This document shows, in pieces, positions 1 through 47,919 of a stretch of 47,919 nucleotides of DNA. The stretch spans positions 1 through 47,919 of the forward strand of contig NZ_MUBA01000001.1 in NCBI RefSeq assembly GCF_002154575.1, read 5' to 3'. The notes beneath the pieces were generated by a model. It was not told the origin of the DNA. It searched no databases and worked only from the letters and a program-made list of their open reading frames with translations. A program made the position numbers and the translations under genes. Origin of the DNA: Streptomyces bobili (lineage in GTDB: Bacteria > Actinomycetota > Actinomycetes > Streptomycetales > Streptomycetaceae). How positions within the stretch are numbered: the stretch's first letter is position 1; every line of letters begins with the position of its first letter.

Positions 1-164
1 TCGGAGGCGGTGACCTCTCCGCCCATCTCGAGACGCAGCCGATCGCGAGACTGGAGGAGCTGATGGACAAGATGCGGAGCCTGCACGGAGCGGCCGGCGC
101 CGGCATCGACGGCGAGACGCGGCCTTCGCTGACGGAGCGGGACACCCAGCGGGACGCCCCCTAG
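1..164 (+). CDS. C-terminal end of an unidentified protein (partial)
   Basis: An open frame enters from the left edge and stops at a TAG at 162-164, giving about 53 residues that end ...TERDTQRDAP. The visible tail is hydrophilic and includes a charged segment (ARLEELMDKMRSLHG) that could be a short amphipathic helix. I do not recognise the family. A hairpin follows 56 nt after the stop, which fits a transcription unit ending here. Confidence 0.5.
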   Translation, partial: GGGDLSAHLETQPIARLEELMDKMRSLHGAAGAGIDGETRPSLTERDTQRDAP

Positions 165-219
165 GGCGGTGGGTGGTGGGCGGCGGGAAGTGGCGGAGCG
201 CCGACGTTGTCGCGCGACC

Positions 220-249
220 GGGCGGGCTCACCTTTCGGCGAGCCCGCCC
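220..249. terminator. Bidirectional hairpin terminator
   Basis: A perfect 10-bp stem (GGGCGGGCTC at 220-229, GAGCCCGCCC at 240-249) with a 10-nt loop lies between two converging genes. There is no clear U-tract, as is common for Streptomyces terminators. Confidence 0.6.
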
Positions 250-301
250 CACCGGCTCCACCGCGGAGCCGGACCCGTGTCACGTCGTCGGCGCCGCGTC
301 G

Positions 302-1777
302 TCAGCGCCGCGCTGTCAGCAGACCTGGCCGATAGGGCCACTGGCCGTAATCGCCGCCGGAGTTGGGGTCGCGCCCCTGGTAGAGGAACTGCAGGTTGCA
401 GGGATCGACGGTGAAGGTCTGATCGGCGCCGGCGCGGATCAGTTCGCCATGGCTGATGTCGTTGGTCCAGGTGGCACCGCTGTTGGCCTTGCCCGCGAAG
501 GGGTTGCTCTCGGTCGCGGCCTGGGGTGTCCAGGAGCCGTTCAGACTGGTGGCCGTGAACGAGCGGAAGTAGCGGCCCTGTGAGCCCCTCGCCTCGACGA
601 TCATGAGGTAGCGGTCCTGGCCCTGGAGCTTGTAGACCTGCGGGGCTTCGAACAGGTTGTCCGCCGTATCGCTCATGATCGTTGTGTAGGTCGAGCCGAA
701 ACTGCTCGGGAAGTTCCCGATCGGCATGCTGGCCCGGTAGATCTTGCCGTTGTCACCGGCGAAGAACAGGTACATGTTCTGGCCGTCGGCGATGAGCGTC
801 TGGTCGATGGGGCCGGTGCCGGAGCCGGTGATGCTTCCGGAGAAGAGCACCTGCTGTGCGGACCAGCCATTGGGGTTGGAGGGGTCGCTCGACGTCCGGT
901 AGGAGAAGGCGCTCCCACCTCCCCACTGGTAGGCCATCACCCAGATGTTCTTCGGCGCGAAGTAGAAGAGCGTGGGCGCCACGACGGAGTTCGACATCGT
1001 GTTCTGGCCGGCCGAGGCCATCTCCGACCAGTTGCTGAACAGGCCGAAGTTCATCGAGCCCCAGCCCGATCCCGCTCCCGAGCCGTGCGTCGTCGCATAG
1101 ACGAGATGCTTGCCGTTGTACGGGACGACGGTGAAGTCCTTGAGCGACGCCCACCCGGCCTTGGGCTGCGCCAGCGCGCCCGTCGAGGTCCAGCGGTAGG
1201 ACGACGGAAGAGCGCAGGTGCCGGGGGTGTCGCCGCCGGCCTTGACGAGCTGCCACTGCTGGTTGGTGCCGTCCCAGTCGTCGTACTGGACGATGTTCGC
1301 GTTGTCGGCGGTGGAGGCGCCTTGCACCTCCAGGGCCTTGCCGCTGTGGCGCGAGATGAGCCTTACGTAGCCGTCCGCGCTGTCGGCCAGCCGCCACTGC
1401 TGGTTGGTGGCGTTCAGGTCGGTCCACTGGACGATGGCGCCGCCGTTCGCGGTGGACCAGTTGTGGACGTCCAGCACCTTGCCCGACAGGCGGGACTTGA
1501 TGCGGTAGTAGCCGCCCCCGGAATCGACGAACTGCCACTGCTGCTGGCTCTGGTTGTTCCTGGTCCACTGGGCGATGCGGGCGCCGTCGCTGGTCGCCAT
1601 GTTGTAGAGGTCCAGGGCCTTGCCGCTGTTGCGGTTGACCAGCACGTACGAGGCGTTGGGGTCCACGGTCGCCGCCTCGGCCGGCTGGGCGCCGAGGAAA
1701 GCGGCCACAAGCAGCAGGGGCGCAAGGACGGCGAGTATCCGTCTTGGACGGACGAGAGACAGGGGCCGAAACCGCAT
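302..1777 (-). CDS. abfB: Secreted GH62 alpha-L-arabinofuranosidase with N-terminal RICIN (CBM13-like) module
   Basis: A 491-aa extracellular enzyme expected to release arabinose side chains from arabinoxylan. Residues 1-36 form a Sec signal peptide (basic start, hydrophobic core, cut after AEA). Residues about 37-180 form a ricin-type beta-trefoil with three QxW-type repeats (QQW at each). Residues about 188-491 are a GH62 five-bladed propeller. The family's acidic residues are recognisable as D214 (LKDFTVV), D325 (GPIDQTL) and E377 (LFEAPQV). The ATG at 1775-1777 was chosen because GGAGG lies 8 nt upstream and the signal peptide starts there; the frame stays open to 1927 but without a leader-like sequence. 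It is divergent from xlnA and probably co-regulated: a CGAA-TGT-TTCG box lies about 85 nt upstream. The order GH62, xlnA, esterase matches what I recall of the S. coelicolor abfB-xlnA locus. Confidence 0.93.
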
Positions 1778-1860
1778 CAGAGGGCCTCCTTCGGAGGGTG
1801 GGGGGGTGAGGTGACCCCGATGAACCGCGGAGCGGATGTACCGGGGGACAGGGAAAATCT

Positions 1861-1873
1861 CGAATGTTTCGAA
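1861..1873. promoter_or_regulatory. CGAA(TGT)TTCGAA operator-like box upstream of abfB
   Basis: The sequence CGAATGTTTCGAA resembles the CGAAA-N-TTTCG type boxes reported upstream of Streptomyces xylanase genes. It lies about 85 nt upstream of the abfB start. The family match is from memory and the box is imperfect. Confidence 0.45.
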
Positions 1874-2214
1874 GAATTCCCGGATGCTTTGACGCCACAA
1901 GCTAGGAATGCGGAGCCCTCCGGTCAAGGCCTGTCACCGATCTGTCCACAAACAGCGCTTCGGCGACCCGGACACCGAGTCGATGGTCGTCGCGAGCGGC
2001 ACCGCCTCCGGCACTGTGGGCCTGACAAGCCGTCGAGCCGACCGGGACCGCTCTGGAGCGCGCGGATACTGCTCGCCATTCCCCGGTGTCCGGGCTGAGG
2101 AGAGAAGCCGAGTGGCCGGCGTCCGCACACTCGGGTCGACCCCCTCCCGGTGTCGACGCGACGGCATTCGGCGACGGCGGGAGCGGAGGTTTGCCGTCCG
2201 GCCCGTCGGATGCC

Positions 2215-2246
2215 AGAAACTTTCGAGTAGAAAACCGAAAGTTTTC
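2215..2246. promoter_or_regulatory. Paired CGAAA-N-TTTCG xylanase-type boxes
   Basis: Two half-matching boxes lie side by side: AGAAA-C-TTTCG (2215-2225) and CGAAA-G-TTTTC (2236-2246). Their start points are 21 bp apart, about two helical turns. Each matches the actinomycete xylanase consensus CGAAA-N-TTTCG with one mismatch. They probably bind a xylan-responsive repressor serving abfB, xlnA or both. Confidence 0.6.
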
Positions 2247-2258
2247 CTGCGGGGAGTA

Positions 2259-2276
2259 TTGACGATGCATCGTCAA
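2259..2276. promoter_or_regulatory. Perfect 18-bp palindrome overlapping a TTGAC -35-like hexamer
   Basis: TTGACGATGCATCGTCAA is perfectly self-complementary and sits 13 bp after the paired CGAAA boxes. TTGACG at either end could act as a -35 element, so a bound repressor would block the polymerase in either direction. Its distance to xlnA (about 500 nt) implies a long leader or a second, nearer promoter. Confidence 0.55.
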
Positions 2277-2345
2277 CACCTCAATCATCCCTGTCTGAGA
2301 AACCGGCCCCAGTTCGAAATGTCGAACCATGAGTCCTGGGTCATC

Positions 2346-2423
2346 AGAGCCGCACGACAGATCCACGCAGAGCCGCACGGCAGATCCACGTAGAGCCGCA
2401 CGACGGATCCGCACGACAGATCC
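2346..2423 (+). repeat. 23-bp tandem repeat array, about 3.4 copies
   Basis: Units start at 2346, 2369 and 2392. The consensus is AGAGCCGCACGACAG followed by ATCCACGC. The third unit is shortened, and a last partial copy (GCACGACAGATCC) runs to 2423. The first two units differ at only two positions, so the array is recent. It sits in the presumed xlnA leader. Confidence 0.75.
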
Positions 2424-2459
2424 GCGCACCACGGCACCTGCGCCACCCGTTTCCGGTGA

Positions 2460-4211
<1,752 letters not shown>

Positions 4212-4247
4212 TGGCACCTGCCATGAACGAAGGAAAGGGGTGAATCG

Positions 4248-5618
4248 ATGAACACCTACGGTGCGGCTTCCCCCGCCCCTCCACGACAACACCGCTGGTG
4301 GTCCCGAGTCGCCGCAGTGGTGGCGACGACCCTTGCGATCGGCATGCTCGCCGCGGTGAATCCGTCGCCCGCCGAGGCGGCGACGGTGGACACCAGTGCC
4401 TGGTACGTCCTGGTCAATCGCAACAGCGGCAAGGCGCTGGACGTCTCCGGCGCGTCCACCGCCGACGGCGCGCGGGTCAGCCAGCGGACGCGCGACGACG
4501 CAGCCAGCCAGCAGTGGCGGTTCGTGGACTCCGGCGGCGGCTTCTACCGCCTCAAGGCCCGGCATTCGGACAAGGTTCTCGACGTGGCCGGCGCCTCGAC
4601 CGCGGACGGTGCCGCCATCCAGCAGTGGGCCGACCACAGCGGGGCCAACCAGCAGTTCCGCCTGGCCGACTCCGACGGGGGCCACGTCCGGCTGATCAAC
4701 CGCACCAGCAGCAAGGCGGTGGAGGTACAGGGCGCCTCCACCGCCGACGGCGGCAACGTCGTCCAGTACACCGACTGGGGCGGCGCCAACCAGCAATGGC
4801 AGCTGGTCAGACTGTCGGCAGGTGGCGGCGGCGGATGCGGCAGCGCCCCGACCCTGGCGAGCGGTACGTACACGATGCAGAGCGGAGGCAAGAGCCGCAG
4901 CTTCATCCTCAGGGTTCCCGCCAACTACGACAACAGCCACCGCTACCGGCTGATCTTCGCGTTCCACTGGCGGGGCGGCACCGCCGGCGAGGTCGCCTCG
5001 GGCGGCACGAGCGGGAACGCCTGGTCCTACTACGGCCAACAGGAACAGTCGAACAACGGCGCGATCCTCGTCGCCCCCCAGGGCCTCGGCAACGGCTGGG
5101 CCAATGCGGGCGGTGAGGACATCACCTTCATCGACGACATGATCCGGCGAATCGAGGGCGGTCTCTGCGTCAACCCGGCGCAGCGCTTCGCCACGGGATT
5201 CAGCTGGGGCGGCGGTATGAGCTACGCCCTCGCCTGCAGCCGGGCGAACGTCTTCAGGGCCGTCGCCGTCATCTCCGGCGCCCAGATCAGCGGGTGCGAG
5301 GGAGGCACCCAGCCCATCGCCTACTTCGGAATCCACGGCGTCAGCGACTCCGTCCTCAACATCGCGCAAGGACGGTCCCTGCGCGACAGGTTCGTCAGCA
5401 ACAACGGCTGCACCGCGCAGAACCCGCGCGAGCCCGCGCCGGGCAGCCGAACGCACATCACCGTCACCTACGCGGGCTGCCGTGCCGGATACCCGGTCCA
5501 GTGGGCCGCCTTCGACGGAGGCCACCTACCCGGTCCGGTCGACGGCTCCTCCGGCGAGAGCGGCGTCACCACCTGGACCAAGGCAGAGATCTGGAGGTTC
5601 TTCGCACAGTTCCAGTGA
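4248..5618 (+). CDS. Secreted feruloyl esterase (CE1/PHB-depolymerase-like) with N-terminal RICIN module
   Basis: 456 aa. Residues 1-44 are a signal peptide (cut after AEA). Residues about 45-185 are a ricin-type beta-trefoil very similar to that of AbfB. A Gly-rich linker precedes an alpha/beta-hydrolase domain from about 195. The nucleophile is Ser319 in GFSWGGG; a late FDGGHLPG supplies the likely catalytic His. Secreted esterases of this kind release ferulate cross-links from arabinoxylan, consistent with its neighbours. AGGAAAGGGG precedes the ATG by about 8 nt. It forms the second gene of an xlnA unit that ends in a strong hairpin. Acetyl-xylan esterase or PHB depolymerase activity cannot be excluded from sequence alone. 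Confidence 0.88.
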   Translation: MNTYGAASPAPPRQHRWWSRVAAVVATTLAIGMLAAVNPSPAEAATVDTSAWYVLVNRNSGKALDVSGASTADGARVSQRTRDDAASQQWRFVDSGGGFYRLKARHSDKVLDVAGASTADGAAIQQWADHSGANQQFRLADSDGGHVRLINRTSSKAVEVQGASTADGGNVVQYTDWGGANQQWQLVRLSAGGGGGCGSAPTLASGTYTMQSGGKSRSFILRVPANYDNSHRYRLIFAFHWRGGTAGEVASGGTSGNAWSYYGQQEQSNNGAILVAPQGLGNGWANAGGEDITFIDDMIRRIEGGLCVNPAQRFATGFSWGGGMSYALACSRANVFRAVAVISGAQISGCEGGTQPIAYFGIHGVSDSVLNIAQGRSLRDRFVSNNGCTAQNPREPAPGSRTHITVTYAGCRAGYPVQWAAFDGGHLPGPVDGSSGESGVTTWTKAEIWRFFAQFQ

Positions 5619-5640
5619 CACACCCGCACACCCGCACCAA

Positions 5641-5673
5641 GGAGTGGAGCCAGGATCACCCTGGCTCCACTCC
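5641..5673 (+). terminator. Strong hairpin terminator of the xlnA-esterase unit
   Basis: A perfect 14-bp stem (5641-5654 with 5660-5673) and a 5-nt loop ATCAC starts 22 nt after the esterase stop. Confidence 0.85.
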
Positions 5674-5718
5674 GCCGACTTCAGGCTGGAGAAGAACCCA
5701 AGTCTGGCCGGCCCGACC

Positions 5719-5737
5719 CGAACCTGGGATCGGTAGG
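5719..5737 (+). promoter_or_regulatory. 19-bp motif identical to one at 12159-12177
   Basis: CGAACCTGGGATCGGTAGG lies 26 nt upstream of the DUF3592 gene. The same 19 bases occur upstream of the 143-aa gene on the other side of the CHAT cluster, in the same orientation. Flanking bases are not alike, so this is a short selected element, perhaps a promoter core or activator site. I do not recognise a known sigma-factor consensus in it. Confidence 0.55.
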
Positions 5738-5763
5738 AGTCCCGGCAGCGAGAGCCTCGCCGC

Positions 5764-6639
5764 ATGGACCTGCAGAAGATGCTCGGGCTGTGGTGGACGG
5801 TGCCCGCGGGGCTGGCGTTGGTGGGTTATGCGTGCTCGCTGGCCGGTCTGACCCGGCCGCAGCGGGCGGTGTGGGTGACGGCTCGGGTCGTGGAGGTGCA
5901 TCCGCCGGGACACGGTGAGTCGGGGGAGCACGGGATACCGGTGACGATCGAGTACCAGGACCCGGGCACCGGGCGGGAGTTCAGGCTGCGGCACGAGAAC
6001 AGGCGCGGCGACCGGGTGCAAGTGGCCTGGGTGGGGCAGGAGTTCCCGGTCCGGTTTCCGCGGCGACGGCCGGAGCGGTTCCACCTCATGCTGGACAGCG
6101 AGGGGCGGACCTCCGGGACCGGCGGGCCGAACTGCATGGTGATCCTGCTGGTGTTGGGACTGGTCGTCCAGTCGTTCTTCGTGTGGGGCTGGCAGTGGGG
6201 GCTGATCTGCGTCGGTGGCCTGCTGCTCCTCGTCGTCGCGTTGAGCCGGGACGGCGAGCACGCCCGCGCCCGCGCCGCCCAACTGGCCGAGGGCGTCACC
6301 GTCCAGGGCCGCGTGGTCGCCGTCACCAGGGACGTCTACACCGACGGCGAGGGCAGCGAGAGCGTCAGCCACGCCTCCGTCGTCGCCTTCACCACCCACG
6401 AGGGCGTCGAGGTCACCGCGCTGTGCGCGCAGGGCATCCGGAACATCGCCGGATCCCTCGGCCGTGACATCCCCCTCCGTTACGCGCCCGCCGACCCGTA
6501 CCTCCTCACCGCCGACCCCGACCACGAACACCGTGAGCGCACGTCGAACAACAGGTTCGTCACCACCCTGCTGGTCACCGGGATCGCCGCGATCGGGGTG
6601 GGCGGCTACTGCCTCCACCACCCCTGGCCCCTCACCTGA
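5764..6639 (+). CDS. DUF3592-like membrane protein
   Basis: 291 aa. A first membrane helix lies near residues 10-30. A beta-rich soluble domain follows (WVTARVVEV...TIEYQDPGTGREF), then a helix pair around 122-162. A second copy of the beta domain follows (VTVQGRVVAVTRDVY...), and a last helix lies near 263-281. The pattern of a helix followed by V-x-A/G-R-V-V strands is that of DUF3592 proteins, whose role is unknown. The gene converges on the CHAT operon, and their 3' ends overlap by 8 bp. The 19-bp motif upstream is shared with the gene at 12239, which links it to the CHAT cluster. No strong ribosome site is visible. Confidence 0.75.
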   Translation: MDLQKMLGLWWTVPAGLALVGYACSLAGLTRPQRAVWVTARVVEVHPPGHGESGEHGIPVTIEYQDPGTGREFRLRHENRRGDRVQVAWVGQEFPVRFPRRRPERFHLMLDSEGRTSGTGGPNCMVILLVLGLVVQSFFVWGWQWGLICVGGLLLLVVALSRDGEHARARAAQLAEGVTVQGRVVAVTRDVYTDGEGSESVSHASVVAFTTHEGVEVTALCAQGIRNIAGSLGRDIPLRYAPADPYLLTADPDHEHRERTSNNRFVTTLLVTGIAAIGVGGYCLHHPWPLT

Positions 6640-7882
6640 CGATGCAGGTCAGGGCCGCCCAGAGGAGGGGCGAGTGCTCGATCCGGCCGTCGGCGCGCCA
6701 CCGGTCGAGCTGCTGGCGCTGCCAGGCGCCGAGACGGCGGACCGGGTCGTGGTCCTCGTGAGCCGCGTCCACGGCGACCACGGCCTCCGTGAGTGGCCGT
6801 ACGGACTGAGGCAGACCGGCCAGGCGATGGAAGGCGAAGCTGGTGGGGAGCGCCCAGCGGGTGGCGGTGACCAGCTGGGCGCCGTTGTGGATCATCGCCG
6901 TCGCCAGGCCGAAGGACTCGGCGAAGCGGAGATCGCCACCGCTCTCGCAGGCGATCAGCGCGACGCGCGGCGGCGCGGGCCAGAGGTGAGCGCCCGGCAC
7001 GCCATCCGCGCGCAGCGGGAGCGTGCCCAGAAGAAGGTCCTTGGCGGACAACGGGCGGTGGGTACGAACCGGTTCGGTCATCCCCGTGGTCTCCGGGCCG
7101 CAGCACAGGTGGAGGGTGACGTCCTCGCTCTGCCCGCCCTCGACGGGGGCGCCGCTGACGTGACCGACGTACATCAGGCGACGGGCCCCCTTGCGCAGCG
7201 CCTCGCCCAGCCAGTCACGGTCGAGGTCGGTGCGGCGGAAGGCCTCGGCGGGGGTGGCGACGGACGGTACGACGGTGCCCGCGTCGAGCCTTCGCTGTAC
7301 GAGGGACAGCAGTGCCGGGTCCGAGCCGGGCTGCCCCAGGACCGATCCGAGCGGGGAGTCGGCGCGGAAGCCGGGGACGCGGGGGTCCAGGACGAGAACC
7401 ACGGCGTCCGGGTCCGGGTCCGGGTCCTGACCGGTCGGGGTGGTGCCTGCCTGTCGTAGCGATGCCGGTGCCGTGGTGGCGATGTCCACGAGGTCGATCA
7501 GCCGTACGTCGCTGTCGTCACCGTCCACGGCGAGCAGCTCCCACGGGACCTGGGCGACCCGGGGCGACGGCTGGAGGCGCATCAGCGGACGGCCCAGGTG
7601 GGCGGACACCTGGCGGATCTGGTCGGTCAGGCCCGGCGGCCACAGCACCTCGGCCAGCATGCGGGAGAGCCGGCGCTCCTTCTCGTACGTGGCCAGTGCG
7701 CCGGACTCGAACGCGCGCCGCATGCCTTCCGTGCCGCCGCCCGGCAGTTCGGCGGCCAGCGCGCGGACGGCCTCGTCCACGTCCGGCCCCGGGGCGTACC
7801 CGGTGCCGAAGCCCTGGGCGCCACGGGCCCACGTCCAGGTCATGTGCAGGTCACCGGCGTCGGCGAGGCGGACCTGGACCAC
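6632..7882 (-). CDS. CHAT-domain caspase-like protease
   Basis: 416 aa. The N-terminal ~150 residues include a conserved stretch (RLQPSPRVAQVPWELL) typical of CHAT proteins. The C-terminal half is the CHAT fold (clan CD cysteine peptidase, caspase/separase relatives). The catalytic dyad is visible as His241 in YVGHVSGA and Cys312 in LIACESGGD. The downstream FGLATAMIHNGAQLVTATRW matches the family pattern of a Gly-Ala strand followed by a Trp. It is the last gene of a four-gene unit, 17 nt after the TPR gene. The assumed start is GTG with no clear ribosome site; an ATG 13 codons later is an alternative. CHAT proteases often act on a partner coded next to them, and the TPR protein is the obvious candidate. 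Confidence 0.85.
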   Translation of the reverse strand: MVQVRLADAGDLHMTWTWARGAQGFGTGYAPGPDVDEAVRALAAELPGGGTEGMRRAFESGALATYEKERRLSRMLAEVLWPPGLTDQIRQVSAHLGRPLMRLQPSPRVAQVPWELLAVDGDDSDVRLIDLVDIATTAPASLRQAGTTPTGQDPDPDPDAVVLVLDPRVPGFRADSPLGSVLGQPGSDPALLSLVQRRLDAGTVVPSVATPAEAFRRTDLDRDWLGEALRKGARRLMYVGHVSGAPVEGGQSEDVTLHLCCGPETTGMTEPVRTHRPLSAKDLLLGTLPLRADGVPGAHLWPAPPRVALIACESGGDLRFAESFGLATAMIHNGAQLVTATRWALPTSFAFHRLAGLPQSVRPLTEAVVAVDAAHEDHDPVRRLGAWQRQQLDRWRADGRIEHSPLLWAALTCIVR

Positions 7883-7899
7883 CGGACGGTTCGGGTCGG

Positions 7900-9552
7900 T
7901 CAGATCGTCGGCGGACAGAACGGCACCTCTTCCTCGCTCACGATCCGCCGGTGATAGCGGAACTCGGCTGCCTGGACGTACTCCTGGAGCGCGGTACGGC
8001 CGCCCGTCTCCGCCGACATCACGATCTTCGGTGGCGGTGCGACCCGCAGGCCGACGGAGGCGGCGGCCTCGGCCGCGATGCCGCCCAGCGTCAGGGGAGC
8101 GTCGTCATCGGGGGCGTACGTCTTCATGGCGGCGTCCGGGAAGACCGCCGCCGCCTTGTCGGCGGTGGACGTACGGCTCAGCGTCAGGGAGGCGCCCGCG
8201 CACCGGTGTTCCACCAGCTCGAAGATCAGCCCCTGGTCGTTGCTGCGGAGGGCCAGACGGAAGACCAACTGCATGGCCTCGTCGGCCAGTCGGAGCCACT
8301 GGCTGCGGGCGTGGGCGGTGGCGAAGTCGTAGCGGGCCGCTTCCAGCGTCAGGGCGGCGGGCAGGGCGAGGGAGAGCGCGTTGGCCAGCGAGGTGCGTTC
8401 GTGGCCGCCGTGGTCGGTCCGGTTCAGGTTGTCCTCAAGGGTTCGCGCCAGCATCAGGTCCACCTGGGCGCACCGCTCGTACACCCCGCGTTCCTGGTAC
8501 ACGTCCCGCGCGCCCTGGGCGAGCCGCTTCATCTCGTCGGTGTCGCCCCGCTCGTACGCGTGCCGGGCGCCCATCAGCATGGTGTCGGCTGCGGCGATCG
8601 CGGCACCGACCTGCTGGAAGCGGGCCAGGCTGGACGCCGTCAGAGCGGCAGCACCGGCCGCGTCCCCGCGGTGTGCGGCGATGGCGGCACGGGCTTGTTC
8701 ACAGACCGCCAAGTCCTCTGCCTGACCCTGCCGTTCGAAGATCTCGGCGGCCTCCGCGTACAGCTGCTCCGCGCGGTCGAGGTTGCCGGCCTGCAGCGCC
8801 GCGTACGCCCGGTGGGAGAGCACCTGTTGGCGCCCCGCGTGGTGGCCCAGGCTCAGATAGGCCTCCTCCGCGCGGGCGAAGTAGTCCTCCGCCTGTTCGA
8901 ACCGCACGGTAGAGGCGCAGACGACCCCCAGACAGTCCAGCAGATACGGCTCGGCCGGCGGCGCGTCGGTCAGCAGCGCGCAGGCCAGTTCCTCGGCCGC
9001 GCCCCACGCGCTGCGGTCCATCAGCAGATGCACCCGGCCCAGGCCGATCTCGGCGGTGCGCAGACCCTCGCGGTCGTCGAACTCCGACGACAGGGCCGTC
9101 GCCTCGTCCATCGCCTCCTGCGCCTCGTCCAACTGCCCGGTCCTGCGCAGCAGTTCGACCCTGGCCAGCAGTGTCTTCAACAGGACCTCCTGCCACAGCC
9201 GGCGGCCGTTCGGTCCCATCGGCACGGACGCGATGCCCCGCACCAGATCGAGGGACCGCCCGACGGACAGGGCGGCCCCGGGCAGATCCGTGGCCGCGAG
9301 CTGAACCGTCCCGATGTCGGACAACAGGTGCCCGCGCAGAAGTCGTACGTCGGGAGAGTCCTCCAACGACTCGGCCACGTCGAGCAGTTCGCCGTAGACG
9401 GCCAACGCCGCTGGGAGGTCCGGGGTGAGTTGATGGCGTTCGGCGAGCGCGAAGCCGCTGTCGAAGGGCTCGCCGTAGCTGAGCCCCGCCGCCTGTCCTT
9501 CCTGTTCCGCTGCGACCTCCGGGGCTCCTGGGTCTTCCGAGTCTTCCGGCAT
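7900..9552 (-). CDS. TPR-repeat protein, partner of the CHAT protease
   Basis: 550 aa, mostly helical, with repeated helix pairs from about residue 40 to 400. Examples are AEDYFARAEEAYLSLG, AEQLYAEAAEIFERQG and the A-rich repeats around residues 230-330, which match tetratricopeptide spacing. The N-terminus is acidic. The last ~100 residues are not TPR-like. TPR proteins next to CHAT peptidases often serve as sensor, scaffold or substrate. The gene starts 3 nt after the stop of the 402-aa gene, so translation is probably coupled. No signal peptide or membrane segment is seen, so it should be cytoplasmic. Confidence 0.8.
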   Translation of the reverse strand: MPEDSEDPGAPEVAAEQEGQAAGLSYGEPFDSGFALAERHQLTPDLPAALAVYGELLDVAESLEDSPDVRLLRGHLLSDIGTVQLAATDLPGAALSVGRSLDLVRGIASVPMGPNGRRLWQEVLLKTLLARVELLRRTGQLDEAQEAMDEATALSSEFDDREGLRTAEIGLGRVHLLMDRSAWGAAEELACALLTDAPPAEPYLLDCLGVVCASTVRFEQAEDYFARAEEAYLSLGHHAGRQQVLSHRAYAALQAGNLDRAEQLYAEAAEIFERQGQAEDLAVCEQARAAIAAHRGDAAGAAALTASSLARFQQVGAAIAAADTMLMGARHAYERGDTDEMKRLAQGARDVYQERGVYERCAQVDLMLARTLEDNLNRTDHGGHERTSLANALSLALPAALTLEAARYDFATAHARSQWLRLADEAMQLVFRLALRSNDQGLIFELVEHRCAGASLTLSRTSTADKAAAVFPDAAMKTYAPDDDAPLTLGGIAAEAAASVGLRVAPPPKIVMSAETGGRTALQEYVQAAEFRYHRRIVSEEEVPFCPPTI

Positions 9553-9555
9553 GGG

Positions 9556-10764
9556 CTAGAAGTCCTCCTCCACGGCTGTGGCAGCCGCGATCTCGGCGAG
9601 GAACGGGTCCGGGTGTGCGGCCTCGCTGCCGTGCGGCGTCGCCGCGACGCCGAGCCGGTGCCGGGCCAGGGCTCGTACCGCCTCACGTGCCGCACCGTCA
9701 TCGGCACCCGGTCCCGGGTCGAAACCCGGCAGCAGGATGCCCACGTCGATGCCCGGTGTGGCCGAGGCCGGGATGTCCAGGTCGGCCCGGCCGGTCCATA
9801 CGTCGTCCCGCCTGGCCAGCGGAACGCGGTTCGGTGGGCTGCCGTCCACGCGGACCTCCGCCGCGAGGTGCACCCCGCCCGTGGGTGCCGCGATGTCGGC
9901 GACGACCTCGACCTCGATCCGCCGCCCGGCGCCGAGCGCGTACGCCGTCCAGGACACGGCGTCCTCGGCCGCGTCGACGAAACCGGGAGGATAGCGGCAC
10001 CAGTCGTTGGTCCCCGAACCCCGGGCGATCACGCGGCCGGTCGCGGTGCGGAGATTGCCTGCCGCGAGGGCGAACTCCTGCCGCCGTACGAAGAGTTCGG
10101 TGAGGTCGAGCGGTGTGGTGGTCGGCCTGTGGTCCTGTTCCAGGGCCGATCGGAGGCGCCGTAGCGCGTCCCCGTACAGCCCGGCGTTGTCGGCCGCGTC
10201 GTCGATCAGCCGTAGGACACGGTCCAGTTGGCGAGGCGGGGCCGCGGACTGCCGCCAGCGGATCAGCGGGTCGAGCGCGGCCAGGTGCTCCTCCAACAGT
10301 TCGGCACCCTCCACCTCCCCTGACTCGTCGAGGAGTTGCTGGCACTCGTGGGTCAGTGCGGCCAACTCAAGCGCCAGCACGTCCGGTTCGAGGGCGGGAA
10401 TGCCGTCCAGATACGACGTCGGCCACCAGCGGGCCGCCCAGTGCCCGAGGGCGAGGCGGGCGGCAGCCTCGGCGAGAGCGGTCGGCTGCTCGGGCAGCGT
10501 CAGCTCGTCGGCCGGCGTTCCCGACGCGACGGCGTCGACAGCGGCGGCCGTACGCTCGCCGTAGACGGCCCACAGCCACTGCTGGGCCTGCCCCACGTCG
10601 TGGATCTCCGCTGCCGGCAGACCTGTCGGGCCGAGGACGGGCCAGGTCAGGACGGCGCCCGCGACGTCGAGAACGGCCCGGGTGAACGTGGGACCGGCGG
10701 AGGGTCCCGCGATGCGTAGGGTGCGGTCCTCGGCCCACGTGATGAAACAGCGACGTTCAGGCAT
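9556..10764 (-). CDS. Unknown protein in CHAT operon (402 aa)
   Basis: I do not recognise a named family. The start MPERRCF is set by GGAG 7-8 nt upstream and by a TGATG junction: the A of the ATG is also the last base of the upstream stop. The first ~100 residues mix strands and helices. The middle (about 95-250) is helical with Leu/Ala heptads. From about 265 there is a beta-rich stretch (RIEVEVVADIAAP...VHLAAEVRVDG...VDVGILLPGFDPGPG) that looks like a small beta-sandwich. The C-terminus is helical and acidic. Its packing in the operon implies a role in the same system, perhaps as a sensor or assembly factor. Confidence 0.7.
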   Translation of the reverse strand: MPERRCFITWAEDRTLRIAGPSAGPTFTRAVLDVAGAVLTWPVLGPTGLPAAEIHDVGQAQQWLWAVYGERTAAAVDAVASGTPADELTLPEQPTALAEAAARLALGHWAARWWPTSYLDGIPALEPDVLALELAALTHECQQLLDESGEVEGAELLEEHLAALDPLIRWRQSAAPPRQLDRVLRLIDDAADNAGLYGDALRRLRSALEQDHRPTTTPLDLTELFVRRQEFALAAGNLRTATGRVIARGSGTNDWCRYPPGFVDAAEDAVSWTAYALGAGRRIEVEVVADIAAPTGGVHLAAEVRVDGSPPNRVPLARRDDVWTGRADLDIPASATPGIDVGILLPGFDPGPGADDGAAREAVRALARHRLGVAATPHGSEAAHPDPFLAEIAAATAVEEDF

Positions 10765-12125
10765 CACGCGCTCCTCGCCTCGGCCGCGGGCTCGGCTGCC
10801 GCCGACAGGGTGCGCAGTGCCGTACGGACGCGTGCGCGGTGGTCCATCATCACCGAGCGGGCGACACCGTCGAGCACGCCCCAGGCCGATGCCGCGTCGG
10901 GCAGTGCCGCGTCGCGGACGTCGCGCCCGTGCAGCCGTACCCAAAGGCGGCGCATGTACGCGGCCCAAGGGGTGCGCAGGTCCTGGGCGAGGGCGTTCAG
11001 CACACCGCCGTCCGGGTCGGGGCGTGGGGAGACGGTCATCCTGCGGGCTCGCAGGACCGAGGCCTCCCGCTGCCAGCGGCCGTTGACGACGCGGTGTGCC
11101 GCCGTCGACCCCGCCACAGAGGTCCCGGCGCCCAGCGGATCGAGGCCCACCGCGAGTCGGCCACCGAGTACGACGGTGACGCGGAGACTCTCGTCGTACA
11201 GGCCCAGCGGGGCGCAGCTGCGGCCGACCTCCCGCCGGACGAGCTCCGGCACGGTCGGCAGTCGTTCGCGGTGGGTCGACGCCTGGAGCACGGTGAAGAG
11301 CCGTTCGAAGAGCGTGCGGTCGAACGGCGCGGGGAGTGTGGCGGTCGAGGCGCTCCGGCCGACCTCGGGGCGCGGGGGCACGCGGTGCGCGGTCAGTCCG
11401 AGGTGCGGGGGTACGTCGGCACGGTCCCAGACGTCGGCCGGGTGTGCCGCCCACAGGGCTCGCCCGAGCAGGCTGCCGTGCCCGGCCCGGACCATGGCGT
11501 CGAAGGCCGGCGCATCAGCCCTCGCCGCGCCGCAGGCCTCGAGGACCTCGGCCGCCAGGCCCGTATCTGCGGCGGCCGGCACCGCTTCGCGTCCGTCCCA
11601 CGCCGCTGCCAGCTCGGCGTCGAGCCGGGCGCGCCGGGCGGCGTCCGCCAGATGCTCCCTCAGCGCCTCCACCGTCCGTCCGCCGGAAGCGTCCACGACG
11701 TGTTCGAGCACCGCCCTCGCCACCGTGTCCGCGCCGGACCCCGGCGCCCCGTGCTCGGTCGCCAGCTCGAAGCACCGCTGGAAATACAGGTCCTGGGGGT
11801 TGCCCGCCACGATCCCCAGGGCCCGGCGGGTCTTCTTCAGCAGCGTGAACCACCGTGCCGTCGCTTCCAGAACCGCGGCGGACTCCCGTATCAGCGCGTC
11901 GAGTTGCTCCGCCTCCCGCGCGTCGAGGAAGTCGGCGGCGAGCTCCGGACGCAGCGCGGGCCGGACGATCAGCGGCAGCAGGATCAGCTTGACCGTCCGG
12001 GTCAGCGGCGCGCCACCGGGCCCGCTCAGCGCCTGAGGACCCGGCCCGAGGCCGCGCCAAGCCGTGTCGATGACCATGGCGCGCGGACGGCGCTCGCCGG
12101 TCGACGGCCGGCTCGGGATCGGCAT
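10764..12125 (-). CDS. Unknown protein, first gene of the CHAT operon (about 453 aa)
   Basis: No family recognised. The sequence is Ala/Arg/Leu-rich and mostly helical, with a C-terminal part containing strands (LRVTVVLGGRLAVGLDPLG). Start codons are uncertain: ATG at 12125 (MPIPSRP) or 12077 (MVIDTAW); neither has a good ribosome site, and 12125 is preferred for size. It is divergent from the 143-aa gene across about 113 bp. Its stop overlaps the next start by one base (TGATG). No membrane segment or signal peptide is visible. Being first, it sets the dosage of the whole unit. Confidence 0.65.
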   Translation of the reverse strand: MPIPSRPSTGERRPRAMVIDTAWRGLGPGPQALSGPGGAPLTRTVKLILLPLIVRPALRPELAADFLDAREAEQLDALIRESAAVLEATARWFTLLKKTRRALGIVAGNPQDLYFQRCFELATEHGAPGSGADTVARAVLEHVVDASGGRTVEALREHLADAARRARLDAELAAAWDGREAVPAAADTGLAAEVLEACGAARADAPAFDAMVRAGHGSLLGRALWAAHPADVWDRADVPPHLGLTAHRVPPRPEVGRSASTATLPAPFDRTLFERLFTVLQASTHRERLPTVPELVRREVGRSCAPLGLYDESLRVTVVLGGRLAVGLDPLGAGTSVAGSTAAHRVVNGRWQREASVLRARRMTVSPRPDPDGGVLNALAQDLRTPWAAYMRRLWVRLHGRDVRDAALPDAASAWGVLDGVARSVMMDHRARVRTALRTLSAAAEPAAEARSA

Positions 12126-12158
12126 GGGCAGAGCGTACGTCTTGGGGGAACTGGTGGG

Positions 12159-12177
12159 CGAACCTGGGATCGGTAGG
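12159..12177 (+). promoter_or_regulatory. Second copy of the 19-bp motif
   Basis: CGAACCTGGGATCGGTAGG, identical to 5719-5737, lies 61 nt upstream of the 143-aa gene and in the same orientation relative to it. It also falls about 33 nt upstream of the presumed start of the CHAT operon on the other strand, so it could act on both. Confidence 0.55.
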
Positions 12178-12238
12178 CGCTGCCCGCCTCCTAACGTCCA
12201 CACCACCAGGCGGAACGGACCGGAAGGGCAGGCACAGC

Positions 12239-12670
12239 ATGGGATTCTTCGGCAAGGGCAAGAGCCGCGAGGAGAAGGCCGCCAAGATCGCGGAGCAGGT
12301 GGCCGGCGGCAAGGGTTTCTACGGCCGTATGACGCGCGCGACGCTCGGCGGTGAGGACTACGCCAAGCTCCAGCAGTCGATCGGCGCGTACAACTCCGGT
12401 GCCACTGTGCAGCAGTTGCTCGCCATGGGCGTACCGACGACCACCGCCGTCGTCGTGGCGATCAGCGACACCGGCCGACTGGTCAACTTCGACCCCGTCG
12501 TCGACCTGGTCCTCCAGCTGACCGGGGCCGGGGCCACCGCCGACCCGATCACGCTTCAGACCATCGTTTCGAAACTGCGCATCCCCCGCCCCGGTGATCA
12601 GGTCCTCCTGATCGCGGACCCCGCCAACCCCGGCGGTTACCTCTACGCGGGCGACGGAGCGACGCCGTGA
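12239..12670 (+). CDS. Small conserved-looking protein next to the CHAT operon (143 aa)
   Basis: The N-terminus MGFFGKGKSREEKAAK is basic. A Gly/Arg-rich stretch follows (GGKGFYGRMTRATLGG). The rest reads as a compact alpha/beta domain (VVVAISDTGRLVNFDPVVDLVLQLTG...RPGDQVLLIADP) ending in a Gly-Tyr tail. No signal peptide or membrane helix is seen. GGAAGGGCAGG lies just upstream of the ATG. I do not recognise the family. Its divergent position and the upstream motif shared with the DUF3592 gene tie it to the CHAT cluster, perhaps as a substrate, inhibitor or ligand-sensing subunit (inference). Confidence 0.75.
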   Translation: MGFFGKGKSREEKAAKIAEQVAGGKGFYGRMTRATLGGEDYAKLQQSIGAYNSGATVQQLLAMGVPTTTAVVVAISDTGRLVNFDPVVDLVLQLTGAGATADPITLQTIVSKLRIPRPGDQVLLIADPANPGGYLYAGDGATP

Positions 12671-12840
12671 CCCGTCCGCGTCGGTTCAGGGCAGCCGGTA
12701 CATGACAGTTCGACAGACGCGGGCGCAGCGCGCGGTCAGTCAGTGGGCGCGGCAGGGCTGAGCCGACGGGACTCGACCGTCTGGAGCAGGGGCGATCAGG
12801 GCCTGGCTGCCACCGCCCGGCGCCGGCGCGCGGGCCCCGG

Positions 12841-15800
12841 TCACCACTGGATCGTCCCTGGGACCGACCGCGGCGCCTCCCGTGCCGTGACCGTCTCGCG
12901 TGCCGACGCGCGGACGTCGGGGTGTGCGTGCCGGCGCAGGGTGCGGAGCCGGCCGCGCCACGGCTCCGTCCACCGAGAGCGGCTGCCGCCGGCGACGGTG
13001 AGCCTGATGGCGAACAGGCCCTGGGCCAGGCCCGGTTCCGCACCCAGTGTGCGGGCGGTCTCCCACCACGCGCCCGGCGCGGGGCCGCTGATCGCGCTGA
13101 GCCGCGCGCTGAGCCCTTCGGCGATGTCCCGGGCGAGCAGCGGACGTCCTTCGCAGTCGGCGGCCAATCGGCCCAGGCCCGACGACAGCGCGGTGGCGTC
13201 CTTGTCCAGTTCGAGGGCGTACAGCCGGAGTTCGGTGACGGAGCGCGCGAAATCCTCGTGCCCGGCGGCGGTGTCGGCGGCGCGCAGCAGCACGTCCGCC
13301 GTCGGCCGGCCCCCGCCCCGGTAGCGATGGTGGAGCAGGAGGTGTTGCAGCAGGCTCGCGGCCCGCTGCCGGGCCGGCTGGTCGCGTTCGGGCTCGGCGT
13401 CGGGCTGGTCCGGGTCTCCTGTGGCTTCCAGCATCGCCCGCAGGGCCCGAAGGTACGGGCCGTCGTCGTCCGCCGCGATCTCCACCAGCTCCTGCCCGGC
13501 CATCGCCCACACCGCCCGATCGGCAAGGTCCGTGGTGGCGGCCACCAGCATCTCGGCGATCTCCGGCTGCCACGGCGCCCATTCCGCCAGTGCTGGGAAC
13601 AGCGCCGCAGCCGTTTCCGGTTCGAGCGGCTCGCAGGCGCGACGCAGCAGCCCTGCGTACCTGGCCCGGTGCTCCTCGTCCACCTCGGTCACGGCCGCCC
13701 GTGCCAGCTCCCGGCGGAGCTCCGTGCGTCCCTGCGCGGCCGACTCCAGCATGGGCCAGATGGCCGGCTCCGCCAGCATCCCCTGGGCGAACGCGACGCA
13801 CACCGACTGCACGTCGTGGTGCTGCCCGGGCAGCTCGAACGCCTCCCGCAGCGACGGCGCCGCCTGCGCGGGGGGCAGCATCGTCGCCGCGAGGCGCACC
13901 GCCTCCTTGCGGCTGGTGACCTTCACCGTCCGCGGGTCCTTCGGCGTGAGCAGCCTGCGGAGCTCCGTGGCGAGCCGCGACGGCGCGACGTACTGCGCGA
14001 CCCGCGTTGCCGCGTAGACCGCGACCCGGGCGCGGTCGCCGCCCGCGTGCTCCAGCAGCAGCGGCAGCACCTCGTCGGGGCGGTCGGTCCACGGCAGTGC
14101 GCCGAGGGCCGCCTCCGCCAGCGGCACGTTCGACGATCCCGTGTAGCGGCGGACGACTTCCAGGCCCGCCTCCGGGATCACTGCCGCCGCCGAGAGGGCC
14201 TGGACGCGCACATGCACCAGCTGCCCCGCGTCGCCCGCCGTGCGCGCGAGCAGCTCCGCCGCCGCCCGCTGCTGGCGCGGCACCCAGCGGTGGGCCCGGT
14301 AGGTGGGTGGCGTCCAATGGCTGCGGGCGGTCAGGAAGCGACCGTACGGTGGGGTGTCCGCCAGCACCGGATCGAGGAGGTCCGTACGCCGCCCCGTCAG
14401 GACTCTCAGAACGGACGGCAGGACGGCGGCGGACGGCTCCAGCCGCACGATCCGCTCCACCCGCTCGTCGCGCCCCTTCGGCTGCTCCAGCCAGAGGTCG
14501 ACGGCGGTGCGGACGGACGCGTCGTTTCCGAACCGGACGGCCTGCCACAGGTACTCCTGGAGTTCGGCCATCCCCCACGCACGCCGCCCGAGTGACCGTA
14601 CGAGTGCGAAGACGAGCGAGTAGTCGGCCTTGTCGGTGGCGGCCTCCAGCCACGGCCGTAGCGCCGCCAGCACCTCGTACTCCTGGCCGCGCCGCAGCAC
14701 GGTGTCGAGGCGGCCGACGTTCGCGCCGCCGGTGTGGCCGGACAGCTGGGTGAGGGTGTCGAGGGCCCAGCCGATGAGCCGCGTACCGCCCGTGACGGCG
14801 TGCTCGCGCAGCACGGACAGGGCGAGCGTGCTGAGCGCGTGACGGGTGCTCCAGGAGGAGTCGTGGGCTTCGACGGCGTCGATGGCGATTCGTCCGAGGT
14901 CCTCGGCGGCGTCCTCCGCGAACAGCGAAGGGCGCACCTCCGCCAGTGCGGAGAGGGCGGCACTGCGGACCGGGTCCTGTTCATTGCGCAGCCGCAGCAG
15001 CGCACGCAGCAACCGGCTCACTTCCTGTGGGTCGCGGGAGCGTGCTGCGTTGCGGACGAGCAGTGGGTACGCCGTGGCGCGGTCGTCCGCGTCGGAGCGG
15101 CGGACGGCGGTGAGAAGGTCGTCACGGACCTCGTCCGGCGGCAGATAGGCGGCTGCCGTCAGTATCCGCGTCCAGTGCGCGCCCCTGCCGCGGGCCAGCG
15201 TCGCCATCCGCCGAGCCTCGGCAGTGCGCCGCTCGTACGGCAGTACGTCAAGCAGGGCGGGGCTGAGGTCCGCGTGGGCGAGATCCTTGCCCTCCATCGC
15301 CGCGTCGAACAGGGTGCCGCGGCGGGAGGGCGGCAGGCAGGCCAGCAGCCGGGCGAGAGCGGCTGCGTTGTCGTTCCAGGCGCAGGCGAGGTCGGTGAGT
15401 TCCGCCGGGGCGTGGCGGACGAGGCGGCGCAGCACGGCGGGTTCGAGGTGGCCGCTGTTCAGCCGGGACCGCAGCTTCGGGCGTAGCAGCAGCCGCACCG
15501 TGCGGCCGGGATCCGCCTCGACCAGGAGGTGCAGCTTGCGGTGCACGGGCATCGGCAGCGTCTCGTGACGCTCGAGCACAGCCAGCACGCCGAGCGGATC
15601 CGGTTCGGCGAGGAGCGCGAGCGCGTCCGCATGGGACGCCAGCCAGCCGTCCCGTACGACGGCGGGGAGGGTGTCGAGCTGCCGCTCCATCTCGGAGAGC
15701 AGCAGAGCGGGATGGCGGGCGGCGAGCAGCCGGTAGGAGCTCAGTCCGCGGAACAGTCGGGGCAGCAGCCGGGCGGCGGTCTCCGCCGTGCAGGCGGAGA

Positions 15801-16233
15801 GCAGTTCCGCGGCGGCCTCGGCGCCCCATCGCCGGTACGTCGGCTCGACGAGCGCCTCGGCGAGGGTCGTACGCCCCGCCACGGCGATGGCGTGCACGAG
15901 CTGCTGCCGCACGGCGGCGGGCGCGTCCTCGATGACCTCGATCACGGCGGCGTCCGTGAGCCGCCCCTGCCGCAGCGCCCTGATCGCGGGGGCGCGGACG
16001 AGGCGATCGGGATCCGCGAGGCAGCCCTCCAGATACGCGTCGTGGCGCACCATGTCCGCCAGGGTGGCGGCGAGCCGCCGCCCGTGGACGCCGTGGGCGG
16101 CGAGCCCGGTCACAAGCTCGTCGACCGCCCCCTCTGCCGCGGCGCGCCGGGCAGCGGAGGCCAGCTCACGCATGCGGTGGGGGTAGGAGAGCCGGTCGAC
16201 GGCTGCGAGCAGGTGTTCGGTGCGCTGGGACAT
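12841..16233 (-). CDS. Large HEAT/ARM-like helical repeat protein (1130 aa)
   Basis: The protein is almost wholly helical, with repeated units of about 35-40 residues carrying the VRxxAL-type pattern of HEAT repeats (DPDRLVRAPAIRALRQG, DPVRSAALSALAEV, LVHVRVQALSAAAVIPEAG, VPLAEAALGALPW). I see no catalytic motif, signal peptide or membrane helix. It probably acts as a scaffold or binding solenoid. The start MSQRTEH was chosen because repeat-like sequence begins there, but no ribosome site is visible. The frame remains open upstream to an ATG pair at 16623/16620, so an N-terminal extension of about 130 residues is possible. It lies beside insertion-sequence and integrase relics and 170 nt from the CHAT cluster. 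No function can be assigned. Confidence 0.75.
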   Translation of the reverse strand: MSQRTEHLLAAVDRLSYPHRMRELASAARRAAAEGAVDELVTGLAAHGVHGRRLAATLADMVRHDAYLEGCLADPDRLVRAPAIRALRQGRLTDAAVIEVIEDAPAAVRQQLVHAIAVAGRTTLAEALVEPTYRRWGAEAAAELLSACTAETAARLLPRLFRGLSSYRLLAARHPALLLSEMERQLDTLPAVVRDGWLASHADALALLAEPDPLGVLAVLERHETLPMPVHRKLHLLVEADPGRTVRLLLRPKLRSRLNSGHLEPAVLRRLVRHAPAELTDLACAWNDNAAALARLLACLPPSRRGTLFDAAMEGKDLAHADLSPALLDVLPYERRTAEARRMATLARGRGAHWTRILTAAAYLPPDEVRDDLLTAVRRSDADDRATAYPLLVRNAARSRDPQEVSRLLRALLRLRNEQDPVRSAALSALAEVRPSLFAEDAAEDLGRIAIDAVEAHDSSWSTRHALSTLALSVLREHAVTGGTRLIGWALDTLTQLSGHTGGANVGRLDTVLRRGQEYEVLAALRPWLEAATDKADYSLVFALVRSLGRRAWGMAELQEYLWQAVRFGNDASVRTAVDLWLEQPKGRDERVERIVRLEPSAAVLPSVLRVLTGRRTDLLDPVLADTPPYGRFLTARSHWTPPTYRAHRWVPRQQRAAAELLARTAGDAGQLVHVRVQALSAAAVIPEAGLEVVRRYTGSSNVPLAEAALGALPWTDRPDEVLPLLLEHAGGDRARVAVYAATRVAQYVAPSRLATELRRLLTPKDPRTVKVTSRKEAVRLAATMLPPAQAAPSLREAFELPGQHHDVQSVCVAFAQGMLAEPAIWPMLESAAQGRTELRRELARAAVTEVDEEHRARYAGLLRRACEPLEPETAAALFPALAEWAPWQPEIAEMLVAATTDLADRAVWAMAGQELVEIAADDDGPYLRALRAMLEATGDPDQPDAEPERDQPARQRAASLLQHLLLHHRYRGGGRPTADVLLRAADTAAGHEDFARSVTELRLYALELDKDATALSSGLGRLAADCEGRPLLARDIAEGLSARLSAISGPAPGAWWETARTLGAEPGLAQGLFAIRLTVAGGSRSRWTEPWRGRLRTLRRHAHPDVRASARETVTAREAPRSVPGTIQW

Positions 16234-16857
16234 GAGGGCGATTCTGTCTGGCGGGCGGGGGTGGCGCCTGCGGATTTCGGCGGGGCGTGGTCGTCGTGCG
16301 GCAGGCTGTGTGGCTGTCTGTGCGGGCTCTGTGGCGGTCCATGCAGGCTCGGTCAGCAACTCCGCCGGCCGGTCGGTGAATTCGGTCAGCCAGTACTGTT
16401 GCGGTCCGCCGCGGGCGATCCGGAGCCCATGCCGGCGGCTCCAGAATGCGACCTGCACGGCATGGAACTGCAATCGGCTGCCCGCTCGCTCGGCGCCGAA
16501 CCGGCGCGTGATGCCGACTGTGCGCGGCTCGGTAAGGCCTACGGCGTCCAGCCCAAGAGGGCGGGCCGTAGCCTGCTTCTGCGTGAGCCCATGGGCCACC
16601 TCGAACGCCACGTCCTGCATCATGAGGCTGCAGCGCGCGGCGAGAAACGGAGCGCCCACGGGGGAGTGCCGCCCCCGCCGCGCTGTGCGGGGTCAGTCCC
16701 GTCGAGCGTTCCTCGGGACGCCGACAGCAGGCAGCGCAGTGCTGTCGATTTTCGGCCACGTTGCGGTGTGAGCTTCCCTCGATGTGCGTGAGGTGCCGAT
16801 CAGCTGGCCAGGGCGGGTTGACGGGGGTTCAGGTTTGTTCGTTCGGTCGTTGCCTGG
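16234..16857. other. Gene-poor stretch with a possible N-terminal extension or relic
   Basis: No convincing gene. On the minus strand the reading frame of the HEAT protein continues open through 16623. It has some protein-like sequence (MMQDVAFEVAHGLTQKQA; GGPQQYWLTEFTDRP) but weaker GC3 than its neighbours, with codons such as CTT, GCA and CGA. It then decays into a Thr/Ala/Pro-rich stretch just before MSQRTEH. This may be an older relic fused in frame by deletion. Confidence 0.4.
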
Positions 16858-17100
16858 AAGGCGAGTTGTCAGCTTCACGGATGTGTACTGACAGCCGTGA
16901 TCGGCATGGTGAACGAGTTGTCCGGGCTCGACCTCTCGGCCGGCCAGGGCGTACTCCAGTTTGGTGAGGACCAGGTCGGCGTCCGTGCGGGCGGAGGTCT
17001 CCCGGGCCACCGCTCTCCGGTAGAACGCGTCCCGGATCGCCGAGAGCCACAAGGGTCCCGCACCGGTCGAGATCATCGTGAGGTCAGTGACCCACAGCCG
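16858..17100 (-). pseudogene. Fragment of an IS3-family transposase (OrfB, integrase core)
   Basis: The fragment translates as RLWVTDLTMI...SARTDADLVLTKLEYAL...HHADHGCQYTSVKLTTRL. This is the DDE (rve) domain of IS3-type OrfB proteins common in actinomycetes, including the second-Asp region HHADHGCQYTS. It lacks the OrfA and N-terminal parts. It breaks off after TTRL, where intact copies continue towards the catalytic Glu. About 80 residues remain, so it is inactive. Confidence 0.85.
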
Positions 17101-17134
17101 GTTTCGGGGCGGGTGCGGTGAACTCGCCTCCAAG

Positions 17135-17323
17135 CTGGCAAAGCGGCCCTACGATCTCCGGCACGCCGGGATCTCGTTCTGGCTGTACTCCGGTGTGGAC
17201 CCCGCCGAGTGCGCCCGTCGCGCGGGCCAGAGCATCGAGGTCCTCTTCCGCCACTACGCCAAATTCCAGGACGGCGTCCGAGAACAGGCCAACCGCCTCA
17301 TCGAGCAGTCCATGCAGAAGTGA
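17135..17323 (+). pseudogene. C-terminal fragment of a tyrosine recombinase/integrase
   Basis: About 62 residues match the end of actinomycete phage/plasmid integrases: KRPYDLRHAGISFWLYSGV carries the box II Arg, and VLFRHYAKF carries the catalytic Tyr. The N-terminal and core domains are missing, and the left end abuts the IS3 fragment within 35 bp. It is a remnant of an integrated element whose body was deleted. There is no tRNA gene beside it in this window to mark an attachment site. Confidence 0.85.
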
Positions 17324-17470
17324 GACCGCGTCAGCCAGGGCGCGGAGTCTGAAGGGTGAGTCGGGGTTTGGTCCGTGACTGGTCCGGAAGCACTGGCCAG
17401 GAGCGGGACAGCGGTGGGAGGAACTGGGAGTTGTGGCGTAAGCCGGTCCTTGCTCCGAACGGTCGGGAGG

Positions 17471-17508
17471 AAGGCGCCTGACGGGCAAAACCCCAGGTCA
17501 GGCGCCTT
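17471..17508. terminator. Bidirectional terminator
   Basis: A 12-bp perfect stem (AAGGCGCCTGAC at 17471, GTCAGGCGCCTT at 17497) has a 14-nt loop. TTCTTT follows on the plus strand. It lies 11 nt downstream of the aldehyde dehydrogenase stop and also insulates it from the integrase relic. Confidence 0.85.
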
Positions 17509-17519
17509 CTTTCGGGCCG

Positions 17520-19043
<1,524 letters not shown>

Positions 19044-19111
19044 GGTGGACTGCCTCCCTGAGCAGCGCTGCCCGCCGTTGGGCAGCTCTGTGCGCGAGGC
19101 TAGGGAAGCCG

Positions 19112-19129
19112 ACGTTGCATCCACGTTGC
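19112..19129. promoter_or_regulatory. Two ACGTTGC direct repeats one helical turn apart upstream of ALDH
   Basis: ACGTTGC occurs at 19112-19118 and 19123-19129, an 11-bp period placing both on one face of the helix. They lie 69-86 nt upstream of the aldehyde dehydrogenase start, a typical activator position. They may bind the neighbouring GAF-domain regulator (inference). Confidence 0.45.
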
Positions 19130-19243
19130 GGAGCGCGGATGGGGAGTGCCCTGCGGTGCGCGGTGTGACCCCTGACGTGGGTCGCTCCGACCGTCGCGTC
19201 CGGTCCTGCGGATCCTTACGGCCCTCGCGGCCCGCCGGCGTTG

Positions 19244-20593
19244 TCAGCCGCGGGTCCACGACGCCGGTGCCGCCAGCTCCGACTCCAGCGCGGCCAGCCG
19301 AGCCCGTACCGCTGCCGTGGGCCGTGCCGATGCCAGTGCCCGCCATACGTCGATGTCCTCCTCGCCCCACGGCGCGTGTGCCCAGTCCGCGAGCAGGTCG
19401 GGGTCCCGGCCCGCGATCAGGGCGGCACGCAGGCCGTCGGCCAGACGGCTGCGGAGCCGCACCACCGCCGGTGCCTGCGACGCCGGCAACGGCGGACCCG
19501 AGTACGCCGCGACCGCGGCCGTTACCGCCCCGGCCGCCAGACGCCGCTCCACGACGGCGATGTCCGACTCGACGGGAACGGTGAGCCGGTACGGCCGCGA
19601 GGCCACCAGCCCGGGACCGAGTACCCCGCGCAGCCGGGCGAGTTCGGCCCGCAGGGTCACCGGAGTCACCGACTCGTCCTCGTACACGGCGCACAGCAGT
19701 TCGTCCCCGGTCAGGCCCTCCGGATGGCGGGCCAGCAGCACCAGGATCTCGCTGTGCCGCCGACTGAGCCTGAGCCGTCGCCCGCCGGCCGCGAGCCACG
19801 CCTCGTCGCGGCCCAGCACGGTCAGCCGGGGCGGGTCGGTCTCCGGCCGTGCGGGGGCGAGCAGCGCGAGGTGGGACTCGGCGGCCCGTGCGACCGCCTG
19901 GACGAAGGCCAGGCTGTGCGGGTGCGCCAGCCCGTCCCCGCCGGTGATGTCCACCGCGCCCAGCACCCGCCCGGTCCGCGGATCGTGCACCGGCGCCGCC
20001 GCGCACGTCCACGGCTGCACCCGCCGGATGAAGTGCTCGGCCGCGAACACCTGCACCGGCCGGTCCAGGGCGACCGCCGTCCCCGGTGCGTTCGTCCCCA
20101 CGGAGGTCTCCGCCCACCGCGCGCCCGGCACGAAGTTCATCCGCTCCGCCTGCCGCCGTGTCGCAGGATGGCCCTCGACCCACAGCAGCCGGCCGTGCGC
20201 GTCGCACACGGCGAGAAGATGCTTTCCGTCGGCGGCGAACGTGCCCATCAGCTCCCGGAACAGCGGCATCACCCGCGTCAGCGGATGCTCGGACCGGTAG
20301 GTGCCGAGGTCTGCGTCGGTCAGCTCCACGCTCGCGGTGCCGTCGGGCCCGACGCCCGCCCGCGCCGAGCGCCGCCACGAGTCGGCCACCACCGACCGCA
20401 CCGGCCGCGGCACGGTGCCGGCCGCGGTGAACGCGTCGTGCGCCCGCCGCAGGACCCGTACACGCTCGGCAGGGTCGGCCCCCGGTTCCAGGGCCACCCA
20501 GGGATCGGTCAAGTCGGCCTCCCGGCAGGCGATGCGGCTGGGGACATCGTCACTCCGGGTGTGCGCTCCGACAACCGTTTGGACCAGGGTCAC
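19244..20593 (-). CDS. GAF-domain transcriptional regulator (AcoR-like, without AAA+ domain)
   Basis: 449 aa. The N-terminal part (residues about 60-110, [17 protein letters not shown]) and the following GAF-like segment ([17 protein letters not shown]...[17 protein letters not shown]...VFAAEHF...[18 protein letters not shown]) match the sensor half of AcoR-type activators. The central ATPase domain of sigma-54 activators is absent. Instead the C-terminus carries a winged-helix-like DNA-binding region ([31 protein letters not shown]). This architecture is common in actinomycetes next to aldehyde dehydrogenases. The start is GTG with no obvious ribosome site. Confidence 0.85.
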
Positions 20594-20628
20594 CCGAAAG
20601 AGCGGATTGGGGAGAGGCCTGCAGCCCG

Positions 20629-21234
20629 TCAGGCGAAGTTCACGAGTCTGACGTAGCGGACCCAGTCCCAGGCGGGGCCGGGGTCGGTGTGGTCGCTGCC
20701 GGGCACCTCGTGGTGGCCGATGATGTGGGCCCGGTCCTTGGGGATGCCGTACCGGTCACAGACGGACGCCGTGAGCCGGGCGGACCGCTCGTAGAGGGCG
20801 TTGGTGAAGTAGGCCGGCCGGTCCACCCACCCCTCGTGCTCGATACCGATGCTCCGTGTGTTGTGGTCCCAGTTCCCCGCGTGCCAGGCGACGTCCGCCT
20901 CCCGCACGCACTGCGCCACATGACCGTCCGCGGAACGCACCACGTAGTGCGCGGACACCCTCTTCTTCGGATTCTGGAAAACGGACAGGGCCTGGGCATA
21001 GGTGGTCTGCGTGACATGGATGACGACCCGGTCGACGGTGTAGGTCGTGGGGCGGCTGGACGCCGTGTAGTTGGAGGGTGTGGCGGGCTGCCACTCGGCC
21101 GGCAAGTAGTCCACGGCCTGACTCTGCGCACCGGCTCGCGCGTCGGGAAGCAGCGCATACGGTACGGCGGCGAGGGCGGCGCCCTTCAGGATCCGGCGCC
21201 TGTCGAGGAGGGGGAGTGGCCTGGTTCGTTCCAC
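20629..21234 (-). CDS. TAT-exported N-acetylmuramoyl-L-alanine amidase (Amidase_2)
   Basis: About 201 aa. It starts with a twin-arginine signal (LDRRRILKGAALAAVPYALL, cut near AGAQS). The Amidase_2 domain follows, with zinc-ligand motifs VVIHVTQ, GIEHEG and HHEVPGSDHTDPGPAWDW. It should cleave the amide bond between N-acetylmuramic acid and the stem peptide outside the membrane. The start is ambiguous: GTG at 21234 has GAAAGG at a fair distance, while ATG at 21264 adds ten residues with a weaker site. There is no separate cell-wall binding domain. It lies alone, with the regulator downstream on the same strand. Confidence 0.88.
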   Translation of the reverse strand: MERTRPLPLLDRRRILKGAALAAVPYALLPDARAGAQSQAVDYLPAEWQPATPSNYTASSRPTTYTVDRVVIHVTQTTYAQALSVFQNPKKRVSAHYVVRSADGHVAQCVREADVAWHAGNWDHNTRSIGIEHEGWVDRPAYFTNALYERSARLTASVCDRYGIPKDRAHIIGHHEVPGSDHTDPGPAWDWVRYVRLVNFA

Positions 21235-21264
21235 GGTTGGTGCCTTTCGGGGACGGGGGGACAT

Positions 21265-21806
21265 GCAGGACTCGACACCGGCTCGGTGCGGGGCGCGCGT
21301 CAGCTTCGGAGCAGCGGCCGGGAAGGTGTCGCCGACTGCACCCGTGTGGATCACGTTACGGCGCCCGGCACCGCGCGGCCGGGAACCTCCGGGATCGGTG
21401 GACAGCCGTGGCGCTGTGGACAACTCGCTCACCCGAAGGGGGAGTTCCGGGGCGGGCGACGGCGCTCCGGTCCGGGGCGCCGAGGTTCTTGCGAGGCGGA
21501 GGCGGAGGCGGACGTGGATGTGGATGTGGATGTGGATGTGCCACGCGGATGCCGCACGCGGATTCGGATGCTGGCCGGGGGGCGACGGACGGGGCGTCAG
21601 CCGCGGCGCGGGGCTGCCGGCCCGGAGCCGTGCCAGTGCGTCACGACGCGGTCGGGCTGAACTGCCGTACGGAGAGGAACCGTCCGCGGGTGGTCGCCCC
21701 TGCCTGCTGGGGCATCAGACCACTCCCGAGCGGCTTCAGCACGGCCTGTCCTTCAGGCACATCACAGCCCCATCGAAACGCCCCTGGGCAGCGAGAGCAC
21801 CGGCCC
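21265..21806. other. Gene-free stretch between amidase and xylR
   Basis: I see no credible gene. It contains the hexamer repeats at 21493-21540. Frames open on the plus strand read as Arg/Gly/Pro-rich low-complexity sequence without a ribosome site. The right end is the 3' flank of xylR. Confidence 0.6.
21493..21540 (+). repeat. Hexamer microsatellites (GAGGCG)3 and (GTGGAT)4
   Basis: Three GAGGCG units (21493-21510) are followed by GAC, then four GTGGAT units (21514-21537) and GTG. Such six-base runs mutate easily in copy number. No gene reads through them. Confidence 0.85.
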
Positions 21807-23015
21807 TCAACCCCGCCCCGCCACCGCCGCCGGGTCGTCCAGCACCGCCCGCACCACGGAGTGCGCCGCGCCGAGCAGCGGACCCTCGGGGCCCAGCCGG
21901 GAGACGGACACCGGGCAGGGCGGTCCGGCCGTGCGGCGGGCGAGTTCGGACTCCAGGGACGGCAGCAGCCACGGAGCTAGTCCGGCGAGCGCACCGCCCA
22001 GCACGACAGCCTCGGGGTCCAGCAGATTGAGCGCTCCGGTCAGGGCGACACCCAGCGCCGTCCCCGCCTCGCGCAGTGCCCGCCGTACTTCCTCGTCGCC
22101 GTCCGCCGCGCGTCGGGCCAGCAGTCCTACGCGGTCCTCGCCCAGTTCCAGGCCGGCCGCGCGCAGCACGGCCTCCTCACCGGCGTACTGCTCAAGACAG
22201 CCCCGGCTGCCGCATCCGCAGTCCGGCCCGTCGGGATGGACCGGCACATGCCCGAGTTCACCGGCGAAACCGCGGGTACCGCGCAGCAGGCTGCCGTCGA
22301 CGACGAGCGCGGCACCGATGCCGATCTCCGCCGACACGTGCAGAAAGTCGCGTGGGGTGTCCGCTCCCAGCCAGAGTTCGGCGAGACCGCCGAAGTTGGC
22401 CTCGTTGTCCACGGTCAACGGGAACTCGCCGGGCAGCAGGGCACCGAGATCGACATCGTGCCAGTCGAGATTCGGGGCGCGTACGACGGTGCGGGCGTCA
22501 CGGCCCACCAGACCAGGTACGGCCACCGCGAGTCCCGCAGGCCACAGCCCCTCGCGCTCCGCGTCGGCCACGACCCGGCGCACCAGGCCGGTGAGTTCGC
22601 GGAGTACCGGTTCGGGGGCACGGCCCCGGTTCGTGCCGTGCCGTACGGCGCGTGCCCGCACCTCGCCGCGCAGATCGACGGCGCAGACGGCGAGGTGGTC
22701 GACGCCGATCTCCGCGCCGATCCCCGCCGGGCCGCGCCCGCTGACCGCGAGCGCCGACCCTGGCCGGCCCACCCTGCCGGGCCGCTCAGGACCCAGTTCC
22801 TCGATCAGGCCGGTGCGTATCAGCTCGTCGACGAGCGTCGAGACCGCCGCACGGGTCAGGCCGATGTGCGAGGCGACCGCTGCCCGTGACAGCGGTCCCT
22901 CGGCGCTGACGGCGTGCATCACCCGGGCGAGGTTGCGGCGGCGCATGCCCTGCTGGGTGTCGGGCAGCGCTCGCCCGGGGCCGGTCGGGCGAGCCTCGTG
23001 CGGCGGTGCGCTCAT
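21807..23015 (-). CDS. xylR: ROK-family xylose repressor
   Basis: 402 aa. The N-terminal winged helix-turn-helix (about residues 35-80, GPLSRAAVASHIGLTRAAVSTLVDELI) is joined to a ROK sugar-sensing domain. It shows the family motifs FAGELGHVPV and the zinc-binding DCGCGSRGCLEQ (Cys-x-Cys-x4-Cys). This is the arrangement of NagC/XylR repressors. It is encoded 14 nt downstream of xylB on the same strand and should bind the inverted repeat between xylB and xylA, leaving when xylose is present. GGAGG sits very close to the ATG, 1-2 nt from it, which is unusual; GAGG further back may serve instead. It is probably autoregulated through the xylB promoter. Confidence 0.9.
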   Translation of the reverse strand: MSAPPHEARPTGPGRALPDTQQGMRRRNLARVMHAVSAEGPLSRAAVASHIGLTRAAVSTLVDELIRTGLIEELGPERPGRVGRPGSALAVSGRGPAGIGAEIGVDHLAVCAVDLRGEVRARAVRHGTNRGRAPEPVLRELTGLVRRVVADAEREGLWPAGLAVAVPGLVGRDARTVVRAPNLDWHDVDLGALLPGEFPLTVDNEANFGGLAELWLGADTPRDFLHVSAEIGIGAALVVDGSLLRGTRGFAGELGHVPVHPDGPDCGCGSRGCLEQYAGEEAVLRAAGLELGEDRVGLLARRAADGDEEVRRALREAGTALGVALTGALNLLDPEAVVLGGALAGLAPWLLPSLESELARRTAGPPCPVSVSRLGPEGPLLGAAHSVVRAVLDDPAAVAGRG

Positions 23016-23029
23016 GCCTCCGTCGATCC

Positions 23030-24475
23030 TCAGTGGGTGTCCGTGCCCCGCTCCAGCAGCGGGGCCGCGTCGGAGAGTACCCCGGCGATCCTGGCCAGGG
23101 CCGCCTCGTCCCGCTCCACGGCGTCGAGCACCGGGCCCCGCGCGGTGTTCCAGCGCCGGGCCACGGCGGCCGGGTCCTCCCCGGTGAGCAGGCCGGCCGC
23201 CTGTGCCGCGGCGCCCAGCGCGACGAGTTCCTTCGCTTCCGGGATCTGCACGGGCCGCCCGGACAGCCGGCGCACCGTCTGCTGCCAGGCCCTGCCGCGG
23301 GCGCCGCCGCCGATCAGCAGGAGAGGGGCCGAGCGGTCCGCGTCCTCGTCCAGGACCAGGTCCAGCGCGCCGAGCAGGGAGTGCACGGCACCGTCGTAGG
23401 CGGCCTGGAGCAGCTGGCCGGCGGTGGTGTCGTGGCGCAGGCCGTGCAGGAGACCGGAGGCGTTCGGCAGGTTCGGGGTGCGCTCGCCGTCCAGGTAGGG
23501 CAGGAGCGTGAGGGCGGTGGTGGGCTCGACGGCCTCACGGTCCAGGCCCAGCAGGGTGGCGATCCGGTCGACGGCGAGGGTGCAGTTCAGCGTGCAGGCC
23601 AGCGGCAGCCAGTCGCCGTGCGCGTCGGCGAAGCCGGCCACCGTGCCCGTCGGGTCGGCCGGGCGGCGCTTCGACACGGCATACACCGTGCCCGAGGTGC
23701 CGAGGCTCAGCACCGGAGTGCCGGGGCGCAGGCCGAGACCGAGCGCCGCCGCGGCGTTGTCGCCGGTGCCCGCGGCGACCAGGGTTCCCTTGGAGAACGG
23801 CAGGTCGTGGCTGTCCCGCACGGTGCCAGCGACCTCGCCGGGCCGCACCACGCGCGGCAGCAGCACCGGATCGAGGCCCACATGGGCCAGGATCTCCGAG
23901 TCGTACGCCTCGGTCCCGGAGGCCCACCAGCCGGTGCCGGAGGCGTCGCCGCGGTCGGTCGTGCCCTCGCCCGTGAGGCGTTCGGTGAGGTAGTCGTGGG
24001 GGAGGCGTACGGCCTTCGTTGCGCGCACGGCCTCGGGCTCGTGCTCGGCGAGCCAGGCCCACTTCGTCACCGTGAAGGACGCGGCCGGCACCAGTCCGGT
24101 GCGCTCCGCCCAGAACTTCGCGCCGCCCAGTTCCTCCGTCAGCCGACGGGCCTGCGGGGCCGAGCGCACGTCGTTCCACAGCAGCGCCGGGCGCACCGGC
24201 TCACCGCGCTCGTCCAGCGTCACGAGCCCGTGCTGCTGCCCGCCGATCGACACCGCCGCCGCTTCGTGCGCGGCGTCACCGCACTGGCGCAGGGCCTCGT
24301 GCAGGGCGTCCCACCACTGGCGCGGGTCGCTCTCCCGGCCGGCGCCGGAGGACACCGTGTGCGGCGCCTGGCCGCTCGCGACGACCTGACCGGTGGCCGC
24401 GTCGACCACCAGCACCTTGGTGGACTGGGTGGACGTGTCCACGCCGACGACGAGCGGTCCCTCGGCTGCTGACAT
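23030..24475 (-). CDS. xylB: Xylulokinase
   Basis: 481 aa of the FGGY carbohydrate-kinase family. It phosphorylates D-xylulose with ATP to give xylulose 5-phosphate for the pentose-phosphate pathway. The N-terminal phosphate-1 region is VVGVDTSTQSTKVLVVD, with the sugar-site motif SIGGQQHGLV. The C-terminal domain carries LSLGTSGTVYAV, YLDGERTPNLPNASG and LLIGGGARGRAW. The length is normal for XylB. ATG at 24475 has GGGAGA 6-7 nt upstream. It is divergent from xylA and shares the operator region with it. Confidence 0.95.
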   Translation of the reverse strand: MSAAEGPLVVGVDTSTQSTKVLVVDAATGQVVASGQAPHTVSSGAGRESDPRQWWDALHEALRQCGDAAHEAAAVSIGGQQHGLVTLDERGEPVRPALLWNDVRSAPQARRLTEELGGAKFWAERTGLVPAASFTVTKWAWLAEHEPEAVRATKAVRLPHDYLTERLTGEGTTDRGDASGTGWWASGTEAYDSEILAHVGLDPVLLPRVVRPGEVAGTVRDSHDLPFSKGTLVAAGTGDNAAAALGLGLRPGTPVLSLGTSGTVYAVSKRRPADPTGTVAGFADAHGDWLPLACTLNCTLAVDRIATLLGLDREAVEPTTALTLLPYLDGERTPNLPNASGLLHGLRHDTTAGQLLQAAYDGAVHSLLGALDLVLDEDADRSAPLLLIGGGARGRAWQQTVRRLSGRPVQIPEAKELVALGAAAQAAGLLTGEDPAAVARRWNTARGPVLDAVERDEAALARIAGVLSDAAPLLERGTDTH

Positions 24476-24538
24476 CGGGATCTCCCTAACTTTTTCCGCG
24501 GCTCTGCGGGATCTGACTTCCCAGAGATGCCTCCGCAT

Positions 24539-25758
<1,220 letters not shown>

Positions 25759-25760
25759 CG

Positions 25761-25798
25761 GCACGCGCGCGTGGGTGCCCCCGGCGCCCGCGCGCGCC
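25761..25798 (+). terminator. GC-rich imperfect hairpin after xylA
   Basis: GGCACGCGCGCGTGGGTGCC can pair with the following GGCGCCCGCGCGCGCC across a short C-rich loop, 2-3 nt after the xylA stop. The left arm contains the palindrome ACGCGCGCGT found repeatedly to the right. Confidence 0.5.
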
Positions 25799-26033
25799 GT
25801 TCGTCGCGCGCACGCGTGTGTGCGGCGAACGCCCATACCCGCCCCCCGATCCCCTGCGGCTTCGGCCTGCAAGCGCGCTCGCGCCCGTGCGTGCGTGCGC
25901 GAGACGAGCACACCCGCGGCTGCCGGCGGCCTCCGTGCGGAGTACGCCGGAATCATGGCGTCCATGGCATGCGCCGGTATCAACTTCGGTGCGGGGGTCG
26001 CGCTTCGGCCGGTCCGGCGCGAGGCTGGACGCC

Positions 26034-26507
26034 ATGGCCATGCCGCCCGTACCGCCCAAGCCGCCCGGCCCGCCGGGTGACACGCCGCCTCCGGGCGGTT
26101 TCGGACCGCCCACGCCGGATTTCGGCCCAGGAGGCGGTGACCGGCCGCCGTCCGGGCCGCCCCCCGGGCCGTCCGGACCTTCCGACGGCCCCAGGCGGCG
26201 CAGGAGTCTTCTCTTCGCCGTGCTGGCGCTGCTGGCCGCCGCCGCGGTCGTGTTCGCCGTCGTGCTGGTGGCCTCCGGGAACGACGATTCCCCGGACGGC
26301 GACCCACCGCCGGGGAAGGGATCCTCGCCCGCCCCCTCGCTGAGCCTCCCGAGCGAGCTTCCCAGCGGGTTCCCGACCGAGCTGCCCACCCAGTTGCCCA
26401 GCGAACTGCCGTCCCAGTTCCCCAGTGACCTGCCGAGTGACCTGCCGACCGCGCTGCCGAGCGACCTCGAGTCGCTCCTGCCGTCCTTGGGGGAACTGCT
26501 GCCGTGA
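26034..26507 (+). CDS. Proline-rich single-pass membrane protein with LPSE/D repeats
   Basis: 157 aa. Residues 1-60 are Pro/Gly-rich (MAMPPVPPKPPGPPG...) and end in a basic patch (GPRRRRS). One membrane helix (about 61-82, LLFAVLALLAAAAVVFAVVLV) follows. The outside part is a run of four-residue units (PSELPSGFPTELPTQLPSELP, continuing to PSDLESLLPSL) that may form an extended spacer or wall-spanning rod. The topology is probably inside to outside because of the basic patch. No known family. Coding bias is kept, and GAGG precedes the first of two ATGs. It sits between xylA and a hairpin. Confidence 0.65.
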   Translation: MAMPPVPPKPPGPPGDTPPPGGFGPPTPDFGPGGGDRPPSGPPPGPSGPSDGPRRRRSLLFAVLALLAAAAVVFAVVLVASGNDDSPDGDPPPGKGSSPAPSLSLPSELPSGFPTELPTQLPSELPSQFPSDLPSDLPTALPSDLESLLPSLGELLP

Positions 26508-26517
26508 CCGCGCCGCC

Positions 26518-26551
26518 GTGCGGCACACGCGCGTGATGTCGTGTGCCGCAC
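26518..26551. terminator. Hairpin with repeated CACGCGCGTGATGTCGT units
   Basis: GTGCGGCACAC (26518-26528) pairs perfectly with GTGTGCCGCAC (26541-26551) over a 12-nt loop. The loop sequence GCGCGTGATGTCGT is repeated after the stem, and GTGCCG/CGGCAC inversions continue to about 26595. It lies between the proline-rich gene and the SWIM gene, which converge. Confidence 0.65.
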
Positions 26552-26781
26552 GCGCGTGATGTCGTCTGCGGCACGTGTGTGTGCCGTGCGGCACGCACAC
26601 GCGTCCCGCACGGCATGGCTCATCGGCCGGGTGTCAGAGGCCCTTCGGCAGGCGCACGTACGTCACCTTCGTCTCGATGGGGTCGATTCACCCGCCGAAC
26701 GCCGTGCGACGCCCCGGTGAACGCGTGGCGTCGGCCTACCGTCGGACCGGTCCGCGCGCCTTCACCGGAGCGGTTCCCCCT

Positions 26782-28104
26782 TCAGGAAAGCGCTTCCTCC
26801 GCTCCCTCCGGTTCCACCGCCTCCTCGGATCCCACGGCGGCCAGGGCGGTCGCCGGATCCTGGGCCGCGTCCCCGGCCGGCACCCAGCGCCCGCGCTCTT
26901 TGCGGTACGGCCACCAGCGGCCGTCCCGCCCGAGGCGTAGCTGGCCGGCCGGCCCGGCAACGGTCCACCGGTTGCCCCGCACCCGCAGCACCGGCCGCTC
27001 GTCCTCCTCCCAGGCCGTGTCCAGGGCGGCACGCGCGCGTGCGAGTGCCTCGCCTTCGACGGCCCACTCCTCCTCGAGCACCGCCAGGGCGGCCACGCCC
27101 CCGGTACGCCAGGCCCGGACGGCCAGCGCCAGTTGCTCCCGGCTGCGCCCCGTACCGGCGGCCAGCCGGTCCAGCACGGACCGCGTCGAGTCGGTGTCTC
27201 CTTCTCCGTCTCCGGCAAGGCCCGCTGCCAGCCGCGCCGCATCCTCACCGACCGTCAGAGCCCACGCCGGACGCCGCCGTTCCGCCCCGCCGCGCACCGC
27301 CTCCGCGAGCAGGGCGTGGGCCTGCGCCGCCGTTCGGGCGGCCAGTGCTTCCAAGGCTGCCGGTTCGACGTCGCCGGGAGGCGGAGCCTCGGTGTCCAAC
27401 GCGGGCGGAACACCGGGCTGTTCGGGCAGTTCCGGCACGGCGGGCAGCGCAGGCAGGACATGCCCCGCGAGATACGCCTCCACCGCATCCACACCCTCCT
27501 GCGGCGCGGGTTCGGGCTCCGTCGGCACCGCTGTGCTGCGGGCCTGGAGATCGGCGAGGAGGGCCTGTTCGGCGCGTCCGCGCAGGAGCAGCAGGACGAA
27601 CGGGTCCTGGTCGAGCAACCGTGCCACCTGGTAGCACAGGGCCGCCGTATGACCACAGTGGTCCCAGGCGTCGCAGCCGCACTCCGCCTCCAGGTCGCCC
27701 AGCCCCGGCAGCAGCTCGATGCCCGCGGTCTCCACGTCCTCGACCAGATGCGGCGGCATCTCACGGTCGAGCAACGCGGCGACATGTCCGGCCCGTTCCA
27801 CGGTCAGGTCCAGGAACCGGTCCCATTGGGCGTCCGTCAGGACGTCGAGCAGCACGTCGGCCCTGTACCCCGTGCCGTCACGGTCCTGGACGACAGCCGT
27901 GATCCGTCCGGGCCGCACCGACACCGCGCCCACCGCTCCCGCGCGCGCGAGCCTGCGGCCCGTCCGCACCTGCTCTCCGTCCAGCGCCCCGCCCTCCAGG
28001 GCCGCCAGCCACGCCCGGCCCCACCAGGACTGGGCGAACCCCCTGCCGTGTGCGGGGGGCAGTGCCTCGAAAGTACGTTCCCGCTCGCTGTCGTACGCGT
28101 TCAT
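26782..28104 (-). CDS. SWIM zinc-finger protein
   Basis: 440 aa. The SWIM motif is visible as CGCDAWDHCGHTAALCY (Cys-x-Cys...Cys-x-His) near residue 147. The N-terminus FAQSWWGRAWLAALE is typical of bacterial SWIM proteins coded beside SNF2 helicases. The rest is Ala/Glu-rich and helical, with a small strand-rich domain (VLRVRGNRWTVAGPAGQLRLGRDGRWWPY) near the C-terminus. SWIM domains bind DNA or protein. The start overlaps the stop of the SNF2 gene by 4 nt (ATGA), so the two products are made together and probably act as a complex in DNA transactions; the pathway is not known. Confidence 0.88.
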   Translation of the reverse strand: MNAYDSERERTFEALPPAHGRGFAQSWWGRAWLAALEGGALDGEQVRTGRRLARAGAVGAVSVRPGRITAVVQDRDGTGYRADVLLDVLTDAQWDRFLDLTVERAGHVAALLDREMPPHLVEDVETAGIELLPGLGDLEAECGCDAWDHCGHTAALCYQVARLLDQDPFVLLLLRGRAEQALLADLQARSTAVPTEPEPAPQEGVDAVEAYLAGHVLPALPAVPELPEQPGVPPALDTEAPPPGDVEPAALEALAARTAAQAHALLAEAVRGGAERRRPAWALTVGEDAARLAAGLAGDGEGDTDSTRSVLDRLAAGTGRSREQLALAVRAWRTGGVAALAVLEEEWAVEGEALARARAALDTAWEEDERPVLRVRGNRWTVAGPAGQLRLGRDGRWWPYRKERGRWVPAGDAAQDPATALAAVGSEEAVEPEGAEEALS

Positions 28105-30968
28105 CGTGTGCCCCCTCGCAGTTCCACCAGCTCGGCCAGTTCGGCGTCCGACAGCTCCGTGAACCCCGCCTCGCCGGAGCCGAGCACGGCGTCGGCGAGA
28201 CGCTGTTTGCGGCGGAGCATGTCGGCGATGCGGTCCTCGATCGTGCCCTCCGCGATCAACCGGTGCACCTGCACCGGCCGGGTCTGCCCGATGCGGTAGG
28301 CGCGGTCGGTGGCCTGCGCCTCGACGGCCGGGTTCCACCAGCGGTCGTAGTGCACCACGTGCTCCGCACGCGTGAGGTTGAGCCCGGTACCGGCCGCCTT
28401 GAGCGACAGCAGGAACACGGGGACCTCGCCGTCCTGGAAGCGCGCCACCATCGCCTCGCGCGCGGCGACGGGCGTGCCACCGTGCAGGAACTGGGTCGGT
28501 ACGCCCCGCGCGGCCAGGTGACGTTCGAGGACCCGCGCCATGCCGACGTACTGCGTGAACACCAGGACGCCTGCCCCCTCGGCGAGGATCGTGTCGAGCA
28601 GTTCGTCCAGCAGTTCCAGCTTTCCGGAGCGTCCGGCGGTCCTCGGCCTGTCCTCCTTGAGGTATTGCGCCGGGTGGTTGCAGATCTGTTTGAGGCCGGT
28701 CAGGAGTTTCACGACCAGCCCACGCCGTGCCATGTCGTCGGCCTCGGCGATCGCCGTGAGCGTCTCCCGCACCACGGCCTCGTACAGACCCGTCTGCTCC
28801 TTGGTGAGGAACACCGGGCGATCGGTCTCGGTCTTGGGCGGCAGCTCGGGCGCGATGCCCGGGTCCGACTTGCGGCGGCGCAGCAGGAACGGGCTGACGA
28901 GCCGGGCGAGCCGCTCCGCCGCGGCCGGGTCACCGCCCGCCTCCACGGCTCGGGCGTACCGCGTGCGGAATGTGCCGAGCCGACCCAGCAGTCCGGGGGT
29001 CGTCCAGTCAAGGATCGCCCACAGCTCCGACAGGTTGTTCTCGACCGGCGTGCCCGTGAGCGCCACGCGCGCGCGTGCCCCGATGCTGCGCAACGCCCGC
29101 GCGGTCTCCGAGTAAGGGTTCTTCACATGCTGCGCCTCGTCGGCGACCACCAGGCCCCAGGGCACCTCGCCGAGCCGGCCCGCGTCCAGGCGCAGCGTTC
29201 CGTACGTGGTGAGGACGAACTCCGCGTCGGCCAGGTCCGCCAGATCGCGCCGGGGCCCGTGGAAGCGGCGTACCGGTGTGCCGGGGGCGAATCTCTCGAT
29301 CTCCCGTTGCCAGTTGCCCATCAGGGAGGTCGGGCAGACCACCAGGGTCGGCCCGGCGGCGGAAGGGTCCGTCCGGCGGTGCAGATGGAGGGCGATGAGC
29401 GTGATGGTCTTGCCGAGCCCCATGTCGTCGGCCAGGCAGCAGCCGAGCCCGAGGGACGTGTTCCTGGCCAGCCAGCCGAGGCCGCGTCGCTGATAGTCGC
29501 GCAGCGTCGCATCGAGTGCGGCGGGCTGCGCCACCGGCTCCTGGTCGTCCGGGCGCGTCAGCCGCTCCCGCAGGGCCGCCAGCCATCCGGTGGGCTGGAC
29601 CTCGACCCGACGGCCGTCGACCTCCGTGGAGCCCGTCAGAGCCGCACCCAGTGCGTCGATCGGTGACACCTTGCGGTCCTGCCGGTCCCGCGCGCGTCGC
29701 AACTCCCGGGGGTCGATCAGCACCCACTGGTCGCGCAGCCGGACCAGCGGCCGGTTCGCCTCCGCGAGGCGGTCCAGTTCCTCGCGCGTGAGGCTCTGGC
29801 CGCCGAGCGCGAACGACCAGCTGAAGCTGAGCAGCGCGTCCGCGGACAGGAACGACGGCGCGTCCGAGCCGGACCTGTCCGGTCCGGGGACGTCGTCCGG
29901 TGGGCCCACCACCGCGCGGGCGGTGAGCGTGCGGGCCAGCTCCCGGGGCCAGTGCACCTGTACGCCCGCCGCGGCGAGCGCCCGCGAGCCCTCGCCCAGG
30001 AGGTCGGCGACCTCCTCGTCGAGCAGATCGACGGCGTCCGGGACGGCCGCCGACAGCAGGGGCGTGAGCGCCGGCCACGCGCGGGCGGCGCGGCGCAGGG
30101 CGAGGAGGGCGTCCATCCGCGCGCGTGGGCCGAGGGCCTGGTGGCCGGCGCCGGCGTTTTGCCAGATCTCGGCGGCGTCCGCGACGAGCGAGGGATCGCT
30201 CACGCTGTGCACCTGGGGCACGGCGCGGAAGGCCGCCACCGCTTCGGGGGCCGCGGGGGAGAGGCCCGAGACCTCGATCCGCAGCGAGACACGCACTCCC
30301 GCGTCGTGGCCGGCAGCCACATCGGCGGCCCAGGACCGCAGTTGCGGCACGTGCAGCGGCTGTGATGCCGCATAGGCCGGACCGCCCGTCACCAGCGGAG
30401 CCGCGGGGGAGCGGGGGAGGGTGTCGGCGACCGCGTCCAGGAAAGCCCGCAGCAGGCGCTCCTGATCGGGAAGTCGCAGGGGCGGGGCACCGGTCAGGGG
30501 CACGGCGTGCGCCTCGGGAGGCATTGCGGCGGCCAGCCTGCGGATCCCCTCGACGTCGTCGGGCCCCAAGGGGCCCACACGCCAGGCGTCGTGATCGTCC
30601 GGAGAGAGGCCCGGCAGCAGCAGTCCACGCGCGGTGAACTCCAGGGCGGCCAGCGCCGCCGCAGCCCAGAACGAGGCCGCGCGGTGTGCGTCGGGGACGG
30701 CATGCGCGCGCGTGAGGACGTCCAGGGCCTCGTGCACCGGCAGGAGTACGGCGGACACGCGGACGAGTTCCACGCCCGCGCTGGTGGGCCGGACGACGGA
30801 CAGGTCCTCCACCGAGCCGGACCCCGACGCAGGCACGGGTGCTGTGGCCCCGTCGGGACGCCAGAAGGCGACGCGGCCCGTGCGCGCGGGGACCCCGGGC
30901 ACGAACACGGCAGGGCAACGAGCCAGTTCCACGATCTCGGACGGTGTTTCCGCGGAAACCCACTGCAC
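28101..30968 (-). CDS. SNF2-family DNA-dependent ATPase/helicase
   Basis: 955 aa. The N-terminal ~450 residues are a bacterial SNF2-associated region. The ATPase core follows, with Walker A DDMGLGKT near 515, motif II VADEAQHVKN near 608 and LTGTPVENN as motif III. The helicase C domain has VLVFTQYVGM, the long LSLKAAGTGLNLTRAEHVVHYDRWWNPAVE block and the arginine-finger region QATDRAYRIGQ. SNF2 enzymes move along duplex DNA or displace proteins from it. The start is GTG with GAGGAG about 11 nt upstream. It is followed by the overlapping SWIM gene. Confidence 0.93.
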   Translation of the reverse strand: MQWVSAETPSEIVELARCPAVFVPGVPARTGRVAFWRPDGATAPVPASGSGSVEDLSVVRPTSAGVELVRVSAVLLPVHEALDVLTRAHAVPDAHRAASFWAAAALAALEFTARGLLLPGLSPDDHDAWRVGPLGPDDVEGIRRLAAAMPPEAHAVPLTGAPPLRLPDQERLLRAFLDAVADTLPRSPAAPLVTGGPAYAASQPLHVPQLRSWAADVAAGHDAGVRVSLRIEVSGLSPAAPEAVAAFRAVPQVHSVSDPSLVADAAEIWQNAGAGHQALGPRARMDALLALRRAARAWPALTPLLSAAVPDAVDLLDEEVADLLGEGSRALAAAGVQVHWPRELARTLTARAVVGPPDDVPGPDRSGSDAPSFLSADALLSFSWSFALGGQSLTREELDRLAEANRPLVRLRDQWVLIDPRELRRARDRQDRKVSPIDALGAALTGSTEVDGRRVEVQPTGWLAALRERLTRPDDQEPVAQPAALDATLRDYQRRGLGWLARNTSLGLGCCLADDMGLGKTITLIALHLHRRTDPSAAGPTLVVCPTSLMGNWQREIERFAPGTPVRRFHGPRRDLADLADAEFVLTTYGTLRLDAGRLGEVPWGLVVADEAQHVKNPYSETARALRSIGARARVALTGTPVENNLSELWAILDWTTPGLLGRLGTFRTRYARAVEAGGDPAAAERLARLVSPFLLRRRKSDPGIAPELPPKTETDRPVFLTKEQTGLYEAVVRETLTAIAEADDMARRGLVVKLLTGLKQICNHPAQYLKEDRPRTAGRSGKLELLDELLDTILAEGAGVLVFTQYVGMARVLERHLAARGVPTQFLHGGTPVAAREAMVARFQDGEVPVFLLSLKAAGTGLNLTRAEHVVHYDRWWNPAVEAQATDRAYRIGQTRPVQVHRLIAEGTIEDRIADMLRRKQRLADAVLGSGEAGFTELSDAELAELVELRGGTR

Positions 30969-31088
30969 GGAGATGCGTACTCCTCAAGTTTGACTACCAA
31001 CGGTGTCGGCCGCCGAGGATACAGCATGTTTCCGCCGAACGCGCACTCTTTCCGGAAGTGCTCCAGGAAATACGCGGTTGAAGCCCTC

Positions 31089-31130
31089 TCAGGGACACCT
31101 CAGGGGTGTACGTCAGGGGCGTCTCAGGGG
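31089..31130 (+). promoter_or_regulatory. Four phased TCAGGG direct repeats
   Basis: TCAGGG starts at 31089, 31100, 31113 and 31124, spacings of 11, 13 and 11 bp. This is the layout of OmpR/PhoB-type response-regulator sites. They lie about 80-120 nt upstream of the small membrane-protein gene, and also behind the SNF2 gene on the other strand. Confidence 0.5.
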
Positions 31131-31206
31131 TGATGCTGGAACCGCGCGCCGCGCAGAGCCGTTTTCAGACCAGGGAGCGGCAGTGGCCGCGGAGGAGGCG
31201 ACGCAC

Positions 31207-31389
31207 ATGTCCAAGAACGCGAAGATCGCGGCGGGAGGAGTGGCCGTTGGGCTCCTGCTGCTGATCTGGCTGCCCTGGTGGGCGGCCCTGCTGATCGTGG
31301 TGGGAGTTCCGGCGGCGGCGTACCTGATGTTGGATCCGTCGCAGCGGCGCAGACTGCGCCGTGTCACACGCAAGGAGCTCGGTCGCTGA
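31207..31389 (+). CDS. Small membrane protein (60 aa)
   Basis: MSKNAKIAAGG is followed by one long or two short hydrophobic helices (VAVGLLLLIWLPWWAALLIVVG and VPAAAYLML). A strongly basic tail ends the protein (DPSQRRRLRRVTRKELGR). GGAGGAGG lies 9 nt before the ATG, which favours this start over the longer open frame. No family recognised. The basic tail should be cytoplasmic. The TCAGGG repeats upstream suggest stress or signal control, and a strong terminator follows directly. Confidence 0.8.
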   Translation: MSKNAKIAAGGVAVGLLLLIWLPWWAALLIVVGVPAAAYLMLDPSQRRRLRRVTRKELGR

Positions 31390-31392
31390 GGC

Positions 31393-31419
31393 GCGGGGGG
31401 CCGCGCCGCGGCCCCCCGC
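31393..31419. terminator. 12-bp GC hairpin terminator
   Basis: GCGGGGGGCCGC (31393-31404) pairs with GCGGCCCCCCGC (31408-31419) over a 3-nt loop, 3 nt after the small gene's stop. It also ends the converging gene. Confidence 0.85.
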
Positions 31420-31442
31420 CGCCGGGCGTGCCACCGTCCGGC

Positions 31443-32303
31443 TCAGCTCGGCCGTACGGCCATCTTGTCGAGCGCCTCGAGCAGGCCGGGCAGCTCGGGT
31501 CCCCGACCGACGGGCAGGACCTCGCCGGGTTCGTCGTCGAGCAGGACGAAGGCGATGTCGTCGGTCCGGGCCACCAACGACCAGCCGGGGCCGTCCGCGC
31601 GCAGGGTGCGCGCGTCACCCGGCGCGAACGACGAGCGCACGCGCCCGAGCGGAGGCGGCGTCTCCACATAGGCACGGACCTCCGCGAGAACACGCCGGAC
31701 GCCGCCACGCCCAGCCGGGGAGCTGTCCTTCTCGCCGTCCTCCGCGCTCTCGTCCACCTCGGTCGTCCCGGCCGCCTCCGACCCGGCGCCCGCGGGTGCG
31801 AACTCCGCGTCGTCGATCTGCTCACGCCACAGGGCCCACTGGAGCGCGATCTCGTCGGCTCCCAGCCGGCGCTGGGCGGGGCCCCAGCTGGTGGTGTCCG
31901 GCGGGCGCAGGGCAGGGCCGCCCGCCGCCTCCGGGTCGGGATCGTGCGGCGCGGGTACGCCCGGCGCCGCGACGGCGACGGCCAGCGGCCAGCCGGGCAG
32001 AGCGGCGACCACCGTCCGCTCGTCGGGCGACAGGTCGTACTCCATGCCGCAGTCCCATGACGCGATGGCGACGGCCACCAGCGACACGTCGTCGATGGCC
32101 ACCGTCCACCGAGCGCCCTCGCCGTCCTGGCCCAGCACCAGGCCGTAGCCGTCGGCGAGCGGCGCGAGGCCGAGCGCGGCACAGGCCTCCGGGTAGTCGT
32201 CGCCCAGCACACTCGGGAACTTCGCCGGCGTCAGCAATACCGCCGTGAGCACATAGAGCGCATCGTCCGCGGCGGCGACGGCGTCCTCTTCCGTCCCGGC
32301 CAT
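31443..32303 (-). CDS. Hypothetical acidic protein (286 aa)
   Basis: The start MAGTEED has GGGAGG 6 nt upstream. The N-terminal third (DALYVLTAVLLTPAKFPSVLGDDYPEAC...) and the C-terminal part (RVLAEVRAYVE...WSLVARTDDIAFVLLDDEPG) look folded. They are joined by an acidic Pro/Gly/Glu linker around residues 140-195. The C-terminal stretch alternates strands in a pattern seen in bacterial barrel-like domains, but I cannot name it. No signal or membrane segment. It is the only gene between two terminator-like stretches, so probably monocistronic. Confidence 0.75.
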   Translation of the reverse strand: MAGTEEDAVAAADDALYVLTAVLLTPAKFPSVLGDDYPEACAALGLAPLADGYGLVLGQDGEGARWTVAIDDVSLVAVAIASWDCGMEYDLSPDERTVVAALPGWPLAVAVAAPGVPAPHDPDPEAAGGPALRPPDTTSWGPAQRRLGADEIALQWALWREQIDDAEFAPAGAGSEAAGTTEVDESAEDGEKDSSPAGRGGVRRVLAEVRAYVETPPPLGRVRSSFAPGDARTLRADGPGWSLVARTDDIAFVLLDDEPGEVLPVGRGPELPGLLEALDKMAVRPS

Positions 32304-32440
32304 CCCAGCCTCCCCATCGGTTCGTCCATCGGCGCGCACCCTAGTGCGGTGAGAAGCAGCTTGTCACGACTCCCCGACACGCCCGGAGCTGCAGTTTTCC
32401 CACCGGACGGGGGCGAATCACCCCCTGGCCGCCGACACTG

Positions 32441-32773
32441 TCACGCCGACGGCAGCCCCAGCAGAGCACGCGCCACCGTACGCGGCGACTCGTCGCGCTC
32501 GCGCGCGAGGGCGATCACCGCCCGGCACGCCAGTTCGTTGACCCCGAACGACAGTGCCTCGGGGGACACCCAGCCCGCCGCCTCCTCGATCCCTTCCTGG
32601 TCATCCTCCGCGCACGCCGAGACGTACGCGGCCGCCGCCTCGAACAGGTTGTGCGCACGCTTGCCACCGGACTTCCGCGGAGCACCCGTGGACCGCTCCT
32701 CCCCGTCCGCACGCGGCCGTCCGCGCGCGGCGTCCAGAAAGCGTCCCCAGATCCCGCGGACCGAGTCGAACAT
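32441..32773 (-). CDS. Small hypothetical protein (110 aa)
   Basis: MFDSVRGIWGRFLDAARGR is a basic amphipathic start, then a variable linker. The helical core is HNLFEAAAAYVSACAEDDQEGIEEAAGWVSPEALSFGVNELACRAVIALAREREDES-like in layout, ending with ARALLGLPSA. GGAAGG precedes the ATG by about 10 nt. No family recognised. It is divergent from the MpaB-like gene. Confidence 0.65.
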   Translation of the reverse strand: MFDSVRGIWGRFLDAARGRPRADGEERSTGAPRKSGGKRAHNLFEAAAAYVSACAEDDQEGIEEAAGWVSPEALSFGVNELACRAVIALARERDESPRTVARALLGLPSA

Positions 32774-32889
32774 CGCCGACCGCCTTCCCTCTGCGTGGAT
32801 GAACCGGCCGGGCGTTGTGCCGACCCGGCGTTCATCTTCTGTCGCTCAACGTAGAGTTGGAGCTCCGGCAGCAGAAGGGGGACAGCGCG

Positions 32890-33786
32890 GTGAAGCGCTT
32901 TGAGCGGCTCGGACGGATCCGGCGCATGGATCCCGTGGCGCAGGCCTCCGAGATCTACCGGCTGACCGTCGCGTACGAGTTCCCGTGGGACTTCACACGA
33001 GCTCTCGAACTCGCCCTCTACCGCACCTACGCGGTGCCGAGTATCGGCGCACTGCTCGCCCGCACGGCCGAACTCACCGACCGCGCCCAGAAGCGCTACG
33101 ACGACACCTCGCTGCTCCTCGACGCCGTCGTCGAGCACGGCTTCGACAGTGACGAGGGCCGAACGGCCGTCCGCCGCATCAATCGCATGCACGGCAGCTA
33201 CGACATCAGCGACGACGACATGCGCTACGTGCTCTGCACCTTCGTCGTGATGCCCAAACGCTGGATCGACGCCTACGGATGGCGCAGGCTCTCACGCCAC
33301 GAGATCGTCGCTTCCACCGTCCACTACCGCACGCTCGGCCACCGCATGGGCATCAAGGACATCCCCTCGTCGTACGAGGAGTTCGAGGCCTGCCTCGACG
33401 CCTACGAAGAGGCCCACTTCGGCTGGGACGAAGGAGCGCGGGCCGTCTCGGACGCCACCCTCGACCTCATGGCCTCCTGGTACCCGAGGCCGCTGGCCCC
33501 CGTACTGCGCACCGCAACCCTCGCCCTGCTCGACGAACCCCTTCTGCGCGCCTTCCGGTACACCCCGCCGGCACCCGCCACGCGCGCGCTGGTCCGCCGG
33601 GCGGTACGCGCGCGTGGACGTGCGGTCCGGCTGCTCCCTCCGCGCCGCGCACCGCACTACGCGCGCCAGAACTGGGAGATCAAGAGCTACCCGGAGGGCT
33701 ACCGCCTCGACGAGTTGGGCACCCGGCCGGTGTCCGGGCTGCGCGGCTGCCCCGTACGGCACGGCGACGGATCAGCCGTCCAGTGA
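32890..33786 (+). CDS. MpaB/DUF2236-family oxygenase-like protein
   Basis: 298 aa. It has the helical DUF2236 pattern, with conserved elements AVRRINRMHGSYDIS, VVMPKRWIDAYGWR and HYRTLGHRMGIKDIP. The family includes latex-clearing protein Lcp and fungal MpaB, many of which hold a b-type heme and cleave polyprenyl chains; the role of most bacterial members is unknown. The start was set at GTG 32890 because AGAAGGGGG lies 8-9 nt upstream, giving VKRFERLGRIRRMDPVAQ. Its 3' end overlaps the end of the PadR gene by 15 bp on the other strand. Confidence 0.8.
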   Translation: MKRFERLGRIRRMDPVAQASEIYRLTVAYEFPWDFTRALELALYRTYAVPSIGALLARTAELTDRAQKRYDDTSLLLDAVVEHGFDSDEGRTAVRRINRMHGSYDISDDDMRYVLCTFVVMPKRWIDAYGWRRLSRHEIVASTVHYRTLGHRMGIKDIPSSYEEFEACLDAYEEAHFGWDEGARAVSDATLDLMASWYPRPLAPVLRTATLALLDEPLLRAFRYTPPAPATRALVRRAVRARGRAVRLLPPRRAPHYARQNWEIKSYPEGYRLDELGTRPVSGLRGCPVRHGDGSAVQ

Positions 33787-34296
33787 CTCCAGCGTGGCGC
33801 GCAGCCACCTGAGTTCGGCCCTCGACGTCGCCCGCGCGATGGTCAGCACGCCACGCCGGAACGGGTCGTCCAGCTCCTCGGCGCGCAGCGCCCGGTCACC
33901 GTCGTAGAAGAAGCTCGCGGGCTCCTCCAGGAAGGCCAGGCGGCGGCGCAGTACGGCTGCCTGTGCGGGGGCGTCGTCGAGGTGCCGGAGGAAGGCGAGG
34001 ACCGTGAACCAGCGGTTCTCGTCGGTGATGTCCCGCTCGTCGGGCTCGGTGAGCCGCCGGCGCAGCTCGATCCGTCCCTCGTCGGTGAGGCTCAGGACGT
34101 GCCGTGGGGCGGCCACGGCACCCGGCTCGGTGGCCCGCACCAGGAGTCCCGCTTTCTCCAGGCGCTTGATCGCCGGATACAGAGTGCTCTCCGCCACGGG
34201 CCGCACATGACCGGTGAGCGCCGAGATGCGCTTGCGCAGCTCGTAGCCGTGCAGCGGGGTGTCGTACAGAAAACCGAGGATGGCGAGCTCCAGCAT
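33772..34296 (-). CDS. PadR-family transcriptional repressor
   Basis: 174 aa. The N-terminus MLELAILGFLYDTPLHGYELRKRI is the PadR winged-helix signature, followed by STLYPAIKRLEKAGLL and the wing. The C-terminal ~90 residues are the helical dimerisation arm (RHLDDAPAQAAVLRRRLAFLE). The perfect palindrome upstream at 34370-34389 matches the general PadR operator style (ATGTAT/ATACAT), so it likely controls itself and the divergent alpha/beta hydrolase. The usual ligand class is small aromatic or toxic compounds, but none can be read from sequence. Confidence 0.9.
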   Translation of the reverse strand: MLELAILGFLYDTPLHGYELRKRISALTGHVRPVAESTLYPAIKRLEKAGLLVRATEPGAVAAPRHVLSLTDEGRIELRRRLTEPDERDITDENRWFTVLAFLRHLDDAPAQAAVLRRRLAFLEEPASFFYDGDRALRAEELDDPFRRGVLTIARATSRAELRWLRATLESLDG

Positions 34297-34369
34297 GCCC
34301 GCATTCTGCCGTATCAGCGCGGTACATCTGGGGGAGAGTGCGCCCATCACGTTGTACCTCGCTGACTCG

Positions 34370-34389
34370 ATACATCGGTTCCGATGTAT
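34370..34389. promoter_or_regulatory. Perfect PadR-type operator
   Basis: ATACATCGG-TT-CCGATGTAT has 9-bp perfect arms around a 2-bp centre. It lies 73 nt from the padR start and 45 nt from the hydrolase start, where it would cover both promoters. Confidence 0.85.
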
Positions 34390-34434
34390 TGTCGGGTGTG
34401 TTCGAGCAGACCGTGGTGCCCCGAGGAGGCAGCG

Positions 34435-35193
34435 ATGCAGCAGGCCGAGTTCGGTCAGGGCGGGAGCAGGATCCGCTGGACGGAGGCGCCGGGGGAGGAA
34501 CCCGCGCGCGTGTACGTGCACGGGCTGGGAGCCGCTTCGGCCGTCTATCACGCGCATGTGGCGGCGCGCCCCGAACTCGTCGGCCGGCGCAGCCTGTTCG
34601 TGGATCTTCCGGGACACGGCATCAGTGACCGGCCACAGGACTTCGGTTACACGCTCGAGGAGCACGCCGACGCGGTCGCCGCGGCGTTGGACGCGGCGGG
34701 TGTCACCGGCGCGGAGCTGGTCGCTCACAGCATGGGCGGTTCCGTGGCCATCGTCCTGGCCCATCGGCGGCCCGACCTGGTCGCACGGCTGGTCGTCACG
34801 GAGGCCAACCTCGACGCCTTCCCGCCCTCGACGGCGGGCAGCAGTGGCATCGCCTCCTGGACGGAGGAGGAGTTCGTCGACGGCGGGCACGCGCGCGTGC
34901 TGGAGAACGTCGGACCCCTGTGGGCGGCGACCATGCGGCTGGCCGACCCTCGCGGCCTGCATCGCAGCGCCGTCGGACTGCGCCGCGGATCCGAGCCTGT
35001 CATGCGCGAGATCCTCGCCGGGCTCGACACGATCGAGCGTGTCTACCTGCAAGGCGAGTTGAGCGGCCCGCTCGACGGAGCCGAAGCCCTCGAAGCGGCG
35101 GGCGTGCGGATCCTGACGGTGCCGGCCGCCGGTCACAACGTCATGTTCGACAACCCCGACGCCTTCGCACAGGCTGTCGCCGCAGACGCGTGA
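34435..35193 (+). CDS. Alpha/beta hydrolase
   Basis: 252 aa. The oxyanion motif is VYVHGLGAAS, the nucleophile elbow AHSMGGSVA (Ser near residue 102), and the late catalytic His AGHNVMFD. An LFVDLPGHGIS strand-turn is typical of the esterase/lipase-like group. GAGGAGG lies 5 nt before the ATG. The divergent PadR and its operator suggest induction by an ester-type or related compound, which may be hydrolysed here. No signal peptide, so the enzyme is cytoplasmic. Confidence 0.87.
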   Translation: MQQAEFGQGGSRIRWTEAPGEEPARVYVHGLGAASAVYHAHVAARPELVGRRSLFVDLPGHGISDRPQDFGYTLEEHADAVAAALDAAGVTGAELVAHSMGGSVAIVLAHRRPDLVARLVVTEANLDAFPPSTAGSSGIASWTEEEFVDGGHARVLENVGPLWAATMRLADPRGLHRSAVGLRRGSEPVMREILAGLDTIERVYLQGELSGPLDGAEALEAAGVRILTVPAAGHNVMFDNPDAFAQAVAADA

Positions 35194-35196
35194 ACC

Positions 35197-35805
35197 TCAG
35201 CTATCGCGCACGGCCAGTGCGAGGAACCGGGCGTCCTCGTCGACGTACGACGTCATGCGCCACCCCGAAGCCGCCAGCAGCGGCCGCAGGTTCGGTTCGG
35301 CGCGCAGGTCGCCGGGGGTGATGGTCCGGCCCTGGCGCGCCGCGAGGGCTGCCCTGCCGATCGGATGGAACAGCGCCAGCACGCCGCCGGGGCGCACCAC
35401 CCGCGCCAGTTCCCGCAGGTCCCGCGCGGGGTCGGGCAGATGGGCGACGAGCCCGGCGGCGAACACGGCGTCGAGCGATCCGGAGCACAGGGGGAGCGCG
35501 GTGGCGTCGGCGAGCAGCAGCCGCCCGTCACGGTCGCGCCCGGCCCGGACGGCGGCCTCCAGCATCGCCGGGGTCAGATCGGCCCCGAGGACCACGCCAG
35601 AGGCGCCCACGGCGTCGCGCAGCGGGGCCAGGGCCCGGCCGGTGCCGCAGCCCGCGTCGAGCACCCGGTCGCCCGCGCGCAGGCCGAGTGCGGCCACCGC
35701 CGCCGCGTAGGCGGGCGCGTCGTCGGGGAATCTGCTGTCCCAGTGCGCCGCGCGCGGGGTGAAGAACTCCTGGACGTGTGTGTGGTCGTCGCTCATGTTC
35801 CGCAT
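35197..35805 (-). CDS. SAM-dependent methyltransferase (class I, type 11)
   Basis: 202 aa. The SAM-binding motif is DRVLDAGCGTGRALAPL, with GADLTPAMLEAA (acidic end of strand 2), LLLADATALPL (motif III) and HLPDPARDLRELARVVRPGG (motif IV/V). The start is ATG 35805 or ATG 35796; GAGGG lies close to the first. Substrate not deducible. Its stop is 3 nt beyond the hydrolase stop, so the two genes converge with almost no gap. Confidence 0.88.
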   Translation of the reverse strand: MRNMSDDHTHVQEFFTPRAAHWDSRFPDDAPAYAAAVAALGLRAGDRVLDAGCGTGRALAPLRDAVGASGVVLGADLTPAMLEAAVRAGRDRDGRLLLADATALPLCSGSLDAVFAAGLVAHLPDPARDLRELARVVRPGGVLALFHPIGRAALAARQGRTITPGDLRAEPNLRPLLAASGWRMTSYVDEDARFLALAVRDS

Positions 35806-35948
35806 GATCCCTCACCGACACGGAGGACTCCCCGGCGCACATGTTCGAGCGTGAGGCGATCGCTCCGATGCATTACTGCGTCATATTGCGGCAGCTTTCG
35901 AAATGCGCCCCCTTTGTGCTCCCGTGCCCCGGCTAGCGTCCCGGACCC

Positions 35949-36743
35949 ATGGGACACCTGGACCACGCCACCTTCGGCTGGCTGACACCCGTGCTGTCGT
36001 ACGCGATGGCCTGCATCGGCGCCGCCCTCGGGCTGCGCTGCACCGTCCGCGCGCTGGGCGCGACCGGGCGCTCGCGCCGCAACTGGCTCGTCACGGCGGC
36101 CTCGGCGATCGGCACCGGCATCTGGACCATGCACTTCGTGGCCATGCTCGGCTTCGGCGTCAGCGGGACCGACATCCGCTACGACGTTCCGCTGACCGTC
36201 CTCAGCCTCCTGGTCGCCATGGTCGTCGTCTGCGCCGGCGTGTTCGCCGTCGGCTACGGCCGGGACCGCACGCGCGCGTTGCTCATCGGCGGGCTCACCA
36301 CCGGGCTCGGTGTGGCGAGCATGCACTACCTCGGCATGGCCGCGGTGCGACTGCACGGTGACGTCAGCTACGACCCGATGCGCGTCGGGCTCTCCGTCGC
36401 CATCGCCGTCGTCGCGGCGACCGCGGCACTCTGGGCGGCGCTCAACATCAAGTCACCGGTCGCGGTCACTCTTGCCTCCCTCGTGATGGGCGCGGCGGTG
36501 AGCAGCATGCACTACACCGGAATGTTCGCGGTACATGTCGAGGTCACGCCCTCGGGCGAGTCGCTGCCCGGGGCCACGGCGATGCAGTTCATCTTCCCCC
36601 TCGCCGTCGGTCTCGGGTCCTACCTCTTCCTGACCTCGGCCTTCGTCGCGCTGTCGCCCACCACGGGGGAACGCGAGGCGTCCGCCTCCGCCCAGCAGGC
36701 GGACAGCGCCGCCGCCGGCCGCCAGCAGGCCCGGACCGCATGA
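35949..36743 (+). CDS. MHYT-domain membrane protein
   Basis: 264 aa with seven predicted hydrophobic helices between about residues 8 and 235. Three MHYT-type motifs are visible: TMHFVAM, SMHYLGM and SMHYTGM. In this family the Met/His pairs are thought to bind copper and sense O2, CO or NO. Unlike many MHYT proteins, no GGDEF or EAL domain is attached; a hydrophilic Ala/Gln-rich tail ends it. No ribosome site is seen before the ATG, so the mRNA may be leaderless. The conservon operon starts 46 nt later and could be co-transcribed. Confidence 0.9.
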   Translation: MGHLDHATFGWLTPVLSYAMACIGAALGLRCTVRALGATGRSRRNWLVTAASAIGTGIWTMHFVAMLGFGVSGTDIRYDVPLTVLSLLVAMVVVCAGVFAVGYGRDRTRALLIGGLTTGLGVASMHYLGMAAVRLHGDVSYDPMRVGLSVAIAVVAATAALWAALNIKSPVAVTLASLVMGAAVSSMHYTGMFAVHVEVTPSGESLPGATAMQFIFPLAVGLGSYLFLTSAFVALSPTTGEREASASAQQADSAAAGRQQARTA

Positions 36744-36789
36744 CGGGACCGGAGACACGTCCTGTGAACCACTGACGAGCGAGGAGGCC

Positions 36790-39372
36790 ATGCGTAAACC
36801 CCGTAGGACCCCCAGGGACGGCGCCGAGACGCCGACCCCCGCGCGTGGGCGTCGCGCCCACGCCGGACCACCCGCGGACGAGGGGCCGGACGAACAGATG
36901 GCCACACCGACGGACGCGGCACCCTCGCGCGCGGGACACTGGCGGATCCGGCCGCGCACCGTCCGCGCCAAAATCGTCTGTCTGCTGATGGTGCCGGTCG
37001 TCTCCCTGCTGGCGCTGTGGGCCTACGCCACGGTCACCACGGCCCAGGACATCTCCCGACTGCGCCAGTTGCAGCGGGTGGACGCCCAGGTCCGCACCCC
37101 CGTCGCCGCCGCCGTGGCCGCGTTGCAGACCGAACGGGCGGCCGCCGTCCGCCACGCCACCGACCCCGCCGCCGGGCAGGGAGGCGACCTCAGGAAGCTC
37201 GGCGAAGCGACCGACCGCGCGGTGGCCGAACTCCGGCTCGGCGACGAAGGCACCGTGGCCGACGGTCAGGACCTGCCCGCGGGAGTCGCCCAGCGGATCG
37301 AGGCCTTCGTCGACGGGGCCGAGCAACTGCGCCCGCTGCGGACCGCGGTGCTCGACGGCAGCGCGGGCTGGGATCAGACGTACGGGCGGTACACCCGCAC
37401 CATCGCGGCCGCCTTCTCCGTCGGTGGGGCCCTCTCCGGCATCCAGGACGCCGAACTCGGCTCCGACGCGCGCGTGCTGGTCGAGTTCTCCCGCGCGGGT
37501 GAGGCCCTCGCCCAGGAGGACGCCGTACTGGGCAGTGCCCGTCTGGCAGGCCGCCTCGACGACGAACGCATGCGGCTGTTCGCCGGCGCCGTCGGAACGC
37601 GCCGCTCCCTCATCGAGACGGCCACGGTGGACCTCCGTGGACCCGAACACACCGCCTGGCAGAGCCTGGCCGCGGGCAGTGCCTACGCCGCCGTGGGCTC
37701 CATCGAGGACAAGGTGCTGGACGACGGGCCGGGCACCAAGGCAGTCGCCGCCGCACCGGAGGCGACGTGGGGCAAGGCCCACGCGCGCGTGCGGGACGGG
37801 ATGCGGACCATCGAGGCGGACGCCGCGCGCGATGTCGCCGAGCGCGCCGACCCGTTCACCCGCGGCCTGCTCACCCCGGCCGGCGCCGCGGTCCTGTTCG
37901 GGCTTGCCGCCGTCGCTGCCTCGCTCGTCATCTCCGTGCGCATCGGCCGCGGCCTCGTCGTCGAACTCGTCAGTCTGCGCAATGTCGCCCTGGAGATCGC
38001 CCGGCGCAAACTCCCCGAGGCCATGCGGAGACTGCGGGCCGGGGAGGAGATCGACGTCCGGGCCGAGGCCCCGTCCGGACCGCGTGCGGAGGACGAGACC
38101 GGCCAGGTCGCCGAGGCACTGGGCACCGTCCACCGCGCCGCGCTACGGGCCGCGGTGGAACGCGCCGAACTCGCCAGCGGCATCTCCGGGGTCTTCGTCA
38201 ATCTCGCCCGCCGCAGCCAGGTCCTCGTCCACCGCCAGCTCAGCCTCCTCGACAGCATGGAGCGCCGCTCCGACGACCCGAACGAGCTGAGCGACCTCTT
38301 CCGGCTCGACCACCTCACCACCCGCATGCGGCGCCACGCCGAGAGCCTGATCATCCTCTCCGGAGCCGCTCCCGGACGGGCCTGGCGCATGCCGGTCTCG
38401 CTGACCAACGTGGTGCGCGCCGCCGTCTCCGAGGTCGAGGACTACGCGCGCGTGGAGGTACGACAGCTCCCGGAGACCGCCGTCAAGGGCACCGCCGTCG
38501 CCGACCTCACCCATCTGCTCGCCGAGCTCGTCGAGAACGCCGCGCAGTTCTCGCCGCCGCACACGCGCGTGCGCGTCACCGGCGAACCCGTCGGCAACGG
38601 CTACGCAGTCGAGGTCGAGGACCGCGGCCTGGGCATGGGCAAGGAGACCCTGGCCGAGGCCAACCGGCGCATCGAGCAGTCCGAGGCACTCGACCTGTTC
38701 GACAGCGACCGGCTCGGCCTGTTCGTCGTCAGCAGACTCGCGGCGCGCCATGACGTCAAGGTGCACCTGCGCACCTCGCCCTACGGCGGCACCACCGCGG
38801 TCGTCCTGCTGCCCACAGCCCTGCTGCACAACGGCACGCCGGAACGTTCCGCCCACGAGGTGGAGCGGTCACTGAAGCAGCCTCCGGAACGCGAGTACGC
38901 GCGCGTGTACGCCGCCGACCGCCCGCAGGAGGCCGTTCCCACGACCGTCCAGCGGCCGGCGCTGGTCTCCCCCCTGCGAGGCGACGTGGAACCGGTGGCC
39001 GCCGACACGCCTCCCCCCGGAGTCACCGCCTTGCGCCTGCACCGCACACCGGACGACTCTCCCGGACCGGATCGGTCGGGCAGGCCAGGTGGGCCCGACA
39101 TACCGGACGGGCCGGATGCGTCGGACGGATCGGACGGAGCTGACGATCTTCCGCGCCGGGTCCGGCAGGCCAGCCTCGCCCCCCAGCTGCGCCGGTCGGC
39201 CACCGAGGAACCGGCCCGGACCCCAGGCCCACGGAACGACGACCGGCACACGCCCGAACTCGTACGGGACCGCATGGCCGCCTACCGCGACGGCTGGACG
39301 CGAGGCGGCGGCAGGCAACCCGGCCGCGGTGCCGCACCGGGCCGTCACAGCAGTGAAGGAGACCCCGCATGA
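36790..39372 (+). CDS. cvnA: Conservon sensor-kinase-like membrane protein CvnA
   Basis: 860 aa. A Pro/Arg-rich cytoplasmic start is followed by a first membrane helix (about 61-82). The extracytoplasmic nitrate/nitrite-sensor-like helical domain runs to about 358, and a second membrane helix lies near 360-382. A HAMP-like region and a dimerisation helix with a degenerate phosphorylation motif follow (VFVNLARRSQVLVHRQLSLLDSMERR). The ATPase domain has ELVENAAQFSPP (N box) and DRGLGMG (G1 box). The C-terminal 150 residues are disordered and charged. In Streptomyces, CvnA works with CvnB-D in a membrane complex compared to G-protein-coupled signalling. GAGGAGG precedes the ATG. The next gene overlaps it by 4 nt. 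Confidence 0.93.
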   Translation: MRKPRRTPRDGAETPTPARGRRAHAGPPADEGPDEQMATPTDAAPSRAGHWRIRPRTVRAKIVCLLMVPVVSLLALWAYATVTTAQDISRLRQLQRVDAQVRTPVAAAVAALQTERAAAVRHATDPAAGQGGDLRKLGEATDRAVAELRLGDEGTVADGQDLPAGVAQRIEAFVDGAEQLRPLRTAVLDGSAGWDQTYGRYTRTIAAAFSVGGALSGIQDAELGSDARVLVEFSRAGEALAQEDAVLGSARLAGRLDDERMRLFAGAVGTRRSLIETATVDLRGPEHTAWQSLAAGSAYAAVGSIEDKVLDDGPGTKAVAAAPEATWGKAHARVRDGMRTIEADAARDVAERADPFTRGLLTPAGAAVLFGLAAVAASLVISVRIGRGLVVELVSLRNVALEIARRKLPEAMRRLRAGEEIDVRAEAPSGPRAEDETGQVAEALGTVHRAALRAAVERAELASGISGVFVNLARRSQVLVHRQLSLLDSMERRSDDPNELSDLFRLDHLTTRMRRHAESLIILSGAAPGRAWRMPVSLTNVVRAAVSEVEDYARVEVRQLPETAVKGTAVADLTHLLAELVENAAQFSPPHTRVRVTGEPVGNGYAVEVEDRGLGMGKETLAEANRRIEQSEALDLFDSDRLGLFVVSRLAARHDVKVHLRTSPYGGTTAVVLLPTALLHNGTPERSAHEVERSLKQPPEREYARVYAADRPQEAVPTTVQRPALVSPLRGDVEPVAADTPPPGVTALRLHRTPDDSPGPDRSGRPGGPDIPDGPDASDGSDGADDLPRRVRQASLAPQLRRSATEEPARTPGPRNDDRHTPELVRDRMAAYRDGWTRGGGRQPGRGAAPGRHSSEGDPA

Positions 39373-39806
39373 TCCAGGACCCGAGTATGAGGTCGGCCCA
39401 GCGGTCCGGTGAACTCGACTGGCTGCTGGACGACTTGGTGATGCGCGTGAGCGAGGTACGGCACGCCGTGGTGCTGTCCAACGACGGCCTTGCCGTCGGC
39501 GCGTCCACCGGGCTCAGCCGTGAGGACGCCGAACACCTCGCCGCTGTCGCCTCGGGCTTCCACAGCCTGGCCAAAGGCGCCGGACGGCACTTCGGGGCCG
39601 GCGGCGTACGCCAGACCATGGTGGAGATGGACGACGGCTTCCTCTTCGTAGCCGCCGCCGGCGACGGCTCCTGCCTCGCCGTCCTCACCGCCGTGACCGC
39701 CGACATCGGCCTGGTGGGCTACGAGATGGCGCGGCTGGTCAAGAGGGTCGGAGAGCACCTTTACACGCCACCGCGCGTCTCCGCGCGACCGCCCACCGCC
39801 GGATGA
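39369..39806 (+). CDS. cvnB: Roadblock/LC7 protein CvnB
   Basis: 145 aa. Roadblock/LC7 fold with LDWLLDDLVMRVSEVRHAVVLSNDGLAVGAS. Such proteins bind small GTPases and here should contact CvnD. The ATG overlaps the cvnA stop (ATGA), so translation is coupled. Closely similar by eye to the orphan at 41647 over about 115 residues. Confidence 0.92.
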   Translation: MIQDPSMRSAQRSGELDWLLDDLVMRVSEVRHAVVLSNDGLAVGASTGLSREDAEHLAAVASGFHSLAKGAGRHFGAGGVRQTMVEMDDGFLFVAAAGDGSCLAVLTAVTADIGLVGYEMARLVKRVGEHLYTPPRVSARPPTAG

Positions 39807-39827
39807 GGCGAGAGGTGACCCGCGCAG

Positions 39828-40241
39828 ATGAACGAGAACATCACGACCGGCGCCCCACACGAACAGGGCAGCCAGTGGTACGACAACGAGGCCGGGCCCC
39901 TGGTTCGCCCCTACGCCATGACGGGCGGACGCACGAAGCCCGGACCCACCGGGGTGCGCTTCGACCTGATCGCCCTGGTCACCCTGGATCCCGCCGCGCC
40001 CGATGCCGACGGCACGGGACTCGGGCCGGAACACCGCACCCTCGTCGACCTGTGCCGCACGGAGACCCAGTCCGTCGCGGAACTCGCGGCGGGCTCGGAC
40101 CTGCCGGTGGGCGTGATCCGCGTGCTCCTCGGTGATCTGCTGGAACTCGGTTGCGTCACCGTCAGCCGTCCGGTCCCGCCCGCACAACTGCCCGACGAGC
40201 GGATCCTGCGCGAGGTCATCGAGGGACTGAGGGCGCTGTAG
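39828..40241 (+). CDS. cvnC: DUF742 protein CvnC
   Basis: 137 aa. The conservon-specific DUF742 pattern is visible: LVRPYAMTGGRT near the start, then LDLCRTE-like helix-turn-helix stretches (SVAELAAGSDLPVGVIRVLLGDLLELGCVTV) and the end LREVIEGLRAL. It may have a winged-helix-like fold that bridges CvnA/B and CvnD. 21 nt after cvnB. Confidence 0.92.
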   Translation: MNENITTGAPHEQGSQWYDNEAGPLVRPYAMTGGRTKPGPTGVRFDLIALVTLDPAAPDADGTGLGPEHRTLVDLCRTETQSVAELAAGSDLPVGVIRVLLGDLLELGCVTVSRPVPPAQLPDERILREVIEGLRAL

Positions 40242-40488
40242 ATGGACGTACGGACCGACCCGGAAGCGTACGGACCGCACCGGACCGAATCGCGCACGTT
40301 TTCGGACAGCGAACCGATCCTAGGCGGTCACATCGGGCGGACAGCGGTCGAACCCACCGGAAACCGGCCCGCCTTGTCATGATGCTGCCTTCGCACCCCA
40401 CACCGAAGCCGCGCACGGCGGACCCGCCGCAGCGCCCGAACCCCGTACCGATGTCGACCGTTGCCGGCACTCCCGAGAGAAGTGATCC
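40242..40488. other. 247-bp gap between cvnC and cvnD
   Basis: These genes are usually adjacent or overlapping in conservons. Here CGTACGGACCG occurs twice within about 25 bp just after the cvnC stop. The rest shows no ribosome-bound open frame. An internal promoter for cvnD or a former insertion is possible. Confidence 0.5.
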
Positions 40489-41094
40489 ATGGTCTCCGAG
40501 CACTCCGACACCGCGGGTGGCGACAACACCCCGCTGGCGTTGAAGATACTGGTCGCCGGCGGGTTCGGCGTGGGCAAGACCACCCTCGTGGGAGCGGTCA
40601 GCGAGATCAAACCGCTGCGCACCGAGGAACTCCTCAGCGAGGTCGGACAGCTGGTGGACGACACCGACGGCGTCGACCAGAAGGTGACGACGACCGTCGC
40701 CATGGACTTCGGCCGGATCACCATCCGCTCCGGCCTCTCCCTCTACCTTTTCGGCACGCCGGGCCAGGACCGCTTCTGGTTCCTGTGGGACGAACTGTCA
40801 CAGGGAGCACTGGGTGCCGTGGTGCTCGCCGACACTCGGCGCCTGGAGGACTGCTTCCCCGCGGTCGACTACTTCGAGCACCGTCACATCCCCTTCGTGG
40901 TGGCCGTCAACTGCTTCACCGGCGCCCGCTCCTACGGCGCCCCGGAGGTTCTGCGCGCCCTGGATCTGGACAAGGGAACGCCCGTCGTCCTGTGCGACGC
41001 CCGCAATCGCGACTCGGGGAAGGAGGTGCTGATCCGGCTCGTCGAGTACGCCGGGCGGATGCACACCGCCCGGCTGCTCGACTCGGTGAGTTGA
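40489..41094 (+). CDS. cvnD: Conservon GTPase-like protein CvnD
   Basis: 201 aa. P-loop GGFGVGKTT (residues 24-32), a DFG-type switch region (TVAMDFGRI) and FGTPGQDRFWFLW match the Ras-like GTPase fold of CvnD proteins. The late VVAVNCFTG and LCDARNRDS are the nucleotide-specificity region, with N-x-F rather than the NKxD of ordinary GTPases. GAGAAGTG precedes the ATG. It can be the output switch of the conservon. Confidence 0.93.
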   Translation: MVSEHSDTAGGDNTPLALKILVAGGFGVGKTTLVGAVSEIKPLRTEELLSEVGQLVDDTDGVDQKVTTTVAMDFGRITIRSGLSLYLFGTPGQDRFWFLWDELSQGALGAVVLADTRRLEDCFPAVDYFEHRHIPFVVAVNCFTGARSYGAPEVLRALDLDKGTPVVLCDARNRDSGKEVLIRLVEYAGRMHTARLLDSVS

Positions 41095-41112
41095 GGGACG
41101 CCGCCCTCTTCC

Positions 41113-41541
41113 TCAGTCCGCCACGGCCCTCTGCGCGAGTACCTTCTCGATCCCGACGCGGACCAGCAGCTCCCCCGGGACGGCGTTGCGGGCGCCGAAC
41201 GCCTCGGCGCGCTCCTCGCCCATGTAGCGCGCCGCGATCCGGGTCGCCCAGACCCGCATCTCGTCGAGATCCTCGGAGATCCGGGCGTGCCCCTGGAGCA
41301 CCACGAAGTCGAAGGGCGGCCGGTCGTCGTCCACACACAGGGCGACCCGGCCGTCCCGCGCCAGGTTGCGCCCCTTCACCGTCTCCTTACCCGTGTTGAA
41401 CACCACGTCGTCCCCGTCGAGCAGGAACCAGATGGGTGCCACATGCGGACTTCCGTCAGCTCGCACCGTCGACAGTTTTCCGGTGCGGGTGCCCTGCGAG
41501 ACGAACGCCCGCCATTCCTCATCGGTCATCTTCTGTGCCAT
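41113..41541 (-). CDS. PPOX-class, probably F420-dependent oxidoreductase
   Basis: 142 aa of the split-barrel flavin/deazaflavin reductase fold: GKLSTVRADGSPHVAPIWFLLDGDDVVFNTG is the signature. The region VALCVDDDRPPFDFVVLQGHA and the basic KGRNLARDGR are typical of F420-binding members rather than FMN oxidases. AAGGAGG is 9 nt from the ATG. Substrate unknown. It converges on cvnD and lies between the conservon and the TTA-containing Roadblock gene. Confidence 0.85.
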   Translation of the reverse strand: MAQKMTDEEWRAFVSQGTRTGKLSTVRADGSPHVAPIWFLLDGDDVVFNTGKETVKGRNLARDGRVALCVDDDRPPFDFVVLQGHARISEDLDEMRVWATRIAARYMGEERAEAFGARNAVPGELLVRVGIEKVLAQRAVAD

Positions 41542-41646
41542 GCCCTCATCCTCCTTGCCCGGCGGCCGGTGGTGGGGAAGGCTTGCGGACGGACCCGTCG
41601 GCCAGGCGGGGCCACCAAACGGGGAAACGTCACGGGGAGACGGATC

Positions 41647-42060
41647 ATGGCACAGAAGCAGAGCCTGGGGTGGCTGCTGGACGACCTGACCGAGCGCGTC
41701 GAACAGGTGCACCACGCGCTGGTCCTGTCCAACGACGGGCTGGTGGCGGGCGCGAGCACGGGATTACGCCGGGAGGACGCCGAGCACCTCGCCGCCGTCT
41801 CGTCCGGACTGCACAGCCTCGCCAAGGGATCAGGCCGCCACTTCGGTGCCGGCCAGGTGCGCCAGACGATGGTCGAGTTCGACGACGCGGTGCTGTTCGT
41901 CACCGCGGCCGGCACCGGCAGCTGTCTCTGCGTGCTCAGCGCGGCCGAGGCCGACATGGGACAGATCGCCTACGAGATGGCCCTGCTCGTCAACCGCGTC
42001 GGAGAGCACCTCACCGTGGACGCCCGCCGACCCGAGGGCGACCGGTTCACAGATCTCTGA
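41647..42060 (+). CDS. Orphan Roadblock/LC7 protein with a TTA codon
   Basis: 137 aa. Strongly similar to CvnB (LGWLLDDLTERVEQVHHALVLSNDG and RHFGAGQVRQTMVEFDD) but coded apart from any sensor or GTPase. Leu40 in GASTGLRRED is written TTA (41764-41766). This is the only in-frame TTA found in the window, so translation probably needs the bldA tRNA and is tied to development. GGGGAGA precedes the ATG. It may compete with CvnB for CvnD. Confidence 0.92.
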   Translation: MAQKQSLGWLLDDLTERVEQVHHALVLSNDGLVAGASTGLRREDAEHLAAVSSGLHSLAKGSGRHFGAGQVRQTMVEFDDAVLFVTAAGTGSCLCVLSAAEADMGQIAYEMALLVNRVGEHLTVDARRPEGDRFTDL

Positions 42061-42087
42061 CCTGCGAGTTCGTTCTCTCCCGTGGAG

Positions 42088-42096
42088 TTATCCACA
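42088..42096 (+). promoter_or_regulatory. Single perfect DnaA-type box
   Basis: TTATCCACA equals the consensus E. coli DnaA box (Streptomyces prefers TTGTCCACA). One box alone does not make an origin, and none of the other origin marks are here. It may be chance or a DnaA-controlled promoter. Confidence 0.35.
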
Positions 42097-42108
42097 GGCT
42101 CACCACGA

Positions 42109-42120
42109 GATTCGCGAATC
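42109..42120. promoter_or_regulatory. 12-bp palindrome upstream of the DUF6397-like gene
   Basis: GATTCGCGAATC is perfectly symmetric and lies 70 nt before the ATG at 42191. It may be an operator. Confidence 0.4.
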
Positions 42121-42190
42121 GGGCTACCGTTTTTCCCGAGGCCACCGCGAACATCGCGGGAGGCACAGCACTCCACGGGGGAGACCTGTC

Positions 42191-43096
42191 ATGGCACGCA
42201 CCACCGTCGCACCACCGCACGCCCAGTCCTGCGCCTACAGCCGCGCGGCACGGGAACTGAGCCTCAAGCGCAGCCAGTTCGACCTCGCCGTGAACCTCGG
42301 ACGGATCAGGACCGTGCCCGACGAGGGGGGCGGAGGACGACGGGTGGCCCGCACCGAGATCGAACGCCTGCGTGCGGAGCCAGGCTTTCCCGACACCCTG
42401 ACCAAGAGCGTCCGTGCCGTCGGCACCACCGAGGGCGCGGCCGTCATGCAGGTCCCCCCGAGCCGGTTCACCCGCCTGGCGAAGCTGGGCCTCGTGGTAC
42501 CGGTGAGCTTCTATCTGAACCGGTACCGGGCCGTCGTTTGGCTGTATCTCGCCGACGAACTACGGCAGTTCGCCGCCGACAAGGACAATGTGACCCTGCT
42601 GACGGGGCGCACGCCCGAGGGAATGCGGGACCAACTGGCCGCGGGTGTGGATCTGCGGCCCCGGAACTGGCGCGGGCGCCACCTCGGATTCCTGCTGCGG
42701 CAGGCCGAAGGGCCCTGGCAGCGGGCGGGAGCCCTGGCCGCGCTCCTGGACCCGGTCCGGGTCGCCGAGATCGCCAGGGACCCCTACGAACGCTCCCACT
42801 TGAACCGCTTCCGGCCTGCACCCCCGGCGCACGGGGCCCCGGGCTCACCCGCCGCGCATCTGGTCGAGCGGATCACGACGGCGGACGACCCCGACGAGAT
42901 CGCCTGGCTGCGCTCCGACCTGACGCACGCCCTTCAGGAGGCCCGCGCCCACCAGCCGGCACCACGCCCCACCGTGAAGCAGGCCCCGCCCCGGCCGGTC
43001 GCGGAACCGGAGCAGCCCGCGAGTACCCAGCGGCCGGCGAGCACCCGGCGGCCCAGGAGGGGACTCCTGGGCTGGCTGCGCGGCAGAAGCGTCTGA
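42191..43096 (+). CDS. DUF6397-like Streptomyces protein
   Basis: 301 aa. The first ~130 residues resemble repeated helix-turn-helix-like units (AARELSLKRSQFDLAVNLGRIRTVP; RFTRLAKLGLVVPVSFYLNRYRAVVWLYLADEL). The middle (GRTPEGMRDQLAAGVDLRPRNWRGRHLGFLLRQ) is a conserved part I associate with the actinomycete-specific DUF6397, from memory. The end is Pro/Arg-rich and basic. GGGGGAGA lies 7 nt before the ATG. Probably a DNA-binding or regulatory protein; the role is unknown. Confidence 0.75.
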   Translation: MARTTVAPPHAQSCAYSRAARELSLKRSQFDLAVNLGRIRTVPDEGGGGRRVARTEIERLRAEPGFPDTLTKSVRAVGTTEGAAVMQVPPSRFTRLAKLGLVVPVSFYLNRYRAVVWLYLADELRQFAADKDNVTLLTGRTPEGMRDQLAAGVDLRPRNWRGRHLGFLLRQAEGPWQRAGALAALLDPVRVAEIARDPYERSHLNRFRPAPPAHGAPGSPAAHLVERITTADDPDEIAWLRSDLTHALQEARAHQPAPRPTVKQAPPRPVAEPEQPASTQRPASTRRPRRGLLGWLRGRSV

Positions 43097-43120
43097 GGCG
43101 CCGGGCCCGACTCCCAGGCC

Positions 43121-43987
43121 CTACAGCTTCCGGAACAGCCCTTCCTGGACGACGGAAACCAGCAGTCGCCCGTCAAGGTCGTAGATCCGGCCGCGGGCGA
43201 GACCGCGGCCACCGGTCGCGATGGGCGACTCCTGGTCGTAGAGGAACCACTCGTCCGCGCGGAACGGCCGATGGAACCACATGGCGTGGTCCAGGGACGC
43301 CATGTCGAAGTTCCGCGGCCCCCACAGGGGCTCGACCGGGAGACGGACCGCGTCCAGGAGGGTCATGTCGCTGGCGTACGTCAGCGCGCACGTGTGCACC
43401 AGCGGGTCGTCTCCCAGCGGCCCGACGGCGCGCATCCAGACCGCACTGCGCGGCTCGGCGTCCTTGACCTCCTCAGGGCTCCAGCGCAGCCGGTCCGCGT
43501 ACCGGATGTCGAAGGGCTGCCGACGCGCCATCCGCTCCAGCCCTTCGGGCAGCGCGCCCAGATGGGCCCGCACCTCCTCGGTGACCGTCGGCAGGGACTC
43601 CGGATCCGGGACCTCGCGGGCCGGCGGCAGCTGATGCTCGAAAGGACCTTCCTCAGGCTTGTGAAAGGAGGCGGTGAGATTGAAGATCGTGCGCCCCTGC
43701 TGCACGGCGGTGACCCGACGGGTCGTGAACGACCGTCCGTCCCGCACCCGTTCGACCTGGTACACGATCGGCACGCCGGGCCGGCCCGGCCGCAGGAAGT
43801 ACGCGTGCAGCGAGTGCACGGGCCGGTCGCCCTCGGTCGTCCGGCCGGCTGCCACCAGCGCCTGGCCGGCCACCTGTCCGCCGAAGACCCGCTGCAGGGA
43901 CTCCTGCGGGCTGCGGCCCCGAAAGATGTTGACCTCGATCTGCTCAAGGTCCAGCAGGTCGACGAGCCTCTCGGCGGGATTCGTCAT
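43121..43987 (-). CDS. tesB: Acyl-CoA thioesterase II
   Basis: 288 aa, the double hot-dog length and pattern of TesB: RVFGGQVAGQALVAAGRT, VHSLHAYFLRPG, and the second-half active-site region TYASDMTLLDAV with HAMWFHRPFRADEWFLYDQESP. It hydrolyses acyl-CoA to free acid and CoA. It ends 24 nt after the converging DUF6397-like gene. The helicase gene lies just upstream on the same strand (40 nt), so they may be co-transcribed. Confidence 0.95.
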   Translation of the reverse strand: MTNPAERLVDLLDLEQIEVNIFRGRSPQESLQRVFGGQVAGQALVAAGRTTEGDRPVHSLHAYFLRPGRPGVPIVYQVERVRDGRSFTTRRVTAVQQGRTIFNLTASFHKPEEGPFEHQLPPAREVPDPESLPTVTEEVRAHLGALPEGLERMARRQPFDIRYADRLRWSPEEVKDAEPRSAVWMRAVGPLGDDPLVHTCALTYASDMTLLDAVRLPVEPLWGPRNFDMASLDHAMWFHRPFRADEWFLYDQESPIATGGRGLARGRIYDLDGRLLVSVVQEGLFRKL

Positions 43988-44027
43988 GTGTGTGCTTCTC
44001 CTGTACCTCGTCCGCCTCGTACGGCGC

Positions 44028-46541
44028 TCACAGCTGGCCGACCTCGGTGACCCGGACCACCGCGCGACCCTCGGCGTCCGACGCCGCCAGGTCGACCTCC
44101 GCGCTGATGCCCCAGTCGTGATCGTCGTTCGGGTCGTCGAAGATCTGACGGACGCGCCACAGTCCGTGCTCCGGCTCCTCCTTGATGACGAGCAGCTTGG
44201 GACCGCGCGCGTCCGGTCCGGTGCCGAGGTCGTCGTACTCGTCCCAGTACTTGTCCATCGCCTCGCCCCACGCGTCCGCGTCCCAGCCGGACTCGCCGTC
44301 CAGCTCGCCCAGCTCCTCGACGTGATCGAGAGCGGCGAGTTCGACGCGGCGGAACATCGCGTTGCGGACGAGGACGCGGAACGCACGCGCGTTGGCGGTG
44401 ACCGGCTTGACCTCGTCGGCCTTCTCCTGCGCCTCCTCGGCGGTCATCTCCGCCGGGTTGGCCAGCTGCTCCCACTCGTCCAGCAGACTGGAGTCGACCT
44501 GGCGCACCATCTCGCCCAGCCACTCGATCAGGTCCTGGAGGTCCTCCGACTTCAGGTCGTCCGGGACCGTGTGGTCGAGGGCCTTGTAGGCGCTCGCCAG
44601 GTAGCGCAGCACGATGCCCTCGGTGCGGGCCAGCTCGTAGTGCGACACCTGCTCGGTGAACGTCATCGCCCGCTCGTACATGTCCCGGATCACCGACTTC
44701 GGCGACAGCGGATGGTCACCGACCCACGGGTGGCTCTTGCGGTACACGTCGTACGCGTGGAAGAGCAGCTCCTCCAGCGGCTTCGGGTACGTGACGTCCT
44801 GGAGGCGCTCCATGCGTTCCTCGTACTCGACCCCGTCCGCCTTCATCAACGCGACCGCCTCGCCGCGCGCTTTGTTCTGCTGGGCCGCGAGGATCTGCCG
44901 CGGGTCGTCCAGGGTGGATTCCACGACGGAGACCATGTCGAGCGCGTACGACGGCGACTCCGGGTCGAGCAGCTCGAACGCGGCCAGTGCGAAGGTGGAC
45001 AGCGGCTGGTTCAGCGCGAAGTCCTGCTGAAGGTCCACCGTGAGGCGGACGATGCGGCCCGTGGCGTCCGGCTCGTCGAGCTTCTCCACGATCCCGCCGT
45101 CCAGCAGCGAACGGTAGATCGCGATCGCGCGGCGAATGTGCCGCAACTGCTGCTTGCGCGGTTCGTGGTTGTCCTCGAGCAGGTGCCGCATCGCCTCGAA
45201 GGCGTTACCGGGACGGGCGATCACGGACAGCAGCATGGTGTGCGTGACCCGGAAGCGGGACATCAGCGGCTCCGGCTCGGAGTCGATGAGCTTGTCGAAG
45301 GTGTTCTCGGTCCAGCCGACGAAGCCCTCGGGCGCCTTCTTGCGGACCACCTTGCGACGCTTCTTGGGGTCGTCGCCCGCCTTGGCGAGCGCCTTCTCGT
45401 TCTCGACGACGTGTTCCGGCGCCTGTGCGACCACCAAGCCCGCCGTGTCGAATCCGGCCCGGCCGGCCCGGCCGGCGATCTGGTGGAACTCACGGGCTCG
45501 CAGGGTGCGCACACGGGTGCCGTCGTACTTCGTCAGCGCCGTGAACAGCACGGTCCGGATCGGCACGTTGACGCCGACGCCGAGCGTGTCCGTCCCGCAG
45601 ATCACCTTGAGCAGACCGGCCTGGGCGAGCTTCTCCACCAGGCGCCGGTACTTGGGGAGCATGCCGGCGTGGTGCACGCCGATGCCGTGCCGCACGTAAC
45701 GCGAGAGGTTCTGGCCGAACTTGGTGGTGAAACGGAAGTTGCCGATCAGCTCGGCGATCCGCTCCTTCTCCTCGCGCGAACACATGTTGATGCTCATCAG
45801 CGCCTGCGCCCGCTCCACCGCCTGCGCCTGCGTGAAGTGCACGATGTAGACGGGAGCCTGCCTGGTCTCCAGCAGCTCGGTGAGGGTCTCGGTGAGCGGT
45901 GTGAAGCGGTACTCGTAGGACAGCGGCACGGGCCGGGTCGCCGAGCGGACCACCGAGGTGGGCCGACCGGTGCGCCGGGCGAGATCCTTCTCGAAGAAGG
46001 ACACGTCGCCGAGCGTGGCCGACATGAGGATGAACTGCGCCTGGGGCAGTTCCAGAATGGGGATCTGCCAGGCCCAGCCGCGGTCACCCTCCGCGTAGAA
46101 GTGGAACTCGTCCATGACGACCTGGCCGACATCCGCGTGCTTGCCGTCGCGCAACGCGATCGAGGCGAGCACCTCGGCGGTGCAGCAGATGATCGGGGCG
46201 TCGGAGTTGACGGACGCGTCACCGGTGAGCATGCCGACGTTCTCGGTACCGAAGATCTTGCACAGTTCGAAGAACTTCTCCGACACCAGCGCCTTGATCG
46301 GAGCGGTGTAGAAGGTGACCTCGTCGCGGGCGAGAGCCGCGAAGTGCGCACCTGCCGCGATCATGCTCTTGCCGGAGCCGGTCGGCGTCGACACGATCAC
46401 GTTCGCCCCGGAGACAGCCTCGATCAGCGCCTCCTCCTGGTGGGAGTAGAGCGTGAGACCGCGCTCCTGGGCCCAGGACTCGAAAGCTTCGTAGAGGGCG
46501 TCGGGATCTGCGGTCGGCGGCAACTGATCGATGAGGGTCAC
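44028..46541 (-). CDS. DEAD/DEAH-box RNA helicase with DUF3516 C-terminus
   Basis: 837 aa. Helicase motifs: Q-region, Walker A STPTGSGKS (51-59), DEFH (144-147), SAT as MSATLGD, and the C-domain VICGTDTLGVGVNVPI...QIAGRAGRAGF. The C-terminal ~400 residues (from about 440) are the DUF3516 region found in actinomycete Ski2-like helicases. The start is GTG 46541; no ATG in frame gives the conserved N-terminus MTLIDQLPPTADP. The ribosome site is weak (GGGGG). Likely role in RNA unwinding or turnover. Confidence 0.93.
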   Translation of the reverse strand: MTLIDQLPPTADPDALYEAFESWAQERGLTLYSHQEEALIEAVSGANVIVSTPTGSGKSMIAAGAHFAALARDEVTFYTAPIKALVSEKFFELCKIFGTENVGMLTGDASVNSDAPIICCTAEVLASIALRDGKHADVGQVVMDEFHFYAEGDRGWAWQIPILELPQAQFILMSATLGDVSFFEKDLARRTGRPTSVVRSATRPVPLSYEYRFTPLTETLTELLETRQAPVYIVHFTQAQAVERAQALMSINMCSREEKERIAELIGNFRFTTKFGQNLSRYVRHGIGVHHAGMLPKYRRLVEKLAQAGLLKVICGTDTLGVGVNVPIRTVLFTALTKYDGTRVRTLRAREFHQIAGRAGRAGFDTAGLVVAQAPEHVVENEKALAKAGDDPKKRRKVVRKKAPEGFVGWTENTFDKLIDSEPEPLMSRFRVTHTMLLSVIARPGNAFEAMRHLLEDNHEPRKQQLRHIRRAIAIYRSLLDGGIVEKLDEPDATGRIVRLTVDLQQDFALNQPLSTFALAAFELLDPESPSYALDMVSVVESTLDDPRQILAAQQNKARGEAVALMKADGVEYEERMERLQDVTYPKPLEELLFHAYDVYRKSHPWVGDHPLSPKSVIRDMYERAMTFTEQVSHYELARTEGIVLRYLASAYKALDHTVPDDLKSEDLQDLIEWLGEMVRQVDSSLLDEWEQLANPAEMTAEEAQEKADEVKPVTANARAFRVLVRNAMFRRVELAALDHVEELGELDGESGWDADAWGEAMDKYWDEYDDLGTGPDARGPKLLVIKEEPEHGLWRVRQIFDDPNDDHDWGISAEVDLAASDAEGRAVVRVTEVGQL

Positions 46542-46686
46542 GCCCCCATCTTGCCTGCCCCGCTGCCCGAGGGGGGAATCGGATGCGGGACCGAAGATCA
46601 TGGCAGCTACGCTGTGTCGCCGACGGAGCGTCATCGCACCCGGTCAACTGGACAGCGGCACACGAGGAATGGGGCGGGCAACGGCC

Positions 46687-47481
46687 ATGATGGGACCAGC
46701 ACACTCACTGTCGGGCGCGGCCGCCTGGCTCGGCGTCGGCGCCGCCGCAGCCGCGGCGGGCCACACGATGCCATGGCCGGTACTGCTCGCCGGTGCGCTG
46801 ATCTGCGCCGGAGCGGCTCTGGCCCCGGACCTCGACCACAAGGCCGCGACGATCTCCCGCGCCTTCGGGCCCGTCTCGCGCTGGCTGTGCGAGATCGTGG
46901 ACAAGCTCTCCTACGCCGTCTACAAGGGCACGCGGAAGCAGGGCGACCCGCGCCGCTCCGGCGGGCACCGCACTCTGACGCACACCTGGCTGTGGGCGGT
47001 GATGATCGGCGCGGGCGCCTCGGCGCTGGCGATCACCGGTGGCCGCTGGGCGGTGCTGGGACTCCTCTTCGTCCACATGGTCCTGGCCATCGAGGGCCTG
47101 CTGTGGCGGGCGACCCGTGGTTCCAGCAGCGATGTGCTGGTGTGGCTGCTGGCGGCGGCGAGCGCGTGGATCCTCGCCGGGGTCCTGGACCAGCCGGGCA
47201 ACGGGGCGGACTGGCTTTTCACGGACCCGGGCCAGGAGTACCTGTGGCTCGGGCTGCCGATCGTGCTGGGCGCCCTGGTCCACGACATCGGGGACGCGCT
47301 GACCGTCTCGGGCTGCCCGGTCCTGTGGCCCATTCCGATCGGGCGCAAGCGCTGGTACCCGATCGGTCCGCCGAAGGCGATGCGGTTCAGGGCCGGCAGC
47401 TGGGTCGAGCTGAAGGTGCTGATGCCGGTGTTCATGCTGCTCGGAGGAGTGGGCGGCGCGGCCGCGCTCAACTACATCTGA
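46687..47481 (+). CDS. YdjM-type metal-dependent membrane hydrolase-like protein
   Basis: 264 aa with five to six membrane helices. The family motifs are visible: GPAHSLSGAA at the start, LAPDLDHKAATISR, and GGHRTLTHT with the conserved histidines, then VHDIGDALTVSGCP. Family members resemble YdjM/LexA-regulated inner-membrane proteins of unclear function. The start MMGPAHS is preferred by family pattern; ATG 46669 is an in-frame alternative. Confidence 0.9.
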   Translation: MMGPAHSLSGAAAWLGVGAAAAAAGHTMPWPVLLAGALICAGAALAPDLDHKAATISRAFGPVSRWLCEIVDKLSYAVYKGTRKQGDPRRSGGHRTLTHTWLWAVMIGAGASALAITGGRWAVLGLLFVHMVLAIEGLLWRATRGSSSDVLVWLLAAASAWILAGVLDQPGNGADWLFTDPGQEYLWLGLPIVLGALVHDIGDALTVSGCPVLWPIPIGRKRWYPIGPPKAMRFRAGSWVELKVLMPVFMLLGGVGGAAALNYI

Positions 47482-47510
47482 GCCGTGCCGAGGGCGGCAC
47501 GACCGGCTCA
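47479..47510. terminator. Compound hairpin over both stop codons
   Basis: TGAGCCG (47479-47485) pairs with CGGCTCA (47504-47510), with an inner TGCCG/CGGCA stem. The outer arms are the stop codons of the two converging genes, so the same bases end translation and transcription on both strands. Confidence 0.75.
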
Positions 47511-47762
47511 GGTCGGCGTGCCTCCGCCGAAGCGCCGCTCGAAGCGGGCGATACGGCCTTCCGTGTCCACGGTGCGAGCCTTGCCGGTGTAGAACGGGTG
47601 GCTCTCCGAGGAGATCTCGACGTCCACGACGGGGTACGTCTCGCCGTCGTCCCACTCGATCGTCTGGTCGCTGGTCGCGGTGGACCTGGTCAGGAACGCG
47701 TAGCCGGCGGCGCGGTCACGGAAGACCACCGAGTGGTAGTCGGGGTGCTTGTCCTGCTGCAT
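47508..47762 (-). CDS. rpmE2: 50S ribosomal protein L31, type B
   Basis: 84 aa. Starts [16 protein letters not shown] and carries the type B signature [22 protein letters not shown]. It lacks the CxxC zinc pairs of type A L31. In Streptomyces such zinc-free paralogues are made under zinc shortage and controlled by Zur. No clear Zur box (TGAAAATGATTTTCA type) is visible in the ~115 bases upstream that the window shows. Confidence 0.97.
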
Positions 47763-47852
47763 GCCTACTCCTCGTGCGGTGGAGGCGGTGAAGGCGGTAG
47801 TGGGGCGGGGTACGCGGTCGGCGGGCCCCGGTGGGCCGTGGCGTGCGGACAC

Positions 47853-47880
47853 GTGATCCGGGAAGCCCCGACCGGATCAC
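47853..47880. terminator. 9-bp hairpin near the right edge
   Basis: GTGATCCGG (47853-47861) pairs with CCGGATCAC (47872-47880). It starts at the stop codon of the partial frame below, as expected for a gene reading leftward. Confidence 0.5.
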
Positions 47881-47919
47881 CCGGGAAGGGCGTCCTCGTC
47901 GACGATGTGCATCGCGGCC
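47877..47919 (-). CDS. C-terminal tail of a gene entering from the right (partial)
   Basis: Only 13 codons are seen, reading ...AAMHIVDEDALPG and then TGA. The short acidic tail and the hairpin at its stop suggest a genuine gene end, but too little remains to name it. Confidence 0.35.
   Translation of the reverse strand, partial: AAMHIVDEDALPG

Follow-up and report, generated by a model that had tools for sequence, protein, structure and literature searches.

A conserved actinobacterial operon of a CHAT protease, a TPR protein and two orphan partners, with a promoter-like element that accompanies it

A four-gene unit of Streptomyces bobili, encoding a CHAT peptidase, a TPR protein and two orphan proteins (designated D and E), is a genuine conserved actinobacterial operon, and its protease probably governs a response at the level of gene expression that seems not to have been described. 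Proteases of the caspase fold are widespread in bacteria; to our knowledge, few of them have a known output. The combination of a protease with an intact catalytic dyad, a TPR protein, two orphan partners and a promoter-like element, which tracks E and marks predicted envelope genes, suggests that proteolysis gates transcription. In the main reading, to which a probability of roughly 0.4 is assigned, the unit would be a proteolysis-gated transcription module in which TPR-CHAT cuts D and thereby frees E, the predicted reader of the element. The analysis started from a window, meaning here the whole stretch of 47,919 nucleotides at positions 1 to 47,919 of contig NZ_MUBA01000001.1.

Gene layout and conservation of the unit

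The four genes of the E-D-TPR-CHAT unit lie head to tail on the minus strand and are framed by two plus-strand flanking genes, A and F. Gene A (5764..6639, plus strand) encodes a 291-aa predicted membrane protein with a DUF3592 match (PF12158, E = 9.3e-7) and converges on the CHAT gene from position 5764. The CHAT peptidase of 416 aa (gene B, 6632..7882, minus strand) matches PF12770 with E = 4.6e-10; its score of 39.8 bits lies above the Pfam cut-off of 24 and places it in this family. It is followed by the 550-aa TPR protein (gene C, 7900..9552, minus strand; Pfam TPR_12, E = 2.2e-9), by D (9556..10764, minus strand), an acidic orphan protein of 402 aa with a pI of 4.7, and by E (10764..12125, minus strand), an orphan protein of 453 aa with a pI of 10.1, which is the candidate reader of the motif described below by virtue of its co-occurrence with it. 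F, a 143-aa accessory protein (12239..12670, plus strand), is encoded divergently from E, starting at position 12239. The junctions measure 17 nt (CHAT/TPR) and 3 nt (TPR/D), and D and E overlap by 1 nt; the gene positions and spacings given in a preliminary description of this DNA are all borne out by the coordinates. Among the window proteins, D, E (submitted to the scan as a frame of 449 aa) and F gave no Pfam hit with an E-value of up to 1, and searches of seven window proteins against NCBIfam and PADLOC returned general TPR or chance-level matches only. The two partners that had been called unfamiliar, D and E, thus match no family in Pfam, NCBIfam or PADLOC.

A single scan of genome contigs with D yielded 37 loci, 34 of which carry E, D, TPR and CHAT in one and the same order. 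The exceptions are a locus whose contig ends before CHAT (L008), a locus with E and D only (L020) and a remnant consisting of D and CHAT (L037). TPR and CHAT are fused in a single frame in 21 of these 34 and are separate genes, as in the S. bobili window, in the other 13. The catalytic residues His241 and Cys312 of CHAT, first noticed as an intact dyad in the S. bobili protein, do not vary in an alignment of 28 close sequences or in one of 20 distant, class-wide ones. F is found on the divergent side of E in 32/37 loci. A full-length DUF3592 gene is present in 22/37, comprising ten at the CHAT end, 11 downstream of F and one in L037. E, D, TPR and CHAT are therefore the constant core, and F and the DUF3592 gene constitute a variable accessory part. 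The expectation that the neighbours stay with CHAT across genomes, on which the preliminary description had made its proposal depend, was not contradicted by the 37 loci; it holds most strictly for the four core genes and less so for F and for the DUF3592 gene, which occurs in two arrangements. The accessory membrane genes vary from locus to locus.

Of 394 genomes from the class, 33 contain D, and they belong to 7 of 137 genera. The unit is also found on five Streptomyces plasmid records and on one record of Nocardia farcinica, 2.66 Mb long and classed as a plasmid; E had no match in the phage collection. Part of this distribution would suit an anti-phage or programmed-death system, in which CHAT would cleave a partner or a membrane protein (DUF3592 or F) and kill or arrest the cell. 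The spread is patchy, with E in just 22 of 295 Streptomyces genomes, the five plasmids and the Nocardia record carry the system, and the membrane genes differ between loci; moreover, conflict systems described so far often contain caspase-like and TPR domains, as far as the available portions of two sources indicate (PMC7159879, PMC8195603). Such a role is nevertheless judged unlikely: E occurs in 97 of 148 Mycobacterium genomes, and PADLOC matched no described anti-phage system, its sole match being a TPR model at E = 0.012. The sites discussed further below, which precede predicted secreted proteins and lipoproteins, would also be unusual for a kill switch.

An 18-nt motif beside gene E

The 18-nt motif GAACCTGGGATCGGTAGG occurs as two exact plus-strand copies in the window, one before the DUF3592 gene (5720..5737) and one between E and F (12160..12177). 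Within three mismatches, these two are the only matches in the window, against 0.02 expected from shuffles, and the sole matches in the 8.06-Mb genome; together with the recurrence of the motif beside E, this substantiates the earlier claim of paired control motifs. Predicted -10 positions lie near both copies. The box of the F promoter, TAACGT (12192..12197, plus strand), begins 14 nt after the motif, at the position of a TAgCgT box that is conserved at this distance over 44 Streptomyces-type sites. The corresponding hexamer before the DUF3592 gene, GAGCCT (5752..5757, plus strand; 14 nt after the motif), is weak. On the minus strand, the predicted -10 box of the E promoter, TACGCT (12132..12137), is located 6 nt before the E start codon, and a similar box was seen by eye in the aligned loci. 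The DUF3592 start codon follows the first base of its -10 position by 12 nt; from these distances, of 12 nt and 6 nt, leaderless transcripts can be inferred for DUF3592 and E.

The motif adjoins E in 35/37 loci, in 30 of them exactly and in five with one mismatch; the other two are L020, where the contig begins inside E, and L037. A DUF3592 gene at the CHAT end is accompanied by a separate motif copy in nine of ten loci (0–3 mismatches; L023 has none), and a DUF3592 gene downstream of F in none of 11. Since the second copy tracks the DUF3592 gene in this way, the interpretation of the two copies as recombination sites flanking the operon was rejected.

Allowing one mismatch, the 18-mer is found in 19 of 295 Streptomyces genomes, at 28 sites, and the reversed control gave zero. 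Genes of the E-D-TPR-CHAT system adjoin 24 of the 28. The remaining four comprise three in a single genome, G121 (L063, L065 and L043), and one inside a gene in G145; the L063 and L065 sites precede small predicted membrane proteins, that of L065 with a sub-threshold DUF3592 match. Motif and E are both present in 18 Streptomyces genomes and both absent from 272, with E only in four and the motif only in one (Fisher, 5e-24, kinship being ignored). Three of the four E-only genomes were examined, and all three have the variant TGTGATCGGTAGC beside E.

The core of the motif extends to Mycobacterium, where it heads the operon and also scattered genes. Distant D matches in one genus (g4, family f4) were treated as Mycobacterium because the E protein of one of the loci, L101, has an exact counterpart in M. 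shigaense. In all eight loci of this group (L099–L106), the order is CHAT, E, D, and TTGGGATCGGTAGC lies 2.2–2.5 kb before CHAT; gene calling gave a TPR-type ORF ahead of CHAT in L101, L103 and L104. The first gene of the L101 operon encodes a lipoprotein of the 19-kDa-antigen type (PF05481, E = 3.6e-29). The form YTGGGATCGGTAGS is found in 103 of 148 Mycobacterium genomes, and the reversed control gave one match in each of five. According to a hand tally, motif and E occur together in 96 genomes, E alone in one, the motif alone in seven and neither in 44 (Fisher, 5e-29, again ignoring kinship); the one genome with E alone, G800, carries sites with one mismatch close to its operon. Over 48 Mycobacterium sites, the distance to the matching box, tg.acT, is shorter by one nt, and no position of the box except the last T is above 0.9 bit. 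The weakness of this -10-like box in Mycobacterium and the GAGCCT before the DUF3592 gene were counted against the main reading.

In the Nocardia locus (L067), E and D are accompanied by a fused TPR-CHAT, and AAAGTTGGGATCGGTAGG stands before a lipoprotein-like ORF. Nine distant loci from other lineages were examined. L107 has the exact core near E, and L109 has one-mismatch and two-mismatch forms near E; three loci (L192–L194) carry a TGTG variant of the motif. In L108 and L191, of family f19, CGTGATCGGTAG was found beyond the CHAT gene only. L110, where E was not found, has just one distant two-mismatch match, and L113 has no motif. The absence of a good motif near E in two of these nine loci, and the finding of only a variant beyond CHAT in another two, were likewise weighed against the main reading.

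Orphan proteins, scattered sites and a possible mechanism

D and E had 318 and 1178 relatives, respectively, under the search thresholds used; the 120 relatives listed for each have no Pfam domain, and the names given for them are hypothetical or uncharacterized. D is acidic throughout, its pI ranging from 4.2 to 5.4 over 24 homologues. Most Streptomyces versions of E are basic, and those of Mycobacterium are near neutral or slightly acidic. Conserved blocks are RLWxRLHGR(D/E) in E and WxxxWWP in D. No DNA-binding domain was recognised in either protein with Pfam on the window proteins or with profiles of the homologues, and no sigma-factor domain was found in 24 E or 24 D homologues; a functional equivalent is conceivable. 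Both the lack of a recognised DNA-binding domain and the near neutral or slightly acidic character of the Mycobacterium E proteins were entered on the debit side of the main reading. Sequence searches of the PDB returned chance-level matches only (best E-values 0.36 for E and 0.13 for D), and AlphaFold models built from 30 sequences each were poor, with a mean pLDDT of 48 for E and 61 for D; this, too, was weighed against the main reading. A relationship between D and E was rejected. The two are orphan families that are now given their first context.

Forty non-operon sites from nine motif-bearing Mycobacterium genomes were read. The ORF after the site has an N-terminal hydrophobic segment in 34 of the 40, against 78 of 196 in the background (p = 1.5e-7, a rough test); the background consisted of gene-like ORFs not behind the motif from the same and the operon regions. 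ORFs and starts were picked mechanically. As named by eye and by Pfam, the site-linked ORFs include small exported-looking proteins with the pattern WCPG...WD..VCH, lipoproteins, a membrane protein of 84–98 aa and SHOCT-like proteins; one ORF, named by eye, is PE-PGRS-like. The small membrane protein of this candidate regulon was found in 28 of 44 genomes with E, a subset of the 97, versus 4 of 44 without it, the latter being 39 of the 44 genomes with neither motif nor E and five of the seven with the motif only. The four are G739, G752, G765 and G787. In G739 and G752, an intact motif precedes the small membrane protein gene; G765 has no motif within two mismatches, and in G787 a partial match of 33 residues follows a motif with two mismatches. 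The occurrence of the motif throughout the class and the position of the scattered sites before predicted secreted and membrane proteins point to signalling via transcription rather than to defence. The unit had initially been presented as a possible signalling or defence system, and it is the signalling half of that alternative which gains from these observations; defence has no specific support.

The mechanism proposed in the main reading can be outlined as follows. In the resting state, the acidic partner D would hold E. The TPR part would sense a cue, presumably from the cell envelope, and the activated TPR-CHAT would then cleave D, its putative substrate. Freed E (or D) would read the element, which may serve as an activator site and substitute for a -35 box. 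The least secure step in this scheme is the identity of the motif's reader.

This step is where a different explanation enters, namely that the motif is read by a separate regulator, whether activator or alternative sigma factor, whose gene lies elsewhere; the CHAT operon would then be one output of the regulon and the protease an effector acting on the envelope or on other proteins. Motif sites occur in seven of 51 E-less Mycobacterium genomes. Two of these, G739 and G752, have four and two sites, respectively, before regulon-type genes for small exported and small membrane proteins, and both are without E and without the CHAT of the unit. The recognition of a DNA-binding domain in neither E nor D agrees with this as well. 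By contrast, the motif is missing from 272 of 273 E-less Streptomyces genomes, and the system adjoins 24 of the 28 Streptomyces sites, which does not fit a ubiquitous host regulator with other targets; in addition, the motif variant shifts with the lineage of E, and the plasmid copies L067 and L068 also carry the motif. A separate regulator is a tenable, if tentative, explanation. Because G739 and G752 keep sites without E and CHAT, the probability of an external reader comes close to that of one encoded in the operon, and the notion of an operon-encoded reader as a settled fact was dropped on account of these two genomes.

A more specific version of the proteolysis-gated module can be put forward as a rather doubtful proposition. 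E would represent a new family of DNA readers recruiting RNA polymerase to GGGATCGGTAG promoters, D would be its acidic inhibitor, and TPR-CHAT would cleave D upon an envelope cue, making a self-contained switch common to Streptomyces and Mycobacterium. If true, this would be a caspase-controlled envelope regulon that dispenses with CRISPR and with a sigma factor. The unit offers a CHAT protease with a ready read-out, consisting of a class-wide sequence element and a short list of candidate mycobacterial target genes, through which one can test directly what such a bacterial protease controls. The mycobacterial family of small exported-looking WCPG/VCH proteins also gains its first context.

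Comparison with known systems

Neither the E-D-TPR-CHAT operon nor its motif was found described in the literature searched, from which subscription papers were mostly outside the scope, and the same holds for the sequence GGGATCGGTAG. Three ten-letter pieces of the motif gave, among the matches listed and within the portions of those sources available, none on actinobacterial promoters.

Several described systems share features with the unit. VMAP, iSTAND and EACC systems, as presented in the available parts of their sources (PMC7159879, PMC8195603), also join caspase-like peptidases with repeat proteins and variable partners, and many are actinobacterial; unlike them, six genes of the window have no MoxR, vWA, STAND or trypsin domain, the comparison being made by Pfam matches. 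A resemblance to CATRA (CATRA-N, PF20269) is seen in the genome of locus L001, where the neighbours of a CATRA gene are a long TPR-CHAT-like ORF and a gene for a small protein; the window proteins, however, have no CATRA match up to E = 1. Membership in CATRA was rejected by a profile comparison with the CATRA protein of the L001 genome, which gave probabilities of 6.0 for D and 0.3 for E.

The precedent for the proposed mechanism is offered by Craspase, the type III-E CRISPR system of Csx29, Csx30 and CASP-sigma. There, the TPR-CHAT protease Csx29 cuts Csx30, which inhibits a sigma factor, according to the part of the report available (PMC10028731). The presumed kinship of the S. bobili CHAT protein with Csx29 is based on the shared Pfam family name and on the literature, a point weighed against the main reading; a search of the PDB with the CHAT profile returned no chain up to E = 0.1. 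Craspase likewise combines a TPR-CHAT protein with partners and a transcriptional response with a DNA motif of its own, as described in the same portion of that source (PMC10028731), and TPR and CHAT come together in both, being adjacent in the window and in one frame in 21 of 34 loci. In contrast to Craspase, no match to a Cas protein (Cas7-11) and no sigma-factor domain was found among seven window proteins; by profile comparison, D and E are unrelated orphan families, D being the putative substrate, and the motif and the scattered sites differ. Judged from these comparisons, the E-D-TPR-CHAT unit may be regarded as a system of the TPR-CHAT protease kind that may work like Craspase, while not being a member of it.

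Genes flanking the operon

The four-gene system, comprising E (453 aa), D (402 aa), a TPR protein and a CHAT peptidase, is preceded in the window by two ORFs (2541–5618, forward strand), which by eye resemble genes for a xylanase and an esterase bearing ricin-type repeats. On the other side, the gene for the 143-aa accessory protein F adjoins that of a 1272-aa protein (12841–16659, reverse strand), whose match to HEAT falls short of the threshold (E = 0.15); this protein is absent from the conserved neighbours listed for the 37 loci found with D.

Copies and remnants of the system

An 11.5-Mb contig (G255:C1) carries the system twice, near 116629 and 11424187, close to opposite ends. The E scores of the two copies are equal, and the pair is placed as if the copies lay in terminal inverted repeats. 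Incomplete loci also occur; one (L037, 6812–8585) consists of a D and CHAT remnant with a DUF3592 gene adjoining, another (L020) contains E and D, with TPR and CHAT not found within 8 kb after D, and the reading frames of a third (L033) are broken.

Motif sites away from E

The 18-nt motif, a predicted promoter part, is also found outside its usual position beside E. At two loci (L108 near 13207 and L191 near 2692; family f19), the variant CGTGATCGGTAGG is located past the CHAT gene and not beside E. Non-operon sites of one Streptomyces genome, G121 (L063 and L065, near 1501), precede small predicted membrane proteins. In mycobacteria, the proteins associated with such sites include a family whose members are small, look exported and share the pattern WCPG...WD..VCH (L158, L165, L166, L174, L184 and others). 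CPG and CH are invariant in this family; a Pfam scan of one member gave no match.

A CATRA locus in the genome of L001

The genome of L001, one of the loci found with D, possesses a CATRA locus (L038, 535–7072), which is separate from the system and contains ORFs of 1439 aa (reading as TPR-CHAT), 133 aa and 580 aa (CATRA).
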